Shown here: piece after piece, positions 1 to 64,000 of the stretch
Position numbering within the stretch: the first letter of the stretch is position 1
Layout of the letters: every line of letters starts with the position of its first letter
From: Gluconobacter oxydans
GTDB lineage: Bacteria; Pseudomonadota; Alphaproteobacteria; Acetobacterales; Acetobacteraceae
Direction: 5' to 3'
NCBI RefSeq assembly: GCF_006539685.1
Contig: NZ_BJNM01000002.1
Span: forward strand, 124,001 to 188,000
DNA length: 64,000 nucleotides
Position numbers and translations under genes: made by a program
The notes under the pieces: generated by a model
Databases searched by the model: none
What the model saw: the letters and a program-made list of their open reading frames with translations, nothing else
What the model was told of the DNA's origin: nothing

Positions 1-885
1 CTGAACGGTGGCGATCACGAAGCCGCCTGCAACCTGGATCGGGTTGGAAATGGCGCCGATCGGCATCTGGCGGACGATGTTGACGACCTGCGGATCGAGG
101 TTGTCTTCCTGCACCCAGCCCATGGAACCGCCATCGAGGGCCGACTGGGCCTGCGAGAACTGGGCGGCCACGATCGGGAAGGGCGCGCCTTCGCGGAGCT
201 GGGAAATGATCGTCTTGGTGAAGGCAAGTTCGTTTTCGTCATGACGCGGGTCGGCCACGGGGACGAAGATCTCGCTCATGAAATACTGGGGGCGACCCTG
301 CTCGGCCTGAAGGGCCTGCTCGCGCTGGCTGATCTGGGTGGCGGTGACCCGGCCTTCTTCACCCAGCTTCTCACGCAGGACCTGCATCCAGCCGATCTGC
401 ACGCGGATCTGGTCGATCAGCGTCGTCAGTGACACGCCATCCGAGGCCAGACGGTCCCGCAGGGCGTTCTTGGGCATGCCGTTGCGCTGTTCGATATTCG
501 AGATGGCGCCGGCGATCTGGTCCGGCTCCACGTTGATGTGGAGCTTCAGGATTTCCTGCGTTTTCAGGCGCTCGTCGATCAGCTGGTGGATGATCTGGCC
601 GCGCATGCGGTTCATGATTTCCGGGCTGATGGGCAGGCCGGTCGAGAGCACGAAGAGCTTTGCGCGGTTGTCCACGTCACGCTGCGTGAGGACCTGTCCG
701 TTGATGACAGCCAGGATCTGGTCCTCGGGCGGCTTGGCCGGAGGAGCGTCCTGCTTGGTCGCCGCAGTTTTCGAAGCCGCTTTCGGGTCCGCCTTGTGAT
801 GCGGGGCGGCCGTGGCGGGGAGGGCTGCCGAGAAGGCGAGAAGGGCAGCCAGGGCCGTAGAGGCGATGCAGTGGGTCTTGGACAT
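1..885 (-). CDS. surA: SurA-type periplasmic chaperone / peptidyl-prolyl isomerase (partial)
   Basis: This gene runs off the left edge, so only the N-terminal 295 residues are visible. It starts with a signal peptide (basic MSKTHC start, hydrophobic stretch, predicted cut after ATA-A near residue 26). A SurA N-terminal domain follows (ILAVINGQVLTQRDVDNR, then IIHQLIDERLKTQEI) and leads into the start of a parvulin domain (YFMSEIFVP near residue 200, then GGSMGWV). SurA proteins escort outer-membrane proteins such as LptD through the periplasm, which fits its position two bases downstream of lptD (TGAGCATG junction). It is probably the last gene of this operon within view. The family call is confident; the number of PPIase domains cannot be judged. 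Confidence 0.88.
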   Translation of the reverse strand, partial: MSKTHCIASTALAALLAFSAALPATAAPHHKADPKAASKTAATKQDAPPAKPPEDQILAVINGQVLTQRDVDNRAKLFVLSTGLPISPEIMNRMRGQIIHQLIDERLKTQEILKLHINVEPDQIAGAISNIEQRNGMPKNALRDRLASDGVSLTTLIDQIRVQIGWMQVLREKLGEEGRVTATQISQREQALQAEQGRPQYFMSEIFVPVADPRHDENELAFTKTIISQLREGAPFPIVAAQFSQAQSALDGGSMGWVQEDNLDPQVVNIVRQMPIGAISNPIQVAGGFVIATVQ

Positions 886-887
886 GC

Positions 888-3212
888 TCAACCGTTGATT
901 CCGAAGGTGCCGATCGTCTTGAACGTGAAGTTGAACAGGACGGTCTCGTTACGCTGTTCGCCGCCGATACGGGTGTATTGCTTGATATACATGATATCCA
1001 GCCCGAAACAGTCATTGGAATAGCCGATCGTGCCACCGTTTGCGACGAACTGTTTCCTGGACAGGCTGCGACGGAAGAAGCCGGACGCATGGTAATTGCG
1101 CCAGTGGGCTGAAAATCCGCCTGTCACTTCGCTGGTCTTGACCAGATACGGCGCGTTGGGGCCGGATTCGCGGAAGTTCGTCGCATAGTAATAATACGGT
1201 GTCACGGGCGCGTAGATGTAGCCACCGGTCAGGCGGAACATGGGGACGCCGGTGCTGATGAGGCCTTCGCCGTAATCGAACTGATGGGTCCACGGGTTGA
1301 AGCGGCCGCGCGCCGTGACATCCACATACTGGTTCGGGCTGACGCGCAGACGGCCCACCGGGTCCGACAGGTGATGGTCGAGGCCGGAATAGGGCAGGCG
1401 GTTGTGGTCGATATGTTCCTGGAAGCTTTCGCCGACGAGCATGTCGATGGCGTGGCCGTTCCAGGACCAGTTCTGATGGATGCCTACATTCGCACGAAGG
1501 CCGCCATCGAGACGGTCCGTGCCGAGATAGCGGTTGAGGGAAAACAGCGTGGTGTCAGTGAACTCGTAGGACAGGCTGTCTTCGTTGGGGATGTTGCGGT
1601 TCTGCGAGTTACCGGTGTTGGGAGCAGCAATGATCTGGGCGATCGGCTCCAGGATCTGCGAGCCATGTCCTTTGGCGAAGCTGCGCAGGAACGGCCAGTT
1701 CATCTTCAGGGCGATGGTGGGCTGGACCTGCCCGACGAGATGGTTGCCGCCGGCGTTCGTGTAGTAGGTCGGCTGCTGGTAGGCCTGGGTGGCGTGATAG
1801 ACCATGGAATCAAGCCGGGCCGTCAGCAGGAACTGCTGGCCAAGCTTGTTGTGGAACGGGCGGTCCCACTGGATGGCCGCTTCGCCGCGCTGATCGTTGA
1901 TGCCGTTCTTGCGGTACAGGTTGAAGTCCGTTGTCTGGACGCTGAGACGGCCGCCGAACATGTCGGGCTGTCCCTGGAAGGCATAGGTCAGCCGCGGAAG
2001 CGCCCAGGGCAGGTCCGAGTTGCGGATGGTGCCCTGGTTCAGGCCCTGATAGGCCTGTCCGTCGAGACGCATATAGGAGCCAATGCCGTATCCTTCGAGG
2101 AACAGGTTGGAATTCAGCATTTCCTGACCGTAGCCGGGGACGCGGTAGTCACGCATGTAGTTGGCGGAACTGGCGACGTTGATGTTGGCGCCAAGCTGCC
2201 AGTTGCGGTCCAGGGCGAAATTGGCGCGGCCGAACACATAGCCCTGCACACCATATTCGCTGGACGAGCCGACATTGTTGCCGAAGGTGTTGGTGTACTC
2301 GCTTTCGTTATGGGTGTCGTAGGCCACGCCGCCCGTGACATCGACGGCGCCGAAGTTCATGCGGTTGCGGTACTGCGCCGTCAGTTCGGGGCCGGTCTTG
2401 GTGGAGACGAGGCCGCGGACCGTCAGATCCTGCTGCTCGTCAATGGCCCAGAAATAGGGAAGCGTGAAATAGGTGCCGAGATAGCGGTCATGCGGGCTGA
2501 TGCCCGGCATCAGGAAGCCGCTCTGCCGTTTGACGGACGGGTCGGTCATGGAGAAAAACGGGAAATAGAAGACGGGCAGGCCGAGCATTTTCAGCCAGGC
2601 ATGATCGAATTCGAGGCGCTTGTGCTGCACGTCCTGCGTCGCATCGAAGGCCTGGAACTGCCAGAAGGGGGGCAGGTCCGGGTTTTTCTCGCAGATCTTG
2701 CAGGCCGTATAGACGGCGTGCGTCAGGTCGTTGAGCATTCCGTTCGTGCGGCGCATGCCGTTGCCGGCGAGCTTGGCGTTGTCTTCCATGCGGATGTAGA
2801 TGCCGCTGCCGATGCCGTCATGCATGCCATGGCTGAACTCGACGTAATCGGCATAGGTCGTGCTGCCATCGGGTTCCACGACCGCGACATGGCCCTTGGC
2901 GGACAGGATGCCAGTGCTGCGGTCATAGGTTACGCGGTCGGCGCGCATGGCGTGATCGCCCTGCCAGACGCGGACATTGCCTTCCCATGTGATCAGGCCG
3001 TTCTTGGCATAGCTTTCGCTATCCGCAAGATAGGTCAGGGGATCGGTCTGGGATGTTGGCTTTCCGATGACGATGACGTGGGAATTGTCGCGCTGCATCG
3101 TGTTGGCAGACATCTTCTGCGGCGCCACGAGCGCGGTTCCAGCCATCAGCGTGGCACCGACGAACGAAGCGCGTCTGCGGGCGCGTGTTGGGAGCCACAG
3201 GGGCACCGTCAT
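888..3212 (-). CDS. lptD: LPS assembly outer-membrane protein LptD
   Basis: This is the outer-membrane LPS translocon component (OstA/Imp family), 774 residues from the chosen start. A signal peptide (MTVPLWLPTRARRRASF, then a hydrophobic stretch) leads into an OstA-like beta-jellyroll (YAKNGLITWEGNVRVWQGD, then MRADRVTYDRSTGILSAKG at about residues 70-110). A long beta-barrel region rich in aromatic strands follows and ends in ...FKTIGTFGING. I chose the ATG at 3212 because it overlaps the lptG stop (TGATG). An in-frame start exists 22 codons upstream but lies inside lptG. Two cysteines (AVYTACKICEK, about residues 175-178) could take part in the disulfides typical of LptD. Order lptF-lptG-lptD-surA puts the inner-membrane exporter, outer-membrane translocon and its chaperone in one operon. 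Confidence 0.93.
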   Translation of the reverse strand: MTVPLWLPTRARRRASFVGATLMAGTALVAPQKMSANTMQRDNSHVIVIGKPTSQTDPLTYLADSESYAKNGLITWEGNVRVWQGDHAMRADRVTYDRSTGILSAKGHVAVVEPDGSTTYADYVEFSHGMHDGIGSGIYIRMEDNAKLAGNGMRRTNGMLNDLTHAVYTACKICEKNPDLPPFWQFQAFDATQDVQHKRLEFDHAWLKMLGLPVFYFPFFSMTDPSVKRQSGFLMPGISPHDRYLGTYFTLPYFWAIDEQQDLTVRGLVSTKTGPELTAQYRNRMNFGAVDVTGGVAYDTHNESEYTNTFGNNVGSSSEYGVQGYVFGRANFALDRNWQLGANINVASSANYMRDYRVPGYGQEMLNSNLFLEGYGIGSYMRLDGQAYQGLNQGTIRNSDLPWALPRLTYAFQGQPDMFGGRLSVQTTDFNLYRKNGINDQRGEAAIQWDRPFHNKLGQQFLLTARLDSMVYHATQAYQQPTYYTNAGGNHLVGQVQPTIALKMNWPFLRSFAKGHGSQILEPIAQIIAAPNTGNSQNRNIPNEDSLSYEFTDTTLFSLNRYLGTDRLDGGLRANVGIHQNWSWNGHAIDMLVGESFQEHIDHNRLPYSGLDHHLSDPVGRLRVSPNQYVDVTARGRFNPWTHQFDYGEGLISTGVPMFRLTGGYIYAPVTPYYYYATNFRESGPNAPYLVKTSEVTGGFSAHWRNYHASGFFRRSLSRKQFVANGGTIGYSNDCFGLDIMYIKQYTRIGGEQRNETVLFNFTFKTIGTFGING

Positions 3213-4402
3213 CAACCATCCTCCATGTGCAGCAAAAGGGCCACCGCGAGGCAGAGCCCCGCACCTGTCGGCGCCCATGCGGCAAGAACCGGCGGCAGGG
3301 CGCCGGATTCACCAAACTGTTCGGCCACTTTCGAGATGGTGAACAGCGCAAAGCCTGCGGCGATTCCCGATCCCAGCATCCGGGCTACGCCGCCGCGCCG
3401 TGTCGGGCGCATCGAGAAGCCTGCGGATACCAATGCCATGGTCCCGGCCAGAATGGGAAGGGCCAGTAGCGACTGGAAATGAAGTCTGTGCCGGATCGAG
3501 GGGAATCCCGAGCGCTCCAGAAGGCTGATGAAGCCCGGAAGAGCGAAGACGGACAGCGTATCCGGCGATGCGAAACTTTCCTGCACACGGCCGACCGTCA
3601 GATCGGACGGCAGGGTCATGTCCCCGATCTGCTGCGGCAGGTGGTCGGGGTGGAGCACCGAGGTTCCGTGCAGGATCCACTGGTGATCGCCCAGCGCGCC
3701 CTGGGGGGCTTCGACGCGGACGATCAGGCGGTCCCGGTCATCGAGGCGGAAGATCGAGACGCCCGAAACTTTCAGCGCGCCGTCAATGAGATGCACGTCC
3801 TGGGCATGCAGGATCGCAACACCGTGCGGAACCAGACCGTCATCGGACTGTCTGAGCCACAGGGCGCCTCCATTGAGCGTCAGGGGGCCGCCGCCGGTGC
3901 GCAGATAGGTCTGGTCGAGCATTTCGGCGCTGCGGAACATGGTCGAGGACAGGGCCGAGATGCCGGTTGTCGTCAGAAGTCCGGTCAGCAGGGCGCAGGC
4001 CAGCGGGCTGGCGAGGAACTGCCAGGCGGAAATGCCGGCAGCGCGCGCCACGATGAGTTCGGAGGAGCGTGTCAGGCGGGAGAAGCATACGATCCCGCCC
4101 AGCAGGATGCCGAAGGGCAGGACGTAGATGATGTAATAGGGAACATGCAGGGCCGCGATCTTGACGATGAGGCTGGCTGGGACGTTAGGCCGTGTTGCCG
4201 CACGGCGCAGCAGATCGATGAAGTCGAACAGGGAGACCAGCCCGGTCAGGGCCAGCACCATGGACAGGGTACTGAGCATGAACTGCCGCGCGATGTAGAT
4301 CGCCAGGGTCGTGGAGAACCCGGCATGTTCGTCGCGGGTGCTGATCGCCTGAAAAAGGGATGTCAGCCAGGGGCCCAGGCGGGGGGACGGGATGGCTCTC
4401 AT
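3212..4402 (-). CDS. lptG: LPS export ABC transporter permease LptG
   Basis: This inner-membrane permease of the LptB2FG exporter (YjgP/YjgQ family) has 396 residues. It shows the family plan: N-terminal helices (YIARQFMLSTLSMVLALTGL), the conserved segment RLTRSSELIVARAAGIS near residue 115, a periplasmic beta-jellyroll in the middle, and C-terminal helices (LLALPILAGTMALVSAGF). The ATG at 4402 overlaps the lptF stop by four bases (ATGA); an in-frame start 20 codons upstream would lie deep in lptF. Its stop overlaps the lptD start (TGATG). Being immediately upstream of lptD favours LptG over a second LptF. Confidence 0.92.
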   Translation of the reverse strand: MRAIPSPRLGPWLTSLFQAISTRDEHAGFSTTLAIYIARQFMLSTLSMVLALTGLVSLFDFIDLLRRAATRPNVPASLIVKIAALHVPYYIIYVLPFGILLGGIVCFSRLTRSSELIVARAAGISAWQFLASPLACALLTGLLTTTGISALSSTMFRSAEMLDQTYLRTGGGPLTLNGGALWLRQSDDGLVPHGVAILHAQDVHLIDGALKVSGVSIFRLDDRDRLIVRVEAPQGALGDHQWILHGTSVLHPDHLPQQIGDMTLPSDLTVGRVQESFASPDTLSVFALPGFISLLERSGFPSIRHRLHFQSLLALPILAGTMALVSAGFSMRPTRRGGVARMLGSGIAAGFALFTISKVAEQFGESGALPPVLAAWAPTGAGLCLAVALLLHMEDG

Positions 4403-5571
4403 CGGGCCCCCCCCGGGGACGGCAGGGACGCCGGGGCGGTCTGACGTACGGTGCCGGTCCATTGTTCGAGGAACAGCATGGCCGCGCAGACGACGGCCGG
4501 GAGAATGGCCTCAAGCCAGATGAGGGGCACCAGGGCGAGGTGCCGTCCGGCGAGGTTCTGGAGCATGAGGGAGATGGCCAGCAGTCCGACGACCGTAAGG
4601 ATGGCGATCAGGGGGCGTGTGATGTTGCCGTGACGGGAGAAGGCCCCCCGGAGCACGGTGACCAGACCGATCATCGCAAAGGACAGGGCCGTCAGCGGCG
4701 AGGTGAGCCGGCGCCATCCCACCACGATGTTCTTGCCGCGGTCGCGCTCTGAGACTTCGTGGGGATCGGGATGGAACAGCTCGCGCAGGGACATTTCGTC
4801 CGGGTCCCGGTCTTCGTGGTTGTGCTGGCGCGAGGAGGTGAGATCGATCGTGTTGCGTCCGAATGTCAGGACATTCAACCGTCCTGTATGGCGGTCGATT
4901 TCCTCGCGTGAACCATCATACAGCACGACGCGTGGCTGGTCGTTGACCACGACCATGGTGCCGCGTTCCGCCAGGATGGTGGTGTGGGAATCGGGGTCGC
5001 GGTCGTCTTCGACCAGCACGCCGTGCAACTGGCCGTCACTGGTGCGGCCGCGCACATAGACCGTCATGTCATTGGACAGGCTGGTGAACACGCCGTCCTG
5101 AAGCAGGAAGGCCGCCATGCGGTTGCGGATCTGGAACTCGTAGCGATGGAACGCATGATACGAAACGGGCGCGAGCCACAGGGTCAGGACGTAGCACAGG
5201 ACCACCGAGAAGAACGCGCAGAGCAGCCCTGGCCTCGCCAGTTCCAGCGGGGAGCGGCCGGCTGCGCGCATGACCGTGAGTTCCCGGTCGCCGACCATCC
5301 GCTGATAGGTGAAAAGTACCACAAGAAACGTCGTGATCGGCAGGATCACGGCGATGAAGGATGGCAGCATCAGCGAGGTGAGCTGGATGAAAACCCGCAG
5401 GGACAGGCCGTGCTGGACCACCATCGAGACGAAGTGCAGCGACTGGGTCAGCCAGATCAGTGCCGTCGCCCCTCCCGTCAGCGCCAGCAGGGCGATGAGA
5501 AGCTGGCGGAGAATGTAGCGGTCGAGCAGAGGCAGGATCTGCCGCCCGGAGGTTCCGGAGGATGAGGCCAT
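4399..5571 (-). CDS. lptF: LPS export ABC transporter permease LptF
   Basis: This is the partner permease to LptG, 390 residues, YjgP/YjgQ family. N-terminal helices (LLDRYILRQLLIALLALTGG) are followed by the conserved cytoplasmic segment YQRMVGDRELTVMRAAGRS (about residues 88-107). The periplasmic domain starts near residue 140 and the C-terminal helices near residue 300 (SPLTALSFAMIGLVTVL). LptF and LptG together form the membrane part through which LPS is extracted from the inner membrane toward LptC/A/D. It begins 57 bases after the coiled-coil gene upstream and overlaps lptG by ATGA. The C-terminal tail (SLPSPGGAR) is cytosolic and short. Confidence 0.93.
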   Translation of the reverse strand: MASSSGTSGRQILPLLDRYILRQLLIALLALTGGATALIWLTQSLHFVSMVVQHGLSLRVFIQLTSLMLPSFIAVILPITTFLVVLFTYQRMVGDRELTVMRAAGRSPLELARPGLLCAFFSVVLCYVLTLWLAPVSYHAFHRYEFQIRNRMAAFLLQDGVFTSLSNDMTVYVRGRTSDGQLHGVLVEDDRDPDSHTTILAERGTMVVVNDQPRVVLYDGSREEIDRHTGRLNVLTFGRNTIDLTSSRQHNHEDRDPDEMSLRELFHPDPHEVSERDRGKNIVVGWRRLTSPLTALSFAMIGLVTVLRGAFSRHGNITRPLIAILTVVGLLAISLMLQNLAGRHLALVPLIWLEAILPAVVCAAMLFLEQWTGTVRQTAPASLPSPGGAR

Positions 5572-5628
5572 GGCCCTTCATCTATCCCTAGCACGTGGCG
5601 GGAGGAAGGCGAAAAAACGAAACAGTTT

Positions 5629-6111
5629 CTATCGCAGATAGGAGGCCCGGTCGATGGGCGCCCTTGTGACGGACAGGCTGTGATAGAATTGTGTTCCGGC
5701 AATGCCGACCAGAAGACCCGCGCCGGCGGCGAAGACGATGGCGATGTAGCGCCAGGGTCTCTGCATGCGCAGGGTTGCCAGTTCCAGCTGGATCAGCCCC
5801 AGATCTGTCTGGCAACGTCCCAGCCGCGTCTGTGCCGTGCGGGTGTCGGACTCGCTTTGACCCAAGCGGCGCTCCAGGCCGGAGATCTGCTCCCGGAGAC
5901 GTTTTTCGCGCTCGGTTTCGTCTTTGCCGGATATAGTTCCGATGCGGGTGGTGAACAGGTTTTTCAGCGCGCCACCCGTAACGCCGTCGCGCCGGGCCAT
6001 CTGGCGGATCCGTTCCAGAGCGGTCGCCGCATGCCCCGGCTGTTCATCCAGCACCAGCGCCAGAATGTCCGACAGGATCTTGATTTCCCTGGGGTCCGGG
6101 GCGCGGGCCAT
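5629..6111 (-). CDS. Uncharacterised coiled-coil membrane protein
   Basis: I do not recognise this 160-residue protein. The first 60 residues are soluble and helical (DPREIKILSDILALVLDEQ). Residues about 65-110 form a coiled coil (EREKRLREQISGLERRLGQ). One membrane helix follows (YIAIVFAAGAGLLVGIAG, about residues 122-142) and the tail is short. It sits two bases downstream of tsaC (TGAGCATG, the same junction as lptD-surA) and 57 bases upstream of lptF, so it is probably cotranscribed with the LPS-export genes. A role in envelope assembly is inference from position only. Confidence 0.7.
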   Translation of the reverse strand: MARAPDPREIKILSDILALVLDEQPGHAATALERIRQMARRDGVTGGALKNLFTTRIGTISGKDETEREKRLREQISGLERRLGQSESDTRTAQTRLGRCQTDLGLIQLELATLRMQRPWRYIAIVFAAGAGLLVGIAGTQFYHSLSVTRAPIDRASYLR

Positions 6112-6113
6112 GC

Positions 6114-7127
6114 TCAGGTCAGGGTCGCGGCATGGGTGCGCGGTTCGGCGGCGCGGCGAAGACGGTCCCGGATGGCGAGGCCGAGCCCGTGGCGGGGGAT
6201 CGGCTGGGCGGCGATGGTTTTCAGTCCGCGACGGGTGCCTTCCGCATCCAGAAAGCGCAGTCCGGCGAAGAGACGGGCTGCCGCTTCTTCAAGATTACCG
6301 CTTTCGCTCAGGTTCCATGTCAGGCCGGCGCCGGGCAGGGGCGTGCCGAAGGCAAGCTGGGCTTCGTCGGGCGCGATGGAGGTCGCGTCCAGCCTGACAG
6401 GTAGGCTCGGGGCGTAATGCGAGGCCAGTCGACCGGGAGAGGCCGGGGCAATTTCGGAAAAATCGTCCGGATGGCGGATCGGGCCGCAAAGCGCGGTCAA
6501 TTCTTCGAGTGTCACGCCGCCTGGGCGCAGGAGGACGGGCACCTCGCGGGTCAGGTCAAGCACGGTGCTTTCCACGCCGATCGAGCAGGGGCCGGAATCC
6601 AGAACCGCGTCGATCCGTCCATCCAGCGAGCGCAGGACGTGGAACGCATCTGACGGGCTGACCGTGCCGGAAACATTCGCAGACGGCGCGGCGACGGGAG
6701 CGCCGACTTCGCGGAGCAGGGCCAGGGCCGTTTTGCCGCGCGGAACACGCAGCGCCAGCGTGGACAGGCCGGCCGCCGCGAGGTCGGAGACGGTTGAATT
6801 CGGGGAGCGGGGCAGCACCATTGTCAGCGGGCCGGGCCAGAAACGCTCGGCCAGTGCGTGCGCGATCTCTTCCATCCTGCCGCTCAGCGAGGCCTGTGCG
6901 AAGGCGCTTTCAGCGTCGGGGAGATGGCTGATGAGCGGGTTGAAGCGCGGGCGCCCCTTGGCGGCGAAGATCTTTGCAACAGCCGTATCGGACGAGGCGA
7001 TGGCCCCAAGGCCGTAGACAGTCTCGGTTCCGAATGCCACCAGCTTTCCGGCCTTGAGGAGTTCGGCGGCGCGGCGGATGCCTTCGGGGGTGGCTGTCAG
7101 ACGCTCGGTGTGAAGCGTGTCGCTCAA
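6114..7127 (-). CDS. tsaC: L-threonylcarbamoyladenylate synthase (Sua5/TsaC type)
   Basis: This enzyme makes threonylcarbamoyl-AMP from threonine, bicarbonate and ATP, the first step of the t6A37 tRNA modification. The YrdC domain is clear: KLVAFGTETVYGLGA near residue 32, FAAKGRPRFNPLISHL near 55, FWPGPLTMVL near 90 and PSANVSGTVSPSDA near 140. A C-terminal extension (SPGRLASHYAPSLPV) marks the longer Sua5 form; total 337 residues. The start is a TTG at 7127 overlapping the cysQ stop (TTGA), with GGAGG six bases upstream. An in-frame ATG further upstream lies well inside cysQ and has no such ribosome site. Confidence 0.9.
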   Translation of the reverse strand: MSDTLHTERLTATPEGIRRAAELLKAGKLVAFGTETVYGLGAIASSDTAVAKIFAAKGRPRFNPLISHLPDAESAFAQASLSGRMEEIAHALAERFWPGPLTMVLPRSPNSTVSDLAAAGLSTLALRVPRGKTALALLREVGAPVAAPSANVSGTVSPSDAFHVLRSLDGRIDAVLDSGPCSIGVESTVLDLTREVPVLLRPGGVTLEELTALCGPIRHPDDFSEIAPASPGRLASHYAPSLPVRLDATSIAPDEAQLAFGTPLPGAGLTWNLSESGNLEEAAARLFAGLRFLDAEGTRRGLKTIAAQPIPRHGLGLAIRDRLRRAAEPRTHAATLT

Positions 7128-7921
7128 GATGCGCCTCCGGTGCAGTAGAATGAGCCGTTCAGCCGGTCCGGCTTGCCATAGCGCAGGGGCGCGCCGGTCT
7201 CGTCGAGCAGGGCTCCACCTGCGGCTTCCAGAATGGCCTGGGGAGCGGCCGTGTCCCATTCCATCGTGGGTCCGAAACGGGGATAGAAATCCGCAGCACC
7301 TTCGGCCACACGCATGAACTTGACCGAGGATGACAGCTTCTCGACGGAGGCGACCTGTCGTCCGGCGAGCCAGCGTTCCAGAAGTTCGGGATTGCCGTGA
7401 TGGCTCGAAGCCAGAACGCGCAGGCCTTCTGCAGGCGGTGTGGCGGTATGGATCGGCGTGCTGTTTGTGCCGTCCGAGCGGTGGGCGCCGAGGCCCTGTC
7501 CGCCGCTGTAGATCAGGCCGTAACCCGGCAGGGCAACCACGCCCAGAACCGGACGGTCATGGCGGACCAGGCCGATATTGACGGTGAAGTCTTTTCCGCC
7601 CGAGGCAAAGCCACGTGTCCCGTCGAGGGGATCGACCAGCCAGTAGGCGTCTTCCGCGTTCACCCGGATCCCGGCCGACATTTCTTCCTCGCCGATGGCG
7701 GGAATGGACGGGCAGGCCGCGCGCAGGCCCGACAGGATGTGATGTTCGGAGGCGTGGTCCGCTTCCGTGACGGGGGAGGCATCGTCCTTGATGTCCGTCC
7801 GGAAGCCGCGTTCGCGGATGGCGTTGATGATGTCCGAGGCTTCGGACGCGAGCCGGAACGCCAGGGCCAGAAGGGCGCGGTCATCGTCCGCAGGGACGGT
7901 GATGGGTGAGGCAGAAGTCAT
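7124..7921 (-). CDS. cysQ: 3'(2'),5'-bisphosphate nucleotidase CysQ
   Basis: This is an inositol-monophosphatase superfamily enzyme of 265 residues. The metal-site motifs are present: AIGEEEMS near residue 75, WLVDPLDGTRGFASG near 93-108 and EWDTAAPQAILEAAGG near 220. The DGTRxF form and the length fit CysQ, which removes 3'-phosphoadenosine 5'-phosphate made during sulfate assimilation. A general inositol phosphatase is less likely but cannot be excluded from motifs alone. It heads the operon running toward lptFGD-surA, and its stop overlaps the tsaC start. Confidence 0.88.
   Translation of the reverse strand: MTSASPITVPADDDRALLALAFRLASEASDIINAIRERGFRTDIKDDASPVTEADHASEHHILSGLRAACPSIPAIGEEEMSAGIRVNAEDAYWLVDPLDGTRGFASGGKDFTVNIGLVRHDRPVLGVVALPGYGLIYSGGQGLGAHRSDGTNSTPIHTATPPAEGLRVLASSHHGNPELLERWLAGRQVASVEKLSSSVKFMRVAEGAADFYPRFGPTMEWDTAAPQAILEAAGGALLDETGAPLRYGKPDRLNGSFYCTGGAS
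7134..7138 (-). promoter_or_regulatory. Shine-Dalgarno site selecting the TTG start of tsaC
   Basis: On the minus strand GGAGG sits six bases before the TTG at 7127. It lies inside the last codons of cysQ, so tsaC is probably translationally coupled to cysQ. Confidence 0.7.
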
Positions 7922-7971
7922 TCGCCCAGACTACTCCAAGATGGCTTTTGCGTCATGTGCTGATGCGCCCG

Positions 7972-8619
7972 TTATTGCGGGGAGGTCGGGACAGGCTCCT
8001 GATCTGCGTTCCACCGGGCAAACGGGATCTTTGTCGCAGCGCTCAGGGCGATGTCCGCGTGGCAGGTCGTGACCGGAGATGTAAGCGTGGTGCGAAGCGC
8101 GAAATAAAACGGTGTGCTGCCCGGTTCTCCGTCCCCTTGGGTTAACTGGTACACGCGGATATGTGCCGGGCCCGGCTGCGGAACGGGATTGGTGCCGGTG
8201 TCGCGTGTGGTCACGAACAGCAGAAGAGCCGGGGTTCCATTCATACGGGCGGATGCGAAATGGATGGTCTGGACCGCGTCTTCGCCAGTGTGGGGACTGT
8301 CCTGCAGCATATCGAGAAGCTGGCCGGCATGGTCCGGGTTTTCCGTATCGACGAGGCTTGTGCGGTCGGGTTGCTCTGTGTCGCGGGTGGTGACGGCATA
8401 AAGATGATGGCTCCATGCGTTTCCGTTTTCGCGCCACAGAGGGGTGATGGTTACGTCCGGGAAGCCCGATGGATGAAGCGTGACGGGGCTGTTGCCGAGC
8501 GGGATGGGCTTGATGTCGGTGAGCCGTGAGGTGGTCTGTGCGTGCAGGGCAGTGCAGGCGAGGCCTGAGCACAGCAGAAGCGTCAGGAGAGGACGGCGCA
8601 TCGGGCGGTCTTTCTTCAT
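7972..8619 (-). CDS. Secreted protein of unknown function
   Basis: This 215-residue protein has a Sec-type signal peptide (basic MKKDRPMRRP, hydrophobic LLTLLLCSGLACTAL, predicted cut after LHA). The mature part is mostly beta-like, with two similar stretches: SHHLYAVTTRDT near residue 70 and PALLLFVTTRDT near residue 130. A pair of cysteines could exist only through the single mature Cys (TTCHADI). A second in-frame ATG at 8601 could also be the start. It is separated from cysQ by 50 bases and divergent from pepA. I recognise no family. Confidence 0.6.
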   Translation of the reverse strand: MKKDRPMRRPLLTLLLCSGLACTALHAQTTSRLTDIKPIPLGNSPVTLHPSGFPDVTITPLWRENGNAWSHHLYAVTTRDTEQPDRTSLVDTENPDHAGQLLDMLQDSPHTGEDAVQTIHFASARMNGTPALLLFVTTRDTGTNPVPQPGPAHIRVYQLTQGDGEPGSTPFYFALRTTLTSPVTTCHADIALSAATKIPFARWNADQEPVPTSPQ

Positions 8620-8704
8620 GCCGGATGAGGGGAGGACTTGCCGGGGCGGTCGGTGTTCCCGATAACGGAGGCAACGACTTCATGTTCCAGACGGCAGGAC
8701 CATC

Positions 8705-10177
8705 ATGCTTTCAGTGATTTTCGATTCCTTTCCAGCCTTTTCTGCGGATGCGCCCAGGGCTGTTGTCCTGCTGTGCGATGCGGCGTCCGGCGAGACATTT
8801 GCCGCGCTGGACAAGGCTTCCGCCGGGGCCGTTTCGCGCGCCGTTGCACTGAAAGGCTTCAAGGGTGAGGCCGGGCAGAGCGTGGTACTCCCGGCACCGG
8901 CCGAAGGGCTGTCGCAGGTCGTGCTTGCCGGTGTGAAACCCAAGGGTGGGGCTGCTGTTGATGCCGTGGCCATCGAGAACGCGGCAGGTCGTGCCGTTCG
9001 TCTGCTGGAGGGTGTTGAGAGCGCGGTTCTGGCGCTTTCCGAAGGGCTGGAGCAGTTTGCTCCGGACGCGGCTCTGGGTGCGCGTCTGGCGTCTTATGAT
9101 TTCGATGTGTACCGCACGAAGAAATCCGAGAGCCGTCCGGTTCTGAAAACGCTGCATGTTGCGGTTTCCGATGTTGCGGCAGCGCAGACGCGGTGGGCGG
9201 CTCTGGATGCGGTCTCGCAGGGTGTGATCCTGACGCGGAACCTCGTGAGTGAGCCGCCGAATGTGCTTTATCCTCAGACCTTTACGCAGCGCATTGAAGA
9301 GCTGCGTGAGCTTGGCCTGACGGTTGAGGTTCTTGATGAAAAGGCCATGACAGAGCTGGGCTTTGGCGCGCTTCTGGGCGTGGCCCAAGGCAGTGTGCAC
9401 AAGCCGCGCACGGTGATCGTCCGTCATAACGGTGGTGGCAGCGAGGCTCCTCTGGCTTTCATCGGCAAGGGCGTGACCTTCGACAGCGGTGGCATTTCCA
9501 TCAAGCCTGCGGCTGGCATGGACGAGATGAAGACCGATATGGGTGGTGCTGCGACCGTGATCGGCCTGATGAGCGCGCTGGCCCGTCGCAAGGCACTGGT
9601 CAATGCGATCGGTGTGGTCGGTCTTGTCGAGAACATGGTGTCCGGCGGGGCGCAGCGTCCGGGTGATATCGTGCGGGCCTATGACGGTCAGACGATCGAG
9701 GTGCTGAACACCGACGCAGAGGGACGCCTCGTTCTGGCAGATGTGCTGTCCTATACGCGCAAGCGCTTCAGTCCGAAGCTGATGGTCAATCTGGCGACGC
9801 TGACGGGTGCGATCGTGGTCAGCCTTGGTTATGAGAACGCGGGTCTGTTCAGCAACAGCGATGCGCTGGCCAAGGGACTGTCGGAGGCTGGGGCGCAGGT
9901 TGGCGAAGGTCTGTGGCGGATGCCGATGGGCGAGGCCTATAACCGTGAACTCAATTCCGATATTGCCGACATGAAGAACATCGGTGGTCGTCCGGGCAGT
10001 GCGATCCTGGCGGCGGAGTTCCTCAAGCGCTTCGTGGGCGACACGGACTGGGCGCATCTGGATATTGCAGGAACGGCCTGGAAGACCAAGGCATCCGCTA
10101 TCGCGCCGAAGGGTGCGACGGGCTTTGGTGTGCGTCTGCTGGATTGCTTCGTGAAGGCGCACGAAGCCAGCGCCTGA
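8705..10177 (+). CDS. pepA: Leucyl aminopeptidase (M17 family)
   Basis: This 490-residue cytosolic metallo-aminopeptidase removes N-terminal residues, preferably leucine. The M17 catalytic domain is unmistakable: IGKGVTFDSGGISIKPA starting near residue 254 carries the catalytic Lys and a metal Asp, and the signature NTDAEGRLVLADVL lies near residue 335. The N-terminal 160 residues form the usual less conserved M17 domain. The ATG at 8705 follows AGGA. holC lies 16 bases downstream, the pepA-holC pair seen in many proteobacteria. Confidence 0.97.
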   Translation: MLSVIFDSFPAFSADAPRAVVLLCDAASGETFAALDKASAGAVSRAVALKGFKGEAGQSVVLPAPAEGLSQVVLAGVKPKGGAAVDAVAIENAAGRAVRLLEGVESAVLALSEGLEQFAPDAALGARLASYDFDVYRTKKSESRPVLKTLHVAVSDVAAAQTRWAALDAVSQGVILTRNLVSEPPNVLYPQTFTQRIEELRELGLTVEVLDEKAMTELGFGALLGVAQGSVHKPRTVIVRHNGGGSEAPLAFIGKGVTFDSGGISIKPAAGMDEMKTDMGGAATVIGLMSALARRKALVNAIGVVGLVENMVSGGAQRPGDIVRAYDGQTIEVLNTDAEGRLVLADVLSYTRKRFSPKLMVNLATLTGAIVVSLGYENAGLFSNSDALAKGLSEAGAQVGEGLWRMPMGEAYNRELNSDIADMKNIGGRPGSAILAAEFLKRFVGDTDWAHLDIAGTAWKTKASAIAPKGATGFGVRLLDCFVKAHEASA

Positions 10178-10193
10178 GGAGCGGAATTACGCC

Positions 10194-10637
10194 GTGGATA
10201 TCGGGTTCTATCATCTGACGCGCACGCCGCTTGAGGAAGCGCTTCCCGCCCTGCTGGGTCGGACGCTGGATGCGGGGGAGCGTGCTGTTGTGCGCTGCCC
10301 GGATGCGGCTGCGGTCATGGCGCTGGATGCGGCGCTGTGGGCGTGCCGGGACCCGGTCTGGCTGCCGCATGGCACTGCAAAGAGTGGCCATGCAGTCCGG
10401 CAGCCGATCTGGCTGACTGAGGGCGAGGACGTGCCGAACGAGGCGCGGTTCCTGTTCCGCGTGGATGGCGCGGGAAGCGATGAGTTCGCGCCCTTTACGC
10501 GGATTTTCGATCTGTTCGATGGCGGAAATCCGCAATCCGTTCAGCGGGCAAGACAACGCTGGGTGGCCATGAAATCTTTCGGTCACAATCTCGTGTACTG
10601 GAAACAGGAAGAGCGGGGCTGGAAAAAGGCGGGGTAA
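10194..10637 (+). CDS. holC: DNA polymerase III chi subunit
   Basis: This 147-residue protein matches HolC, the clamp-loader accessory subunit that links polymerase III to single-strand binding protein. It begins DIGFYHLTRTPLEEALP, the usual start for the family, and has the later block RFLFRVDGAG and FDLFDGGN. Translation starts at GTG 10194 behind an AGGAG. It follows pepA directly, as in many Gram-negative genomes, and is likely cotranscribed with it. Confidence 0.9.
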   Translation: MDIGFYHLTRTPLEEALPALLGRTLDAGERAVVRCPDAAAVMALDAALWACRDPVWLPHGTAKSGHAVRQPIWLTEGEDVPNEARFLFRVDGAGSDEFAPFTRIFDLFDGGNPQSVQRARQRWVAMKSFGHNLVYWKQEERGWKKAG

Positions 10638-10721
10638 GGTTTCAAATTGTGTCTGAGACCCTTGATGGAAGACGCTCCGTAACCGGGGTGCCGTTCATTC
10701 CACTGGAGAGGACGCCTGACT

Positions 10722-11846
10722 GTGCCAGAGCCCACGAATTCTTCCCCCGCGCCTTTGAAAACTGATCTTCGTCGCGTCGATATCAATCCCGACTTCTGGT
10801 ATCCGCTGGCCTGGTCGAAGGATCTCAAGCGCGGCAAGACGATCGGGCGACGGTTCGGACGCTTTCCCATTGCTCTGGTGCGGCCTGAAGAAGGAAGTGT
10901 CTTTGCGCTTGAAGATCGCTGTGCGCACCGTCAGGTTCCGCTCAGTCTGGGGAAGGTCAGCGGTGAGGCGGTCCAGTGCTGCTATCACGGCTGGGCCTAT
11001 GGCCGGTCCGGGCGGTGCATTGATGTGCCGTATCTGGGCAAGCGCAAGCTACCGAATGGTGTGAAGACGTATCCCTGTCGTGAGGCTGGCGGGATGATCT
11101 TCATTTTCCCCGGTGATGCGGAAAAAGCGGAGAGCGTTCCGCTGCCGTCTCTGGCCCAGGTGGACAATCCGGCGTTCAAGACGCGGCGCTTCAGCCCGGT
11201 CGTGAAGTGCCACTACACGTTCATGCATGAGAACCTGATGGATATGAACCATCAGTTCCTGCACCGCCGCCAGATGGGGCAGATCAGGGCGCGTTTTCTG
11301 GGGCAGGACGCGGGTGAGAATTTCATCGAGGCGCGCTACAGCTTTGCGCGAACGGGAAACCAGCAGCCGCTGGCGGAACGTCTGATTTTCGGCAAGCATC
11401 ACGATGATCCGAACCGGGAGCAGCCGGTCGAGGAAATCGTCAGCATCCGCACGACCTATCCGTATCAGAGCCTGAAAATCCATGACAAGGACGGCGATCT
11501 GATCATGGAACTGTTCAGCGTCTATGTTCCGAACACGGCGGACGGGATGAGCACGCAGTGTTTCGGGTTGCTGTCGGTGCTGCGGCCCAAGACGCCGTTC
11601 CTGATTGATATGATCTGGCCTGCGCTGGGTATCTTTACGCACCGGATATTTGAAGAAGACCGCGAAATCATGGAACTGGAGCAGAACGCCTGGCGCGAAC
11701 TGGGCGGTGATCATAACGTCGAGGTCTTCCCGATCGTGCGGAAACTGCGGGATCTTCTGGCGCAGAACGGTGTCGCGCCGGGGACGGATACGGTGGCGCA
11801 GCCTGAAGTTTCGAGGGAACAGCCGGCTGATCCTGTCGTTGTCTGA
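10722..11846 (+). CDS. Rieske non-heme iron oxygenase alpha-subunit-like protein
   Basis: This 374-residue protein has a Rieske [2Fe-2S] domain with C67-x-H69 and C86-x2-H89 (RCAHRQ and CCYHGW). The catalytic domain has the mononuclear iron motif NLMDMNHQFLH, with D174, H177 and H181 as the likely bridge and ligands. Such enzymes hydroxylate or demethylate aromatic or polycyclic substrates using electrons from a separate reductase. No reductase or ferredoxin gene lies next to it. It starts at GTG 10722 and is followed 21 bases later by an aldo/keto reductase. The substrate cannot be named from the sequence. Confidence 0.85.
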   Translation: MPEPTNSSPAPLKTDLRRVDINPDFWYPLAWSKDLKRGKTIGRRFGRFPIALVRPEEGSVFALEDRCAHRQVPLSLGKVSGEAVQCCYHGWAYGRSGRCIDVPYLGKRKLPNGVKTYPCREAGGMIFIFPGDAEKAESVPLPSLAQVDNPAFKTRRFSPVVKCHYTFMHENLMDMNHQFLHRRQMGQIRARFLGQDAGENFIEARYSFARTGNQQPLAERLIFGKHHDDPNREQPVEEIVSIRTTYPYQSLKIHDKDGDLIMELFSVYVPNTADGMSTQCFGLLSVLRPKTPFLIDMIWPALGIFTHRIFEEDREIMELEQNAWRELGGDHNVEVFPIVRKLRDLLAQNGVAPGTDTVAQPEVSREQPADPVVV

Positions 11847-11867
11847 AGACACAGACAGGAAACGGTC

Positions 11868-12713
11868 ATGAAAACAGTCACACTCAGGAATGGTGTCACG
11901 GTTCCCGCGCTGGGCATGGGAACCTGGAATATCGGCGACAGTGCCGCGCGGCGTTCTGACGAGATCGAGAGCCTGCGTCAGGGACTGGAGGCCGGACTGC
12001 GGGTGGTTGATACCGCCGAGATGTATGGCAACGGCCGGTCGGAAGAACTGGTGGGGGAAGCCATCGCGGATGTGCGCGATGACGTTTATCTTGTCAGCAA
12101 GGTCGTGCCGTCCAATGCGCCGTATGACGGGGTGCGCAAGGCGTGCCGGCGTTCACTGAAGCATCTCGATACGGACTGGCTTGATCTGTACCTGCTGCAC
12201 TGGCGCGGGGGAACGCCGCTTGAAGAGACGATCCGCGCGTTCGAGGATCTGAAGGATGACGGGCTGATCCGGGGCTGGGGTGTTTCGAACTTCGATGTCG
12301 ATGACATGGAAGAAATTGAAAGCCTGTCCGGAAACTGTCTGGTCAATCAGGTTCTGTACAATCTTGAGCATCGCGGGACGGAATTCGATCTTCTGGATCA
12401 TGATCTGAGCACCGATACGGTCACGATGGCGTATTCGCCGCTCGGGCAGGGCGGGGAGCTTCTGGAGCACCCAGCCCTGAAAGACGTAGCGTCGCGGCAT
12501 GAGACGTCGCAGGGGCCTGCCGATCCGGCGCAGATCGCGTTGGCCTGGGTGCTGCGCCGGCCGAATGTGATGGCCATTCCGAAGGCCGGGTCTCCGAAGC
12601 ATGTGGCCGGAAATCTGGCCAGTCTGGAGATCAGTCTGACGGATGCGGATCTCAAAACGCTGGACAGTGCTTTCCCTCCGCCGAAACGCAAGGTATCTCT
12701 CGCCATGATCTGA
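11868..12713 (+). CDS. Aldo/keto reductase
   Basis: This 281-residue NADPH-type oxidoreductase has an AKR TIM barrel. The catalytic tetrad is visible: D48 and Y53 (VDTAEMYGNG), K78 (LVSKVV) and H111 (LYLLHWRG). The cofactor-binding end shows ALAWVLRRPNVMAIPKAGS near residue 225. It lies 21 bases after the Rieske oxygenase gene and 12 bases before the hydrogenase-like operon, all on one strand, so it may be cotranscribed with either. Substrate unknown; AKRs of this class in Gluconobacter often act on sugars or ketones. Confidence 0.92.
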   Translation: MKTVTLRNGVTVPALGMGTWNIGDSAARRSDEIESLRQGLEAGLRVVDTAEMYGNGRSEELVGEAIADVRDDVYLVSKVVPSNAPYDGVRKACRRSLKHLDTDWLDLYLLHWRGGTPLEETIRAFEDLKDDGLIRGWGVSNFDVDDMEEIESLSGNCLVNQVLYNLEHRGTEFDLLDHDLSTDTVTMAYSPLGQGGELLEHPALKDVASRHETSQGPADPAQIALAWVLRRPNVMAIPKAGSPKHVAGNLASLEISLTDADLKTLDSAFPPPKRKVSLAMI

Positions 12714-12725
12714 CGGTCGTGATGA

Positions 12726-14078
12726 TTGCGGTCCGTTTCCACCTCTTGTCCGGACCGCGCCCTGCATATTTTCGCCTCCCTTTTCCACGTTGATCCGGTT
12801 TCTCTCTGCCTGGCGTTTCTGGCCGTTCCTGCCTGTGTGCAGGCGATGCAGCCGGGGCGGGCTGGGAGAGCCGTGGTTCTCTGTGTGGCGGCGCTGGCTG
12901 CGGTTCTGGGTCTGTCGCCAGCCGTTCAGGCTGTCGCGCTGGGCGTGATTGCGGCGCAGGACCGGGAGGCCTGTCCGGCAGTCTGGAGCGTTCCGGCTCT
13001 GCTGTTGTCCGTGCTGTTCCCTGCCCAGACAGTCGTGGTGCTGGCAGTGCTGCCGGTCCTGTTCTGGTCCGCGCTGGTGCGCCGGCCTGACGGGGGGCAG
13101 GAGGGCGGGGCATTTCCCGCCGTGATGGGTGTTCTCGGCGTATCGCTGGTCTGGCATGCGCCGGCGGCGGTTTCGGCAGAACTCGTTGCGGGGCTTGGGG
13201 CCGCTGTCATCGGGTTGCTGGGCCGGTCTGTGCTTGGGGCCTGCCGTCCGGGAGATCTGGGGCTTTTGCGGCCTGTTCTTCTGATGGTTCTGGTCGTGGC
13301 GGCGCAGGCGGAAGGCCTTGCGGTCTGTGCCCGCATTGCACTGGAAGCCACACTTCTCGATCTGTCACTGCTGGTTCTGACGGCCGCACTGGGACGCGTG
13401 TTTCCGGTGCTGTCGGTGTTGCGGCTGCCGTTTCCGCCTTTGCCGGGACTGGTTGTCCTGTGGCTCGGGATTCATGCCGCGCTTGGTATGGCGGCGGGCG
13501 TCGAGGGGTGGAGCGTGCTTGGGGTGGGGGTTGCCCTGCTGCTCGGCCTGCTGGGTCTGTCGGATATTCTTGTCGTGGGGCGCGTGTTCCGTGCGTGGCA
13601 GGGACGTGTTTCGGGCGTTTCCGTTCTGCTGGTGGGGGCTGGAAGTCTGCTGCTGCCCGCTCTGGTGTTCGGAATGCTCAGTCCGGTCCTGCATTTCGTG
13701 GGTGGAGAGTGGGTCTGGCCTGTCTGGCGTATGGGCGGCGGCGATGGCGCCTCTCTGCGCTTGCCGGCTTTCGTGCTGACGGGGGCGGTTCTGTGGTGTG
13801 TGCTGGTGCGTCCATGGCAGATTGTCGGAGGGATCGTGCAGACGGCCTCCATGCTTCTTCCTGCACTGGGGAATCTGCTTTCGGTCGGAGACGGTCTGTT
13901 TGAGGAAGCGCCCTCCCTGGGCTGGAAAATGCGCTGCGTTATTGTGGAGGGGCGTCGTCGTCTCAGAGTGCTCCAAGGCATGAAGGCTCCTGTCCTTCCC
14001 GATCTGCGTCAGGGTGCGGTGGGGCTCTGGCTTATGCTTCTTGGTCTCGTTCTGGCGGTGCTGGGAGTGATGGCGTGA
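12726..14078 (+). CDS. HyfB/NuoL-M-N-like antiporter-type membrane subunit, degenerate
   Basis: This 450-residue, very hydrophobic protein (at least ten probable membrane helices) is the first gene of the hydrogenase-like operon. Its placement, topology and the segment RLPFPPLPGLVVLW near residue 238 suggest a relative of HyfB and the NuoL/M/N antiporter-like subunits. It is shorter than the roughly 670-residue HyfB I recall. It has only two lysines, both near the C-terminus (GWKMRC, QGMKAP), so the membrane lysines usual in proton-pumping homologues are absent. The start is a TTG directly after an in-frame stop, with no clear ribosome site, so it is uncertain. It overlaps the next gene by GTGA. 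Confidence 0.6.
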   Translation: MRSVSTSCPDRALHIFASLFHVDPVSLCLAFLAVPACVQAMQPGRAGRAVVLCVAALAAVLGLSPAVQAVALGVIAAQDREACPAVWSVPALLLSVLFPAQTVVVLAVLPVLFWSALVRRPDGGQEGGAFPAVMGVLGVSLVWHAPAAVSAELVAGLGAAVIGLLGRSVLGACRPGDLGLLRPVLLMVLVVAAQAEGLAVCARIALEATLLDLSLLVLTAALGRVFPVLSVLRLPFPPLPGLVVLWLGIHAALGMAAGVEGWSVLGVGVALLLGLLGLSDILVVGRVFRAWQGRVSGVSVLLVGAGSLLLPALVFGMLSPVLHFVGGEWVWPVWRMGGGDGASLRLPAFVLTGAVLWCVLVRPWQIVGGIVQTASMLLPALGNLLSVGDGLFEEAPSLGWKMRCVIVEGRRRLRVLQGMKAPVLPDLRQGAVGLWLMLLGLVLAVLGVMA

Positions 14079-14947
14079 TGGAGCATGAGATCGGGTTGAT
14101 CCTGCTGTCCGTGCTGGAAGCGCTGTTTCAGCTGGGGCTGCTTCTCGTTCTGGCGCCCGTGATGGGCTGGTGTCTGGACACTCTGCCGTTCTGGCTGGCG
14201 GGACGGTCGGTCGGGACAGTGCGGTTCCGTCTGTTGCAGACGGCTCGTTTCTGGAGATCGCTGGTTCAGGTTCCGCTGGGCGGGCGTCCGGCGCTGGCGC
14301 TGACGGCGGGTGTGCTGACGCTTGTGTGTCTGCCCGCGGTCACGACGGGATCGGTGCTGTCGTCGCTGGCTGATCCGCTTGTTATCGGACTGGTCGTGCT
14401 GCTGGGGCGCGGATTTCTGGGGCCGGGCCTGGTGCAGGGTGAGGCGGCGCGTCTGGTGCCTGCTGTTCTGCTCCTGTGTCTGACCGAGGCCCTGATTGCT
14501 CTGGCCGCGCCGGGAACGGACGGTCTGTCTGGTCTGTGCGCGATGCTGCATATCGAGCCTGAGCCCGGCCTGGAGGGTGCGCTTGCGGCCTGTGCGCTGG
14601 CGCTGGGAATTGCCTGTCCGCCTTTGCGTTCGGATGATGTGACGCAGATGCTGTCCGGACTGCGGGACCGGCATGAACGTGAGGCCGCGCGCAGCATTGC
14701 CGATGTGCTGAACTGCGGCTGGCTGCTGCTGCTGGGGGATCTGGCGCTGCCGGTGAGTGTGGGGCTGGCGCAGGGTGGTGTGCAGGGCTGGTGGCTCGGG
14801 CTGCTGGCGCTGGGTGGACGGCTGGCACTGACCGTGGCTGTGGCGGTCGGGCTGCGTCTGATGGCGCAGGAGCGGAGTGCCCGGCTGACGGCGCTGTTTG
14901 CGGGTGTGGCGCTTCTTCTGGCTCTGGCGGGGAGGTTCGGCACATGA
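14075..14947 (+). CDS. HyfC/NuoH-like membrane subunit, degenerate
   Basis: This 290-residue membrane protein is placed and shaped like HyfC/HycD/NuoH, the subunit that anchors the peripheral arm. The N-terminal helix and following loop (LVLAPVMGWCLDTLPF, then AGRSVGTVRFRLLQTARFW) can be lined up with the family's LAPLLxG...GRRGPxxxQ...L loop, but the conserved residues are mostly changed. It contains no lysine at all. The start is GTG 14075 overlapping the previous stop, or ATG 14078; the end overlaps the next gene by ATGA. The homology call leans on operon context. Confidence 0.55.
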   Translation: MMEHEIGLILLSVLEALFQLGLLLVLAPVMGWCLDTLPFWLAGRSVGTVRFRLLQTARFWRSLVQVPLGGRPALALTAGVLTLVCLPAVTTGSVLSSLADPLVIGLVVLLGRGFLGPGLVQGEAARLVPAVLLLCLTEALIALAAPGTDGLSGLCAMLHIEPEPGLEGALAACALALGIACPPLRSDDVTQMLSGLRDRHEREAARSIADVLNCGWLLLLGDLALPVSVGLAQGGVQGWWLGLLALGGRLALTVAVAVGLRLMAQERSARLTALFAGVALLLALAGRFGT

Positions 14948-15465
14948 TCGTCGGATTTGGATTACTGCTGCTTCTGGCGCTGGCGGGACTGGGCAAGGAC
15001 GGGCGGGGGCTGCCGCTTTATGGGGCGGTCTGTGCCTTTGCGGGGGCGACGGTCTGTTCGGGGCTGATGGCGCTTCTGACGTCTACGGCTCTGGTGGGGC
15101 TGAATGTACTGGCTTGGGCGTGGCTGCGGCGGTTTGCGCCTGAAGCGCCGGACCGGGCGGCTGTTCTGCCGGTTGTCGGGACGCTTGTGCTGCTGCTCGC
15201 GCTCGGACTGTCCGGTGCGGGGCTGGATCTCGCGCCGGTGCTGGGCGCGGGGGCGGTTCTGGCCGGTCTTTGCGGTGCTGCGTGGGGGACGCCGCTGGTT
15301 CAGTTCACGGGGCTTCTACGGGCTGCGGACGGGCTGGTTGTCGTGGCCTGTGTGCTGCATTCATGGCCGCTTTTTGCTGCGGCGCTGAGCCTGTGGGGCG
15401 TTCTGGCGGCGCTCGGTGTGACGCTTCTGCCGCGTCTGGCGTGGCGCAGGGTGGAGGACGTCTGA
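14944..15465 (+). CDS. HyfE/NuoK-like membrane subunit
   Basis: This 173-residue protein has about five membrane helices and one lysine. Its size and position between HyfC-like and HyfF-like genes match HyfE, which carries a NuoK-like region. The segment VQFTGLLRAADGLVVVA near residue 118 can be compared with the family's helix containing L-x-x-x-x-G. I chose ATG 14944 because it overlaps the previous stop (ATGA); longer in-frame openings upstream lie inside the preceding gene. The stop overlaps the next start (TGATG). Confidence 0.55.
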   Translation: MIVGFGLLLLLALAGLGKDGRGLPLYGAVCAFAGATVCSGLMALLTSTALVGLNVLAWAWLRRFAPEAPDRAAVLPVVGTLVLLLALGLSGAGLDLAPVLGAGAVLAGLCGAAWGTPLVQFTGLLRAADGLVVVACVLHSWPLFAAALSLWGVLAALGVTLLPRLAWRRVEDV

Positions 15466-16553
15466 TGCATCCGCTTGCTCCTGTCGGAACGCTGTTTGCG
15501 GTGACGGTCTGGCCGTTTCTGGCGGCATTCCTGCTTCTTCTGACGCCGGAAAACCGCCAGTCTGCCAGCAGTCTGACCTTTGCTGTGGCGGGGCTCGTCA
15601 TTACGCCGCTGGCTGTCTGGCTCATGCCGGGAACGGATGCGCTGGCGGCGGCGTGCTCGTGTATCGTGACGGCCATTCCGCTGCTTCTGCCGCAGGCTCA
15701 GGACCGGACCGGGCGGATCCTGCCGTTTCTGGTCACGGGCTGTGCGCTTCTGGCGCTGAACATTCACTCGGCTTTTGCCGTGACGGTCCTGTGTGGTGCG
15801 GGAACGGTTCTTCTGGCCTGGCGCGAAGGGCGGGGGCCGCGCAAGGCGCTTGTTGTCTGGGATATGGCGCGCAGCCGGCTTGGCGGTGTGGTGCTGGGGC
15901 TTCTGGGGGCCTCGCTTCTGCCGATGCAGCAGTCGTCGCTTGGTGCGGTGCTGCTGACGGTGGGGCTGTGCATGGTGGCGGGGCTTGGGCCTTCGCCGGC
16001 TCCGGCGCCTGAGGCAGCACTTCTGGATACGGGGCTGCGGTTTTCGGCGCTCATGCTGATGTTCCGGCTGAGTGCGTATCCGCTGGTTCATCTGCTGATG
16101 CTGATCGCGGGGTTCGGGACGATCATCATGCTCGTTTCATCGCGCTCGTCAGGCCGGAGCATGTCCCTGCCGATGCTGTCTGCCTTCGGGGCCCTGGCAG
16201 CTGCGACCGGTGAAGGCACGGCGCTGGTCCTGCTGCTGCTTGCGGCGCTCGGGCTTGCGGTTCTGGATCTGCGCGGGGCAGAGGGCGAGGACGGGATCGC
16301 GGCCGGAGCCGCGCCCTGGCCGGTGTTCTGTGCGCTTGTCGGGATCGGGCGTTCGCTTGAAACCGGGCAGCTTGTTCTACTGGTGGTGTGTCTGCTGCCT
16401 GCTCTGTGGTCGGTACGGCACAGGACGCTTCTGCCGGCGTTTGCGCGGGGAGAGCGGGGCATGGTGGCCGTGATGCAGGCGGTTCTGCTGCTTGTGGGGC
16501 TGTGTGGTCCGCTGTTTCTGGCCTGGCATCCGGTGACGGGGTGGCGGCCATGA
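15465..16553 (+). CDS. HyfF/NuoN-like antiporter-type membrane subunit, degenerate
   Basis: This 362-residue membrane protein sits where HyfF, the second antiporter-like subunit, lies in hydrogenase-4 operons. It starts MHPLAPVGTLF and has at least nine probable helices. It is shorter than the roughly 500 residues usual for HyfF and has a single lysine, in a loop (PRKALVV). The membrane charges expected of a proton channel are mostly missing, although arginines and a few glutamates remain. It overlaps its neighbours at both ends (TGATG and ATGA). The call rests on topology and context more than on motifs. Confidence 0.55.
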   Translation: MHPLAPVGTLFAVTVWPFLAAFLLLLTPENRQSASSLTFAVAGLVITPLAVWLMPGTDALAAACSCIVTAIPLLLPQAQDRTGRILPFLVTGCALLALNIHSAFAVTVLCGAGTVLLAWREGRGPRKALVVWDMARSRLGGVVLGLLGASLLPMQQSSLGAVLLTVGLCMVAGLGPSPAPAPEAALLDTGLRFSALMLMFRLSAYPLVHLLMLIAGFGTIIMLVSSRSSGRSMSLPMLSAFGALAAATGEGTALVLLLLAALGLAVLDLRGAEGEDGIAAGAAPWPVFCALVGIGRSLETGQLVLLVVCLLPALWSVRHRTLLPAFARGERGMVAVMQAVLLLVGLCGPLFLAWHPVTGWRP

Positions 16554-17989
16554 TGGGGATGGGGCGGATCATCCGTAGCGGCGAGCGGGTTGCGCTGTCG
16601 CATTATCATCTCGATGCCGAACAGTGGTGCGCGATGCTGTCGGCGCCGGGTGCGACGCTGCCGCTGATATCCTGCTGGGCGGATGATGCTCGTGCCTATG
16701 TGCTCCTGCTGGAGGGGGATCGTCCGCTTCTGGCGAGTAGGGCGGTGGAAGAGCGGCGTTATCTTGCGCCGTCCTCGCGTTTTGCGGGGGCGGAATGGGG
16801 TGAGCGCGTGGCCTATGACCTCTATGGCGTGGAAGCGATGGATGCCCGCGGGAACGGAGCACCGGCGCTGGATGAGGGCGGCTGGACGTCCACCTGGCCG
16901 CTGTCGTCCCGTCCGGGGCCGGCGGCGGGAGGATTGCGGCCGCTGGCGGGAAGCCATCTGCTGCGTCCCGAGCAGACGGGGCTGAGCGGACCGCTCGAAC
17001 TGTCCTTCGAGGTTCTGAAGGGCAAGGTCCGGAGTGTGGAGGTCTGTGCGGGCGGCGCGCATCGCGGGGTCGTGTCGCGTCTGCTGGGACGGACGCCGGA
17101 AGAGGCCATGCCGCTGGTGTCGCGGATGACGGCGGGTGGGTTCGTGGCGCATCCGCTGGCTTTTGCGCGTGCTGTGGCGCAGGCGCGCGGACTGGTTCCG
17201 GGGCCCGGAATCCGGGATGTCTGGATGGTGCTGCTGGAGATCGAACGGATGTCGCTCCATCTGTTCGATATGGCCCGGACGGCGCGGGGTGTGGATGCGG
17301 AGCTGCTCGCGACGCATTGCGATCATGCGCGGGAAGCCATCGCGCGGGCCTGTGCGGAGCAGGGCGTTTCGCGCCGTCTGATGGATATGGTGGCCTGTGA
17401 CGGGTTTCGGGATGGGCTCGAGATCGTGCCGCTGGCTCAGGCCGTTCATGCGGCGATGCAGCCGCGTCTTGCGGCGCTGGAAGAGCTTCACCGGGTTTTT
17501 GCGCCGCGTCTGGATGGGTTTGCGGTTCTGGATGTGCGGTTGGCCGAGCGCTTTGCCGTGGGCGGCGTGACCGGGCGCGCGAGCGGTCGCAGCATGGACA
17601 TGCGGCGGCGGGAGGCCGGGATGCGGCTGGAGGCGTTGCGGGCGACAGGATCGAGTCAGGGCGATGCCCGGGCGCGTGAAGGGCTGAGGCTGGCGGAAAT
17701 CCGCGACTCCCTGAAGCTGCTGGAGCGGATCCTGGGAAGTATCGGTCTGGAAGACGACGAGCCTGCGCCGGACCGGACGGATGAGGGCATTGGCGTGGCC
17801 GAGGGCGCGCGCGGAGACGTGTGGTACTGGGTGCGCTTGAAAGAAGGGCGGATCGAGAGCCTGCATGTGCGGGACCCGGGCGTGTCGCTGCTGCCGGTTC
17901 TGGGCGCGATGCTGCGGGGCTATCCCGTCAGCCGGGTGCCGGCTGCTCTGGGCTCGATCGGGATTTCACCGGCGGGGATTGCGCTGTGA
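16550..17989 (+). CDS. HyfG/NuoCD-like hydrogenase large subunit lacking Ni ligands
   Basis: This 479-residue protein fuses a NuoC-like N-terminal part (GERVAYDLYGV near residue 84) to a [NiFe]-hydrogenase/NuoD-like large-subunit part. The latter shows AHRGVVSRLLGRTPEE near residue 170 and a conserved VLLEIERMSLHLFD helix near 227. In hydrogenases the first Ni motif is R-x-C-G-x-C; here residues 192-197 read RMTAGG. The second is DPCxxC; here residues 442-447 read DPGVSL. All four Ni-ligand cysteines are therefore replaced (T194, G197, G444, L447). The flanking R192, H201 and D442-P443 remain, which anchors the alignment. It cannot be a working [NiFe] hydrogenase and resembles EhrL-type subunits. 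Confidence 0.78.
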   Translation: MMGMGRIIRSGERVALSHYHLDAEQWCAMLSAPGATLPLISCWADDARAYVLLLEGDRPLLASRAVEERRYLAPSSRFAGAEWGERVAYDLYGVEAMDARGNGAPALDEGGWTSTWPLSSRPGPAAGGLRPLAGSHLLRPEQTGLSGPLELSFEVLKGKVRSVEVCAGGAHRGVVSRLLGRTPEEAMPLVSRMTAGGFVAHPLAFARAVAQARGLVPGPGIRDVWMVLLEIERMSLHLFDMARTARGVDAELLATHCDHAREAIARACAEQGVSRRLMDMVACDGFRDGLEIVPLAQAVHAAMQPRLAALEELHRVFAPRLDGFAVLDVRLAERFAVGGVTGRASGRSMDMRRREAGMRLEALRATGSSQGDARAREGLRLAEIRDSLKLLERILGSIGLEDDEPAPDRTDEGIGVAEGARGDVWYWVRLKEGRIESLHVRDPGVSLLPVLGAMLRGYPVSRVPAALGSIGISPAGIAL

Positions 17990-18471
17990 AGACTGTGCAA
18001 CGGACGGGGCCTCTGAGCCTGCTTTACGCTTTCATGGATGCAGCGCGCGGGCGGGCGTCCGTGGAAGGAGAAGTTCCGCGGCGGGAGCGGCCGATCGGGC
18101 TGTATGTCCTTGAGGCCGGTGGTTGTGAGGGATGCTTCATGGAGATCGAGTCCCTCAATGGCAGTGCGTTCGCGCTGGAGCAGGCGGGTTTTGTCTGTGT
18201 GAGCGATCCGGCGGATGCGGACTGGTTGCTGCTGACGGGGGCGGTGACGCGGGTCTGCGCCGAAATGGTGGACCGGGTGTGGCGGGCCATGCCGCCGGGC
18301 CGGAGCCTGATTGCTGTGGGCGCCTGCGCGGTGGATGGCGGGCCTTTTCCGGCCGGTTATGCGACGCTGGGCGGCCTGGAGGCCCTGACGCCGGTGCGGC
18401 GTTCGATTGCGGGATGTCCGCCGTCGCCGGACGATATTCTGCGGGCTTTGCAGGAACTGGCGCAGGTCTGA
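17986..18471 (+). CDS. HyfI/NuoB-like small subunit with [4Fe-4S] cysteines
   Basis: This 161-residue protein matches the small subunit of group 4 hydrogenases and NuoB of complex I. All four cluster ligands are present: C47 and C50 (GGCEGCFMEIESL), C114 (VGACAVDGGPF) and C144 (IAGCPPSPDDI). The GCPP motif is the family hallmark. It therefore probably still binds the cluster next to the active-site cavity, although the partner large subunit has lost its Ni site. It starts at GTG 17986 overlapping the previous stop and is the last gene of the six-gene unit. Confidence 0.85.
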   Translation: MKTVQRTGPLSLLYAFMDAARGRASVEGEVPRRERPIGLYVLEAGGCEGCFMEIESLNGSAFALEQAGFVCVSDPADADWLLLTGAVTRVCAEMVDRVWRAMPPGRSLIAVGACAVDGGPFPAGYATLGGLEALTPVRRSIAGCPPSPDDILRALQELAQV

Positions 18472-18636
18472 ACGGTTTGCCCGGGCGTGGGAATTTTCCT
18501 GAAACAACGAAGTTTTGTCCCCCGACGGCTTGCCGTGACACGGTTTCGCGTTAAAGCAGATGGACGCACTGGATGCGTTTTCCATGAGGTGCGGTCGCCT
18601 GTCTTTCAGGTCACCGTATAGAGCACAGGGCTAGAG

Positions 18637-19572
18637 ATGGCTGATTATCGCCTTGGAATTGATCTTGGTGGCACGAAGATCGAAATTGCCGTTCTGAACC
18701 GTTCGGGCGATCTCGTCCTGCGTGAACGCATTCCCAATCCCGGTATCTATAATGAAGCCGTTCTGGCCATTCGCGATCTGGTGACGGATGTGGACCGCCG
18801 TCTGGGTGCGGTGCCGAGCCACCGTGTATCGGCGGGGCAGCATACGTCCACGCTGGGCATCGGCATTCCGGGATCGATCTCCCCTGAGACCGGGCTGATC
18901 AAGAACGCCAATGCGACCTGGCTGAACAACCAGCCTTTCGGGCATGATCTGGAATCCGCGCTGGCGCGTCCTGTCCGGACGGAAAATGACGCGAACTGCT
19001 TTGCCTTGTCCGAGGCGGCCGATGGTGCGGCCAAGGGCATGCTGACGGTCTTCGGTGTCATCATCGGCACGGGCATGGGTGCGGGCATCGTCAATAACGG
19101 CCGCGTTCTTGAAGGCCGTCATCATATTGCGGGCGAGTGGGGGCATCTGCCTCTGCCCTGGCCGACGGAAGAAGACATGCCGGCGCGTGACTGCTTCTGC
19201 GGAAACAAGGGCTGCATGGAGCGCTATCTGTGCGGTCCTGCTCTGGCAGCGGACTGGAAGGGGCCGGGCCATCGCAATACGGCCGGGATCGAGGATGCGG
19301 CCGCTAATGGCGATCAGGCTGCCATCGCAGCTCTGGGCCGTTATACCGAGCGTTTTGCCCGGGCCTGCGCGATGGTCATCAACTTCCTTGACCCGGATGT
19401 GATCGTTCTCGGTGGTGGGGTGTCCAACCTGCATACGCTGTATGAGCGCGTGCCGCCGCTGCTGGCCAAGCATGTGATTACCCCGGTCTGCACGACGCCG
19501 ATCGTGCGCAACAAGCATGGTGACAGCTCGGGCGTGCGTGGTGCGGCATGGCTTTGGGACGTGACGGAATAA
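18637..19572 (+). CDS. ROK-family sugar kinase, probably fructokinase
   Basis: This 311-residue kinase has the ROK ATP site (LGIDLGGTKIEIAV, start of protein), the catalytic Asp block TENDANCFALSE near residue 112 and GTGMGAGIV near 146. The zinc motif is C-x-C-G-x2-G-C (CFCGNKGCMERY near residue 187) with the preceding GEWGHLPLP. This pattern is typical of fructokinase (Mak) and N-acetylglucosamine kinase relatives. Fructokinase is the more likely function in a sugar-oxidising Gluconobacter. It stands alone with its own terminator, which supports a single-gene unit. Confidence 0.85.
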   Translation: MADYRLGIDLGGTKIEIAVLNRSGDLVLRERIPNPGIYNEAVLAIRDLVTDVDRRLGAVPSHRVSAGQHTSTLGIGIPGSISPETGLIKNANATWLNNQPFGHDLESALARPVRTENDANCFALSEAADGAAKGMLTVFGVIIGTGMGAGIVNNGRVLEGRHHIAGEWGHLPLPWPTEEDMPARDCFCGNKGCMERYLCGPALAADWKGPGHRNTAGIEDAAANGDQAAIAALGRYTERFARACAMVINFLDPDVIVLGGGVSNLHTLYERVPPLLAKHVITPVCTTPIVRNKHGDSSGVRGAAWLWDVTE

Positions 19573-19593
19573 GTCCGTCGCGCACTGGATATG

Positions 19594-19628
19594 AAAAAGG
19601 CCGCCCGGCTGACCGGGCGGCCTTTTTT
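19594..19628. terminator. Bidirectional terminator between the ROK kinase and pssA
   Basis: A perfect stem of GGCCGCCCGG and its complement closes a four-base loop (CTGA). It is flanked by an A-run on the left and a T-run on the right, so it can terminate both converging transcripts. Confidence 0.92.
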
Positions 19629-19644
19629 GTTGGTTCGTTCTGGT

Positions 19645-20526
19645 TCAGGCGGGCTCTTCTTCCACCGTTTCCGACATCTCTTCCGCCGCCTGTTTCAGGC
19701 GGTGATAGGAGCGGCGGGAGAAGGGCAGGATCGCAATATAGAGCAGTCCGGCTCCCGCAAGTGCACCCCAGGGGTCCGCGACCATAAGGGCGGCGTAGAG
19801 GCCGGTTCCGAGCATCAGGGGCAGGACGTAACGTGCTGGGACCTTGAAGTTCTTGAAGGACCAGACCGGCAGGGTCGAGACCAAAAGCAGGCCTGTAAAG
19901 ATCAGGCAGACGGCCGAGACGATGGGCAGACGGGCGAAGGCGGCCAGTCCCCCGGCATGAAGACGGTCGGCTTCAAGGCCAAGGAAGACCGGAAACAGCA
20001 CCAGGCCCGCTCCGGCAGGGGCAGGAACACCCGTGAAGAAGCTGTAGGAATATTCCGGCTTGTCGTCGTCATCGAGGCTCGCATTGAAGCGGGCGAGACG
20101 CAGCGCCATGCAGACCGTGAACAGGATGCAGGGGACGAACGCGTAGCGGCCGGCATGTTCGAGCGACCACATCAGCAGCACGAAGGACGGTGCCACACCG
20201 AAGCACACGAAGTCCGACAGGCTGTCGAACTCCGCGCCAAAGCGGGTGGCGCCCTTGAGCAGGCGGGCGATCCGCCCGTCCAGACCGTCGATACAGGCGG
20301 CGATCAGCAGGGCCACGGCCGCGGGTTCGAACTGATGTTCGAGCGCAAACCGCATGCCGCTGAGCCCGGCGCAGAGGCCGAGCATCGTCATGATGTTGGG
20401 GATGAGGCGGTTGAACGACGGCCCCCTCACGCGGGTGCGGGGATTGCGCCCCATGCGTCGGAGCCTGCGTCGGATGCGGCGTCTTTTGGCGGGGCGGATG
20501 GGTTCAACCGTTGACGGTGTGGTCAT
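19645..20526 (-). CDS. pssA: CDP-diacylglycerol-serine O-phosphatidyltransferase
   Basis: This 293-residue membrane enzyme makes phosphatidylserine from CDP-diacylglycerol and serine. The CDP-alcohol phosphotransferase motif D-G-x2-A-R...G-x3-D-x3-D is present as DGRIARLLKGATRFGAEFD (about residues 83-101) followed by SLSD. A strongly basic N-terminus (AKRRRIRRRLRRMGR) precedes the membrane helices. psd, the next enzyme of phosphatidylethanolamine synthesis, lies 14 bases upstream on the same strand. Together they form a PE-synthesis pair transcribed psd then pssA. Confidence 0.93.
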   Translation of the reverse strand: MTTPSTVEPIRPAKRRRIRRRLRRMGRNPRTRVRGPSFNRLIPNIMTMLGLCAGLSGMRFALEHQFEPAAVALLIAACIDGLDGRIARLLKGATRFGAEFDSLSDFVCFGVAPSFVLLMWSLEHAGRYAFVPCILFTVCMALRLARFNASLDDDDKPEYSYSFFTGVPAPAGAGLVLFPVFLGLEADRLHAGGLAAFARLPIVSAVCLIFTGLLLVSTLPVWSFKNFKVPARYVLPLMLGTGLYAALMVADPWGALAGAGLLYIAILPFSRRSYHRLKQAAEEMSETVEEEPA

Positions 20527-20540
20527 GAAAGGCGTCTGGC

Positions 20541-21218
20541 TCAGAGCTTCGCCAGGACAGTTTCGCCACCAACCATGGTCTGCCCTTCCACAACCAGGGG
20601 TTCAACGCCGGGCGGCAGGTAGACATCGGTGCGGGAGCCGAAGCGGATCAGACCGAAACGCTCGCCGGCTTCCACGCGGTCACCTTCTTCGACGAAGCAC
20701 AGGATGCGGCGTGCGATCAGCCCGGCGATCTGGACAACGCCGATGTTGCGACCGTCCGGCAGCGTCAGGCGCAGTTCGTTGCGCTCGTTATGCTCGGAGG
20801 CCTTGTCGAAGCTGGCATTGAGGAACTTGCCGGCGTGATAGGCGATCTTCGTCACTTCACCGGCCGCTGGCATGCGGTTGATATGGACGTTCAGCACGGA
20901 CAGGAACGTCGAGACGCGCCAGACCGGGGTGTGGCCCATTTCCAGAGCGGCAGGTGGGGTGACGAGCGCGACCGAGGTCACGCGGCCATCAGCGGAGGCC
21001 AGAACCAGATCGGCGCGCGGCGGCGGGACGCGCTTGGGGTCGCGGAAGAAGTAGAGGCAGAACGCCGTAAAGGCGATGCCGGCATTGCCCAGCAGGCGCG
21101 TGGGACGCCAGGGCGTGGCCCGTCCGAGCAGCCCGACGAGCGAACCCGCGAGGAGGAAGGGAGTCGCGGCGCGATGCGGCGGCGACAGGACAAGCTTGAA
21201 GGACTGGATCAGCGACAT
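20541..21218 (-). CDS. psd: Phosphatidylserine decarboxylase
   Basis: This 225-residue proenzyme converts phosphatidylserine to phosphatidylethanolamine. It is of the short type: hydrophobic N-terminus, [10 protein letters not shown] near residue 60, [11 protein letters not shown] near 110 and the self-cleavage motif [12 protein letters not shown] near 190. Cleavage between G and S creates the pyruvoyl group. The ATG at 21218 gives the normal length; an in-frame opening 43 codons longer would overlap the methyltransferase gene. It is transcribed just before pssA. Confidence 0.93.
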
Positions 21219-21307
21219 GGAACGCACTCTTACGGCACACGGCGGGAGGGTCAAGAATTCGCCACAAAGAAGGCGTTTTTCGGGCAGGTTTTCTGCTTCC
21301 GCCACCT

Positions 21308-22039
21308 TCAGGCGGGCTCGGCCACCTGCCGGGGGAGCGGGACGCACAATTTTTCGTCGATCAGGGGCGTTCCTGCATAGACGTTCTTGCGGGCCGTGAC
21401 GACATGCACTCCGCCACAGGGCAGGCGAAGTGTGCGGCCTGCCCGTTCCATCAGGCGACCCTGCGTGACTGACAGCGCGGCGGGTGGGGTCATCAGCGCG
21501 CTGGAATGATGTTCGATCCGGAACAGGGCCTGATCGAGCAGGCGCGTCAGCTGGCCGCTGCTGTAGGGGATGCCGTGACCGAAGGGTGTGGCATCCGTGT
21601 GGGCCCAGTAGCCGGAGCGGTTGGGAACGACCAGCGTCAGGACGCCGTCATCGCTGAGAGTGCGCCAGATGGCGCGGAGGAAATCCGGAGCGAAGCGGGT
21701 GAATTCGAGGCCGTGGACCACCAGGACGGCGTTCATCGAGAGATCGTCGAAGGGCAGGCGTCCGCTGCTGACGATGCAGTCCGCCCAGGGGATGTTCCGG
21801 GTCTGGCTTCGGGTGGTTCGCTGCGTCTGTGGGTGCTGGAGGCGACCCGAAACGGCGAATTCCGCACTTTCCGGAAGATAGGGGGCTGTATAGCCTATCC
21901 CGAGGATCCTTCGGCCGCGCATGGGGGGCATGATGCTCTGCAGGCGGTCGTTGAGAAGCAGCGCCGTACGCTGGCCCTGTCGGCTTTCATAGAAAGTGGC
22001 GGCATCATCGGAACGGATGCGGGCCAGGGACGTCAGCAT
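21308..22039 (-). CDS. Class I SAM-dependent methyltransferase (Methyltransf_11-like)
   Basis: This 243-residue protein has a weakly conserved SAM-binding start ([15 protein letters not shown] near residue 44, where a GxGxG loop is expected) and a clear later core, [19 protein letters not shown] near residue 95 and [14 protein letters not shown] near 128. These are typical of small Methyltransf_11 enzymes. It is divergent from gloB, a pairing common in alphaproteobacteria. Substrate unknown; the altered glycine loop leaves catalytic activity open. Confidence 0.78.
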
Positions 22040-22079
22040 GCAGCTACCTCATCATCAGGACACTCCAAGGGGAACAGTC

Positions 22080-22796
22080 ATGCCACTCGATATCAAGCCG
22101 ATTCGGGTTCTCTCCGACAATTATGCCTGGCTGCTGACCGCGACGGAGGGTCAGCGCGCCGTCGTGGACCCCGGTGAAGCGGGGCCGATCATGGACGAAA
22201 TCGGGGACGGGCGGCTCGACATGATCCTGCTGACCCATCATCACGCCGATCATACAGCAGGGACGGATGCGCTGCGGGAGCGCTATGGCGCGAAGGTGTA
22301 TGGACCGCGGCAGAAAAGGGAATGGCTGCCCCGGCTGGATCACGACGTCGAGGACGGGGACAGCCTCTCGCTGGGTAGTGCGCAGATCCGTGTCCTGTCC
22401 ACGCCGGGGCATGCGGTGGGGCATGTGTCGTATGTCGTGCCCGAGGTGCCGGCGCTGTTCTGCGGGGATGTGCTGTTCAGCCTGGGATGCGGGCGGCTGC
22501 TGGAAGGGACGGCGCAGGAGCTGTTCGACAGTCTGCATCGCTATGACAGCCTGCCGGACCAGACGCTTGTCTGTGCGGGGCATGAATATACCCGCTCCAA
22601 TCTGGCTTTCGCGCTGCATGTCGATCCGGACAACGCGGCTTTGAAGGCGCGGGCCGGAGAAATCGAGCAACTGCTGGAAGCGGGGCGGCCGACGCTCCCG
22701 GTCAGCTTGGGTGTGGAGCGCAGGACCAATCCTTTCCTGCTGGCGCCGGATGTCGCGACGTTTGCGCGGCTGCGCAGGGAAAAGGATACGTTCTGA
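22080..22796 (+). CDS. gloB: Hydroxyacylglutathione hydrolase (glyoxalase II)
   Basis: This 238-residue metallo-beta-lactamase-fold enzyme hydrolyses S-lactoylglutathione to lactate and glutathione in methylglyoxal detoxification. The binuclear metal motif THHHADHTAG begins at residue 52. Further ligands appear in STPGHAVGHVSYV near 105, FCGDVLFSLGCGR near 128 and VCAGHEYTRSN near 165. The glyoxalase II-specific C-terminal region RRTNPFL is present. The start at ATG 22080 follows AAGGGGA. Confidence 0.94.
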   Translation: MPLDIKPIRVLSDNYAWLLTATEGQRAVVDPGEAGPIMDEIGDGRLDMILLTHHHADHTAGTDALRERYGAKVYGPRQKREWLPRLDHDVEDGDSLSLGSAQIRVLSTPGHAVGHVSYVVPEVPALFCGDVLFSLGCGRLLEGTAQELFDSLHRYDSLPDQTLVCAGHEYTRSNLAFALHVDPDNAALKARAGEIEQLLEAGRPTLPVSLGVERRTNPFLLAPDVATFARLRREKDTF

Positions 22797-22802
22797 AGGC
22801 AC

Positions 22803-22838
22803 AAAAAAGCCCCGCTCGAAAGAGGCGGGGCTTTTTTG
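22803..22838. terminator. Bidirectional terminator between gloB and the cyd operon
   Basis: AGCCCCGC and GCGGGGCT form the stem, with A-run and T-run on either side. It can end gloB on the plus strand and the cyd operon on the minus strand. Confidence 0.92.
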
Positions 22839-22856
22839 TGAAGGATCGTTGGGCCG

Positions 22857-23006
22857 TTACCAGCCGAAGATGATCTTCTTGAGCAGTTCGGCACCGAGGC
22901 CGACGACGACAACGCCGCCAGCCCAGATCGCCACGAACCAGCCCACACGTTTCATCCAGTTCAGGAAACCCGGTTTCTGTTCAGGCTGTCCGTATTCGAT
23001 CCGCAT
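22857..23006 (-). CDS. Small bd-oxidase-associated membrane protein (DUF2474-like)
   Basis: This 49-residue open frame begins MRIEYGQPEQ behind an AGGGAGG ribosome site and carries one membrane helix (RVGWFVAIWAGGVVVVG). It follows cydB by 18 bases on the same strand and ends just before a terminator, so it is the last gene of the bd-oxidase operon. Size, W-rich helix and position match the DUF2474 proteins found after cioAB operons. They are functionally comparable in position to CydX of E. coli, but the family link is from memory. Confidence 0.75.
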   Translation of the reverse strand: MRIEYGQPEQKPGFLNWMKRVGWFVAIWAGGVVVVGLGAELLKKIIFGW

Positions 23007-23024
23007 GGGCCGGCCTCCCTGTTC

Positions 23025-24050
23025 TCAGTGGTAGTGATGTCCGGCGGACATCTTTCCGCGGAACACGTAGTACGAATAGGCCGTGTAGGAGAGGATCAGC
23101 GGCAGGAGGAACATCGTGCCGACCAGCAGGAAGGTCTGGCTCTCCGGCGGAGAGGAAGCCTGCCAGATGGTGATGGTCGGGGGCACGATGTAGGGCCACA
23201 CATTGATGCCAAGGCCGCTGAAGCACAGGAAGAACAGGCCCAGCGTTGCGACGAACGGCAGCAGGTGCGAGCGCGGGTTGCGCAGTCCCATGAACAGGAC
23301 GCCCGTCAGCACGATGACGGCGACTGGCACCGGAGCGACCAGTGCAAACTGCGGCATGGCGAGCCAGTGCTGCATATAGGTAGTGTGCAGCATGGGCGTC
23401 CAGATGGAGACCAGGGCGATCGTGATCAGCATCAGCGCGCCGAGACCGAAGGAAACCCGGCGCATCGTGTCGTGCAGTTCGCCCTCACAGCGCCACAGGA
23501 GCCAGGTTGCGCCGAGAAGCGCATAGCCGATGACCACGGCAAGGCCACAGAACAGGGCGAACGGAGAGAACCAGTCAAAGCTGGACCCGACGAACACGTT
23601 GTTCTCGACCTTGATGCCCTGGACGAGCGTTCCGAGGATGACGCCCTGCATGAAGGCCGCCACGAAGGAGCCGCCGCAGAAGGCCGTGTCCCAGAAGAAC
23701 TGGCTCATGGGCGATTCCGACTTGAAGCGGAACTCGAAAGACACGCCGCGCAGGATCAGGGCCAGCAGCATGAACAGGACCGGCAGGTAGAGCGCCGGAA
23801 GGATCGTGCCGTAAGCCACGGGGAAGACGCCGTAGAGCGCGGCGCCACCGAAGATCATCCAGGTCTCGTTGCCGTCCCAGACGGGGGCGACGGTGTTGAC
23901 CATAAGGTTGCGGTGATCGTGGTCCTTTTCCTTGAGGAAGAGGATGCCGATCCCGAGGTCGAAGCCATCGAGGCAGATATAGAGGAAGATGGCTGTTGCT
24001 GCGAGCAGCGCCCAGACCACCGGGAGCCAGAAGCCGGCTGTTTCTGTCAT
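23025..24050 (-). CDS. cydB: Cytochrome bd-type ubiquinol oxidase subunit II (CioB type)
   Basis: This 341-residue protein has the subunit II pattern: FLYICLDGFDLGIGIL near residue 22, then VAPVWDGNETWMIFGGAALY near 55, and about eight membrane helices. Subunit II pairs with CydA in the oxidase that reduces oxygen with ubiquinol electrons without proton pumping. It lies five bases downstream of cydA. The C-terminus is His-rich (SAGHHYH). The accompanying short-Q-loop subunit I makes this the cyanide-insensitive (CioAB) class. Confidence 0.94.
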   Translation of the reverse strand: MTETAGFWLPVVWALLAATAIFLYICLDGFDLGIGILFLKEKDHDHRNLMVNTVAPVWDGNETWMIFGGAALYGVFPVAYGTILPALYLPVLFMLLALILRGVSFEFRFKSESPMSQFFWDTAFCGGSFVAAFMQGVILGTLVQGIKVENNVFVGSSFDWFSPFALFCGLAVVIGYALLGATWLLWRCEGELHDTMRRVSFGLGALMLITIALVSIWTPMLHTTYMQHWLAMPQFALVAPVPVAVIVLTGVLFMGLRNPRSHLLPFVATLGLFFLCFSGLGINVWPYIVPPTITIWQASSPPESQTFLLVGTMFLLPLILSYTAYSYYVFRGKMSAGHHYH

Positions 24051-24055
24051 GGTTC

Positions 24056-25483
24056 TTACTCCGCCATGCCAGCGTCGGGCTGGGGCTGATGGGAAACCTG
24101 TGTTGTACCCGCAGCGCGCTGGGGCTGATCTTCGGCCGGACCATGCTGATCCGGATGGGGCTCTTCGGCGAAGGTCCGCAGCAGGATGGTGATGCCGCCT
24201 GTGAACACGATGAAATAGACGATGACAAAAGCGATCATCGACGTCGCGATGTTCGGCAGGGCGATCGGGGAGACGCTGTCGGACGTCCGCAGCAGGCCAT
24301 AGACCGTGAAGGGCTGACGACCGACTTCAGTCGTGATCCAGCCGCAGAGCAGTGCCAGGAAGCCCGCAGGCGACATGAACAGCGCGATACGGTGCAGAAG
24401 CGGTGTATCGTACAGCTTGCCCTTCCAGCGCAGGTACAGCGACCACAGTCCGACCAGCACCATCAGCATGCCAAGTGCGATCATGATGCGGAAGGAGAAG
24501 AACAGCAGCGGGGAGTAGGGACGGTCTTCCTTCGGATAGTCCTTCAGGCCCGGCACCTTGCCATCGAGGCTGTGCGTCAGGATCAGCGAACCCAGATAGG
24601 GGATGGCGATCTTGAAATGCGTCGTCTCGTTCTTCATGTCCGGAATGCCGAACAGAAGCTCCGGAGCGTGGCTTTCGGACTCCCAGTCGCCTTCGAGGGC
24701 TGCGATCTTGGCCGGCTGGTATTCCAGCGTGTTCAGGCCCTGCGTATCGCCAGCCAGAACCTGGATCGGGGAGACGATGGCAGCCATCCACATGGCCATG
24801 GAGAACATCAGGCGGACCTGTTCGGACGCCTGACGGCCTTCACGACGGGCCTTGAGCAGATGCCATCCGGCAACGCCAGCCACGATGAACGCCACGCACA
24901 GAAAGGCCGCGAGGCCCATGTGCACGATGCGGTACGGGAAGGAGGGGTTGAAGACGATCTGCCACCAGTCAACCGGCAGGAACCGGCCCGTGGCTTCGTC
25001 GATGCGGTAGCCGCGCGGGGTCTGCATCCAGGAATTGGACGACAGGATCCAGCTCATGGAGATCAGCGTGCCGATCGAGACCATGCAGGTGGCGGCAAAG
25101 TGCAGGCCTTTGCCGACGCGGTTGAGGCCGAACATCATGACGCCGAGGAAGCCGGCTTCAAGGAAGAAGGCCGTCATGACCTCGTAGGCCAGCATCGGAC
25201 CAAGGATCGGACCGGCTTTCTGTGAGAAAGACGACCAGTTGGTTCCGAACTCGTAGGACATGACGAGGCCGGAGACCACGCCCATGCCGAAGACGACGGA
25301 GAAAACTTTCAGCCAGTATTTGAAAAGGTCGAGATAGGCGCTGCGACCCGTTTTGAGCCACAGGCCTTCGAGGACTGCGAGATAGGCTGCGAGACCGATC
25401 GAGAATGCCGGGAACACGATGTGGAACCCGACCGTAAACGCGAACTGGAAACGCGCCAAGAATAGAGCCGACAAGCCAAACAT
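24056..25483 (-). CDS. cydA: Cytochrome bd-type ubiquinol oxidase subunit I (CioA type)
   Basis: This 475-residue subunit carries the hemes and quinol site. H21 (FTVGFHIVFPAFS) is a likely axial ligand of the high-spin heme, and the histidine in YRIVHMGLAAF near residue 185 of heme b558. The signature GWITTEVGRQPF appears near residue 390. The short Q-loop and total length match the cyanide-insensitive oxidase described in Gluconobacter and Pseudomonas. The C-terminal 35 residues are hydrophilic and Pro/Gln-rich. An FNR-like box about 180 bases upstream suggests oxygen-dependent control. Confidence 0.95.
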   Translation of the reverse strand: MFGLSALFLARFQFAFTVGFHIVFPAFSIGLAAYLAVLEGLWLKTGRSAYLDLFKYWLKVFSVVFGMGVVSGLVMSYEFGTNWSSFSQKAGPILGPMLAYEVMTAFFLEAGFLGVMMFGLNRVGKGLHFAATCMVSIGTLISMSWILSSNSWMQTPRGYRIDEATGRFLPVDWWQIVFNPSFPYRIVHMGLAAFLCVAFIVAGVAGWHLLKARREGRQASEQVRLMFSMAMWMAAIVSPIQVLAGDTQGLNTLEYQPAKIAALEGDWESESHAPELLFGIPDMKNETTHFKIAIPYLGSLILTHSLDGKVPGLKDYPKEDRPYSPLLFFSFRIMIALGMLMVLVGLWSLYLRWKGKLYDTPLLHRIALFMSPAGFLALLCGWITTEVGRQPFTVYGLLRTSDSVSPIALPNIATSMIAFVIVYFIVFTGGITILLRTFAEEPHPDQHGPAEDQPQRAAGTTQVSHQPQPDAGMAE

Positions 25484-25661
25484 GTCGATTGCCTTCTGGG
25501 TAGATGGCGAAACGCAGAGACCGGCAGGAAGGATGTCGGCTCCCCGGGGGCCTCACGCACGCACAACAGGGTAACGAAGCTGTGATCTCTTCGCGTGTTG
25601 CCGTCTTTTGAACCCTCTAAACGTATTTTGCCAGAAAAAGTTTGATACTCCGGACATGATT

Positions 25662-25675
25662 TTGACAAAAATCAA
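25662..25675. promoter_or_regulatory. FNR/Crp-type inverted repeat upstream of cydAB
   Basis: The sequence reads TTGACAAAAATCAA, one base from the FNR consensus TTGAT-N4-ATCAA. It lies in the 219-base gap before cydA, the right place to control a low-oxygen oxidase. A CAAAAT hexamer on the minus strand about 35 bases further downstream could be the -10. G. oxydans is known to have an FNR-type regulator. Binding is inferred from the sequence only. Confidence 0.55.
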
Positions 25676-25702
25676 TGCGGCATCCGGGGTTTTCCCGGGC
25701 GT

Positions 25703-26767
25703 TCAGGGGGCTCTGAAACCCTGGCTGAGAAGTGCTGAAACCACCTGCGCATCCGGGAGGATCTGGCCATTGACGACGGGCATGGAGAGCGAAAAGGGGC
25801 GCTCTTTCATGGTCGGGATGCCGGATGCTTTCTGCAGCAGTTTTTGCAGCGCTGCCTGAAGGTCGGGAGCGAGATGCGACTCTATTTCCGGACGATCGAG
25901 GAGACGGGAAGCCAGTTCCTGCCAGTGGGTCATGGTGAGGGTGAGCGTGCCGTTCTGTTCCGGCAGGGCGAGGGCGCCTGTCAGGGTGATCCGGTTGTCC
26001 GGAGAAGCCGGGACAGGAGTGGCGGAGGCATCCTGAAGGATGAGGCGTCCGTAGGACGTGGGGTCGAGCAGCGAAAGTCCCGGCGCTGACTTCGATGCTG
26101 TGAGAGCGATTGCCAGACGTGCGTTGCGCAGGTCGCTGGAGAGGCCGTAGGGCAGGGGAAAGCCGTTGACTGTGGCGGCATGCGCGATGAGGCCGAGGCG
26201 TGTGGCGTCCGGGCGGCCAGCGGGAAACCGGATGAGGCGTCCGGACAGGGTCTGTGCGGAGAACTGTCTGTCCGGCCATCTGCCCGAGAAGGCCAGTTGA
26301 AGCCGGGGCGCCGAAAAGACCAGGTTTTCCGGATTGTTGAAGCGGATCTGAAGGCCCGAAGTCAGCACGGTCAGAACATTCTCATTCACGACAAGGCGGC
26401 CGGCCTGATGCCCTGTCAGGGAGAGTGGAAGCCCCGCATGGAGCAGGGAAAGCCATGATCCGCCCAGACGGATTTTCTCGCCAGCCCATCCCGCATCATA
26501 AGGCGACGCGGCCGAGGCAGAGTGTGTGCCGTTCAGGCGGTCGAGTTCCACCCAGGCTCCTAAGGGCCAGCCGCCCCTGTGCAGCGGAGTCGTCTCAACC
26601 CTCCAGCCATTTTCGCGAACCGTGGTCAGGGCGGTTCGGGCCGTGGCGTCCAGCCTGTGGACTGTCCGGAGCCAGAAGATTGTATCCAACGCTGCGGATA
26701 TTGCGAGGACGGCAATCAATACCAGAGCAGATCGGCCGTAACGCACAGTAAAGAATGGACGAGCCAT
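25703..26767 (-). CDS. DUF2125 periplasmic-anchored protein
   Basis: This protein of about 354 residues starts MARPFFTVRYGR and has one N-terminal membrane helix (SALVLIAVLAISAALDTIFW). The rest is probably periplasmic and beta-rich, with the block NGWRVETTPLHRGGWPLGAWV near residue 55 that I associate with DUF2125 proteins of alphaproteobacteria. The function of the family is unknown. A TTG 13 codons upstream could also serve as start. It lies upstream of the cyd promoter region and appears to be a single-gene unit. Confidence 0.75.
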   Translation of the reverse strand: MARPFFTVRYGRSALVLIAVLAISAALDTIFWLRTVHRLDATARTALTTVRENGWRVETTPLHRGGWPLGAWVELDRLNGTHSASAASPYDAGWAGEKIRLGGSWLSLLHAGLPLSLTGHQAGRLVVNENVLTVLTSGLQIRFNNPENLVFSAPRLQLAFSGRWPDRQFSAQTLSGRLIRFPAGRPDATRLGLIAHAATVNGFPLPYGLSSDLRNARLAIALTASKSAPGLSLLDPTSYGRLILQDASATPVPASPDNRITLTGALALPEQNGTLTLTMTHWQELASRLLDRPEIESHLAPDLQAALQKLLQKASGIPTMKERPFSLSMPVVNGQILPDAQVVSALLSQGFRAP

Positions 26768-27016
26768 TGAGCATGTCTTTTCAGGTGTGGCTGCGGGATT
26801 GGTCAAGTCCCATCTGTTTTATCCCCAGCCATTGAAAGAAGCTCCAAAATGTTGGAAAGCGCTCACGAACGTGTGGTCTTAAGGGGAGCTTCTGGAAGTG
26901 TGAAACGCTGAAAACGGCAGAAAACCAAGAGATGCGAAGATTCTGTCAGAGGTGGGACGTCAGGAACGCGCCGGGTCTGGAATAGTCCTGAAAGATTTCA
27001 GTTTTTTGCAGCCCGG

Positions 27017-27769
27017 TCATGCGTTTTCCGGGTCCACAGAGTTATCCACAGGATCGCGGGGAAGGGTATGGGTTGTGCACAGTTCATCCCACGCGCTCTC
27101 CAGAGCCTGTGTGAAGGCCTTGCGTTCCTGCTGCGGCGGCAGAGGCTGGCCGATGACGACGTGCAGGGTTCCCGGACGTTTGAGCCACGCATTGCGGTCC
27201 CAGAACAGCCCTGAATCGGTGGCGACGGGCACGATGGGAACGTCTGTCTGTCGTGCCAGGGCGACGATGCCGGGCTGGATCGGATGGCGCTCTCCGGGAA
27301 GGGTACGGGTGCCTTCGGGGAAAATAATGATCTGGCGATCGTCGGCATGGGCTGCCTTGGTGTCCCGCATCATGTTGCGCAGGGCTTTCGATCCGGCCTT
27401 CCTGTCGATGGCGATCATGCCGGTCAGGAGCAGCATCGGGCCGACGACGGGAATACGGGTCAGTTCGGACTTGATGATGTAGTCGGGCCGGTCAACGAGG
27501 GTCATCCAGATGAAGCCGTCGAAGAAGGACTGGTGCTGCGAGGCGATCAGCAGCGGACCGGGGGGCAGGTTCTCGCGCCCCGTAACTTCGATGCGGACCG
27601 AGCAGATCCGGGTGAAGCCGGCCAGAACGGCCCGTGCCCAGAGTTTCGCGTAGGACAGGGCCAGATCCTGGTTTTTCATCAGGCGGATCGGAATGGTTCC
27701 GAGGCCCATGAACAGGGTGATCCAGAAAAGATAGAGATTGAAAAGGACGCCGCGCAGAATGCTCATCAT
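27017..27769 (-). CDS. plsC: 1-acyl-sn-glycerol-3-phosphate acyltransferase
   Basis: This membrane-associated acyltransferase of about 250 residues makes phosphatidic acid. The catalytic HQSFFD (H-x4-D) is at residues 79-84 and the phosphate-binding FPEGTRTLPG near 148; IVPVATDSG lies near 180. The ATG pair at 27769/27766 is the best start; a TTG further upstream would give 12 more residues. It is the last gene of the ftsE-ftsX-ydcF-plsC run, a neighbourhood seen in other alphaproteobacteria. Confidence 0.9.
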   Translation of the reverse strand: MMSILRGVLFNLYLFWITLFMGLGTIPIRLMKNQDLALSYAKLWARAVLAGFTRICSVRIEVTGRENLPPGPLLIASQHQSFFDGFIWMTLVDRPDYIIKSELTRIPVVGPMLLLTGMIAIDRKAGSKALRNMMRDTKAAHADDRQIIIFPEGTRTLPGERHPIQPGIVALARQTDVPIVPVATDSGLFWDRNAWLKRPGTLHVVIGQPLPPQQERKAFTQALESAWDELCTTHTLPRDPVDNSVDPENA

Positions 27770-27811
27770 GCTGTTCTGCACACCAGAAAAGCGGTCCGGA
27801 CACAAGGGCTG

Positions 27812-28405
27812 TCAGGCGCCGTCCAGTCCTTCCCGGCCATCCGGAAGGCCGGTGAGGACGCAGATTTCCGCGCCGAGGAACTTGTTGTACTCGCGGAACA
27901 TCAGGAACAGGGTCCGGCGGGAAAGGGGCGCCTGAAGGGCGAGGGGAACGACCGGATAGGGGACGAGAGCCAGATCCGGAGCCACGCGATGGATTTCGAG
28001 AACCGCCCGGCGGATATGGTAGCCGGCTGTGACGACCAGAAGGCGGTGGAGGTGATTGTCACGGGCCCACTGGGCGGTTTCGTGGGCGTTGCCGATCGTG
28101 CTGGTAGCCCGGCGGCCGAGCGTGATGCGCTCTGCCAGAGGGGAGGACAGGGATTCCTGCTGGAGATGCAGGATGTGCTGCAGCGTGACATGCGGGCCGA
28201 CCCCCGAGATCAGGAGCAGGTGCCCGTATCCGCCCCGCAGAAGCGTGATGCCCGTATCGACGCGCTGTTCTCCGCCGGTCAGGGCGACGATGCCGTCGCA
28301 GACGGGGGCCGTGACGGAAGCCTTGCTCGCGTCCTGAATGAACCATGCGAATCCCGCCAGCCAGAGCCCGCCCAGAGCCAGACATGTCAGGAGCAGCCGC
28401 TTCAT
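27812..28405 (-). CDS. DUF218 (YdcF/SanA-like) membrane-anchored protein
   Basis: This 197-residue protein has an N-terminal helix (LLLTCLALGGLWLAGFAWF) and a DUF218 domain. The domain's landmarks are CDGIVALTGGEQRVDTG near residue 34, LLISGVG near 62, and TIGNAHETAQWARDN, RLLVVTAGYHIRRA near 103-130. The family is linked to envelope functions but the reaction is unsettled. I chose ATG 28405 because it overlaps the ftsX stop (ATGA); the longer in-frame opening lies within ftsX. Confidence 0.85.
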   Translation of the reverse strand: MKRLLLTCLALGGLWLAGFAWFIQDASKASVTAPVCDGIVALTGGEQRVDTGITLLRGGYGHLLLISGVGPHVTLQHILHLQQESLSSPLAERITLGRRATSTIGNAHETAQWARDNHLHRLLVVTAGYHIRRAVLEIHRVAPDLALVPYPVVPLALQAPLSRRTLFLMFREYNKFLGAEICVLTGLPDGREGLDGA

Positions 28406-29310
28406 GGCAGCCGCCGGAGCCAGACGAGCACGACGGTCTGTGCGGTGAGCCAGCCCAGGCAGGCGGCAATCAGAGGCAGGGCGCCGAGTTCTTCGAGAAG
28501 GAAGCGGGGCAGGACGTGCAGGGTGTTCCACCAGCTGGCCAGCATGGTCTGCCAGGTTGTCGCAGGCAGTGCGGCCGGGCCTGCATCATGTGAGAAGGGG
28601 GCCAGTTTTCGCGCGAGCATGGTGATGACCGGGCTCAGGAAGAACAGTCCGGCGAGGCCGCCGGCGAGGCTCAGAAGGGCAGCCCTGCCAGCAATGCGAC
28701 TGGAGATCGTCACATCTCCGGCACCGAGGAAATGGACGATCTCGACGGCCTTGCGCTGGGCCATTACGGAGCGGCGGACGGTCATGCCGACTGAAAGGAT
28801 CGCGATGGCGGCGATAAGGCTGACCGCAAGCCAGGCGCAGGCGACGAGGCTGCTCCCCAGGCCGTTGAGCCGTTCTCCCCAACGACGGTCTTCTTCCACG
28901 ACGGCTTCCGGCAAGGCCGCATGGACGACCTTGCCCAGATCAGGGGTTCCGGTATGGGCGACGATCAGAACGACGGGCAGGGAAAGGCCGGGGAGATGCC
29001 CGCTGTCCGAGACCTGTCCGAGCCAGGGGGCGAGAAGGGTCTGTACCTGCTGCGGGGAAAGTTCCCGAACAGTGGTGACATCGGGCGTTTTATGGAGCGT
29101 CTGGATGAGCGTGCGGGTGCGGTCTTCAAGCTGAAGCGTGTCGGACGGGATCTCGATCGTGGTGGCGTTGCGTGCGGCGCCGGCCCAGCCTTCGGCCAGG
29201 GTTTGAACGCCTGTCAGCCCGGCGAGCGAGAGGCCGGCCAGCAGGGTCATGAGTGCGACCAGAAGCGGCAGGCTGCCGGAGCGCAGGCCGGGGGAAACAG
29301 GCGCGCTCAT
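28402..29310 (-). CDS. ftsX: Cell division ABC transporter permease FtsX
   Basis: This 302-residue protein has the FtsX plan: one N-terminal helix (LPLLVALMTLLAGLSLAGL), a periplasmic domain of about 110 residues, then three helices. The cytoplasmic block RRSVMAQRKAVEIVHFLGA near residue 180 is typical of the family. FtsX with FtsE links divisome signals to peptidoglycan hydrolases in the periplasm. It overlaps ftsE by four bases upstream (ATGA) and the DUF218 gene downstream. No EnvC-like gene lies in the window. Confidence 0.9.
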   Translation of the reverse strand: MSAPVSPGLRSGSLPLLVALMTLLAGLSLAGLTGVQTLAEGWAGAARNATTIEIPSDTLQLEDRTRTLIQTLHKTPDVTTVRELSPQQVQTLLAPWLGQVSDSGHLPGLSLPVVLIVAHTGTPDLGKVVHAALPEAVVEEDRRWGERLNGLGSSLVACAWLAVSLIAAIAILSVGMTVRRSVMAQRKAVEIVHFLGAGDVTISSRIAGRAALLSLAGGLAGLFFLSPVITMLARKLAPFSHDAGPAALPATTWQTMLASWWNTLHVLPRFLLEELGALPLIAACLGWLTAQTVVLVWLRRLP

Positions 29311-30008
29311 GCTCTGTCGCTCCGGCGTGCGGCAATTCCGTCCTGAGGATCGGCCCCCGCGAGTGTGCCGTCCTGAAGGACGATGGACGCGGCCGGAGCT
29401 TCGCGGACCAGCGCTTCATTATGGGTGGCGACGATGACGGTCGTGCCCATTTCCACCAGTTCCTGAAACGTGGCCAGCAGGCGACGGGCCTGCGCGTCCT
29501 CGAGGGCGTTGGTGGGTTCGTCGGCCAGCAGGACTTCCGGACGGCCGATCAGGGCGCGCGCGATGGCGGCGCGCTGCTGTTCGCCGCCGGAAAGGGTTCC
29601 GGGGCGCTTGTCAGCAAGATGCGCGACGTCCAGCCATTCCAGAACGGCGAAGGCCTCACGTCTGGTGTCGCGTTCGGAGGCGCCGCGCAGTCTCAGCGGG
29701 AGAGCCACGTTGTCGAACACAGTCCATTCCCCGATCAGGCGATAGTCCTGGGGAACAAACCCGATCCTTCGCCGCAGGTTCCGTAGCGTGGCCCGGCTGG
29801 CCTGACTGACGGACACGCCGAGCAGGTCCATCTGACCGGCCGAGGGACGTGTTTCGAGCGTCAGGAGGCGCAGCAGACTCGATTTGCCGGCTCCGGACGG
29901 GCCGAGCAGCCAGCGGAACTCTCCCTGCGGGACGGTGAGCGTCAGATTCCGCAGAACGGGCTGTCCCACGCCGGGGGGCATCATCGAGACATTCAGGAGG
30001 CGGATCAT
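29307..30008 (-). CDS. ftsE: Cell division ATP-binding protein FtsE
   Basis: This 233-residue ABC ATPase has Walker A GPSGAGKSS at residues 36-44, the Q-loop FVPQDYRL near 88, the signature LSGGEQQRAAIARAL near 138 and Walker B VLLADEPTNAL near 158. The H-loop histidine is in IVATHNEALV near 190. Overlap with ftsX identifies it as FtsE rather than a generic transporter ATPase. It heads the minus-strand operon and is divergent from the zinc-ribbon gene. Confidence 0.92.
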   Translation of the reverse strand: MIRLLNVSMMPPGVGQPVLRNLTLTVPQGEFRWLLGPSGAGKSSLLRLLTLETRPSAGQMDLLGVSVSQASRATLRNLRRRIGFVPQDYRLIGEWTVFDNVALPLRLRGASERDTRREAFAVLEWLDVAHLADKRPGTLSGGEQQRAAIARALIGRPEVLLADEPTNALEDAQARRLLATFQELVEMGTTVIVATHNEALVREAPAASIVLQDGTLAGADPQDGIAARRSDRA

Positions 30009-30131
30009 GATGCTTTCATTGAAAAGGCGGGCAATCTATTAACCATTTAATAACGATCATTTCGTCATAACAGGCAAGCACACGGATCAGGCTAGGCCGG
30101 ATCGGAGCCGGCTGTCGAAGGGATTGATTGA

Positions 30132-30620
30132 ATGCGCATTGAATGCCCCCACTGTCATGCAGTCTTTGAGGTTCCGGAGGCGCTGGCAAAAGGGGTCAAG
30201 CGTCTGCGCTGCGCCAACTGTGGAGACAGCTGGGAGCTAGGGGCGCCCGCAGCTTTGAAGCCGGAAGAGGCGCCCGAGGGATCTGTCGCCGCGTCTGAAG
30301 TTTTCGAGGTCCCGGAAGAGGAGGCTGCACCTGTCGTTGCGGAGTCGCCGGTTTCCGGAACAGAAGGGGCGTTCCGGGCGACCGGGGCAATGGCCAGCCG
30401 CAGCAATGCCCGCCGTTCCGCGGTTCTGCATTCGCGCTCGGCCGGAGAGGTACAGACGCCCGCGAATACGGCTGGTCCGTCAATGATCGGGTCTACCGGA
30501 GCCTGGATTGCAGCCTGGGGCGCCAGTCTTGTTCTGGCGGGGGGCGGGGTTGCAGCGCTGTGGTATTGCAAGGGCGCTGGCGTTTTCGGGTTTCTGCCTG
30601 GGGCCGGGCATTTCTCCTGA
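30132..30620 (+). CDS. MJ0042-type zinc-ribbon membrane protein
   Basis: This 162-residue protein starts with a zinc ribbon, C5-x2-C8 (ECPHCH) and a second pair CANC near residue 27, in the MJ0042 pattern common in alphaproteobacteria. An acidic, low-complexity region follows (about residues 43-75), then a single membrane helix (WIAAWGASLVLAGGGVAALW, about 127-146). It is divergent from ftsE with 123 bases between. Such proteins are often found beside ftsEX in this class, but their function is unknown. Confidence 0.8.
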   Translation: MRIECPHCHAVFEVPEALAKGVKRLRCANCGDSWELGAPAALKPEEAPEGSVAASEVFEVPEEEAAPVVAESPVSGTEGAFRATGAMASRSNARRSAVLHSRSAGEVQTPANTAGPSMIGSTGAWIAAWGASLVLAGGGVAALWYCKGAGVFGFLPGAGHFS

Positions 30621-30632
30621 CCCCTGCGCATC

Positions 30633-31043
30633 TCACATGTTGCGGGCGGCGAGGGCCGAGACCGTGGCCCCGATCGCGGCGATGGCCATGAGCAGGATAC
30701 CGTCGAAAATCAGGGAGCCCGGCGTGATGAGGTGAGAGCCGATCTGCAGATGGTTCGGGAGAGTCCCGGCGACATGGTTCATGATGTCACGGGCCTGCGG
30801 ATCGGCCGTGGCGGCGCTCGTCGTGATCGCGTTGACGATATGTGGCAGGATGTACCAGCCCACTCCCAGAATCAGCAGGAGAGGTGCCAGAAGCTCGGCG
30901 ATCTGCTGGGCCAGATAGAAGGCGAAATAGCAGACCGACCAGATGCCCGTCCGGATCATGGAGGACGTGGTGAGCGATGAATCGCTGCGGCTGCTGCGGC
31001 CCAGAAGGCGGTCCGTGATATGGGATGGGGGCTGCATGTCCAT
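30633..31043 (-). CDS. Small membrane protein of unknown function
   Basis: This protein of about 136 residues (MDMQPPSHITDR start, or ATG 31037) has two hydrophobic segments, YLAQQIAELLAPLLLILGV near residue 47 and SLIFDGILLMAIAAIGATV near 110. The N-terminus is Ser/Arg-rich. It converges on the zinc-ribbon gene and is divergent from the sensor kinase. I recognise no family. Confidence 0.6.
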   Translation of the reverse strand: MDMQPPSHITDRLLGRSSRSDSSLTTSSMIRTGIWSVCYFAFYLAQQIAELLAPLLLILGVGWYILPHIVNAITTSAATADPQARDIMNHVAGTLPNHLQIGSHLITPGSLIFDGILLMAIAAIGATVSALAARNM

Positions 31044-31159
31044 AGATATGGCTTCCAGTGGTCCGGCAACGGGAGTTAGTCTTCGCCCCTGAAAACGGAC
31101 GAATGGTTCACCTCGGACTAGCTGCAAGAGAACGCCAATGCAAACTTTCCCGTGCTGTC

Positions 31160-32980
31160 ATGCCTTTTCCTGAGTTCGAGATGCCTATGGTGACGTCCAA
31201 CATGCCCCGGGTGGTTCTTGTGGAGCCCGATTGTGACCATGCCCGGCAGATTGCCCAGGTTCTGGTGAAGGAGGGGTTTGCCCTCACCTGCGCCACGAGT
31301 GGCGAAGAGGCGCTGGGCACGATCGAGGAGACCATGCCGGATCTGGTGGTCGCCTGTACCGAACTGCCGGGCATGAGTGGTGGCCAGCTGGCGCGGCGGC
31401 TGCGGCTGGATGCGCTGACCCGGAACATCCCGATCCTGATGCTGACGGAGGATGCGTCGCCGGGGGTGGAGCGTGAGGGGCTGGAGAGCGGCGCGGACGC
31501 CTATATTTCCAAGTCGGCCCATCCGGATCTCATGGTGCTGCGGATGCGGGCTCTGCTGCGGGAAGGGCCGGAACTCCTTCAGGTCGATGAGGCATCCCGC
31601 CTGCGCCGGGCGCGGATCGTGATCGTCAATTCTCCGCGTGAGGATGAAGACGAGGAAGAAGTCGTCGAGGACGTGCCGGAAACCACTCTGGGAGAACTGC
31701 TCTGGCGTGATGGGCATACCGTCACCTCCATCGAGCGGTCCGACGATCTGATTGAGGGTGGCTGGCTTCGGGGGGCGGACAGTCCGGACTGTCTGGTGCT
31801 GGAACTGGGCAGCGGGGACGAGGATCTGAAGTTCTGCCGTCTTCTGGATGCGCGTCGGCAGGCGGTGCTGGAAGCGGGCGGGATTCCGTTCCGGACGCTG
31901 GGCATTGTGGAGGCGTCGCGTTTCCGAAGGCAATCTTCCGGTGAGTTCTTCGAGGCCGGGATTGATGATCTCGTGCCAAGCGATATTGCGCTTGAGGCGC
32001 TGGCCATGCGGATCCGGACGCTGGCGCAGCGGAGGATGGCGCAGGACGAGTTCCGTCAGCAGGAAATCGAGCGTCAGCAGAACGCCCTGACGCTTGAAGC
32101 CGCGCGCGCCAAGGCGGAAATGGCTGAGGCGCTGGCGCAGGCCAACATGGAGCTGGCGCGGACGAACGAACGGCTTCTCCAGGCGCAGTCCAAGCTCGTG
32201 CAAACGGCGAAAATGGCGTCGCTGGGTGAGCTGGTGGCGGGCATTGCGCATGAAATCAACAATCCGCTGGCCTTTACGATCGCACATGCGGATACGGTGA
32301 CGCGGACCCTCAAGCGGTTGCAGGGGGTGAATGCCTCCGACGAGGCGATGTCCCTGACAAAAAAGGGAATGTCACGGCTGGAGTCCATGAAACTCGGTTT
32401 GCAGCGCATCCAGAACCTTGTTCTGAGCCTGCGGCGGTTTTCACGACTGGATGAGAGCTCGTTCCAGAAGGTTGATGTTCCGGCAGCGCTGGAAACCGCG
32501 CTCGCTCTTCTGGCGCACAAGCTGGGGCCGGGGATCATCGTGCAGAAGGATCTGCAGGCGCCGGCCGAACTGGTCTGCCAGCCGGCGTTTCTCAATCAGG
32601 TTGTCATGAACATCATTTCCAATGCGGCCGATGCGCTGGCGGACATGTCCACGGACGGAGATATCGTGCGCGGCAGGATCGTCATTGCCTCGCGTCTGGA
32701 AAACGGGCGCTACGAAATGAGTGTGAGTGACGACGGACCGGGGCTGCCGCCTGACCTGCGGACGCGGATATTCGATCCGTTCTTCACGACCAAGCCCGTG
32801 GGAACCGGGACAGGTCTGGGGCTGGCCATTGCCTATAGCGTCATGGAGGCGCATGACGGGGTGATTGAGGTAACGGACGCCAATCTGCTGGACGGGCGCG
32901 GGATCGGAGCGTGTTTCCGGATGAGTCTGCCCGTTCGCATGACCGAGGAGGGGCCGGTGGCGACTGGTCGTGCAGCATGA
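31160..32980 (+). CDS. Sensor histidine kinase with degenerate receiver domains
   Basis: This protein of about 606 residues has no membrane helix. An N-terminal receiver domain reads PDLVVACTELPGMSGG near residue 60: Cys66 stands where the phospho-acceptor Asp is expected, while the Thr (MLTED) and Lys (YISKSA) sites remain. A second receiver-like fold follows, broken by an acidic insert (SPREDEDEEEVVEDV) and with Glu at the acceptor site (LVLELGSG). A coiled coil leads to a complete kinase core: H-box LVAGIAHEINNPLAF, N-box VVMNIISNAADAL, DDGPGLPP and FFTTKPVGTGTGLGLA. The start is uncertain; ATGs at 31187 and 31202 are alternatives. It overlaps the next kinase by ATGA, implying joint function. 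Confidence 0.82.
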   Translation: MPFPEFEMPMVTSNMPRVVLVEPDCDHARQIAQVLVKEGFALTCATSGEEALGTIEETMPDLVVACTELPGMSGGQLARRLRLDALTRNIPILMLTEDASPGVEREGLESGADAYISKSAHPDLMVLRMRALLREGPELLQVDEASRLRRARIVIVNSPREDEDEEEVVEDVPETTLGELLWRDGHTVTSIERSDDLIEGGWLRGADSPDCLVLELGSGDEDLKFCRLLDARRQAVLEAGGIPFRTLGIVEASRFRRQSSGEFFEAGIDDLVPSDIALEALAMRIRTLAQRRMAQDEFRQQEIERQQNALTLEAARAKAEMAEALAQANMELARTNERLLQAQSKLVQTAKMASLGELVAGIAHEINNPLAFTIAHADTVTRTLKRLQGVNASDEAMSLTKKGMSRLESMKLGLQRIQNLVLSLRRFSRLDESSFQKVDVPAALETALALLAHKLGPGIIVQKDLQAPAELVCQPAFLNQVVMNIISNAADALADMSTDGDIVRGRIVIASRLENGRYEMSVSDDGPGLPPDLRTRIFDPFFTTKPVGTGTGLGLAIAYSVMEAHDGVIEVTDANLLDGRGIGACFRMSLPVRMTEEGPVATGRAA

Positions 32981-34914
32981 CTTTCTGGAGTGCCAAAGGG
33001 CCGTCGCGCCCGCTGATCCTGCTGGTTGACGATGAGGAGGAGATCCTCGTCGCCCTGACGGATCTGCTGGAAGACCAGTATGAAATCCTGTCCACCACGG
33101 ACCCGTTGAAGGCGCTGGATCTGCTGCGGGCGCACAGGGATGTCGCGACCATCATTTCTGATCAGCGGATGCCAGGTCTGACCGGCGACCAGTTGCTGAT
33201 GCAGGCCCGCGCGTTTTCGGATGCCCGCAGTATTCTGCTGACAGGATATGCCGATCTGGAGGCTGTCGTCTCCGCGCTGAACCAGGGGCAGGTGCAGGCC
33301 TATGTTCACAAACCCTGGGATTCGGATGCCCTGCGTTCGCTGGTCGGCGAAGTCACGCAGCACTGTCTGGCGCAGCGTGCCCTGAGGACGGAGCAGGCGC
33401 TTTTGCGGGGGCTGATGGAAGCGCTACCGATCGGGCTCGTCTTTTCGGACCGGGACGGGCGGTGCATCCGCAGCAATGTCCGCGATGAATCCGAAAGCGG
33501 GGCCGAGAACGAGCAGGCCCATTTTCCCGAAAATCTCTGGTCCGAAATCACGGCCATGCGCGAGGATGTGCGCGTTTCAGGGCAGGAAGAACGTCTGGTC
33601 GGCGAGGTTCTTACGGAAGGAGAGGGCCGCTCTGTCACGCGCTGGCATGAGCTGACGCGGCTGGCTCTTGCCTGGCCGGAAGGCGCTTCCAGGGCAGATG
33701 CCTGGCAGGTCAGCATGGACCGGGATGTGACGTCCCGTGTCGTGATGGAATCACGGCTGCGTCAGGCCGAAAAGCTGCAGTCGCTCGGGACGCTGGCTGG
33801 CGGTATCGCGCATGATTTCAATAATCTGCTGGCGGCGATTTCAGGGTCTCTCGAGCTTCTGGAGGATATCGCTGAGTTTGATGAAGCCTCTCTGGCACTG
33901 CTTCGCAATGCCGCGGATTCTGCCCAGCGCGGAGCCGTTCTGACGCGGCGGCTGCTTCAGTTCGGACGTCCGCGTGAGGCGCGTCTGTCGGCTGTGTCGC
34001 TGGGGCAGTTGCTGCCGGGGCTGACGGATCTTCTGCGTCAGAGCCTCAAAAAGCGGGGTGTCCCGGCATCGGCGGCCCCATGCGCGCTGTGTGTGGAAGA
34101 CGTGCCGCCGGATCTGCCGCTGGTCTGGTCGGATGCGGACCAGCTTGAAATGGCGCTCCTGAACCTGTGTGTGAATGCGCGGGATGCCATGGCGGATGGC
34201 GGGACGGTGCGGATCAGTGCGCATGTCGTCGAGCAGAAGCGGACGGGTCTTCCCGTGGAATGCTGTCCGGACCGGGCCGTGGCGCTGGAGGTTGTTGATG
34301 AAGGCGAAGGCATGCCGCCGGAGGTGGCGGCAAGGATTTTTGATCCCTTCTTTACGACCAAGGATGTCGGGCGTGGGACCGGGCTGGGTCTGTCCAGCGT
34401 GTATGGTTTTCTGAGCCGGAGTTATGGCGAAATCGTTGTTGACAGTGTCGTGGGCAGGGGGACGCGCATGACGCTGCTGCTTCCCGTGGCGCGGGGCAGT
34501 CAGGAACGGGTTGCTGTGCCGCAGCTTCAGGGCGCGAAGCTCGAACGGCGCCTGAAGGTTCTGGTGCTGGATGATGAAGCGCCGGTTCGGATGGTGACGG
34601 CCGGATTTCTGGCCCAGGATGGCCATGAGGTGACGGCTGTGGCCTCGCTGGCGGATGCGCTGAAGCGTGTTGATCCGGCGTCTCCTTTCGAGCTTGCGAT
34701 CATTGATATGAGGATGCCGGATCATGATGGTCTGGCCTGTGCGGAAGCATTGCTGAAGGCCGTGCCCGGATTGAGGGTGCTGTTTATCAGTGGGCACACA
34801 GATGATATGCCCGCCCCTGAAAACGGACTTCTGCTGCCGAAGCCTTTTACGCAGGAAAGCCTGCAGCGGGCTGTTGCTGAAACCATGCGTTCTGTTGACG
34901 GTGGTGCCTCATAA
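32977..34914 (+). CDS. Hybrid sensor kinase: receiver, PAS-like, kinase, receiver
   Basis: This 645-residue soluble protein opens with an intact receiver (LLVDDEEE; acceptor Asp in IISDQRMPGLTG near residue 62; Lys in YVHKPWD). A PAS-like region follows (GLVFSDRDGRCIRSN near 165), then the kinase core with H-box LAGGIAHDFNNLLAA near 265, LLNLCVNARDAM and FFTTKDVGRGTGLGLSSVYG. A second intact receiver ends the protein (VLVLDDEAPVR, AIIDMRMPDHDG, LPKPF). It overlaps the preceding kinase by ATGA. Two receivers plus the partner kinase suggest a branched phosphorelay; no output regulator gene is adjacent, so the signal and target are unknown. Confidence 0.88.
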   Translation: MTFWSAKGPSRPLILLVDDEEEILVALTDLLEDQYEILSTTDPLKALDLLRAHRDVATIISDQRMPGLTGDQLLMQARAFSDARSILLTGYADLEAVVSALNQGQVQAYVHKPWDSDALRSLVGEVTQHCLAQRALRTEQALLRGLMEALPIGLVFSDRDGRCIRSNVRDESESGAENEQAHFPENLWSEITAMREDVRVSGQEERLVGEVLTEGEGRSVTRWHELTRLALAWPEGASRADAWQVSMDRDVTSRVVMESRLRQAEKLQSLGTLAGGIAHDFNNLLAAISGSLELLEDIAEFDEASLALLRNAADSAQRGAVLTRRLLQFGRPREARLSAVSLGQLLPGLTDLLRQSLKKRGVPASAAPCALCVEDVPPDLPLVWSDADQLEMALLNLCVNARDAMADGGTVRISAHVVEQKRTGLPVECCPDRAVALEVVDEGEGMPPEVAARIFDPFFTTKDVGRGTGLGLSSVYGFLSRSYGEIVVDSVVGRGTRMTLLLPVARGSQERVAVPQLQGAKLERRLKVLVLDDEAPVRMVTAGFLAQDGHEVTAVASLADALKRVDPASPFELAIIDMRMPDHDGLACAEALLKAVPGLRVLFISGHTDDMPAPENGLLLPKPFTQESLQRAVAETMRSVDGGAS

Positions 34915-34971
34915 GAGGCCGGTTCTGCGCCGGCTGGCGGCATTGGGCCTGTGAATTGGAGATTGTGACAC

Positions 34972-35406
34972 GTGAGTGATGCCTATCTTGTTCCCCAGGA
35001 GGACACGGCTGCTGCGGCTATCGAGGAGATCGAGGCCGAGCTGGGTCTGTTTGATGACTGGATGGAGCGGTATCAGTACATCATCGAGATGGGACGCAAG
35101 CTGCCGCCATTTCCGGAAGAGTGGCAGGATGATGCCCATCGGGTTCCGGGCTGTCAGAGCCAGGTCTGGCTTGAAGCGGTCGAACGGGATGGAAAGCTGT
35201 TTTTCGCCGGGGCGTCGGATGCCGCGATCGTTCAGGGGCTCGTGGCGCTTCTGCTGAGGGTTTATTCCGGCCGTCCGAAATCGGAAATTCTGGGAACAAG
35301 CCCTGTGTTTCTGCATGACATGGGACTGGTCAAGGCGCTTTCGACGAACCGTGGCAACGGGGTCGAGGCTATGGCGCAGGCCATTCAGAAGCGCGCGTCA
35401 CACTAG
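34972..35406 (+). CDS. sufE: Sulfur-acceptor protein SufE
   Basis: This 144-residue protein matches SufE, which accepts persulfide sulfur from the SufS cysteine desulfurase for Fe-S cluster assembly. The acceptor cysteine is C61 in HRVPGCQSQVWLE. Further family features are YQYIIEMGRKLPPFPEEW near residue 36 and FSGRPKSEIL-like YSGRPKSEIL near 95. It begins at GTG 34972. No suf operon genes are adjacent, so it stands alone after the kinase pair and ends at a strong terminator. Confidence 0.93.
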   Translation: MSDAYLVPQEDTAAAAIEEIEAELGLFDDWMERYQYIIEMGRKLPPFPEEWQDDAHRVPGCQSQVWLEAVERDGKLFFAGASDAAIVQGLVALLLRVYSGRPKSEILGTSPVFLHDMGLVKALSTNRGNGVEAMAQAIQKRASH

Positions 35407-35411
35407 AAATG

Positions 35412-35448
35412 AAAACCCCCCGCAGGCTCAAAGCCTGCGGGGGGTTTT
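35412..35448. terminator. Bidirectional terminator after sufE
   Basis: CCCCCCGCAGGCT and its complement form a 13-base-pair stem with a CAA loop, flanked by AAAA and TTTT. It serves sufE and the converging small secreted-peptide gene. Confidence 0.93.
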
Positions 35449-35467
35449 GATTGCAGAGATTATAATC

Positions 35468-35698
35468 TTACTGCGGGTGACTTGCCGACGGAGTGGCGCT
35501 GGTCGCAGCTGTCGTGCCGCTGGCGGTTGTCGGGCACTTCGTGAATTTTCCTTTTGCGTCCCGGCAGGGCTTCGGCTTCTGGGGAGCTTCGCATTTCGTG
35601 AACTTGCCCTTGTCGTCGCGACAGGGCTTGGCGTGGGCCATCTGGGTACCGAGCGCCAGAACGGCGAGGGCGGCAACGGAGAGGCGACGGAACGGCAT
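35468..35698 (-). CDS. Small secreted protein with duplicated Cys motif
   Basis: This 76-residue protein has a signal peptide (MPFRRLSVAALAVLALG, cut after AHA). The mature part contains two near-identical units, KPCRDDKGKFTKC and KPCRDAKGKFTKC, separated by EAPQKP. A Thr/Ser/Ala-rich tail follows. Each unit has two cysteines eight residues apart, suggesting a small disulfide loop in the periplasm or outside. I know similar CRDxKGKF peptides occur in other proteobacteria but no function is established to my knowledge. It ends at the bidirectional terminator shared with sufE. Confidence 0.75.
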   Translation of the reverse strand: MPFRRLSVAALAVLALGTQMAHAKPCRDDKGKFTKCEAPQKPKPCRDAKGKFTKCPTTASGTTAATSATPSASHPQ

Positions 35699-35805
35699 GG
35701 GGTATGATCTCCAGAGCGGTGCCGGGTTACGGGGAACGCGTCCCGGCTTTCAGAAAAGAATGCAATACGTTGCGAGCGGCGTGCAAGCGGTCTTGTAGCG
35801 GGAGA

Positions 35806-36459
35806 CTAGCGGAAACCCTGCTGGTCCACGGGATGGGGCGTGTCCCAGGTGATGTTTCCCCGGTACTGTGCCGCGACGGGCTGTCCCTCCTTAAGAGCCG
35901 GGTAGTATCTGGCAAGGCTGAAATAGGCGAGCGAAGCGCGTTGCAGGATGGGCGGGCCGTCACTGACGGTGCAGTCATGCGCGGCGCCCATTGGGTCGAT
36001 CTGACAGAGGACGGTAATGTGACCGCCAATTCCGGCAGCGTCGGCGGCTTCGGGATAATGGGGTGGGGGCGTATGGGTCTTGTCGAGCATCGGCGTCGTC
36101 AGGTCGGGCGAGGCATGGAAGGTGTAGGTCTTCTCCCAGGTGCCAGGCACGGCCACGCTGTTCTGGTAGGCGGGCAGGAATGTCGAGCTGTAGGCCATCT
36201 GCTCGGCTGCGAGGCCGAAATCCGGTTGTGAGGCGGAAGACTGGCAGTCAGTGGCTATTCCGGCAGCGCTGATGGTGCAGCGGACATGGGCCGTTCCGCT
36301 TTTGTGAAACTCAAGTTCAGCGGGCGGGTAGATGAGAGGGCTGTGATGATGGGGGTCCAGCATCGCGCCGAGAGGATGGTCTTCGGCCTGTGCGGGCAGG
36401 CTGCTGCCCGCAAGAAGGAGGGGCAGGGCCATAAGCGGGCGGATGACGGACAGTCTCAT
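35806..36459 (-). CDS. Periplasmic protein with two TonB-C-like domains
   Basis: This 217-residue protein starts with a signal peptide (MRLSVIRPLMALPLLLAG, cut after AQA) rather than a TonB membrane anchor. Two related units follow: YPPAELEFHKSGTAHVRCTI near residue 44 and HYPEAADAAGIGGHITVLC near 135. Each has the Y-P...G...V-x-C pattern of TonB C-terminal domains with a cysteine pair (C-x10-C). No ExbB/ExbD genes are adjacent. A role in energy transduction is therefore uncertain; a periplasmic binding domain is an alternative. The ATG at 36459 is preferred to a longer in-frame start. Confidence 0.65.
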   Translation of the reverse strand: MRLSVIRPLMALPLLLAGSSLPAQAEDHPLGAMLDPHHHSPLIYPPAELEFHKSGTAHVRCTISAAGIATDCQSSASQPDFGLAAEQMAYSSTFLPAYQNSVAVPGTWEKTYTFHASPDLTTPMLDKTHTPPPHYPEAADAAGIGGHITVLCQIDPMGAAHDCTVSDGPPILQRASLAYFSLARYYPALKEGQPVAAQYRGNITWDTPHPVDQQGFR

Positions 36460-36532
36460 GATGTGTCTCTCATCGGGGAATGACTTTGTTACCCTATGTA
36501 ACGATTGTATCTTCCGCCAGTCTGCCGGAACG

Positions 36533-36569
36533 AAAAAAGGGGAGATGCCTGATGGCATCTCCCCTTTTT
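36533..36569. terminator. Terminator of the glucose dehydrogenase gene
   Basis: GGGGAGATGCC and its complement GGCATCTCCCC close a TGAT loop, flanked by A-run and T-run. It lies 25 bases past the dehydrogenase stop on the minus strand, and could also act on plus-strand transcripts. Confidence 0.9.
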
Positions 36570-36593
36570 CATGGCCCCGAGGGTCCTGTCAGA

Positions 36594-39020
36594 TCATTTC
36601 TGATCGGGCAGGGCGTAGGCGATGATGTCGTCGCCCATGCGGGTCGGGAACGAGTTGTGTCCGCCTGCATAGGTCACGATGTACTGCTTGCCGTTGATGG
36701 CATAGGTGATCGGCGTTGCCTGGGCGCCAGCCGGCAGACGGTCCTGCCACAGCACCTTGCCCGTCGTCAGGTTGTACGCACGGATGTAGTAATCCATGGA
36801 CGCCGTCAGGAAGCCGAGGTTGCCAGCCGTGGAGAGCGGGCCACCGAGGCTCGGGACACCGATCTTGATCGGCGGCAGCGGGATCGGCAGGGAGCTGCCA
36901 TACATCGAGTCACGCAGGGTGCCGTTGCGGTGCTGCCAGACGACCTTGTTGGTCTTCAGGTCAATACCGGCGACATAGCCCCAGGGCGGCGTACGGCAGG
37001 GCATCTTGATGCCGAACGGCAGCAGCACCGGATCCAGGAACGGATGCAGGTTGACGGCATACGGAATGCCATAGTTGTGCTGCAGGCCGGTTTCACCACC
37101 CGTACCCTTGGCGTCCTTTTCAGGCCAGAGCGGGTTGCCCGGTCCACGGGGAACAAGCTGGGAGACGAACGGCAGGGAGATCGGGTTGGCGAAAGCCACC
37201 TGACGCTGCGGATCGACGGCCAGACCACCCCACTCGAACATTCCCAGATCGCCCGGGAAGATGAGCGAGCCCTTGAGCGACGGCGGCGTGAAGGGGCCTT
37301 CGTAGCGCAGGGTGTGGAAATAGATGCTGCAGAACATCTGGTCGAAGATCGTGCCGCCCCAGATATCGGAGTCGTTCAGCGGGTTCTTCGGACGCAGGGT
37401 CAGCTGCGACATCGGCTGGGTCGGGCTGGTGTGATCGCCCGGAGCGGCGCCCTGGGGAACCGGGGTTTCCGGAGCCGGGACGATTTCCTTGCCGGTACGA
37501 CGGTCGAGGACGAAGATGTCGCCGGTCTTGGTCGGAGCGTAGATGGCCGGAACAAGCGTGCCGTCCTTCTGCGTTACGTCCACGAGGCTCGGCTGTGACG
37601 GAACGTCCATGTCCCACAGATCGTGATGAACGGTCTGGTAGAACCAGGCGAGCTTGCCCGTGTCTGCGTTCAGAGCAACGATACCCGGAGCGAAACGCTC
37701 GGAATCCTTCGTGCGGTCACCGCCCCACTGATCGGGAGTACCCACGCCCATCGGGATGTACACGAGGTTCAGGTTCCTGTCGTAAGACGACACGATCCAG
37801 GAGTTCGGGGAGTTCGGGTGGAAGACAGGGTGGCTGTCATCCGGAAGCTGGTTCGGGTCCGGGTTGGACGCATCGAACACCCAGACACGCTTGCCGGTGT
37901 AGACGTCGAATGCCTGCGTGGCGCCCGAAGCCTGCTTGACCGAACCGTTATCGGTGATGGCGCTGTTGGCGATGATCAGCTTGTCCGTGATGACCGGCGG
38001 GGACGTCGGCTCGTACTGGCCGGGCGTCGTGTAAGGCTGGTTCGGAACGCGCAGATCGATCTCGCCATTGTTGCCGAAGCCGGAGCAGGTCTTGCCCGTG
38101 TCGGCATCGACTTCAACCAGACGGCCATCATTGACCGGCAGGATGATGCGCTTGGCGCAGTCCGTCGGAGCAGGATTGCCATCGGAATCCGTGGCATTGG
38201 CCGGCGTTTCGTGGAAGCTGACGCCACGGCAGGTCAGATGCTGGAAGCCAGGGTTGATCTGGAGCTTCGGATCGTAGACCCACTTGACGTTACCGGTGGC
38301 ACCATCAACCGCAAACAGCTTCTGGTGCAGCGAGCACATATAAAGCGTGTTGTTGAACTCGATCGGGGTCGCTTCGTTCGTCGCTTCGCCCGGGTCGTTG
38401 GAGTTCATCATATCCTTGGTGTGGATATGCCATGCGACCTTGAGGTTGCTGACGTTGGACGCGTTGATCTGGTTCAGCGGGGACCAGCGGTCACCGGCCT
38501 GCGTACGACCATAGGCGTGCCACTCGCTGGCCGGGACGTTGTCCGGGTCGGCGGGGGAGGCGTTTGCGATCTGCGTCGGCAGGTCGCCACTGATGTCATG
38601 CGGGTCGGTGAAGAGGCTGGCGAACAGCGCCAGAACCGCAACGCCAACGGCACCGGCGAGCGGCAGGACGGTCGTCCGCGTGCCGCCGATCTGGCGGGAG
38701 ACGAACGGCAACAGCAGCCAGATGCCGAGGATGATGACGATGTCCGAGCGCGGGATCAGGGCCCAGATGTCGAGACCGACAACGGTGAGTTCCCAGATGA
38801 CCGTTCCGAAGACGACGACTGCGAACAGGTAGAGGGCAGCCGGGTTGCGCCTGAATGAGAGGAAAGCCGTGGCGAGAAGTGCCAGGCCAAGGATGACATA
38901 ATAGAGAGGGCCGCCGATGGCAGCGACCCATGCGCCGCCAACGGTAAGGATCGCGCCGCAAAGCGCGAATACCGCGGCCGTAATCAGGGCCCAGAGCCCT
39001 GGCCGGGATGTTGTGCTCAT
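36594..39020 (-). CDS. gcd: Membrane-bound PQQ-dependent glucose dehydrogenase
   Basis: This 808-residue quinoprotein oxidises glucose to glucono-delta-lactone in the periplasm and passes electrons to ubiquinone. Five N-terminal membrane helices (from LWALITAAVFALCGAIL to about residue 140) anchor a PQQ beta-propeller. The propeller starts at ASEWHAYGRTQAGDRWSPL and has repeated W-motifs such as GKLAWFYQTVHHDLWDMD. Near the end, AGGHNSFPTRMGDDIIAY keeps a histidine (about residue 788 by this start). A His-to-Asn change at the matching position (reported as 787) broadens G. oxydans enzyme specificity to maltose, so this copy looks like the glucose-restricted form. ATG 39020 follows AGGA and gives the expected length. 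Confidence 0.97.
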   Translation of the reverse strand: MSTTSRPGLWALITAAVFALCGAILTVGGAWVAAIGGPLYYVILGLALLATAFLSFRRNPAALYLFAVVVFGTVIWELTVVGLDIWALIPRSDIVIILGIWLLLPFVSRQIGGTRTTVLPLAGAVGVAVLALFASLFTDPHDISGDLPTQIANASPADPDNVPASEWHAYGRTQAGDRWSPLNQINASNVSNLKVAWHIHTKDMMNSNDPGEATNEATPIEFNNTLYMCSLHQKLFAVDGATGNVKWVYDPKLQINPGFQHLTCRGVSFHETPANATDSDGNPAPTDCAKRIILPVNDGRLVEVDADTGKTCSGFGNNGEIDLRVPNQPYTTPGQYEPTSPPVITDKLIIANSAITDNGSVKQASGATQAFDVYTGKRVWVFDASNPDPNQLPDDSHPVFHPNSPNSWIVSSYDRNLNLVYIPMGVGTPDQWGGDRTKDSERFAPGIVALNADTGKLAWFYQTVHHDLWDMDVPSQPSLVDVTQKDGTLVPAIYAPTKTGDIFVLDRRTGKEIVPAPETPVPQGAAPGDHTSPTQPMSQLTLRPKNPLNDSDIWGGTIFDQMFCSIYFHTLRYEGPFTPPSLKGSLIFPGDLGMFEWGGLAVDPQRQVAFANPISLPFVSQLVPRGPGNPLWPEKDAKGTGGETGLQHNYGIPYAVNLHPFLDPVLLPFGIKMPCRTPPWGYVAGIDLKTNKVVWQHRNGTLRDSMYGSSLPIPLPPIKIGVPSLGGPLSTAGNLGFLTASMDYYIRAYNLTTGKVLWQDRLPAGAQATPITYAINGKQYIVTYAGGHNSFPTRMGDDIIAYALPDQK

Positions 39021-39330
39021 GATGTTCCTGGATCTGTTGTTCTGATGCATCACGGTGACTTCCGGACAAAGCACATGGATGGGCGTCAAGGGTCAAGATG
39101 TCAGAAGGTTCATCTTGCTCACGTCACTGTGAGGACTTTCACGTCGTCGTGACTTGAGGAAAGGAAGGACTTATGATTGAGCGTTCAAGAAAATAATGCG
39201 CTTGCAGGCCACTTGGGCTTACGATAAGGACACCGCTTCCGCGCACGCGTCCGGGCCACGAGTGGCATGCCCGGCCGTGCAGAGTCTCTGCAGGATGCAG
39301 GACCAATCGTTTACGGCGAGGGAGACCGAA
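39021..39330. other. Divergent intergenic region between gcd and rpmI
   Basis: These 310 bases carry the control regions of gcd (minus) and rpmI (plus). I see no credible gene. A short inverted repeat TCACGTCGTCGTGA lies near 39139-39152, with a further TCACGTC copy just before it. The last 85 bases can fold into hairpins in front of rpmI. I could not assign a convincing -35/-10 pair to either gene. Confidence 0.6.
39251..39292 (+). promoter_or_regulatory. Possible structured leader of rpmI-rplT
   Basis: Two hairpins can form in the rpmI leader: CCGGGC (39251) with GCCCGG (39269), and TGCAGAG (39278) with CTCTGCA (39286). In other bacteria the L35-L20 operon is controlled by L20 binding to leader RNA. 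Whether this leader does so is inference; the hairpins are short and the second is nearly a palindrome. Confidence 0.3.
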
Positions 39331-39534
39331 ATGCCCAAGATGAAGACCAAGTCGTCGGTCAAGAAGCGGTTCAAGATCACCGCGACCGGCAAAGTGATGT
39401 GCGGCCCGGGCAACAAGCGCCATGGCCTTATCAACCGTCCGCAGAAGATGAAGCGCACCAACCGTGGTCCCCAGACCATGACGGACATGGATGCGAAGAC
39501 AATCAAGCAGTGGGCGCCCTACGGGCTTTCGTAA
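39331..39534 (+). CDS. rpmI: Ribosomal protein L35
   Basis: This 67-residue basic protein begins [20 protein letters not shown], the standard L35 start, and contains [17 protein letters not shown]35 is a small structural protein of the 50S subunit. It lies 13 bases before rplT, the usual pairing. No infC gene precedes it here; the neighbour upstream is the divergent glucose dehydrogenase. The ATG at 39331 follows GGGAG. Confidence 0.97.
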
Positions 39535-39547
39535 GGAGATAAGGTAA

Positions 39548-39904
39548 ATGGCACGTGTCAAGCGGGGCGTAACGTCGCACGCCCGTCACAAGAAGGTTCT
39601 CGAGCTCGCCAAGGGCTATCGCGGCCGTTCGTCCACGAACTATCGCATTGCCCTGGAGCGCGTCGAGAAGGCGCTGCGTTATGCGTATCGTGACCGTCGC
39701 AACAAGAAGCGTGATTTCCGCGCCCTGTGGATCCAGCGTATCAACGCTGCCGTCCGCGAGCATGGTCTGACGTACAGCCGCTTCATCAATGGTCTGGACA
39801 AGGCTGGCATCGAGATCGACCGTAAGGTCCTCGCCGCCATCGCTTTTGACGATAGCGCCGCTTTCGGTGAAATCGTGAAGAAAGCCCAGGCCGCTCTCGG
39901 CTGA
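39548..39904 (+). CDS. rplT: Ribosomal protein L20
   Basis: This 118-residue protein begins [18 protein letters not shown] and contains [15 protein letters not shown] and [19 protein letters not shown], all diagnostic for L20. L20 binds 23S rRNA early in 50S assembly and in several bacteria represses its own operon. It starts behind AAGGAG. A terminator-like hairpin follows before pheS. Confidence 0.98.
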
Positions 39905-39943
39905 GCTTTTCCGGCTTGATCCCTCCGGGGGTCTGGTGACTGG

Positions 39944-39980
39944 CGGGCCGTCCTGTTATCAGGACGGCCCGTTTTGTTTT
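39944..39980 (+). terminator. Terminator or attenuator between rplT and pheS
   Basis: CGGGCCGTCCTG and its complement CAGGACGGCCCG form a perfect 12-base-pair stem with a TTAT loop, followed by TTTTGTTTT. It ends 21 bases before the pheS start. It could end the rpmI-rplT transcript or act as an attenuator for pheST. I see no Phe-rich leader peptide ahead of it. Confidence 0.85.
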
Positions 39981-40001
39981 GTGCTGCAGGGGATGGGCGG
40001 T

Positions 40002-41072
40002 ATGGCTGACGATCTCGATATACTCAGGAATGACACGCTGGCTGCGCTGGCCGGAGCGCAGGACCGCGCCCAGTGGGATGCGATCCGCGTCGGAACGCTG
40101 GGCAAGTCCGGTGCGCTGACCGGTCTGCTCAAACAGCTGGGCAGGCTGGAGCCGCAGGAGCGCAAGGAGCGCGGTCAGGCGCTGAATCGTCTGCGCGACG
40201 AGCTGACGGCTGCTATCGAGGCCCGTGGCCGCGATATCGAGGAAGAGGCGCTTCAGGCCCGTCTGCGCTCCGAGCGTGTGGACGTGACGATGCCGGCGCC
40301 TGCGGTCGTGACGGGCACCATCCATCCCATCAGCCGAACTATTGAGGAAATGACGGCCATTTTCGGTGCGATGGGCTTCTCCGTCGCCGAAGGGCCGGAT
40401 ATCGAGAGCCAGTGGCACAATTTCTCGGCCCTCAATACGCCTGAGCATCATCCCGCCCGGACCGAACACGACACGTTCTATCTGCCGCCGAAGAATGAGG
40501 ACGGGGAGCCGCGGGTTCTGCGCACGCAGACTTCTGGTGTGCAGATCCGCACCATGCTCGGCTCAAAGCCACCGATCCGGATCATCGCCCCCGGTCGCAC
40601 CTATCGTGCCGATCATGATGCCACCCATTCGCCGATGTTCCATCAGTGCGAAGGCCTCGTGGTCGATCGCAACATCACGCTTGGGCATCTCAAGGGCTGC
40701 CTGATCGAGTTCCTGCGCGTCTATTTCGACAAGCCGAACCTGCCGGTCCGTTTCCGGGCGTCCTATTTCCCGTTCACCGAGCCTTCCATGGAAGTTGATA
40801 TCGGCTGGTCGAAGGCGACTGGCGAGATCGGTGGCGGGTCCGACTGGCTGGAAGTTCTGGGATCGGGGATGATCCATCCGCGGGTTCTGGCGAACTGTGG
40901 CCTGGATCCGGCCGAATGGCAGGGATTTGCGTTCGGGATGGGGATCGAGCGTCTGGCGATGCTGAAGAATGGCATTCCCGATCTGCGGTCTTTCTACGAA
41001 AGCGATCTGCGCTGGCTGCGTCATTACGGATTTTCGGCGTTTTTGCCTGCCACGCTGACGGAGGGCGTGTGA
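40002..41072 (+). CDS. pheS: Phenylalanyl-tRNA synthetase alpha subunit
   Basis: This 356-residue catalytic subunit charges tRNA-Phe together with PheT. The N-terminal helical tRNA arm is followed by the class II core: TSGVQIRTML near residue 190, PGRTYRADHDATHSPMFHQ near 210 (motif 2), FRASYFPFTEPSMEVDI near 265 and GFAFGMGIERLAMLKNGI near 325 (motif 3). I chose ATG 40002; another ATG lies three codons upstream. One base separates it from pheT. Confidence 0.97.
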   Translation: MADDLDILRNDTLAALAGAQDRAQWDAIRVGTLGKSGALTGLLKQLGRLEPQERKERGQALNRLRDELTAAIEARGRDIEEEALQARLRSERVDVTMPAPAVVTGTIHPISRTIEEMTAIFGAMGFSVAEGPDIESQWHNFSALNTPEHHPARTEHDTFYLPPKNEDGEPRVLRTQTSGVQIRTMLGSKPPIRIIAPGRTYRADHDATHSPMFHQCEGLVVDRNITLGHLKGCLIEFLRVYFDKPNLPVRFRASYFPFTEPSMEVDIGWSKATGEIGGGSDWLEVLGSGMIHPRVLANCGLDPAEWQGFAFGMGIERLAMLKNGIPDLRSFYESDLRWLRHYGFSAFLPATLTEGV

Positions 41073-41073
41073 C

Positions 41074-43542
41074 ATGAAGTTCTCTCTTTCCTGGCTGCGC
41101 GAACATCTTGATTTTACAGCTTCTGTTGAAGAGATCTGTGCCCGGCTGAATATCATCGGGCTTGAGGTTGAGGGTGTTGAAAACCCCGCTGATCGTCTGG
41201 TGGGTTTCCGGACCGCCAAGATCGTGGAAGCGCATCGCCATCCGGATGCGGACCGGCTTCAGGTCTGCCGTGTTGCTGCGGGCGCCGGTTTTGAAGACGT
41301 GCAGGTCGTTTGCGGTGCGCCGAATGCACGGGCCGGTCTGCATGTGATCTTTGCGACGCCGGGCACGTATGTTCCGGGGCTCGACATCACCATCAAGAAG
41401 GGCAAGATCCGCGGGCAGGACAGCGGCGGCATGCTGTGTTCGCTCCGTGAGCTTGGGATCGGTGAGGAAAGCAATGGCATTGCCGAACTTTCCGAAACAG
41501 CTCCGATCGGAGAGTCCTACGCCGCTTATGCCGAGCTGGATGATCCGGTCATCGAAATCGCTATCACGCCCAATCGTGGCGATGCGCTCAGCATCCGGGG
41601 CATTGCGCGGGATCTGGCAGCCGGCGGGATCGGGCATCTGAAGCCCTGGCTGACGGAAGCGGTGGAAGGGGATTTCCCCTCGCCGCTGACGTGGAAGACC
41701 GAGCATCCGGCCTGCCCCTATATCGTCGGGCGTGTAATCCGGGGTGTGAAGAACGGGCCGAGCCCGGACTGGCTGCAGCGTCGTCTGGAATCGGTCGGGG
41801 TCAAGCCGATCTCGGCGCTTGTCGATGTAACGAACTACCTCACTTATGATCTCGGCCGTCCGCTGCATGTCTTTGATGTTGCAAAACTTAAAGGCGATAC
41901 GCTGACGGTGACGCATGCGGCTCGCGAGACCTTTACGGGGCTTGATGGGCGCGAATATGTGCTCGGCACCGAGGACATGATCATTGTCGATGAAGCCGGT
42001 GTGCAGTCGCTTGCCGGTCTGATTGGCGGTGAGAGCAGTGGCGTGGATGAGAACACGATCGATGTGTTCGTGGAATCCGCCCTCTTTGATCCTGTGCGGA
42101 TTGCCCTGACGGGACGTCGTCTGGCCATTCACACCGATGCGCGGCAGCGTTTCGAGCGCGGGATTGATCCGGCGCAGGTTCTCAACGGACTTGAAGCCGC
42201 GACGGTCATGATCCGCGATCTGTGTGGCGGTGAAGTCAGCGAGATCACCGAGGCTGGCGCCCTGCCGGACTGGAAACGGACGGCGAGGCTGCGGTTCGAG
42301 CGCCTGAAGACGCTGGGCGGTGTGGATATCGCGGCTGACGATACCGTGCGCTCCCTTGAGCATCTGGGTTTTGAGGTGACGGAACGGACGGAAGACGCCG
42401 CGACGTTCCTGGTGCCGTCCTGGCGCAATGACATTGCCTCGGGGCAGGTTCTGGCACAGGCCCCGACGCTGGATGAAGACGTGGCCAGTCGCGCTGCCAG
42501 CCATGTTCAGGCAATGGAAGCGGAATGCGATCTGCTTGAAGAAGTGCTGCGGCTTTACGGGCTGGACAATGTTCCGGCGGTTGCGTTGCCGCAGACGACG
42601 GTTGTGCCGGCTCCGGCCGTCACGCCGCTTCAGGCGCGTGCGGCTCTGCTGCGTCGTGTCTGTGCGGCACGCGGACTGACCGAGACGGTCGGCTTCTCGT
42701 TCGTGGCGCAGGATGATGCGGCCCTGTTCGGTGATGTGCCGGAAACGCAGCATCTGCTGAATCCGATCGCAACAGATCTGGATCAGCTTCGTCCGACGCC
42801 GCTGATCAATCTGGCGCGGGCCCTGTCACGCAATCTGGCGCGTGGTCTGGGTCTGTCGGGTGAGGGCGCTCTGTTCGAGGTTGGGCCGAGCTTCGATGCG
42901 ACCGGGCAGCATCTGCGTCTGGCGGGTCTGCGGGCCGGTCTGACGGCGCGTGAGCCGGGTGTTGCGGCGCATGAAGCAACGCTCTGGGAGGCGAAAGCAG
43001 ATCTGACCGCCGCTCTGGTGGCACTGGGAGTGCCGGAAGCGGCGCTGTCGGTCACGGCTGATGCGCCGGGATTCTATCATCCGGGCCGCTCGGGTCAGGT
43101 ACGGCAGGGGCCGAAGATGGTTCTGGGGACGTTCGGCGAACTGCATCCGCGTGTCGCGCGGGCGCTGGGACTGAGCGGAACCGTGGTGGCGTTCGAGGTC
43201 TATCTGGATCAGGTGCCGCTGCCGAAGGCCAAGCGCAAAGCCGCGCCTGTTCTGTCGCCGTTGCAGCCGGTCCGACGTGACTTCGCTTTCGTTGCGGGTC
43301 CGGATGTGGAAATCCAGGCGGTTCTGAAGGCCGCGCGGATGGCGGATCGCAATCTGGTGCAGGATGTCCGGCTGTTTGACGTGTTCGAGGGCGGCAGTCT
43401 GCCGGAAGGACATCGTTCGCTCGGCGTGGAAGTGGTCTTGCAGCCACAGAGCGAGAGTCTTACGGATACGCAGCTTGAAGCGGTTTCCAAATCGGTGGAA
43501 GCTGCGGTTCTCAAGGCAACAGGGGCTGTGCTGCGTCGATGA
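41074..43542 (+). CDS. pheT: Phenylalanyl-tRNA synthetase beta subunit
   Basis: This 822-residue subunit has the full bacterial domain order. The EMAP-type tRNA-binding domain is near residues 40-150 (EAHRHPDADRLQVCRV), followed by B3/B4 with SALVDVTNYLTYDLGRP near 250. The B5 region lies near 400-480, the catalytic-like core near 500-680, and the C-terminal anticodon-binding fold (PVRRDFAFVAGPDVE) near 730. It includes the editing site for mischarged Tyr. It overlaps lpxB by four bases. Confidence 0.97.
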   Translation: MKFSLSWLREHLDFTASVEEICARLNIIGLEVEGVENPADRLVGFRTAKIVEAHRHPDADRLQVCRVAAGAGFEDVQVVCGAPNARAGLHVIFATPGTYVPGLDITIKKGKIRGQDSGGMLCSLRELGIGEESNGIAELSETAPIGESYAAYAELDDPVIEIAITPNRGDALSIRGIARDLAAGGIGHLKPWLTEAVEGDFPSPLTWKTEHPACPYIVGRVIRGVKNGPSPDWLQRRLESVGVKPISALVDVTNYLTYDLGRPLHVFDVAKLKGDTLTVTHAARETFTGLDGREYVLGTEDMIIVDEAGVQSLAGLIGGESSGVDENTIDVFVESALFDPVRIALTGRRLAIHTDARQRFERGIDPAQVLNGLEAATVMIRDLCGGEVSEITEAGALPDWKRTARLRFERLKTLGGVDIAADDTVRSLEHLGFEVTERTEDAATFLVPSWRNDIASGQVLAQAPTLDEDVASRAASHVQAMEAECDLLEEVLRLYGLDNVPAVALPQTTVVPAPAVTPLQARAALLRRVCAARGLTETVGFSFVAQDDAALFGDVPETQHLLNPIATDLDQLRPTPLINLARALSRNLARGLGLSGEGALFEVGPSFDATGQHLRLAGLRAGLTAREPGVAAHEATLWEAKADLTAALVALGVPEAALSVTADAPGFYHPGRSGQVRQGPKMVLGTFGELHPRVARALGLSGTVVAFEVYLDQVPLPKAKRKAAPVLSPLQPVRRDFAFVAGPDVEIQAVLKAARMADRNLVQDVRLFDVFEGGSLPEGHRSLGVEVVLQPQSESLTDTQLEAVSKSVEAAVLKATGAVLRR

Positions 43543-44786
43543 ACTCTCTTCCAGAATCCGGATCTGACGGACAGTCCTCGGCGGACCCTTCCCAAAAGGC
43601 TACGTCCTTGCCCCGTTACGGGCGGGTGATCTGGATTCTGGCGGGTGAGGCCAGCGGGGACGTTATTGGCGCGCGTCTCATGCAGGCACTCCATGCGCAG
43701 GACCCGTCGCTGGTGTTTGCCGGTGTGGGGGGCGGGCGCATGGAAGCGCTCGGGCTGCACAGCCTGTTTCCCATGAGCGATCTGGCCGTCATGGGACTGG
43801 TTGAGGTCGTGCCCCGTCTGCGGCAGCTCTCGCAGCGTCTGCTCGAAGCCGTGCAGGATATCGAGCTGCGCAAGCCGGATCTGGTTGTAACAATCGACAG
43901 CCCGGGCTTTACCCTGCGTCTGCTTCAGAAAATCGAGCGCTCAGGTATCAAGCGCGTGCATTATGTCGCGCCGCAGGTCTGGGCCTGGCGCGAAAACCGG
44001 GTCAAGGAGTTTCCGGGGCTCTGGGACAGGCTGCTTTGCCTCCTGCCGTTCGAGCCGGACTGGTTTGCGCAGCGTGGGCTGGAAGGGCGGTTTGTCGGGC
44101 ATCCCGTGCTTCAGTCCGGTGTGCGGCAGGGGAATGCCCAGCGCTTCCGGCTGCGGCACAATATTCCGGCTCATGCGCCGGTCGTGATCCTGATGCCGGG
44201 CAGCCGGCGTTCGGAAGCGCCCCGGCTTCTGCCAGTGTTCCGCAAGATGCTGGATATCCTGCGGGTGCAGTATCCGGATATCTGTCCGGTTATTCCGGTG
44301 GCGCCCGTGATTGCGCCGACGATCCGCCAGCTGATCCGCAAATGGCCGATTCAGCCGCATATCGTCACTGACATTCACGACAAGCATGATGCTTTTGCGG
44401 CGGCCCAGTGTGCGCTGACCAAGTCAGGGACGTCCACGCTTGAGCTTGCGATGGGCAATGTGCCGATGGCGGTGACGTATCGCGTCAATCCTGTGACGGC
44501 GACGATTGCGCGGCGTCTGATCAAGGTGCCGCATGTGGCGATGGTCAATCTGCTGGCCGGGCGGGAGGTGGTGCCAGAACTGCTTCAGGAAAACTGCACG
44601 CCAAAGAAACTGGCCGAGACGGTTTCGAAGCTGCTGAGTGATCCGCAGATGGTGGAAAAGCAGCGCATGGCATTTGCCGACGTGCTCGATAAGCTCTCGC
44701 CGCCTGTGGGGACGCCTGCGGATGCGGCGGCGGCCGAGATCATGGATCTTCTGAACGAACCGGTTTCCCGGTCGTCCAGAAGCTGA
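43539..44786 (+). CDS. lpxB: Lipid-A-disaccharide synthase
   Basis: This 415-residue GT19 enzyme joins UDP-2,3-diacylglucosamine and lipid X to form the lipid A disaccharide. Typical blocks are IWILAGEASGDVIGARLMQAL near residue 30, TIDSPGFTLRL near 115, HYVAPQVWAWRENRVK near 140, MPGSRRSEA near 218 and TKSGTSTLELA near 295. It overlaps pheT (ATGA), an unusual partner outside the common lpxD-fabZ-lpxA-lpxB cluster. The N-terminal 25 residues are a poorly conserved extension. Confidence 0.95.
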   Translation: MNSLPESGSDGQSSADPSQKATSLPRYGRVIWILAGEASGDVIGARLMQALHAQDPSLVFAGVGGGRMEALGLHSLFPMSDLAVMGLVEVVPRLRQLSQRLLEAVQDIELRKPDLVVTIDSPGFTLRLLQKIERSGIKRVHYVAPQVWAWRENRVKEFPGLWDRLLCLLPFEPDWFAQRGLEGRFVGHPVLQSGVRQGNAQRFRLRHNIPAHAPVVILMPGSRRSEAPRLLPVFRKMLDILRVQYPDICPVIPVAPVIAPTIRQLIRKWPIQPHIVTDIHDKHDAFAAAQCALTKSGTSTLELAMGNVPMAVTYRVNPVTATIARRLIKVPHVAMVNLLAGREVVPELLQENCTPKKLAETVSKLLSDPQMVEKQRMAFADVLDKLSPPVGTPADAAAAEIMDLLNEPVSRSSRS

Positions 44787-44790
44787 AATC

Positions 44791-45780
44791 CTAGCGCAGG
44801 AAGCCGACGAGACGTTCGGCTTCCCGGACGAGAGGTTCGGAAATGCTGTTGGCGCGTTCGGCCCCGGCGCGCAGAACCGATAGAAGATGCGCCTCGTCCT
44901 GAAGCAGGCGCTGTGTTTCGCTGGCAACCGGCGCCAGACGCTCGACCAGAAGATCGGCGAGGGCGTTCTTGAACGGACCAAAGCCCTGACCGCTGAAACG
45001 GCTGAGCACGGCAGCCGGCGTTTCATCCGACATTGCGGCATAGATCGAGACGAGATTGCGGGCTTCCGGACGCTCGCTCAGGCCTTCCATTTCGCTGGGA
45101 AGCGGTTCGGAATCGGTCTTGGCGCGGCGGATTTTCAGGGCGATGTCGTCGGCCGTGTCAGTCAGGACGATGCGGCTCTGCTCGGACGGATCGGATTTGG
45201 ACATCTTCTTGCTGCCGTCACGCAGGCTCATGACGCGGGCGGCGGCGGGTGGAATGAATGCCTCGACCTGCGGGAAGAACTCCACGCCCATGTCGTGATT
45301 GAATTTCTGGGCGATGTCGTTGGTCAGCTCGATATGCTGACGCTGGTCTTCGCCCACGGGCACGCGGGTGGCATGGAAGGCCAGAATGTCGGCAGCCATA
45401 AGGTTCGGATAGACATACAGGCCAGCCGAGTGGTTCTCGCGGTTCTTGCCGGCCTTGTCCTTGAACTGCGTCATGCGGTTGAGCCAGCCGAGGCGGGAGA
45501 CGCAGTTGAAGATCCAGCCAAGGCGGGCATGGGCACTGACGGCGGACTGGTTGTACAGGCGGGTGGGTTCGATGCCGGCTGCGAGAAGGCAGGCTGTTGA
45601 GCCCAGCGTCTGCTCGCGCAGGGTCTGCGGGTCCCAGGGCATGGTGATGGAATGCAGGTCCACCAGACAGAAGACGCAGTCATGATCTGCCTGCAGCGTG
45701 ACCCAGTTGCGGATCGCTCCGAGATAGTTGCCCAGATGGGGAATGCCGGTTGGCTGGATGCCGGAAAATACGCGCTGCAT
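44791..45780 (-). CDS. trpS: Tryptophanyl-tRNA synthetase
   Basis: This 329-residue class I synthetase charges tRNA-Trp. It starts MQRVFSGIQPTGIPHLGNYLGA, with the HIGH-like motif as PHLGN, and has the KMSKS motif as KKMSKSDPSEQ near residue 193. The block VGEDQRQHIELTNDIAQKFN near residue 140 is typical of TrpS. It converges on lpxB with only four bases between the stops. Confidence 0.97.
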   Translation of the reverse strand: MQRVFSGIQPTGIPHLGNYLGAIRNWVTLQADHDCVFCLVDLHSITMPWDPQTLREQTLGSTACLLAAGIEPTRLYNQSAVSAHARLGWIFNCVSRLGWLNRMTQFKDKAGKNRENHSAGLYVYPNLMAADILAFHATRVPVGEDQRQHIELTNDIAQKFNHDMGVEFFPQVEAFIPPAAARVMSLRDGSKKMSKSDPSEQSRIVLTDTADDIALKIRRAKTDSEPLPSEMEGLSERPEARNLVSIYAAMSDETPAAVLSRFSGQGFGPFKNALADLLVERLAPVASETQRLLQDEAHLLSVLRAGAERANSISEPLVREAERLVGFLR

Positions 45781-45828
45781 GAATTCAGTCTTCAGTTTCT
45801 GAAAAAATCAGGGAAGGGGTGATGCGTT

Positions 45829-46314
45829 TCATCGAACGGGCGTCTGCAGGTCCAGCTTCTGGCGTTCCTGCAAAACCTCGGATGCCGACATCGGATGTGT
45901 GCGGGCTGCGGCAATGTCCGCAGCAGTGAAGGTTGGAGCACTGCCCGACATTTCCTGGCTCGCGACGAAGGTCAGGATACGGGCGATTTCGTCATCAGGC
46001 AGACGCTGGAAAGACGGCATGGCACCGTTGTAATGGCCGCCACCGGCCGTGATGGAGCCATCCAGTCCGTAAAGCAGGACATCGACGAGATAGTGATGAC
46101 CGGCAGGCGTTTGCGCAATCGGGCCGACGCGTCCGAAAATGGGGGCGATTTCAGAGACCTGACCATGGCCGCCATGATGGCAGATACTGCATTCATTGGA
46201 GTATTCGCGCGGGGCCTGGATACGATTTTCCCAGGCATGGCCGATCACGAAGACTATCACCATGGAAATGGCGAGAAACAGGGGAAGCCGGACAGCGGGG
46301 TCAATTCTGATCAC
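45829..46314 (-). CDS. Membrane-anchored monoheme cytochrome c
   Basis: This 161-residue protein has an N-terminal hydrophobic segment (LPLFLAISMVIVFVIGHAW) that probably anchors it in the membrane. The heme motif is C-S-I-C-H (NECSICHHGGHG near residue 42) and the sixth ligand is probably the Met in YNGAMPSFQ near 98. The C-terminal part is soluble. It starts at GTG 46314. It lies 48 bases upstream of trpS with no oxidase or dehydrogenase partner nearby, so its electron donor and acceptor are unknown. Confidence 0.82.
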   Translation of the reverse strand: MIRIDPAVRLPLFLAISMVIVFVIGHAWENRIQAPREYSNECSICHHGGHGQVSEIAPIFGRVGPIAQTPAGHHYLVDVLLYGLDGSITAGGGHYNGAMPSFQRLPDDEIARILTFVASQEMSGSAPTFTAADIAAARTHPMSASEVLQERQKLDLQTPVR

Positions 46315-46408
46315 ACTGTCGTTGTGGCATTTTCAGAGGCGTTTCAGCAAGGCCGGGCTTGGCAAAACGGTCGGAATAGGGCTCATGGCGCTATCGGAAG
46401 GAGCAATC

Positions 46409-46951
46409 ATGACCGTCAGGGGACGTCTTGTACTGTATGTGGGGCCCATGTTTGCGGGCAAATCCGCGCATCTGATTGCCGCGGCAAAGCGGCAGACGGA
46501 TGTTCTGGCGCTCAAGCCCGGGTTTGATACGCGCGATGGTTCAGAACTGGTGAGTCGGGACGGATCACACCTTGCGGCCGTTTCCGCAAATGCCTGGCCC
46601 GGGGATGCGGACCGCTACAGTCATATCGTTCTGGATGAGGGGCAGTTCTGGGTGGCGCCGCACTATCATGGCGATATCGTTGAGGATATCCGGGCTGCGC
46701 GTGCGCGGGGTGCGGATGTGACGGTCGGGGGGCTGGATACCGATTACCGGCGTGTGCCGTTCGACGTCATGACACGCCTGATGGATGAGGCGGATGAGGT
46801 CATTGCCCTGACAGCGCGCTGCCATGTCTGTGGAGCGCCTGCGGCGTGGACTGCGAAGACCCACGAGACCGGGCATCTGCTGGAGACGGGCGATCAGGAA
46901 CTTTATGAAGCGCGCTGTGATGCGCACTGGACTCTTCCGGACAGACCCTGA
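46409..46951 (+). CDS. tdk: Thymidine kinase (type II)
   Basis: This 180-residue enzyme phosphorylates thymidine to dTMP for salvage. The P-loop is GPMFAGKS (residues 12-19), the Walker B-like LDEGQFW lies near 75, and VGGLDTDYRRVPF near 108 is a family signature. The zinc site shows CHVC near residue 138 and a later Cys (YEARCDAH). ATG 46409 follows GGAAGGAG; an in-frame opening upstream lies opposite the cytochrome gene and is not needed. Confidence 0.93.
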   Translation: MTVRGRLVLYVGPMFAGKSAHLIAAAKRQTDVLALKPGFDTRDGSELVSRDGSHLAAVSANAWPGDADRYSHIVLDEGQFWVAPHYHGDIVEDIRAARARGADVTVGGLDTDYRRVPFDVMTRLMDEADEVIALTARCHVCGAPAAWTAKTHETGHLLETGDQELYEARCDAHWTLPDRP

Positions 46952-46976
46952 GGCCTGATCCGGAAGGGGGCGGCTG

Positions 46977-47477
46977 TTACTGCTGGCCGCCGTTATTGAC
47001 GCCCAGGAGACGGATCTTGAAGATCAGCGGGCTGTTGGGCGGGATGATGCCCATGGAGCGCTTGCCGTAACCGAGATTCGGCGGAAGGTAGAGCATCCAT
47101 TCGTCACCCACATGCATCATGGGCAGCGCTTCGAGCCAGCCCTGCACGAGGCCGTCGAGCGGCATTTCCATATAGGCGCCGCTGCCGTGCTGGTCAGAGC
47201 TGTCGAAGATGCCACCGTCAGGCAGGCGGCCTTCGTAGATGACCATGATGGTGGAGCCATGATGCGGGCTTTCACCATCCTTGGGACCCGACTGGAGAAC
47301 CTTGTAGGACAGGCCGTCCGGCAGGGTCTTGACGCCGGGTTCAGCATGGATTTTCGCCATGAACTGCTCGGGCGTCAGGTCGGAATCATCCACCTGCTTG
47401 TGGCCACCGGCGCACCCCGTCAGGGCGAGGGCGCCACACAGGGCGAAAGCGGATGTAAGACGGATCAGACTGGTCAT
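46977..47477 (-). CDS. FKBP-type peptidyl-prolyl isomerase lipoprotein
   Basis: This 166-residue protein has a lipoprotein signal with lipobox LTGC (Cys22), so the mature form is lipid-anchored, probably facing the periplasm. The FKBP domain shows IMVIYEGRLPDGGIFDSS near residue 80, GLVQGWLEALPMMHVGDEW near 108 and LPPNLGYGKR near 132. FKBPs speed proline isomerisation during periplasmic folding. It converges on tdk and lies upstream of nothing on its strand within 25 bases of tdk. Confidence 0.9.
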   Translation of the reverse strand: MTSLIRLTSAFALCGALALTGCAGGHKQVDDSDLTPEQFMAKIHAEPGVKTLPDGLSYKVLQSGPKDGESPHHGSTIMVIYEGRLPDGGIFDSSDQHGSGAYMEMPLDGLVQGWLEALPMMHVGDEWMLYLPPNLGYGKRSMGIIPPNSPLIFKIRLLGVNNGGQQ

Positions 47478-47503
47478 GGTCCCCCGGGGAGTCTGTTGAG
47501 AAA

Positions 47504-48736
47504 TCAGAGCGTACCGCCGCGACGGCCGATCTGGCCGCCAAGCCGCAGGCGCAGGGCGTTGAGCTTGATGAAGCCCTGGGCGTCCTGCTGATTATAGGCG
47601 CCTTCGTCGTCCTCGAAAGTCACGACGCGGGTATCATACAGGCTGTGCGGGCTTTCACGACCCACACAGGTCACATTGCCCTTGTACAGGCGCATGCGGA
47701 CACGGCCGGTCACGGAATGCTGGCTGGTGTCGATCAGGGCCTGAAGCATCCGGCGCTCAGGCGAGAACCAGAAGCCGTTATAGATGATCTCGGCATAGCG
47801 CGGCATGATGCTGTCCTTGAGATGGGCAGCTTCGCGGTCGAGCGTGATGCTTTCGATCGAACGGTGGGCCGCCAGCAGGATCGTGCCGCCCGGCGTCTCG
47901 TAGATGCCGCGGGACTTCATGCCCACGAAGCGGTTCTCCACGATGTCGAGACGGCCGATACCGTTGTCACGGCCCAGTTCGTTCAGACGGGTCAGCAGGG
48001 TTGCCGGCGTCATCTCAACGCCGTTGATGGCAACCGGGTCACCGCTGACGAAATCAATGGTGATTTCGGTTGCAACGTCGGGTGCGGCTTCCGGCGAGAT
48101 CGTGCGCTGGAAGACGATTTCCTCGGCGCCGATCGACGGATCTTCGAGCAGCTTGCCCTCGGAAGAGGAGTGCAGGAGGTTCGCATCCACGGAGAAGGGG
48201 GCTTCGCCGCGCTTGTCCTTGGTGACCGGGATCTGGTTCTCTTCAGCGAAAGCGAGGAGCTTCGTGCGGGACGTCAGATCCCACTCGCGCCAGGGTGCGA
48301 TGACCTTCACGTCCGGCTTGAGCGAATAATAGCCGAGCTCGAAGCGGACCTGATCGTTGCCCTTGCCGGTCGCGCCATGAGCCACGGCATCGGCACCGAC
48401 GGCTTCGGCGATCTCGATCTGGCGCTGTGCGATCAGCGGACGGGCGATGGACGTGCCCAGCAGGTACTGGCCTTCGTAAAGCGTGTTGGCCCGGAACATC
48501 GGGAACACGAAATCTTTCACGAAGGTTTCGCGCAGATCCTCGACGAAGATCTCCTTGACGCCGAACATCTCGGCCTTCTTGCGGGCGGGTTCGAGCTCTT
48601 CGCCCTGACCGAGATCGGCGGTGAAGGTGACGACCTCGCAGTTATAGGTCTTCTGGAGCCAGCGGAGGATTACCGAAGTGTCCAGGCCGCCAGAATAGGC
48701 GAGCACAACTTTCTTGACGTCCTGGTGGGCGCTCAT
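47504..48736 (-). CDS. argG: Argininosuccinate synthase
   Basis: This 410-residue enzyme joins citrulline and aspartate with ATP in arginine synthesis. The N-terminal P-loop-like motif is [18 protein letters not shown] at residues 10-27. Further blocks are [15 protein letters not shown] near 115, WREWDLTSR near 150 and GRNDNGIGR-like [19 protein letters not shown] near 258. No other arg gene is adjacent. It lies downstream of rlmN on the same strand with 77 bases between. Confidence 0.97.
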
Positions 48737-48813
48737 AACTGGGTGGTCCTTGGTGTGTTTCGTTTGAGAAGCGTTTCTAGCATCTCGGGGGGAAGAGGGA
48801 AACCGGGCGAATG

Positions 48814-50037
48814 TCAGGCTTCCGGGGTGGCGGAGCGGCGCTGGCGCTCGCTTTCGGTCTTCAGCTGACCGCAGGCCGCGAGGATGTCCTGACCGCGTGG
48901 CGTACGGATGGGAGAGGCGAAGCCGGCATCCATCACGATGTTGGCGAATTTCGTGAGCTGCTGGCGGGTCGAAGGCTGGAAATCCGAGCCTGGCCAGGGG
49001 TTGAACGGGATCAGGTTCACCTTGGCCGGCAGGTCACGGATCAGGCGCACGAGCTCGCGGGCATCGGCTTCGCTGTCATTCACGCCACGGAGCATGATGT
49101 ATTCGAAAGTGATGCGCCGGGAGTTGGACGCGGCCGGATAGCGGCGGCAGGCGGCAATCAGCTCTTCGATCGGGTATTTACGGTTGAGCGGCACGATCTG
49201 GTCGCGCAGTTCGTTGGTGACGGCGTGCAGCGAGATCGCGAGGTTGATGCCAAGCTCATCGCCGCAACGGTCCATCATCGGGACTACGCCGGACGTTGAG
49301 AGCGTGATGCGGCGGCGGGACAGTGCGATGCCTTCGCCGTCCATAATGATCCGCATGGCCTTGGCGACATTTTCGTAATTGTAGAGCGGCTCGCCCATAC
49401 CCATCAGGACGATGGTGGACAGGTAGCGCGGCATGTCCGCGCTGGGGCTGGGCCATTCGCCATAGCTGTCGCGTGCGGCCATGAACTGACCGACGATCTC
49501 GGCGGGACCGAGGTTGCGCACGAGCTTCTGCGTGCCGGTGTGGCAGAAGGTGCAGGACAGGGTGCAGCCGACCTGTGAGGAAATGCAGACGGCGCCGCGG
49601 TCTTCCCGACGGTCCGGGATGTAGACGGTTTCGGCTTCCTGACCGTCGCGGAAGCGGAAGAGGAACTTGCGCGTCTCGTCCACGGAGGTCTGTTCGGTCG
49701 CGGTCGTGGGGCGGCTGACGACGAAATGCTCGGCGAGCTTGGCCTGCATGGGCTTGGCGATGGTCGTCATGGCCGAGAAGTCGGTCGCGCCCTGATGGTA
49801 GATCCAGTGCCAGAGCTGCTTGGCGCGGAAGGGCTTCTCGCCGATTTCCGTCATGAGCGCGGCCAGCTCTTCGCGGGACAGGCCCACCAGATCGCGCCGT
49901 CCGTCCGCAAGACGTGCCTCGGGCGGCGCGAACAGGGCAGATTTCGCACGGATGCGTTCGCGCTCGGCAGCGTTCAGGTCGTCAGAGGCGACGGAATTGA
50001 TTCGGGGGCGGATATCGGGATGGATTACGGCTGTCAT
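48814..50037 (-). CDS. rlmN: 23S rRNA/tRNA C2-adenine methyltransferase RlmN
   Basis: This 407-residue radical-SAM enzyme methylates A2503 of 23S rRNA and A37 of some tRNAs. The cluster motif is C158-x3-C162-x2-C165 within [20 protein letters not shown]. Other blocks are [13 protein letters not shown] near 213, [12 protein letters not shown] near 245 and [13 protein letters not shown] near 345. The N-terminal domain has [15 protein letters not shown] 12-base-pair inverted repeat lies just upstream of the start codon. Confidence 0.96.
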
Positions 50038-50054
50038 GGCGGCGGAGCCATAGC

Positions 50055-50100
50055 ACGGGGAAGACCCGCAGTTCCAAAGGAAAAGCGCGGTCTTCCCCGT
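50055..50100. repeat. 12-base-pair inverted repeat in the rlmN leader
   Basis: ACGGGGAAGACC (50055-50066) and GGTCTTCCCCGT (50089-50100) are perfect complements with a 22-base loop. It lies between tlyA and rlmN, ending about 17 bases before the rlmN ATG. No T-run follows on either strand, so it is not a standard terminator. It may be an RNA leader element. Confidence 0.7.
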
Positions 50101-50117
50101 AAAACTATTTTAGAAAA

Positions 50118-50879
50118 CTATTCCGCGGTGGCCTGTGCCGTGCCGGTTTTTCTGGCTGCGATCAGGAACTCGCGATTGCCTTCAGGACCGGTAATGGGGC
50201 TGGCTTCGATCCCGAGGACTTCCCAGCCGGGGAGAGCTGCGAACCATTCGCGGATTTCTTCGCAGACACGGTCGTGGACGGCCGGGTCCCGGACGACGCC
50301 TTTTGCGCCGACTTCCCCGCGCCCGGCTTCGAACTGGGGCTTGATGAGCGCGACGGCCCAGGCATCCGGTGTCGTGAGTTCAAGGGCGGCAGGCAGGACG
50401 GTGCGCAGGCCGATGAAGCTGGCATCGCAGACCACGATCCCGGCGGGCTCGGGGATCTGCTCGGCCGTCAGGGCGCGAGCGTTCGTCTTTTCCAGGACGA
50501 CGACGCGTTCGTCCGAGCGGATCTTCCAGGCAAGCTGGCCGTGTCCGACGTCTACAGCATAGACCTTTTCGGCCCCATGGGTCAGCAGGACGTCCGTGAA
50601 ACCGCCTGTCGAGGCGCCGACATCGATTGCGATGCGGCCTTTCGGGTCCAGCCCGAAATGCTCGATGGCATGGATCAGCTTGAGGCCGCCACGCGACACC
50701 CAGGGGTGATCCTGCCCCTTGAGGGCGAGGGGAGCGTCTTCAGGGAGCTGGTCGCCGGCCTTCGCGATCCGGCGGTCACTCGTATAGACGAGGCCCGCCA
50801 TGATCAGGGCCTGCGCCCGTGTCCGGCTTTCGACCAGCCCCCGGTCAACGAGGAGCTGGTCGGCGCGGCGTTTGGCCAT
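50118..50879 (-). CDS. tlyA: TlyA-family rRNA 2'-O-methyltransferase / hemolysin A homologue
   Basis: This 253-residue protein has an N-terminal S4 RNA-binding domain (KRRADQLLVDRGLVESRTRAQ) and an FtsJ-like methyltransferase domain (AIDVGASTGGFTDVLL near residue 84, YAVDVGHGQLAWKI near 105). In mycobacteria TlyA methylates 16S and 23S rRNA; 'hemolysin' is a historical label. ATG 50879 is chosen because the protein then starts MAKRRADQL, the usual family start. dxs ends seven bases upstream, a pairing common in bacteria. Confidence 0.9.
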   Translation of the reverse strand: MAKRRADQLLVDRGLVESRTRAQALIMAGLVYTSDRRIAKAGDQLPEDAPLALKGQDHPWVSRGGLKLIHAIEHFGLDPKGRIAIDVGASTGGFTDVLLTHGAEKVYAVDVGHGQLAWKIRSDERVVVLEKTNARALTAEQIPEPAGIVVCDASFIGLRTVLPAALELTTPDAWAVALIKPQFEAGRGEVGAKGVVRDPAVHDRVCEEIREWFAALPGWEVLGIEASPITGPEGNREFLIAARKTGTAQATAE

Positions 50880-50886
50880 CAGTCGT

Positions 50887-52869
50887 TCAGGCGGACTGCT
50901 GGGCGACTTCGACGCCAAGGGCGTCTGCCGCGGTGCGTACGATATGCGGTGCGGTCAGGCCTGCGTCTTCGTACTGGGCGTCCTGCGTGTTGTGATCGAT
51001 GTAGCGATCCGGCAGGGCCATCGGACGGAACTTCACCTTGTCCAGCAGGCCGGTCTCGGCGAGGTGCTGAACGACGAGGCTGCTGAAGCCGCCAATGGCG
51101 CCTTCTTCAATCGTGATGAAGACTTCGTGCTGGCGCGCGAGATCCTCGACGAGTGCCTTGTCGATCGGCTTGGCAAAGCGGGCATCGGCAACAGTGACGG
51201 GAACGCCCTGTGCGGCGAGCTGATCGGCTGCGCGCAGGGATTCGTGCATGCGGGGGCCAAGCGACAGGATGGCAACGCCACCGCGGGCATTCGGCGCACG
51301 GCGTGCTTCACGCACGATGCGACCCTTGCCGATTTCCAGAACTTCGCCCTTTTCCGGGAGATCCAGACCAATGCCGTTGCCACGCGGGTAGCGGAAGGCG
51401 ATCGGACCGGCATCGTATTCGCAGGCCGTGGCCGTGGCATGCAGCAGTTCGACTTCGTCGGACGGCGCCATGACGACCATGTTCGGCAGGCAGCACAGAT
51501 AGTTCAGGTCGAAGGCACCGGCATGGGTGGCGCCATCGGCACCGACCAGACCGGCACGGTCAATGGCGAAGCGGACCGGCAGGTTTTGCAGGGCAACGTC
51601 ATGGACGACCTGATCATAGGCGCGCTGCAGGAAGGTCGAGTAAATTGCGCAGAACGGGCGCAGACCTTCGGACGCGATACCGGCGGCGAAGGTGACGGCG
51701 TGCTGCTCGGCAATGCCGACGTCGAAGAAGCGGTCCGGATAGGCCTTGGCGAAAGCGTTCAGGCCCGTGCCGGACGGCATGGCGGCCGTGATGGTGATCA
51801 GCTTGTCGTCGGTCTTGGCGCGACGCATCAGTTCGCGGCTGAAGATGGACGTGTAGCTCGGCGGACCGGCGGGAGCCTTCTTCTGCTCGCCCGTAACCAC
51901 GTTGAACTTGCTGACGGCGTGGTACTTGTCACCGGCGGCTTCTGCGGGTTTGTAGCCGCGGCCCTTCTCGGTGATGATGTGCAGCAGGATCGGGCCCTGA
52001 TCGTCGGCGTCGCGCAGGTTGCGCAGGATCGGCACGAGCTGGCTCATGTCGTGACCGTTAACCGGGCCGACATAGTAAAAGCCGAGTTCCTCGAACAGCG
52101 TGCCACCCGTGATCATGCCGCGGGCATATTCCTCGGCGCGCTTGGCGGTGCGCTCGATCTTGCCCGGAAGACGCTTGGCGACCTTGCCGGCCAGATCGCG
52201 CAGGCTGAAGAACTGGCGCGAGGACATCAGGCGGGACAGGTAGTCCGACATCGAACCGACCGGCGGGGCGATCGACATTTCGTTGTCGTTCAGCACCACG
52301 ATCAGACGGTTTGCGCCGGGGCCTGCGACAGCTGCGTTGTTCATGGCTTCATAGGCCATGCCAGCGGAGATCGAGCCGTCGCCGATCACGGCGATGACGT
52401 TACGTTCGTGATAGCTCGGATCTTCTTCCGCGCGCAGGTGGTGCGCGACGGCCATGCCGAGGCCGGCCGAGATCGACGTGGAGGAATGGGCAGCGCCGAA
52501 CGGGTCGTATTCGCTTTCCGCACGGCGGGTGAAGCCGGACAGGCCTTCGGGCTGGCGCAGGGTACGGATGCGGTCGCGGCGGCCCGTCAGGATCTTGTGC
52601 GGGTAGGCCTGATGTCCGACGTCCCAGATGATGCGGTCATCCGGCGTGTTGAAGACGGCGTGCAGGGCAACGGTCAGTTCGACAACGCCGAGAGACGCGC
52701 CGAGATGGCCGCCCGTGGTGGAGACGGCATCAACGGTTTCAGAGCGCAGTTCATCGGCAAGCTGCTTGAGCTGGTCGACGGACAGGTTCCGCATGTCGGC
52801 TGGGAAACGGACGCGATCCAGCTCCGGATAGCGACCATAGGTAGGAATCGTGGAAGTCTTCTTGCTCAT
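50887..52869 (-). CDS. dxs: 1-deoxy-D-xylulose-5-phosphate synthase
   Basis: This 660-residue thiamine-diphosphate enzyme condenses pyruvate and glyceraldehyde-3-phosphate, the first step of the MEP isoprenoid pathway. It has [19 protein letters not shown] near residue 50, [17 protein letters not shown] near 75, the ThDP/Mg site [18 protein letters not shown] near 158 and [19 protein letters not shown] near 400. ATG 52869 starts [15 protein letters not shown]; a longer opening would overlap ispA. With ispA and xseB upstream it forms an isoprenoid operon read xseB-ispA-dxs-tlyA. Confidence 0.97.
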
Positions 52870-52873
52870 GGGA

Positions 52874-53779
52874 TCAGTTCCTGCGCTCGACGACATAATC
52901 TGCCAGAGCCCTGAGGGCGTCGGCCTGTGCACCGAAAGATGAAAGAGCCTCCCGGGCCCGGTCGCTCAGGCGACGGGCTTCGGCGCGGGCACCGTCAATG
53001 CCAAGCAGGGAGACATAGGTTGATTTGCCGCTGGCTTCGTCCTTGCCTGCGGTTTTGCCGAGTTCCTCGGCGGTTGCTGTGGAGTCCAGAACGTCGTCCG
53101 CAACCTGGAAGGCGGTCCCGAGATCGCGGCCATAGGCGACGATGGCGGCGCGGCGGGCGTCGTCCACATCGGCGAGGATGGCGCCAGACTCGGCGGCATA
53201 GCGGATGAGGGCGCCGGTCTTCAGGGCGTGCAGACGACGGACCTGGTCCAGCGGGAGGGCGCGGCCTTCGCCGCGGATATCAATGACCTGACCGCCGACC
53301 ATGCCGGCCGATCCGGAAGCCTGTGCAAGCGCAAGGGCCAGATTGGCGCGGACGGTCGCGTTGGGGCTGGTTTCAGGCTCGACGAGAATTTCAAAAGCAC
53401 GGGTCTGAAGAGCATCACCGGCCAGAATCGCAATGGCTTCGTCAAACTGCTTGTGCGTGGACGGCTGGCCACGTCGCAGGTCGTCATCATCCATGGACGG
53501 CAGATCGTCATGCACCAGTGAATAGGCGTGCAGCAGTTCAACCGATGCGGCGACACGCAGGGCGGCCTTGCGGTCTGCGCCGAACAGAGTGGCTACTTCG
53601 ACAGCCAGAAAACCACGCAGACGCTTGCCGCCACCGAGGGCTGCGTAGCGCATGGCTTCAATAAGAACGGACTCGTCTCCCGGCACCATGGGCAGCAGGG
53701 TGTCGATCGTGCTTTCGATCTCGGAACAGGCGCGGGCGAGCGCGTCCTTCAGGGAAACAGACGTGGTAGGGGCATTCAT
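52874..53779 (-). CDS. ispA: Farnesyl diphosphate synthase (polyprenyl synthetase)
   Basis: This 301-residue enzyme condenses IPP with DMAPP and GPP to farnesyl diphosphate. The first Asp-rich motif is [14 protein letters not shown] near residue 92 and the second is [11 protein letters not shown] near 230. [14 protein letters not shown] near residue 51 binds diphosphate. The size and its place between xseB and dxs fit IspA; a geranylgeranyl synthase is less likely. It overlaps xseB by four bases. Confidence 0.93.
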
Positions 53780-54027
53780 CGGCCGGACTCTCCGGTATCG
53801 GCAAGAGGCTCCGTGCCTGTCGTGCCGTCATCGTTCTGCACGATGGCGCGGACACGCATCTCGGCCTCTCCCAGCTTCGCATCACAGTGCCTGCGCAGGG
53901 CAGCACCGCGTTCATAGGCGGAAATAGCGTCCTCGAGCTTCATCTGGCCGCCTTCAAGGCCGCGGACGATCCTCTCCAGTTCGGAGAGAGCATCCTCGAA
54001 AGACATGGCATCAATGGGTTCGGGCAT
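53776..54027 (-). CDS. xseB: Exodeoxyribonuclease VII small subunit
   Basis: This 83-residue protein matches XseB: SFEDALSELERIVRGLEGGQ near residue 9 and AISAYERGAALRRHCDAKL near 36. It combines with XseA to form the single-strand nuclease. ATG 54027 (MPEPIDAMSF) is preferred to a longer start. It overlaps ispA (ATGA), the common xseB-ispA-dxs order. XseA is not in the window. Confidence 0.93.
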   Translation of the reverse strand: MPEPIDAMSFEDALSELERIVRGLEGGQMKLEDAISAYERGAALRRHCDAKLGEAEMRVRAIVQNDDGTTGTEPLADTGESGR

Positions 54028-54124
54028 GAAAAGCCTCAAGGCACACTTTGGAACAAGGTAGCGAGGGGATTACAGGCAGAAGACAGGTTTTGCCAGCCCC
54101 GAGCATGGGAACGCTGGAGTTTCC

Positions 54125-54379
54125 TCAGGATGGTGACGTTTCTGCACGTCGCCGGATCATGAAGGAAAGAACGCCTGCGGTGTCCGTAAACGCAATGAGC
54201 GCATGGCCGGTTTCGCGGCAGTAAGACTGGAAATCGGCCACCGATGCGCGGTCCGTCGCGAGGATGCGCAGCCTGGCACCGGGCGGCATGTCGCGAAGGG
54301 CGCGGTTGGCTTTGAGAACAGGCATCGGACAGGCCAGGCCACGCAGGTCAAGGAGTGTTTCTGTCGGGGGAGCGCTCAT
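54125..54379 (-). CDS. tusA: Sulfur carrier protein TusA
   Basis: This 84-residue protein has the TusA/SirA signature LLDLRGLACPMPVLKANRAL with the sulfur-carrying C17. It relays persulfide sulfur in tRNA thiolation and other pathways. The rest (RLRILATDRASVADFQSYC) follows the family pattern. It is separated from xseB by about 100 bases and is divergent from the phage-like segment. Confidence 0.9.
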   Translation of the reverse strand: MSAPPTETLLDLRGLACPMPVLKANRALRDMPPGARLRILATDRASVADFQSYCRETGHALIAFTDTAGVLSFMIRRRAETSPS

Positions 54380-54457
54380 GGGGCACTATTATGCGCCTAT
54401 CCGGCAGGAGGGCCAAGGCGGGTTTTCCTGTGCCAGATGGTGGTTTTCAGGTTTTCG

Positions 54458-54486
54458 TTGATAAACGGCGTGTTTGTTTCTATATT
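54458..54486 (+). promoter_or_regulatory. Near-consensus sigma-70 promoter
   Basis: TTGATA and TATATT are separated by exactly 17 bases, each one or two bases from consensus. The surrounding bases are much richer in A+T than the flanking genes. It points toward the phage-like genes at 54549. The predicted RNA start is near 54493, only about 10 bases before a terminator hairpin. Confidence 0.75.
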
Positions 54487-54501
54487 AATGGCTTAATGCC
54501 A

Positions 54502-54534
54502 CAAAAAGCGTTCCCCTCGGGGAGCGCTTTTTTT
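54502..54534 (+). terminator. Terminator directly downstream of the strong promoter
   Basis: AAAAGCGTTCCCC pairs with GGGGAGCGCTTTT (one G-T pair) around a TC loop and is followed by a long T-run. It would end transcripts from the promoter at 54458 after about 40 bases, so the genes downstream need read-through or another promoter. Confidence 0.85.
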
Positions 54535-54548
54535 ATTTGGGGGACGGC

Positions 54549-54893
54549 ATGTCGGACAGGGAAGGCCTGACAATCAGTCTGGCTGATGGAAATGAGAGAC
54601 GCGTTTATACGCTTCGGATGCTTGAGGACCGGGTTCTGCGGCTGGAGACGATTGCAGGTGGGCTGTCAGATCGATACGAGGAACTGCGTACCGAGATGCG
54701 GCAGGAAATTTCGTCGCTGCGGGATCAGATGAAGCTGCTGGAAGCGAAGGTTGACGAGGGGAATCGTGTCGTCAACGGCAAGCTGGATCGCCTGATCGGG
54801 GGGCGGGCGGTCATTACCGGGATCATCACACTGGCAACATCCATTCTGGGAACGGGCATGGTGCATTTTGCCCTGTCCCTGAGCACGAAGTGA
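54549..54893 (+). CDS. Phage-like coiled-coil protein with C-terminal membrane helix
   Basis: This 114-residue protein has a charged coiled coil in the middle (EELRTEMRQEISSLRDQMK) and one membrane helix at the end (AVITGIITLATSILGTGMV). The plan resembles small phage holin- or spanin-type proteins, but I see no diagnostic motif. It starts at ATG 54549 behind GGGGG and is followed nine bases later by a lysozyme-like gene, which supports a lysis-cassette origin. A start four codons upstream is also possible. Confidence 0.6.
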   Translation: MSDREGLTISLADGNERRVYTLRMLEDRVLRLETIAGGLSDRYEELRTEMRQEISSLRDQMKLLEAKVDEGNRVVNGKLDRLIGGRAVITGIITLATSILGTGMVHFALSLSTK

Positions 54894-54902
54894 GGGGGCG
54901 GC

Positions 54903-55382
54903 ATGAGCGGAATTGATGCGGGCCAGCTCAAGCATCTGGTGGTTGCTCCGGCGCTGGCGGCGCTGGGACTTGATGGGGATGTTGCGGTCAATCTGGTGAC
55001 GGGAACGGCTCTGGCGGAGAGCCGGGGGACTTATGTCAGGCAGATCGGTGGGGGACCGGCTCTGGGGCTGTGGCAGATGGAGCCCGCGACGCATGACGAC
55101 TGCTGGGTCAATTTTCTGTGTTATCCGGTTGGAAAGCGGTTTGAGCGGATTCTGCAGGGGATGCTTTCGCAGGATCTGCCCAGGAGTGCGCAGCTGGTTT
55201 CAAACCTGAGATATGCGTCCGCGATGGCGCGTATCCGGTATTACCGGGTTTCGGCACCCTTGCCGGCGACGAGTGATCCGGCCGCTCTCAGCCGTTTTCA
55301 CAAGCAGTATTACAATACGGCTGCGGGTGCGGCGGACCCGCTCAGTAATATTCCGTATTTCCGCCAGGCGGTCATGGTCTGA
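54903..55382 (+). CDS. Phage-like lysozyme/transglycosylase-fold protein
   Basis: This 159-residue protein has the block GTALAESRGTYVRQIGGGP near residue 36, followed by ALGLWQMEPATHDDCW. The early Glu (AES) and the later G-L-W-Q-M-E-P recall the catalytic helix and following loop of SLT/phage lysozyme folds. I associate this pattern with phage structural or lysis proteins. No signal peptide is visible, so export would need a holin, possibly its neighbour. Enzymatic activity is inferred. Confidence 0.6.
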   Translation: MSGIDAGQLKHLVVAPALAALGLDGDVAVNLVTGTALAESRGTYVRQIGGGPALGLWQMEPATHDDCWVNFLCYPVGKRFERILQGMLSQDLPRSAQLVSNLRYASAMARIRYYRVSAPLPATSDPAALSRFHKQYYNTAAGAADPLSNIPYFRQAVMV

Positions 55383-55392
55383 ATATGGGGGA

Positions 55393-55432
55393 GCGGTGTC
55401 GGGGAATGTATGCATCACGCTCCCGACACCGC
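55393..55432. repeat. 11-base-pair inverted repeat after the lysozyme-like gene
   Basis: GCGGTGTCGGG (55393-55403) and CCCGACACCGC (55422-55432) are perfect complements with an 18-base loop. It begins about 10 bases after the stop and has no T-run. It could stabilise the transcript end or be a protein-binding site. Confidence 0.65.
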
Positions 55433-55508
55433 ATGAGTGCTTAAACCGTTTCAATATGACCGAATAGTGGCAAGTGGCGTCGGAAATCGGATCGGGCCGG
55501 TTTGGGGA

Positions 55509-56285
55509 TCAGGAAAGGGGCAGGGTCCGGATGGCCAGGTCGCCTTTGAATGTCGTGCTGCCGGTATGTGTCAGGGAGAGGCCGCGGTGCAGCGAGACGC
55601 TTCCGCCCATTGCGATCCAGCGGCGGCAGAATGCGAAATCTTCGGAAAGATAGGTACGGGTTTCGGGATCGATCAGGCAGTCGAAAAGGGCGTAGGCGTC
55701 TGAGGGCGGCGTGTCCGGACTGCGGCCTTCGGTTCTGGCGTCGATGCGGCTGTAACGCGTTTCCGGATAATGGGCGATCATGTCGCGCACCATCTGGCGC
55801 GTCATGAGCATGAAGCCGGTGCCTATATAGGAGGCGGTTGCGATCTCGCCTGGTGCGGTTCCGTCGTGCAGCGCGGTGCAGTCGCCGACATAGCGCAGGC
55901 TCGCCGTGACAGCGGGTTCTCCGGCGGCGATGAAACGGTCCGTATCCTGATCCCAGTAATGGGATTTCAGCGGATAGGCACCGCCGATGAGGGGGCGGTC
56001 TGCATCCAGTAGGGCAAGAATATCGGTGATGGAAAAGCCGATATCGCTGTCGATGAAGAGAAGATGGGACGCATCGGTCATGGTCACGAACTGATGCAGC
56101 AATGTGTTCCGTGCCCGGGTGATGAGGGCATCACTTCCGATGGTCGAGAGCGTCAGTTGCAGGTTATGGGCCGGGGCTGAGGCCATGCAGCCGATGAGGG
56201 ACTGCATATAGCTCAGTGTGACGGTGCCACCGAAGCAGGGTGTGGCAATGAAGACGTGGCGGGGTGTGGCGGGGCAGGAAGTCAT
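55509..56285 (-). CDS. Glycosyltransferase-like protein (GT-A fold)
   Basis: This 258-residue protein opens HVFIATPCFGGTVTLSYMQ and has ALITRARNTLLHQFVTMTD near residue 53, then HLLFIDSDIGFS near 73, where D-S-D is the likely metal motif of a GT-A glycosyltransferase. A second acidic block, YLSEDFAFCRRW near residue 220, fits the family's later ED motif. Such proteins occur in phages and in surface-polysaccharide loci. It lies beside the lysis-like pair in opposite orientation. The sugar and acceptor are unknown. Confidence 0.7.
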   Translation of the reverse strand: MTSCPATPRHVFIATPCFGGTVTLSYMQSLIGCMASAPAHNLQLTLSTIGSDALITRARNTLLHQFVTMTDASHLLFIDSDIGFSITDILALLDADRPLIGGAYPLKSHYWDQDTDRFIAAGEPAVTASLRYVGDCTALHDGTAPGEIATASYIGTGFMLMTRQMVRDMIAHYPETRYSRIDARTEGRSPDTPPSDAYALFDCLIDPETRTYLSEDFAFCRRWIAMGGSVSLHRGLSLTHTGSTTFKGDLAIRTLPLS

Positions 56286-56343
56286 GCAAGACAGCCTGCC
56301 CGGAAGGCATGAAAAAAGGATTAAAACTGCGTCTGGAAAGTGA

Positions 56344-57678
56344 TCATGCGCCCATATGGGCCTGAAGGATCATGTAAAAGACGAAGGCGGCATCCAGGCC
56401 GAGAACAATGGGCGTCAGGCGCTGGAACTGGCGCATGGCGATGGCGAGGGCGGTATAGATCAGCAGGCCGCACGACAGGCTCAGCATGAAATTGCCCGTC
56501 ACACCTGCGATGAGCAGCATCGTCAGGGGCGGGATGGCTTCTGCGGGTGTCTCCGCGACCCGGTTGAGGCTGCCGAGCATGTTCAGACCCACGAGAATGA
56601 GCACGGGGGCTGTGGCAATGGCCGGAATGGCGGTGATGAGCGGCCAGAATACCGATGACAGGGCGAACAGGACGGCGACGACCAGCGCGCTCAGGCCTGT
56701 GCGACCACCAGCCTCGACGCCTGCAAGGCTCTCGACATAGGCGGAGACCGTGCAGGTTCCGAGCGAGGCGCCAATGATGCTCGCGGCACCGTCGGAACCG
56801 AAGGCACGATGATCGAGAGCGGGTTTCTCGGCCGTTCCGTCCAGACCGGCGCGGTGGGCGACGCTCATCATGGTCGCGGTCGCGTCGAAGAAATCACTCA
56901 GCAGGAAGTACAGGGTGATGGGGACGAGCAGTCCGAGATGGGAAAAATATTCGTGGAAATCAAAGGGCAGGAAGAGGTTGGTCGGGTAGTGCGGCCAGTC
57001 CAGAAGCTGCGCGGGCAGATGCGTGATCGGGCCGGAAGGCGTCTGGATGAAAAGGCCGGCCATGGTGATGGCCAGGATGGCGATGAGCAGACCTGCCGGA
57101 ACGCGCAGCACCACGAGGATGGCGCTCAGGACGACACCTGCCATGCTGAGCAGAACGGACGGGTTGCTCAGGGATCCAAACGTCAGACCTTCGGATGAGG
57201 GGACGGCGATTCCGCCTGTTGTCAGCCCGATCCGGGCAATGAAGGCACCGAGGGCGATCTGGATTCCGAGGACGATCGAAGGCGGGAAGCCGCGGATGAT
57301 GCGCTGGCGGATCTGGCTGAGGGAAAGAGCCGTAAAGCACAACCCGCTGAACAGAACGACCGTGAAGGCCGTGCGCGGGCTGACATGGGCCTGCTGGACA
57401 ACGACCTGCGCGAACAGGACGTTGCTGCTCATGGCGGGAGCGAGAGCAATCGGAAGTCTGGCCCAGAGCGCCATCAGGAGCGTACCGGCGACTGCACCGG
57501 CGATGGTCGTCATGACCATGTCGTGGCGGTCCAGACCCGCCGCCGAGAGAATGGCGGGATTGACGGCCACGATATAGGCCATGGCCCCGAAAACCGTCAG
57601 TCCGGCAATGATCTCACGTGGGATCGTTGAACCGCGGGCCGTGATATGGAACCAGCGGTCGAGTCTGGATAGCAGCAA
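56344..57678 (-). CDS. NCS2-family purine permease (AzgA type)
   Basis: This 444-residue membrane protein starts LDRWFHITARGSTIPREIIAGLTVF, the classic start of AzgA-like adenine/guanine/hypoxanthine permeases. It continues AMAYIVAVNPAILSAAG and APAMSSNVLFAQVV (the family has APGMG-N). About 12-14 helices are present, with SDFFDATATMMSVAHRAG near residue 262 and SIIGASLGTCTVSAYVESLAG near 300. Changes within the APGMGxN motif might alter specificity. Translation appears to start at TTG 57678 behind GGAG. Confidence 0.88.
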   Translation of the reverse strand: MLLSRLDRWFHITARGSTIPREIIAGLTVFGAMAYIVAVNPAILSAAGLDRHDMVMTTIAGAVAGTLLMALWARLPIALAPAMSSNVLFAQVVVQQAHVSPRTAFTVVLFSGLCFTALSLSQIRQRIIRGFPPSIVLGIQIALGAFIARIGLTTGGIAVPSSEGLTFGSLSNPSVLLSMAGVVLSAILVVLRVPAGLLIAILAITMAGLFIQTPSGPITHLPAQLLDWPHYPTNLFLPFDFHEYFSHLGLLVPITLYFLLSDFFDATATMMSVAHRAGLDGTAEKPALDHRAFGSDGAASIIGASLGTCTVSAYVESLAGVEAGGRTGLSALVVAVLFALSSVFWPLITAIPAIATAPVLILVGLNMLGSLNRVAETPAEAIPPLTMLLIAGVTGNFMLSLSCGLLIYTALAIAMRQFQRLTPIVLGLDAAFVFYMILQAHMGA

Positions 57679-57760
57679 GCGGACGCTCCGGGGGCAGGGA
57701 ATGGCTGGGCCAAGCTATAGTCAAAAAAGCCGTTCCTGCCACGGGCCGGATCATATCTTT

Positions 57761-59974
57761 TCATTTCGGGTTCGATTTTTTCTCCCATACCTTGCGAACT
57801 TCAGCCGGTGACAGGCGGTGATGCGGGGTTTTTGCAGCTTTTCCAGCAGGCTGGGTTCCACTCCGTGCCTGTGCGGGGTGCGGAACGCTGCTGGGGCCAG
57901 CACCTGTGGTTTTGCCGGGAGCAATGCCGGCGGCCGGATGCTCGTTGGCTTCTAGAATGGCTTTTTCGCAGGCCGAGCCTTTGCCGACGCCAAGCTGGAT
58001 CGTCGGGATCAGGGCTGCGGGCGGGAAGACGATCCCCAGACCGACGGAGGCCGCGACGCGGCCGAGCAGTTCCGCGCCGGGTAGGATCGTTGGGCTTTTC
58101 ATGGAGCCAAAGATATGGACAGCGCCGGGCAGGGACAGGATCTGAGGTCCGATCGAGCGTGTCGTGACCGCGTAATCCAGCGTGTCCTTGTGGAAATTGA
58201 CGGTTCCTGTGCCCATCGTCCGGGTGGTGCCGGTCTGCAGGAGCATGGAGTTGGTGTGGACGATGCCGTCTTTCAGCGGCAGATCGGCCACGAGGCATTC
58301 CAGCTTGGAGCGGTCCGGGATGCCAAGGGCGGAGAGGACGGCAGAGCCCAGTTTGAGGCCCAGAAGATCTGGCAGGAGGGCCGTAACATCGCCACCGCGA
58401 TCCAGAACGAGGGTCGTACCGCCGTCGCCGTTTTCGACAAGCGTTGCGACCGAATTGCCGGTCGAGGTGAGGGTCACGTGACCGCCGATGGTGCCTTCGC
58501 CCTGGAACATGTCTTTGGACGTCATGATGCGGGACAGTGGCAGGCGCGAGACGTCGAGGCGAAAGCGGGTGTGGAACTGTTCGTTTTTCGTCGGCTCCAG
58601 CGTGGCATTCGCGGAGATGGTGCCTGTTCCGGTTGCGAAGGTCAGGTGTTTGAGGTCAATGGCGCCGTCGCGAACGTTCAGCTCCGCGTCAATATTGTCC
58701 AGCGGCCAGTTTTTGTTGCGGATGTGATCGCCGTGATAGGTCAGATGGACGTTGGCGGCATTGAGTTTGGGGACATTGATCTTCTTGTCAGGCAGGACGC
58801 GTGCGCTGGCCGGTTCGGCTTTCTTTGCCTCGCCGGGCTGGGCGCCGATGAAGCCGCCCAGATCCGCCAGATCGACTGAATGCGAATGAAGCGCGGCTTC
58901 CACAAAGATCGGCTTCTGATGCGGATCGACGTTGATGTCTCCGCCGATATCCGAAGAGCCCATATGCCCTTCGAATTTCTGGAAACGGATCGCGCGGTCG
59001 GAATAGGCCAGATTGCCGGTCACGCTGTAGGCCGGGGTCTGCGGGATGGGGACGCCTGTCAGCGGGTAGAGGAGCGCCATGTCCGGGCCGGCAAAATGCA
59101 GTGCCAGATTGGTGCCCTGAAAGTGGATCGGATCGTCAACCGTGCCGCGCAGCGTGACATAGGTCGGGCCGTTGGCGAGGCGCCCGTCGATCGGATAGGG
59201 GTGTGTTGCATCCGTCAGGCCGAGCAGGGCACCACCGACGATATGGCCTGTGATCGGGGCCTGCGCGTACCGGCCCTTGAGGTCGATGACGAGATGCCCG
59301 TCATCCCCGTTTTTCGGCTCTTCGGTATGGATGAGGACATGCATGTCCGTCTTGAGCTTTGCCAGAGCCAGGCGAATATCGCCGTCATTGATTTCGATCT
59401 TGCCGAGCTTCGGCAGGGTCGTGGTGGACGATGAGGATGTCTGCGACGACGGATCGGAAGAGGATGCGAAACTGTAGTTGTTCGTGCCGTTGAGCAGCGA
59501 GACGATATCGCCTTTGGGGGTGTCGGCGCGGATCAGCGGCAGGGAGAGACCACCACCCGTCAGGTAACGCCAGACATCGACAGTAACTGTGATCGCCTTG
59601 GCGGAGGCGAAATCGTCCTTCTCTTTCTCGAAACCTTCCGGCTGACCGATTTTCAGGTCATCGACGGTGACAGTGGTTTTGAAACCAAGGCCGACATGCA
59701 GATGCGCGATGCTGACGGGACGGTGCAGGGCCGCGGTGCCCTTGCGGTCGATATAGGGAACGAACCAGTCCCACTGCCAGACCAGGATCAGGATGACGAT
59801 GGCAGCCACCAGTGTTCCCAGCACCCCCCCGACGGTTTTCAGGATCAGATGCCGCTTTCCCGGGCGGGTAGCGTGGCCATCTGAAGGGGAAGCGGGTCGG
59901 GGCCGGGTGCTGCTCAACGGGGTATTCTCCGAAATCCGGGGCGTGTCAGAAAGAATCTGGTCGTTGCAAGTCAC
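57761..59974 (-). CDS. AsmA-family envelope protein
   Basis: This protein of about 737 residues has a hydrophilic cytosolic start, one membrane helix (TVGGVLGTLVAAIVILILV) and a large periplasmic AsmA-type region (VSIAHLHVGLGFKTTVTVDDLKIGQPEGF after the helix). The C-terminal AsmA_2 block includes RDGAIDLKHLTFATGTGTI and later GTGTVNFHKDTLDYAVTTR. Related proteins bridge the periplasm and are linked to phospholipid movement to the outer membrane. The start is uncertain: GTG 59974 is used here, GTG 60028 is possible, and neither has a clear ribosome site. Confidence 0.85.
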   Translation of the reverse strand: MTCNDQILSDTPRISENTPLSSTRPRPASPSDGHATRPGKRHLILKTVGGVLGTLVAAIVILILVWQWDWFVPYIDRKGTAALHRPVSIAHLHVGLGFKTTVTVDDLKIGQPEGFEKEKDDFASAKAITVTVDVWRYLTGGGLSLPLIRADTPKGDIVSLLNGTNNYSFASSSDPSSQTSSSSTTTLPKLGKIEINDGDIRLALAKLKTDMHVLIHTEEPKNGDDGHLVIDLKGRYAQAPITGHIVGGALLGLTDATHPYPIDGRLANGPTYVTLRGTVDDPIHFQGTNLALHFAGPDMALLYPLTGVPIPQTPAYSVTGNLAYSDRAIRFQKFEGHMGSSDIGGDINVDPHQKPIFVEAALHSHSVDLADLGGFIGAQPGEAKKAEPASARVLPDKKINVPKLNAANVHLTYHGDHIRNKNWPLDNIDAELNVRDGAIDLKHLTFATGTGTISANATLEPTKNEQFHTRFRLDVSRLPLSRIMTSKDMFQGEGTIGGHVTLTSTGNSVATLVENGDGGTTLVLDRGGDVTALLPDLLGLKLGSAVLSALGIPDRSKLECLVADLPLKDGIVHTNSMLLQTGTTRTMGTGTVNFHKDTLDYAVTTRSIGPQILSLPGAVHIFGSMKSPTILPGAELLGRVAASVGLGIVFPPAALIPTIQLGVGKGSACEKAILEANEHPAAGIAPGKTTGAGPSSVPHPAQARSGTQPAGKAAKTPHHRLSPAEVRKVWEKKSNPK

Positions 59975-60030
59975 TCTAATTACGGACAGAACCGGGAACG
60001 GTTTCACAGCGCATGGGAAGATCAGCACGA

Positions 60031-60588
60031 ATGAAGACAGTTGGAGGCGCCGATGAGCAGAAGAACTCTGGTCTGACGGAACTGCGGCATGTCAGCCGGA
60101 AGGCCCATGAGGCGGTCGATGAGGCATTTTCCCGGTTCGAGCTTGCGGATCCGCAATCCTATGGGGACTTTCTGACCGCCCATGCGCGCGTGCTTGGGGC
60201 TGCGGAGGCGTATCTCAGCCGACATGCGGTGTCACTGCCGGTCTGGCGTCCGCGGGCGGAGCTTCTGAAGGATGATCTGCGTCAGATGGGGCTGCCTGTC
60301 CCTGCCGTGCATGCGGAGTGCCTGCCGGAACGTGACGGCACGGCGATGGGCGTTCTGTATGTGCTGGAAGGCTCACGGCTTGGGGGGCGTGTTCTGTCCG
60401 GGTGCGTAGCAGAAGGGCTGCCCCGGGCCTATCTGTTGGCGTTTCACCGGAAGGGAGAATGGCCGGCGTTTCTTGAGAAGCTCGGGCAGTATCTGGATGA
60501 AAGTGATGCGGTGCGCCGGCAGGCTGTGACGGAAGGCGCGGTCGCGACGTTTGCGCTGTTCCGCAAGAGTGCCGAACGTCAGGGCTGA
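60031..60588 (+). CDS. Heme oxygenase-like protein (biliverdin-producing type)
   Basis: This 185-residue all-helical protein has LRHVSRKAHEAVDEAFS near residue 18, where the His of KAHEAVD matches the proximal heme ligand of bacterial heme oxygenases. The distal-helix glycines appear as GVLYVLEGSRLGGRVLS near residue 108. Such enzymes cleave heme to biliverdin, CO and iron, or lie beside phytochromes; neither a phytochrome nor a heme-uptake gene is adjacent. The ATG at 60031 is preferred; 60013 is also in frame. Its end overlaps the converging glycosyltransferase gene by 10 bases. Confidence 0.78.
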   Translation: MKTVGGADEQKNSGLTELRHVSRKAHEAVDEAFSRFELADPQSYGDFLTAHARVLGAAEAYLSRHAVSLPVWRPRAELLKDDLRQMGLPVPAVHAECLPERDGTAMGVLYVLEGSRLGGRVLSGCVAEGLPRAYLLAFHRKGEWPAFLEKLGQYLDESDAVRRQAVTEGAVATFALFRKSAERQG

Positions 60589-61985
60589 GGCGGACGCACC
60601 GGCATGAGGCTTCGCGGGATCAGGCCAGGGAAGGTCTGCGCGAGGCGTTCGGCGTCTTCGGGGTCAAGCATCGCAATGGCACAGCCCAGTGCGCTGGCGT
60701 CTGGAGCAGGGAGCCGGTCGATCCCCCGCAGAAGATCAGCAAGACCATGGCCTTCCGCTGTCAGCACCATGAAGGATGTCATCCGCGTGTAGAGTGCCGT
60801 GGTGGCGTCGATCTTGCTTAGGGCATGGCCGGGAATGGCGATCCGGATTTCTTCGCCACTGACGGGCGACAGGACCGTATTTTCCGCGATCATGACATGA
60901 AGCGGCACCATCGGCAGAAGCGTGGGCGAACCGGGAAGGGAAAGGTAGCGCCCGGGGAGCGGGTTTTCCGTGAAGAGGCAGGCGTTCCAGACATCCCCGT
61001 CCGATACTTCGAGTGCCATGATCAGGGGATTGTAACGGCCAAAGTTCATCTCTCCCGCCCCGACCGACACGAGATATCCCATCTGCATGTCCCTCATCAG
61101 CTGCTTCGTCTGGCCGAGCATGCAGAAATGGAACTGCGGGGGTGTCCGGCGGGATGAGGGCGCGGAAAGCTGTGCGGGTGTCAGGCCGAGATCCTGCAGA
61201 ACGGCCCGGTCTGCATGGGTGACAGTGGCCTTGAGGCGCCAGTACAGATCCGTCAGCGACGCCTGTACGATGGAAGAGGCAATCCGGCGGCTTTCCGGCA
61301 GCCAACGGCTCGCGCCGGTATATTCGGCGTCGTTGCGGTCGAAGTTCTGCCAGGCCTTGTCCGGCGTGGCGCTGGAGTTGCGCCGCAGGAAGCTTTCATG
61401 ATCGCCTGCGGCGAAATGAAGGATACGGCTGTCGGACCAGGTCGCGTTTCTCTCAAGCGCGGAAAACGGATCGGGCAGAGTGTTGCCGATCCGACGGGGC
61501 TGGACGAGATATCGGACGACGCGATGATCCGGCAGGCTCAGCAGGCCGTGCCGCGTGAAGGTCTCAACCGGAGAGAAGGGGGACGGAACCGTGCGACCTG
61601 ACGAGCCAAACAGGCACCAGTTTACCGGAAGCATGGAGGCGGATGCGGCGGCAGTGAACTCGGCGACGGACCGGGCGGTTTCAAAATGCAGATATTCATC
61701 CGCCGCCAGGATCATCATCCAGTCAAATTCGTTCCTGCCCTGCTCCAGAGCCATTTCGTGGAAGCGGGTCTGACGGTCCAGCCGTTCGGGCAGGGTCGTA
61801 TCGGAAGAGTGGACGCGGATGTCGTAAAGCGTGGCGGCGTTGGAGAGAGCCGCGGCTGTTCCGTCAGTCGAATGATCATCACAGACGATCAGCGTTGAAA
61901 AGCCGATGGTCGCATGATGCGCGAGCCACCATCCGATCGTGTCGACTTCATTGTGAACGAACAGGATGGCGGCGCTTTTCGACAT
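60579..61985 (-). CDS. Glycosyltransferase family 2-like protein
   Basis: This 468-residue protein starts AAILFVHNEVDTIGWWLAHH with LIVCDDHSTDGTAAAL near residue 32 and WMMILAADEYLHFE near 88, the pattern of 'Glyco_tranf_2_4' enzymes whose DxD-like site is ADEY. The second half (residues about 270-468) is a separate region with no motif I recognise (QFHFCMLGQTKQLMRDMQMG). It lies 10 bases upstream of lepA's end on the same strand. A role in surface polysaccharide synthesis is likely but the product is unknown. Confidence 0.78.
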   Translation of the reverse strand: MSKSAAILFVHNEVDTIGWWLAHHATIGFSTLIVCDDHSTDGTAAALSNAATLYDIRVHSSDTTLPERLDRQTRFHEMALEQGRNEFDWMMILAADEYLHFETARSVAEFTAAASASMLPVNWCLFGSSGRTVPSPFSPVETFTRHGLLSLPDHRVVRYLVQPRRIGNTLPDPFSALERNATWSDSRILHFAAGDHESFLRRNSSATPDKAWQNFDRNDAEYTGASRWLPESRRIASSIVQASLTDLYWRLKATVTHADRAVLQDLGLTPAQLSAPSSRRTPPQFHFCMLGQTKQLMRDMQMGYLVSVGAGEMNFGRYNPLIMALEVSDGDVWNACLFTENPLPGRYLSLPGSPTLLPMVPLHVMIAENTVLSPVSGEEIRIAIPGHALSKIDATTALYTRMTSFMVLTAEGHGLADLLRGIDRLPAPDASALGCAIAMLDPEDAERLAQTFPGLIPRSLMPVRPPQP

Positions 61986-61995
61986 AAGGCAGGGG

Positions 61996-63798
61996 TCAGT
62001 CCATCTTCAGGGCAGCGAGGAAGGCGCTCTGGGGGATTTCGACCTTACCGAACTGCCGCATGCGCTTCTTGCCTTCCTTCTGCTTGTCCAGAAGCTTGCG
62101 CTTACGGGAAATGTCACCACCATAACACTTAGCCGTCACGTCCTTGGACAGTGCGCCGATCGTTTCACGGGCGATGACCTTGGAGCCGATGGCCGCCTGA
62201 ATGGCGATCTTGAACAGCTGCTTGGGGATCAGGTCCTTGAGCTTGGCGCAGATCGAGCGGCCACGCTGTTCGGCGACGGTGCGGTGCGAGATGAAGGACA
62301 ATGCATCGACCGGCTCGTGGTTCACGAGGATGGAGATGCGGACCAGATCGCTCTCTTCGTAGCCGTCCATCTGGTAGTCGAACGAGGCATAGCCGCGGCT
62401 GATGGATTTCAGGCGGTCGTAGAAATCGAACACCACTTCGTTCAGCGGCAGGCGGTAGACAGCCATGGCGCGGTTGCCGACATAGGTCAGATCGACCTGG
62501 ATGCCACGGCGTTCGGAGCACAGCGTCAGGACCGGACCCAGATATTCGTCCTGCACCATGATGGTAGCCTTGATCCACGGCTCTTCGATCATCTCGATCT
62601 TGCTGAGCTCGGGCATGTCGGCCGGGTTGTGCAGTTCCTCGACTGTCCCATCCGTCATGTGCATCTTGTAGACCACGGACGGTGCGGTTGCGATCAGGTC
62701 GAGATTGAACTCGCGGGACAGGCGCTCCTGGATGATTTCCAGATGCAGTAGGCCGAGGAAGCCGCAGCGGAAACCGAAGCCCAGCGCGGCGGAAGTCTCT
62801 GCCTCGAAGTGGAACGAGGCGTCGTTCAGGCGCAGCTTACCGAGGCTGTCACGCAGCTTTTCGAAGTCGTCGGCGTCGATCGGGAAGAGGCCACACCACA
62901 CCACGGGAATGGACGGCTTGAAGCCTGGCAGGGCCTTCTCGGCGGGGCGCTTGTCGAGCGTGACGGTGTCACCGACATTGCAGTCCGCGACGGTCTTGAT
63001 GGCGGCGTTGATATAGCCCATCTCGCCCGGGCCGAGGCTCTCGACCGACTGCATCTTGGGCAGAAACACGCCGACCTGATCGACATGGTAGGTCGCGCCG
63101 GTCTGCATCATGCGGATGCGGTCACCGCGCTTGAGGCGGCCGTCCTTGATGCGGACGAGGATGATGACGCCGAGATAGGCATCGTACCAGCTGTCCACCA
63201 GCAGGGCCTGAAGCGGGGCTTCGGCGTCGCCTGTGGGGGCCGGGAGGCGCTGGACGAGGGCTTCGAGCACGCCTTCGATATTGATGCCGGTCTTGGCGCT
63301 GATCTCGACGGCGTCATCGGCCGGAATGCCAACCACGTCTTCGATCTGGGCGCGGACGCGCTCGGGTTCGGCTGCCGGCAGATCGATCTTGTTCAGGACC
63401 GGGACGATTTCATGATTGGCATCGAGCGCCTGATAGACGTTCGCCAGCGTCTGGGCTTCCACGCCCTGCGAGGCGTCCACGACCAGCAGCGAGCCTTCAC
63501 AGGCAGCGAGCGAGCGGCTGACTTCATAGGCGAAGTCGACATGGCCCGGCGTGTCCATCAGGTTCAGCGTGTAAACCTTGCCGTCCTTGGCCGGATAGGT
63601 CAGGCGCACGGTCTGCGCCTTGATGGTGATCCCGCGCTCCTGCTCGAGCTCCATCGAATCGAGGACCTGGTTTTTCATCTCACGCGCGGTCAGCGCGCCA
63701 CAGGCCTGGATCAGCCGATCGGCCAGCGTCGATTTGCCGTGATCGATATGAGCGATGATCGAGAAATTGCGGATAAGGGAGAGCGGGGTATCGGTCAT
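61996..63798 (-). CDS. lepA: Elongation factor 4 (LepA)
   Basis: This 600-residue translational GTPase starts [20 protein letters not shown] with G1 AHIDHGKST near residue 15. Further GTP motifs are [16 protein letters not shown] near 81 and [17 protein letters not shown] near 130. LepA's C-terminal domain is present ([24 protein letters not shown] near 410, [19 protein letters not shown] near 570). It back-translocates or remodels stalled ribosomes. ATG 63798 is preferred to a start 16 codons upstream. Confidence 0.97.
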
Positions 63799-63844
63799 GG
63801 CTGCTACATAAGGGATTATCGCAGAAATGTCAGTAGATCTGCGC

Positions 63845-63872
63845 AAAAGCCTGCCTTTGTGAAAAGGCAGGC
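63845..63872 (-). terminator. Terminator of the OmpA-like gene
   Basis: On the minus strand GCCTGCCTTT pairs with AAAGGCAGGC around TCAC and is followed by TTTT. It lies about 10 bases past the stop of the gene entering from the right edge. Confidence 0.8.
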
Positions 63873-63882
63873 GGAAGAAGGA

Positions 63883-64000
63883 TCAGCGGTCCGTCAGACG
63901 GAACTCGATCCTGCGGTTTCTGGCATAGGCCGCCGGTGTGCTGGCAGCGTCCAGAGGCTGGTAGTCGGCAAAGCCTGTCGCGGCCAGATGGTGCGGGTCC
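63883..64000 (-). CDS. OmpA/MotB-type C-terminal domain protein (partial)
   Basis: Only the last 38 residues are in the window. They read GFADYQPLDAAS, then AYARNRRIEFRLTDR and stop. The G-x-A-D...P...A-x-N-R-R-I-E-F pattern is the end of an OmpA-like peptidoglycan-binding domain. The N-terminal part, which would tell an outer-membrane lipoprotein from a MotB-like protein, is cut off. Confidence 0.7.
   Translation of the reverse strand, partial: DPHHLAATGFADYQPLDAASTPAAYARNRRIEFRLTDR

Follow-up and report, generated by a model that had tools for sequence, protein, structure and literature searches.

Among the known systems closest to the locus studied here are the energy-converting hydrogenase related (Ehr) complexes, the class to which a sequence-only reading of the DNA had assigned it. 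In the parts of the literature consulted, Ehr is written as ehrABCDLS and may contribute to pH homeostasis (PMC6688271), has a large subunit without the [NiFe] CxxC motifs and a function that is unknown (PMC10284858), and may act together with formate dehydrogenase as its partner (PMC6349859). The portion of the Geobacter account consulted lists a cluster of seven locus tags (GSU0739-45) and reports that Ehr was more abundant on formate, its role never having been investigated there (PMC7894505). The consulted parts of these four accounts describe no eroded form, and no description of the operon in acetic acid bacteria was found in the open-access literature searched.

Our study examined a window (the whole stretch of DNA analysed, 64,000 nucleotides) from Gluconobacter oxydans. 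As far as the partial accounts go, its six-gene operon shares with the Ehr of Geobacter, Methylacidiphilum and Nitrospira the NuoL-like and HyfE-like membrane subunits and the large and small subunits, and with that of Methylacidiphilum the number of genes, although the seven locus tags of Geobacter indicate that six is not universal. The operon is also Ehr-like in having four membrane subunits plus a large and a small subunit and no ferredoxin subunit, and in a large subunit that lacks the [NiFe] CxxC motif (PMC10284858, consulted in part). It differs in that its membrane subunits are shrunken and without channel motifs. As regards the Mrp/NuoL-type antiporter of Ehr, F has the predicted fold but not the transmembrane helix 7 (TM7) motif, and B is linked only through intermediates.

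The gene order B-C-E-F-G-I is that of hydrogenase-4 and formate hydrogenlyase-1 of E. coli. The operon differs from these systems in that G lacks the [NiFe] ligands, no HyfA/HyfH-like gene is present in the operon, the membrane arm is eroded and the genome lacks HypD. The subunits are homologous to those of complex I, with F predicted to fold like NuoN/M/L and with the small subunit, HyfI, holding the four proximal/N2 [4Fe-4S] cysteine ligands, as in the [NiFe] hydrogenase small subunit. In contrast to complex I, the operon has no input module and the antiporter Lys channel motif is gone. Identity as either complex I or hydrogenase-4 was rejected, as the channel and [NiFe] motifs are missing. 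Mbs, the membrane-bound sulfane sulfur reductase of Pyrococcus, and Mbx are likewise complex I-like and non-hydrogenase, and the F model matches the Mbs chain 6u8y_H (Z 25.5). In our judgement, which is evenly balanced, the operon would encode an Ehr-derived [4Fe-4S] module that is anchored in the membrane, does not pump and works with a soluble partner whose gene lies elsewhere. It probably serves neither to make hydrogen nor to pump protons.

Layout of the operon and its genomic setting

The operon consists of six intact open frames at 12726-18471, all on the + strand and ordered B-C-E-F-G-I (Table 1). This agrees with the sequence-only reading, and all five junctions overlap (GTGA, ATGA, TGATG, ATGATG and GTGA). 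That reading had also remarked on the lack of a ferredoxin-like subunit, a formate dehydrogenase and a maturation gene; Pfam and NCBIfam scans of the operon and of the flanking genes covered bore this out, detecting neither a 2x[4Fe-4S] ferredoxin nor a gene for formate dehydrogenase or for maturation. No NADH or ferredoxin input subunits were seen beside the core in the operon and flanking genes scanned. The sole Fe-S gene nearby encodes a Rieske-type oxygenase (10722-11846). The closest named relative is Gluconobacter potus, at 99 % over HyfG.

Table 1. Genes of the operon and its upstream neighbour, in window coordinates
Feature	Position	Strand	Assignment	Remarks
Aldo/keto reductase	11868..12713	+	PF00248, 1.7e-52	12 bases upstream of annotated B start
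B	12726..14078	+	eroded HyfB/EhrA-like (antiporter-like) subunit	450 aa as annotated
C	14075..14947	+	eroded HyfC/NuoH-like subunit	290 aa
E	14944..15465	+	eroded HyfE/NuoK-like subunit	173 aa
F	15465..16553	+	eroded HyfF/NuoN/M-like antiporter subunit	362 aa
G	16550..17989	+	HyfG/EhrL/NuoCD-like large subunit	PF00346, 6.7e-13 (Pfam scan)
I	17986..18471	+	HyfI/EhrS/NuoB-like small subunit	PF01058, 7.9e-24 (Pfam scan)

The real start of B is uncertain, since the annotated TTG at 12726 is not conserved: in four (L057-L060) of the eight named Gluconobacter loci where B is complete, the open frame begins only downstream of this codon. A CTG at 12762, in frame and shared by all eight aligned sequences, is a possible start. 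The aldo/keto reductase gene is a neighbour of the operon that is possibly co-transcribed with it and would not be needed for the complex. It lies beside the operon in 12 of the 20 cut-out relatives, and was not found there in L035-L039, which are small genomes, or in L048-L050.

The 2.7 Mb genome has a single PF00346 match, the operon's own G, and no PF00361 match anywhere. Gluconobacter is not known to have complex I, with which these counts agree, and the genome shows no antiporter-type subunit besides those of the operon. HypD, absent from this genome (G000), was present in 1/11 genomes tested. In several relatives HyfI is accompanied by another NuoB-like gene, and two genomes (G022 and G149) have complex I-type PF00361 genes.

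Descent of the membrane subunits and erosion of channel motifs

B, C and E gave no Pfam match at E ≤1, F gave one match far below the cut-off, and none of the four had an NCBIfam match, so the HyfB/C/E/F names cannot be read from the window sequence. By descent the names are correct, as judged from gene order, a chain of relatives and, for F, the predicted fold. One of the relatives is L050, a full-size six-gene locus in the same family whose operon lacks a ferredoxin gene and whose canonical subunits include, with Pfam matches, B (695 aa, PF00361, 1.9e-48), C (PF00146, 1.5e-35), F (492 aa, PF00361, 1.7e-47), G (PF00346, 7.7e-36) and I (PF01058, 5.7e-31). Intermediate loci include L064 (Acetobacter fallax), in which B has 586 aa and B, C, E and F are all without a Pfam match. 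The shortest membrane subunits occur in the window's clade, with B at 450 aa and F at 362 aa in the window itself; many of the compared proteins are stop-to-stop segments, for which lengths are upper limits.

Direct HHalign comparison of the window's clade with the full-size subunits linked only C, to full-size HyfC (97.1 % probability), and gave no link for B (6.5 %), E (13.6 %) or F (0.4 %). For B, the chain runs from the window's clade to the intermediates at 88.9 % (E 2.4e-6, 80 columns) and from these to full-size B at 99.8-100 %. The F of the window's clade reaches part of the intermediates at 98.1 %, and these reach full-size F at 53.9 %, while intermediates nearer full size do so at 95.1 %. 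As one step of this chain is weak, the fold carries the claim for F. E is placed mainly by its position in the operon, together with the alignment.

The AlphaFold model of F has a mean pLDDT of 57.8. Foldseek aligned it with the complex I chains NuoN, NuoM and NuoL and with Mrp antiporter chains, at a probability of 1.00 in the top rows and a best E value of 2.5e-3, none falling below 0.001, and in VIA-align the Z score reached 27.3 (297 residues, 3.0 Å). On this model F has retained the fold of an antiporter subunit. For B the model is of low quality (pLDDT 49.8) and the best Foldseek E value was 2.6, chains of complex I and of formate hydrogenlyase being scattered amid unrelated helical bundles; residues ~171-298 resemble formate hydrogenlyase chain C (7z0s, Z 10.8), although unrelated rows score as high. 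Subunit by subunit, profile and structure searches were significant for G and I and placed F by fold, whereas B had no profile match and a model whose matches do not rise above noise. The membrane genes nevertheless fit the expected families, through transitive profiles and, for F, the fold, and do not belong to unrelated ones. The comparisons support descent of the operon from the Ehr-type operons of six full-size genes that other Acetobacteraceae carry, and the Ehr assignment gains its support from this descent, by way of the canonical L050.

Heavy erosion of the complex is a feature absent from the sequence-only description. It was followed in 16 full-size rows, 11 intermediate rows and 22 from the window's clade, the last representing 12 genera in the genomes sampled. 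The rows include near relatives and are not independent (L062 and L063 are the same contigs as L033 and L034). The TM7 motif K..PxHxW of F occurs in 16/16 full-size rows, but in 0/10 assessable intermediates and 0/22 rows of the window's clade; where L050 reads GYGTKAGLVP, Gluconobacter reads GLCMVAGLGP and the Lys is replaced. In B the same motif occurs in 15/16 full-size rows, 0/11 intermediates and 0/21 assessable rows of the window's clade. The sixteenth full-size B (L111) has it in a frame other than the one picked, and a looser B pattern matches one of the 11 intermediates (L121), in a hydrophilic stretch that we judged to be chance.

The other two membrane subunits follow the same course. 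The acidic NuoH-type loop of C (E..R.P.DNP), which reads ETGRIPVDNPATHLELTMVHEAMVLEYSG in L050, matched 15/16 full-size rows and is not recognizable in the eroded rows of the alignment; the pattern matched one eroded row (L047), in a string judged to be chance. The Glu of the ENG column in E is kept in 10/10 aligned full-size rows, against 0/9 intermediates and 0/22 rows of the window's clade. It is Ala in the window (AADGL), and in L120 a Glu stands one position beside the column. In L048 neither the C nor the E motif was found on the strand that carries the operon. The number of Lys residues per F protein, 0-6 in the window's clade and 2-9 in the full-size rows, is on its own weak evidence on pumping.

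On a tree of G from Acetobacteraceae and 20 other Alphaproteobacteria, rooted with the latter, the difference between eroded and full-size operons is a single change. In all 20 outgroup loci a full-size F with the TM7 motif lies directly before G, which bears out, for F, their being counted as canonical. A single origin of the eroded state is tentative, the tree being the product of a quick search and having long branches.

Classical proton pumping is unlikely on this motif evidence. That the operon could be an ion-handling complex, as the sequence-only reading had entertained, is not supported in Gluconobacter, where the channel motifs of its full-size relatives are gone. An Ehr complex that still moves ions, through channels that have been rewired, would have in its favour the predicted antiporter fold of F with invariant charged residues such as Arg192, as well as the canonical motifs of the full-size relatives; Arg192 and an acidic residue near it in the alignment could form an unconventional ion path. 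We consider such a pump rather improbable, however, given that the TM7 Lys motif is lost in both antiporter-like subunits, the C loop is not recognizable and the E Glu is replaced.

The large and small subunits and the genus g100

G has a relative in subunit 5 of formate hydrogenlyase (7z0s_E, E 9.3e-09), and no CxxC was found within the last 500 residues of the large subunit in any of the 49 rows. Because the [NiFe] ligands are missing from G, hydrogen turnover is excluded. HyfI, in contrast, carries Cys47, Cys50, Cys114 and Cys144 at the proximal, N2-type [4Fe-4S] site, and the cluster predicted from them has all four ligands in 47/48 aligned rows. The gene was present in 26/26 chosen genomes, lying far from the operon in six. 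By analogy with complex I architecture, the six proteins would assemble into a single complex anchored in the membrane, HyfG and HyfI being seated on HyfC, and the one [4Fe-4S] cluster of HyfI would exchange electrons with the soluble partner encoded elsewhere. Proton pumping would be absent and the membrane subunits would act as an anchor, perhaps with quinone or lipid contact. The cluster may relay electrons to the quinone pool or report the redox state.

The single exception among the aligned rows is L123, of the genus g100, in which the ligand positions read G, C, G and S. A second g100 genome has the same HyfI motifs and is likewise without the four cysteines, and all six frames are open in both. 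In this one genome pair, compared over roughly trimmed parts, dN/dS was 0.12 for G, 0.21 for B, 0.23 for F, 0.39 for E, 0.41 for I and 0.44 for C. With the cysteines lost, the genes open and dN/dS below 1, redox work would not be needed in g100. The choice between a [4Fe-4S] module and a non-redox scaffold turns on this exception as against the 47/48 intact cysteine sets. A membrane scaffold with a structural or sensory role, whose HyfI cluster is only structural and can be lost, would account for the two g100 genomes with their open frames and dN/dS values below 1, and for the loss of every channel motif tested in the eroded rows. We think it unlikely, since four cysteines in 47/48 rows are hard to explain without use of the cluster, and g100 is one genus represented by one pair, in which the system may be in the course of loss.

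A broader statement, that this is a complex I-superfamily complex which lost its metal site and ion channels, was kept for a new job in Gluconobacter and its relatives and in one genus also lost its last Fe-S site yet persists there, is put forward tentatively, as a possibility that we rate clearly below an even chance. If true, a relative of complex I would have been repurposed for something other than redox-driven pumping. The operons form a natural series, many of them at one conserved chromosomal place, from full-size Ehr-type operons to those without channel motifs and, in one genus, to those without cluster ligands. This raises the question of what role a complex I relative has when it makes no hydrogen and, apparently, does not pump.

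Distribution, chromosomal place and selection

The survey of conservation across Acetobacteraceae suggested with the sequence-only reading found matches to G in 182 of 200 sampled genomes, NuoD paralogues included, and none in the other 18. Two genomes of about 2 Mb (G066 and G116) had no match to G and G029 had one at only 8.4e-6, and the absence of the large subunit from some small genomes speaks against a universal need for the operon. Several genomes in the range 1.9-2.3 Mb retain it. Among 240 sampled Alphaproteobacteria, 58 passed 1e-30; 22 have G-type relatives at 49-60 % identity (E ≤7.6e-110), and most of those beyond the 22 are at about 30 %. The operon is mostly found at one old chromosomal place, with pepA-like and DNA polymerase chi-like genes upstream in 18/20 of the first cut-out loci and pssA- and psd-like genes downstream in 13/20, these four labels being our reading of the sequences rather than the result of a scan.

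In Gluconobacter, purifying selection acts on each of the six genes. This was indicated by comparison of the window with 10 Gluconobacter loci (eight for B, as two contigs end before or inside it), which gave median dN/dS values of 0.193 for B, the least constrained, 0.120 for C, 0.049 for E, the lowest, 0.090 for F, 0.076 for G and 0.116 for I, with nine flanking genes at 0.028-0.124. Each gene that a contig includes gave an open frame spanning >80 % of the query. Decay to pseudogenes in related strains, which the sequence-only reading had raised as grounds for doubt, is thus not what was found. A decaying relic without function would fit the shrinkage of the membrane genes and the fast evolution relative to the Neokomagataea-type copies (L032-L034), to which the six genes are 34-62 % identical and the flanking genes 41-87 %. 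Open frames and dN/dS of 0.05-0.19 in Gluconobacter, along with retention of the window's clade form in 12 genera, reduced genomes included, make this explanation very improbable.

A link to NAD synthesis as a general function was rejected, as the window's genome lacks both NadA and a hyfI-linked NrtR and as the two differ in spread, NadA occurring in 88/200 genomes of the family as against the 182/200 with HyfG-type matches (NuoD paralogues included). In five genomes hyfI lies outside the operon and precedes nrtR-nadABC, and a further two have nrtR after hyfI.

Position of hyfI and the NAD synthesis genes

In five genomes (loci L095-L099; about 7.7-13 kb), the small subunit gene hyfI lies outside the hyf operon and just upstream of nrtR-nadA-nadB-nadC, families that were scanned in L098 only and assigned by similarity in the remaining loci. 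hyfI and nrtR overlap in L098. In two other genomes (L041 and L045), nrtR directly follows hyfI within the operon, and nadA was located on the same contig, approximately 5-9 kb from the hyf genes, in seven further genomes. Displacement of hyfI was also seen in L037 and L039, where it is shifted by approximately 4 kb downstream of the large subunit gene hyfG, with other genes intervening.

Quinolinate synthase NadA had no match in the genome from which the window derives, while all three sampled congeneric genomes had one, and from these matches a nicotinate requirement of the window genome is possible.

Variation within the operon

HyfI of the genus labelled g100 (two genomes; L123, L171 and L172) was found to be without the cluster cysteines, with the remaining five genes still open. 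The annotated TTG start of B is not conserved, and comparison of the sequences suggests that translation may begin at an invariant, in-frame CTG.

Neighbouring genes in the window

The Rieske-type oxygenase scored far below the cut-off of the 4beta-methylsterol monooxygenase model, and its gene was restricted to Gluconobacter among the searched loci. Both subunits of cytochrome bd oxidase, encoded in the window downstream of the operon, occur in the Neokomagataea-type loci L062 and L063 as well.

Coordinates of features in and around the hyf operon
Feature	Position	Strand	Remark
Rieske-type oxygenase gene	10722-11846		PF00355, 2.8e-22; precedes aldo/keto reductase gene
Segment opening with annotated TTG start of B	12726-12764	+	TTG at 12726 not conserved
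Candidate CTG start of B	12762	+	Invariant
Cytochrome bd oxidase subunits II and I	23025-25483	-	~4.6 kb downstream of operon
Consecutive gene pair	31058-34914		Receiver and histidine kinase domains
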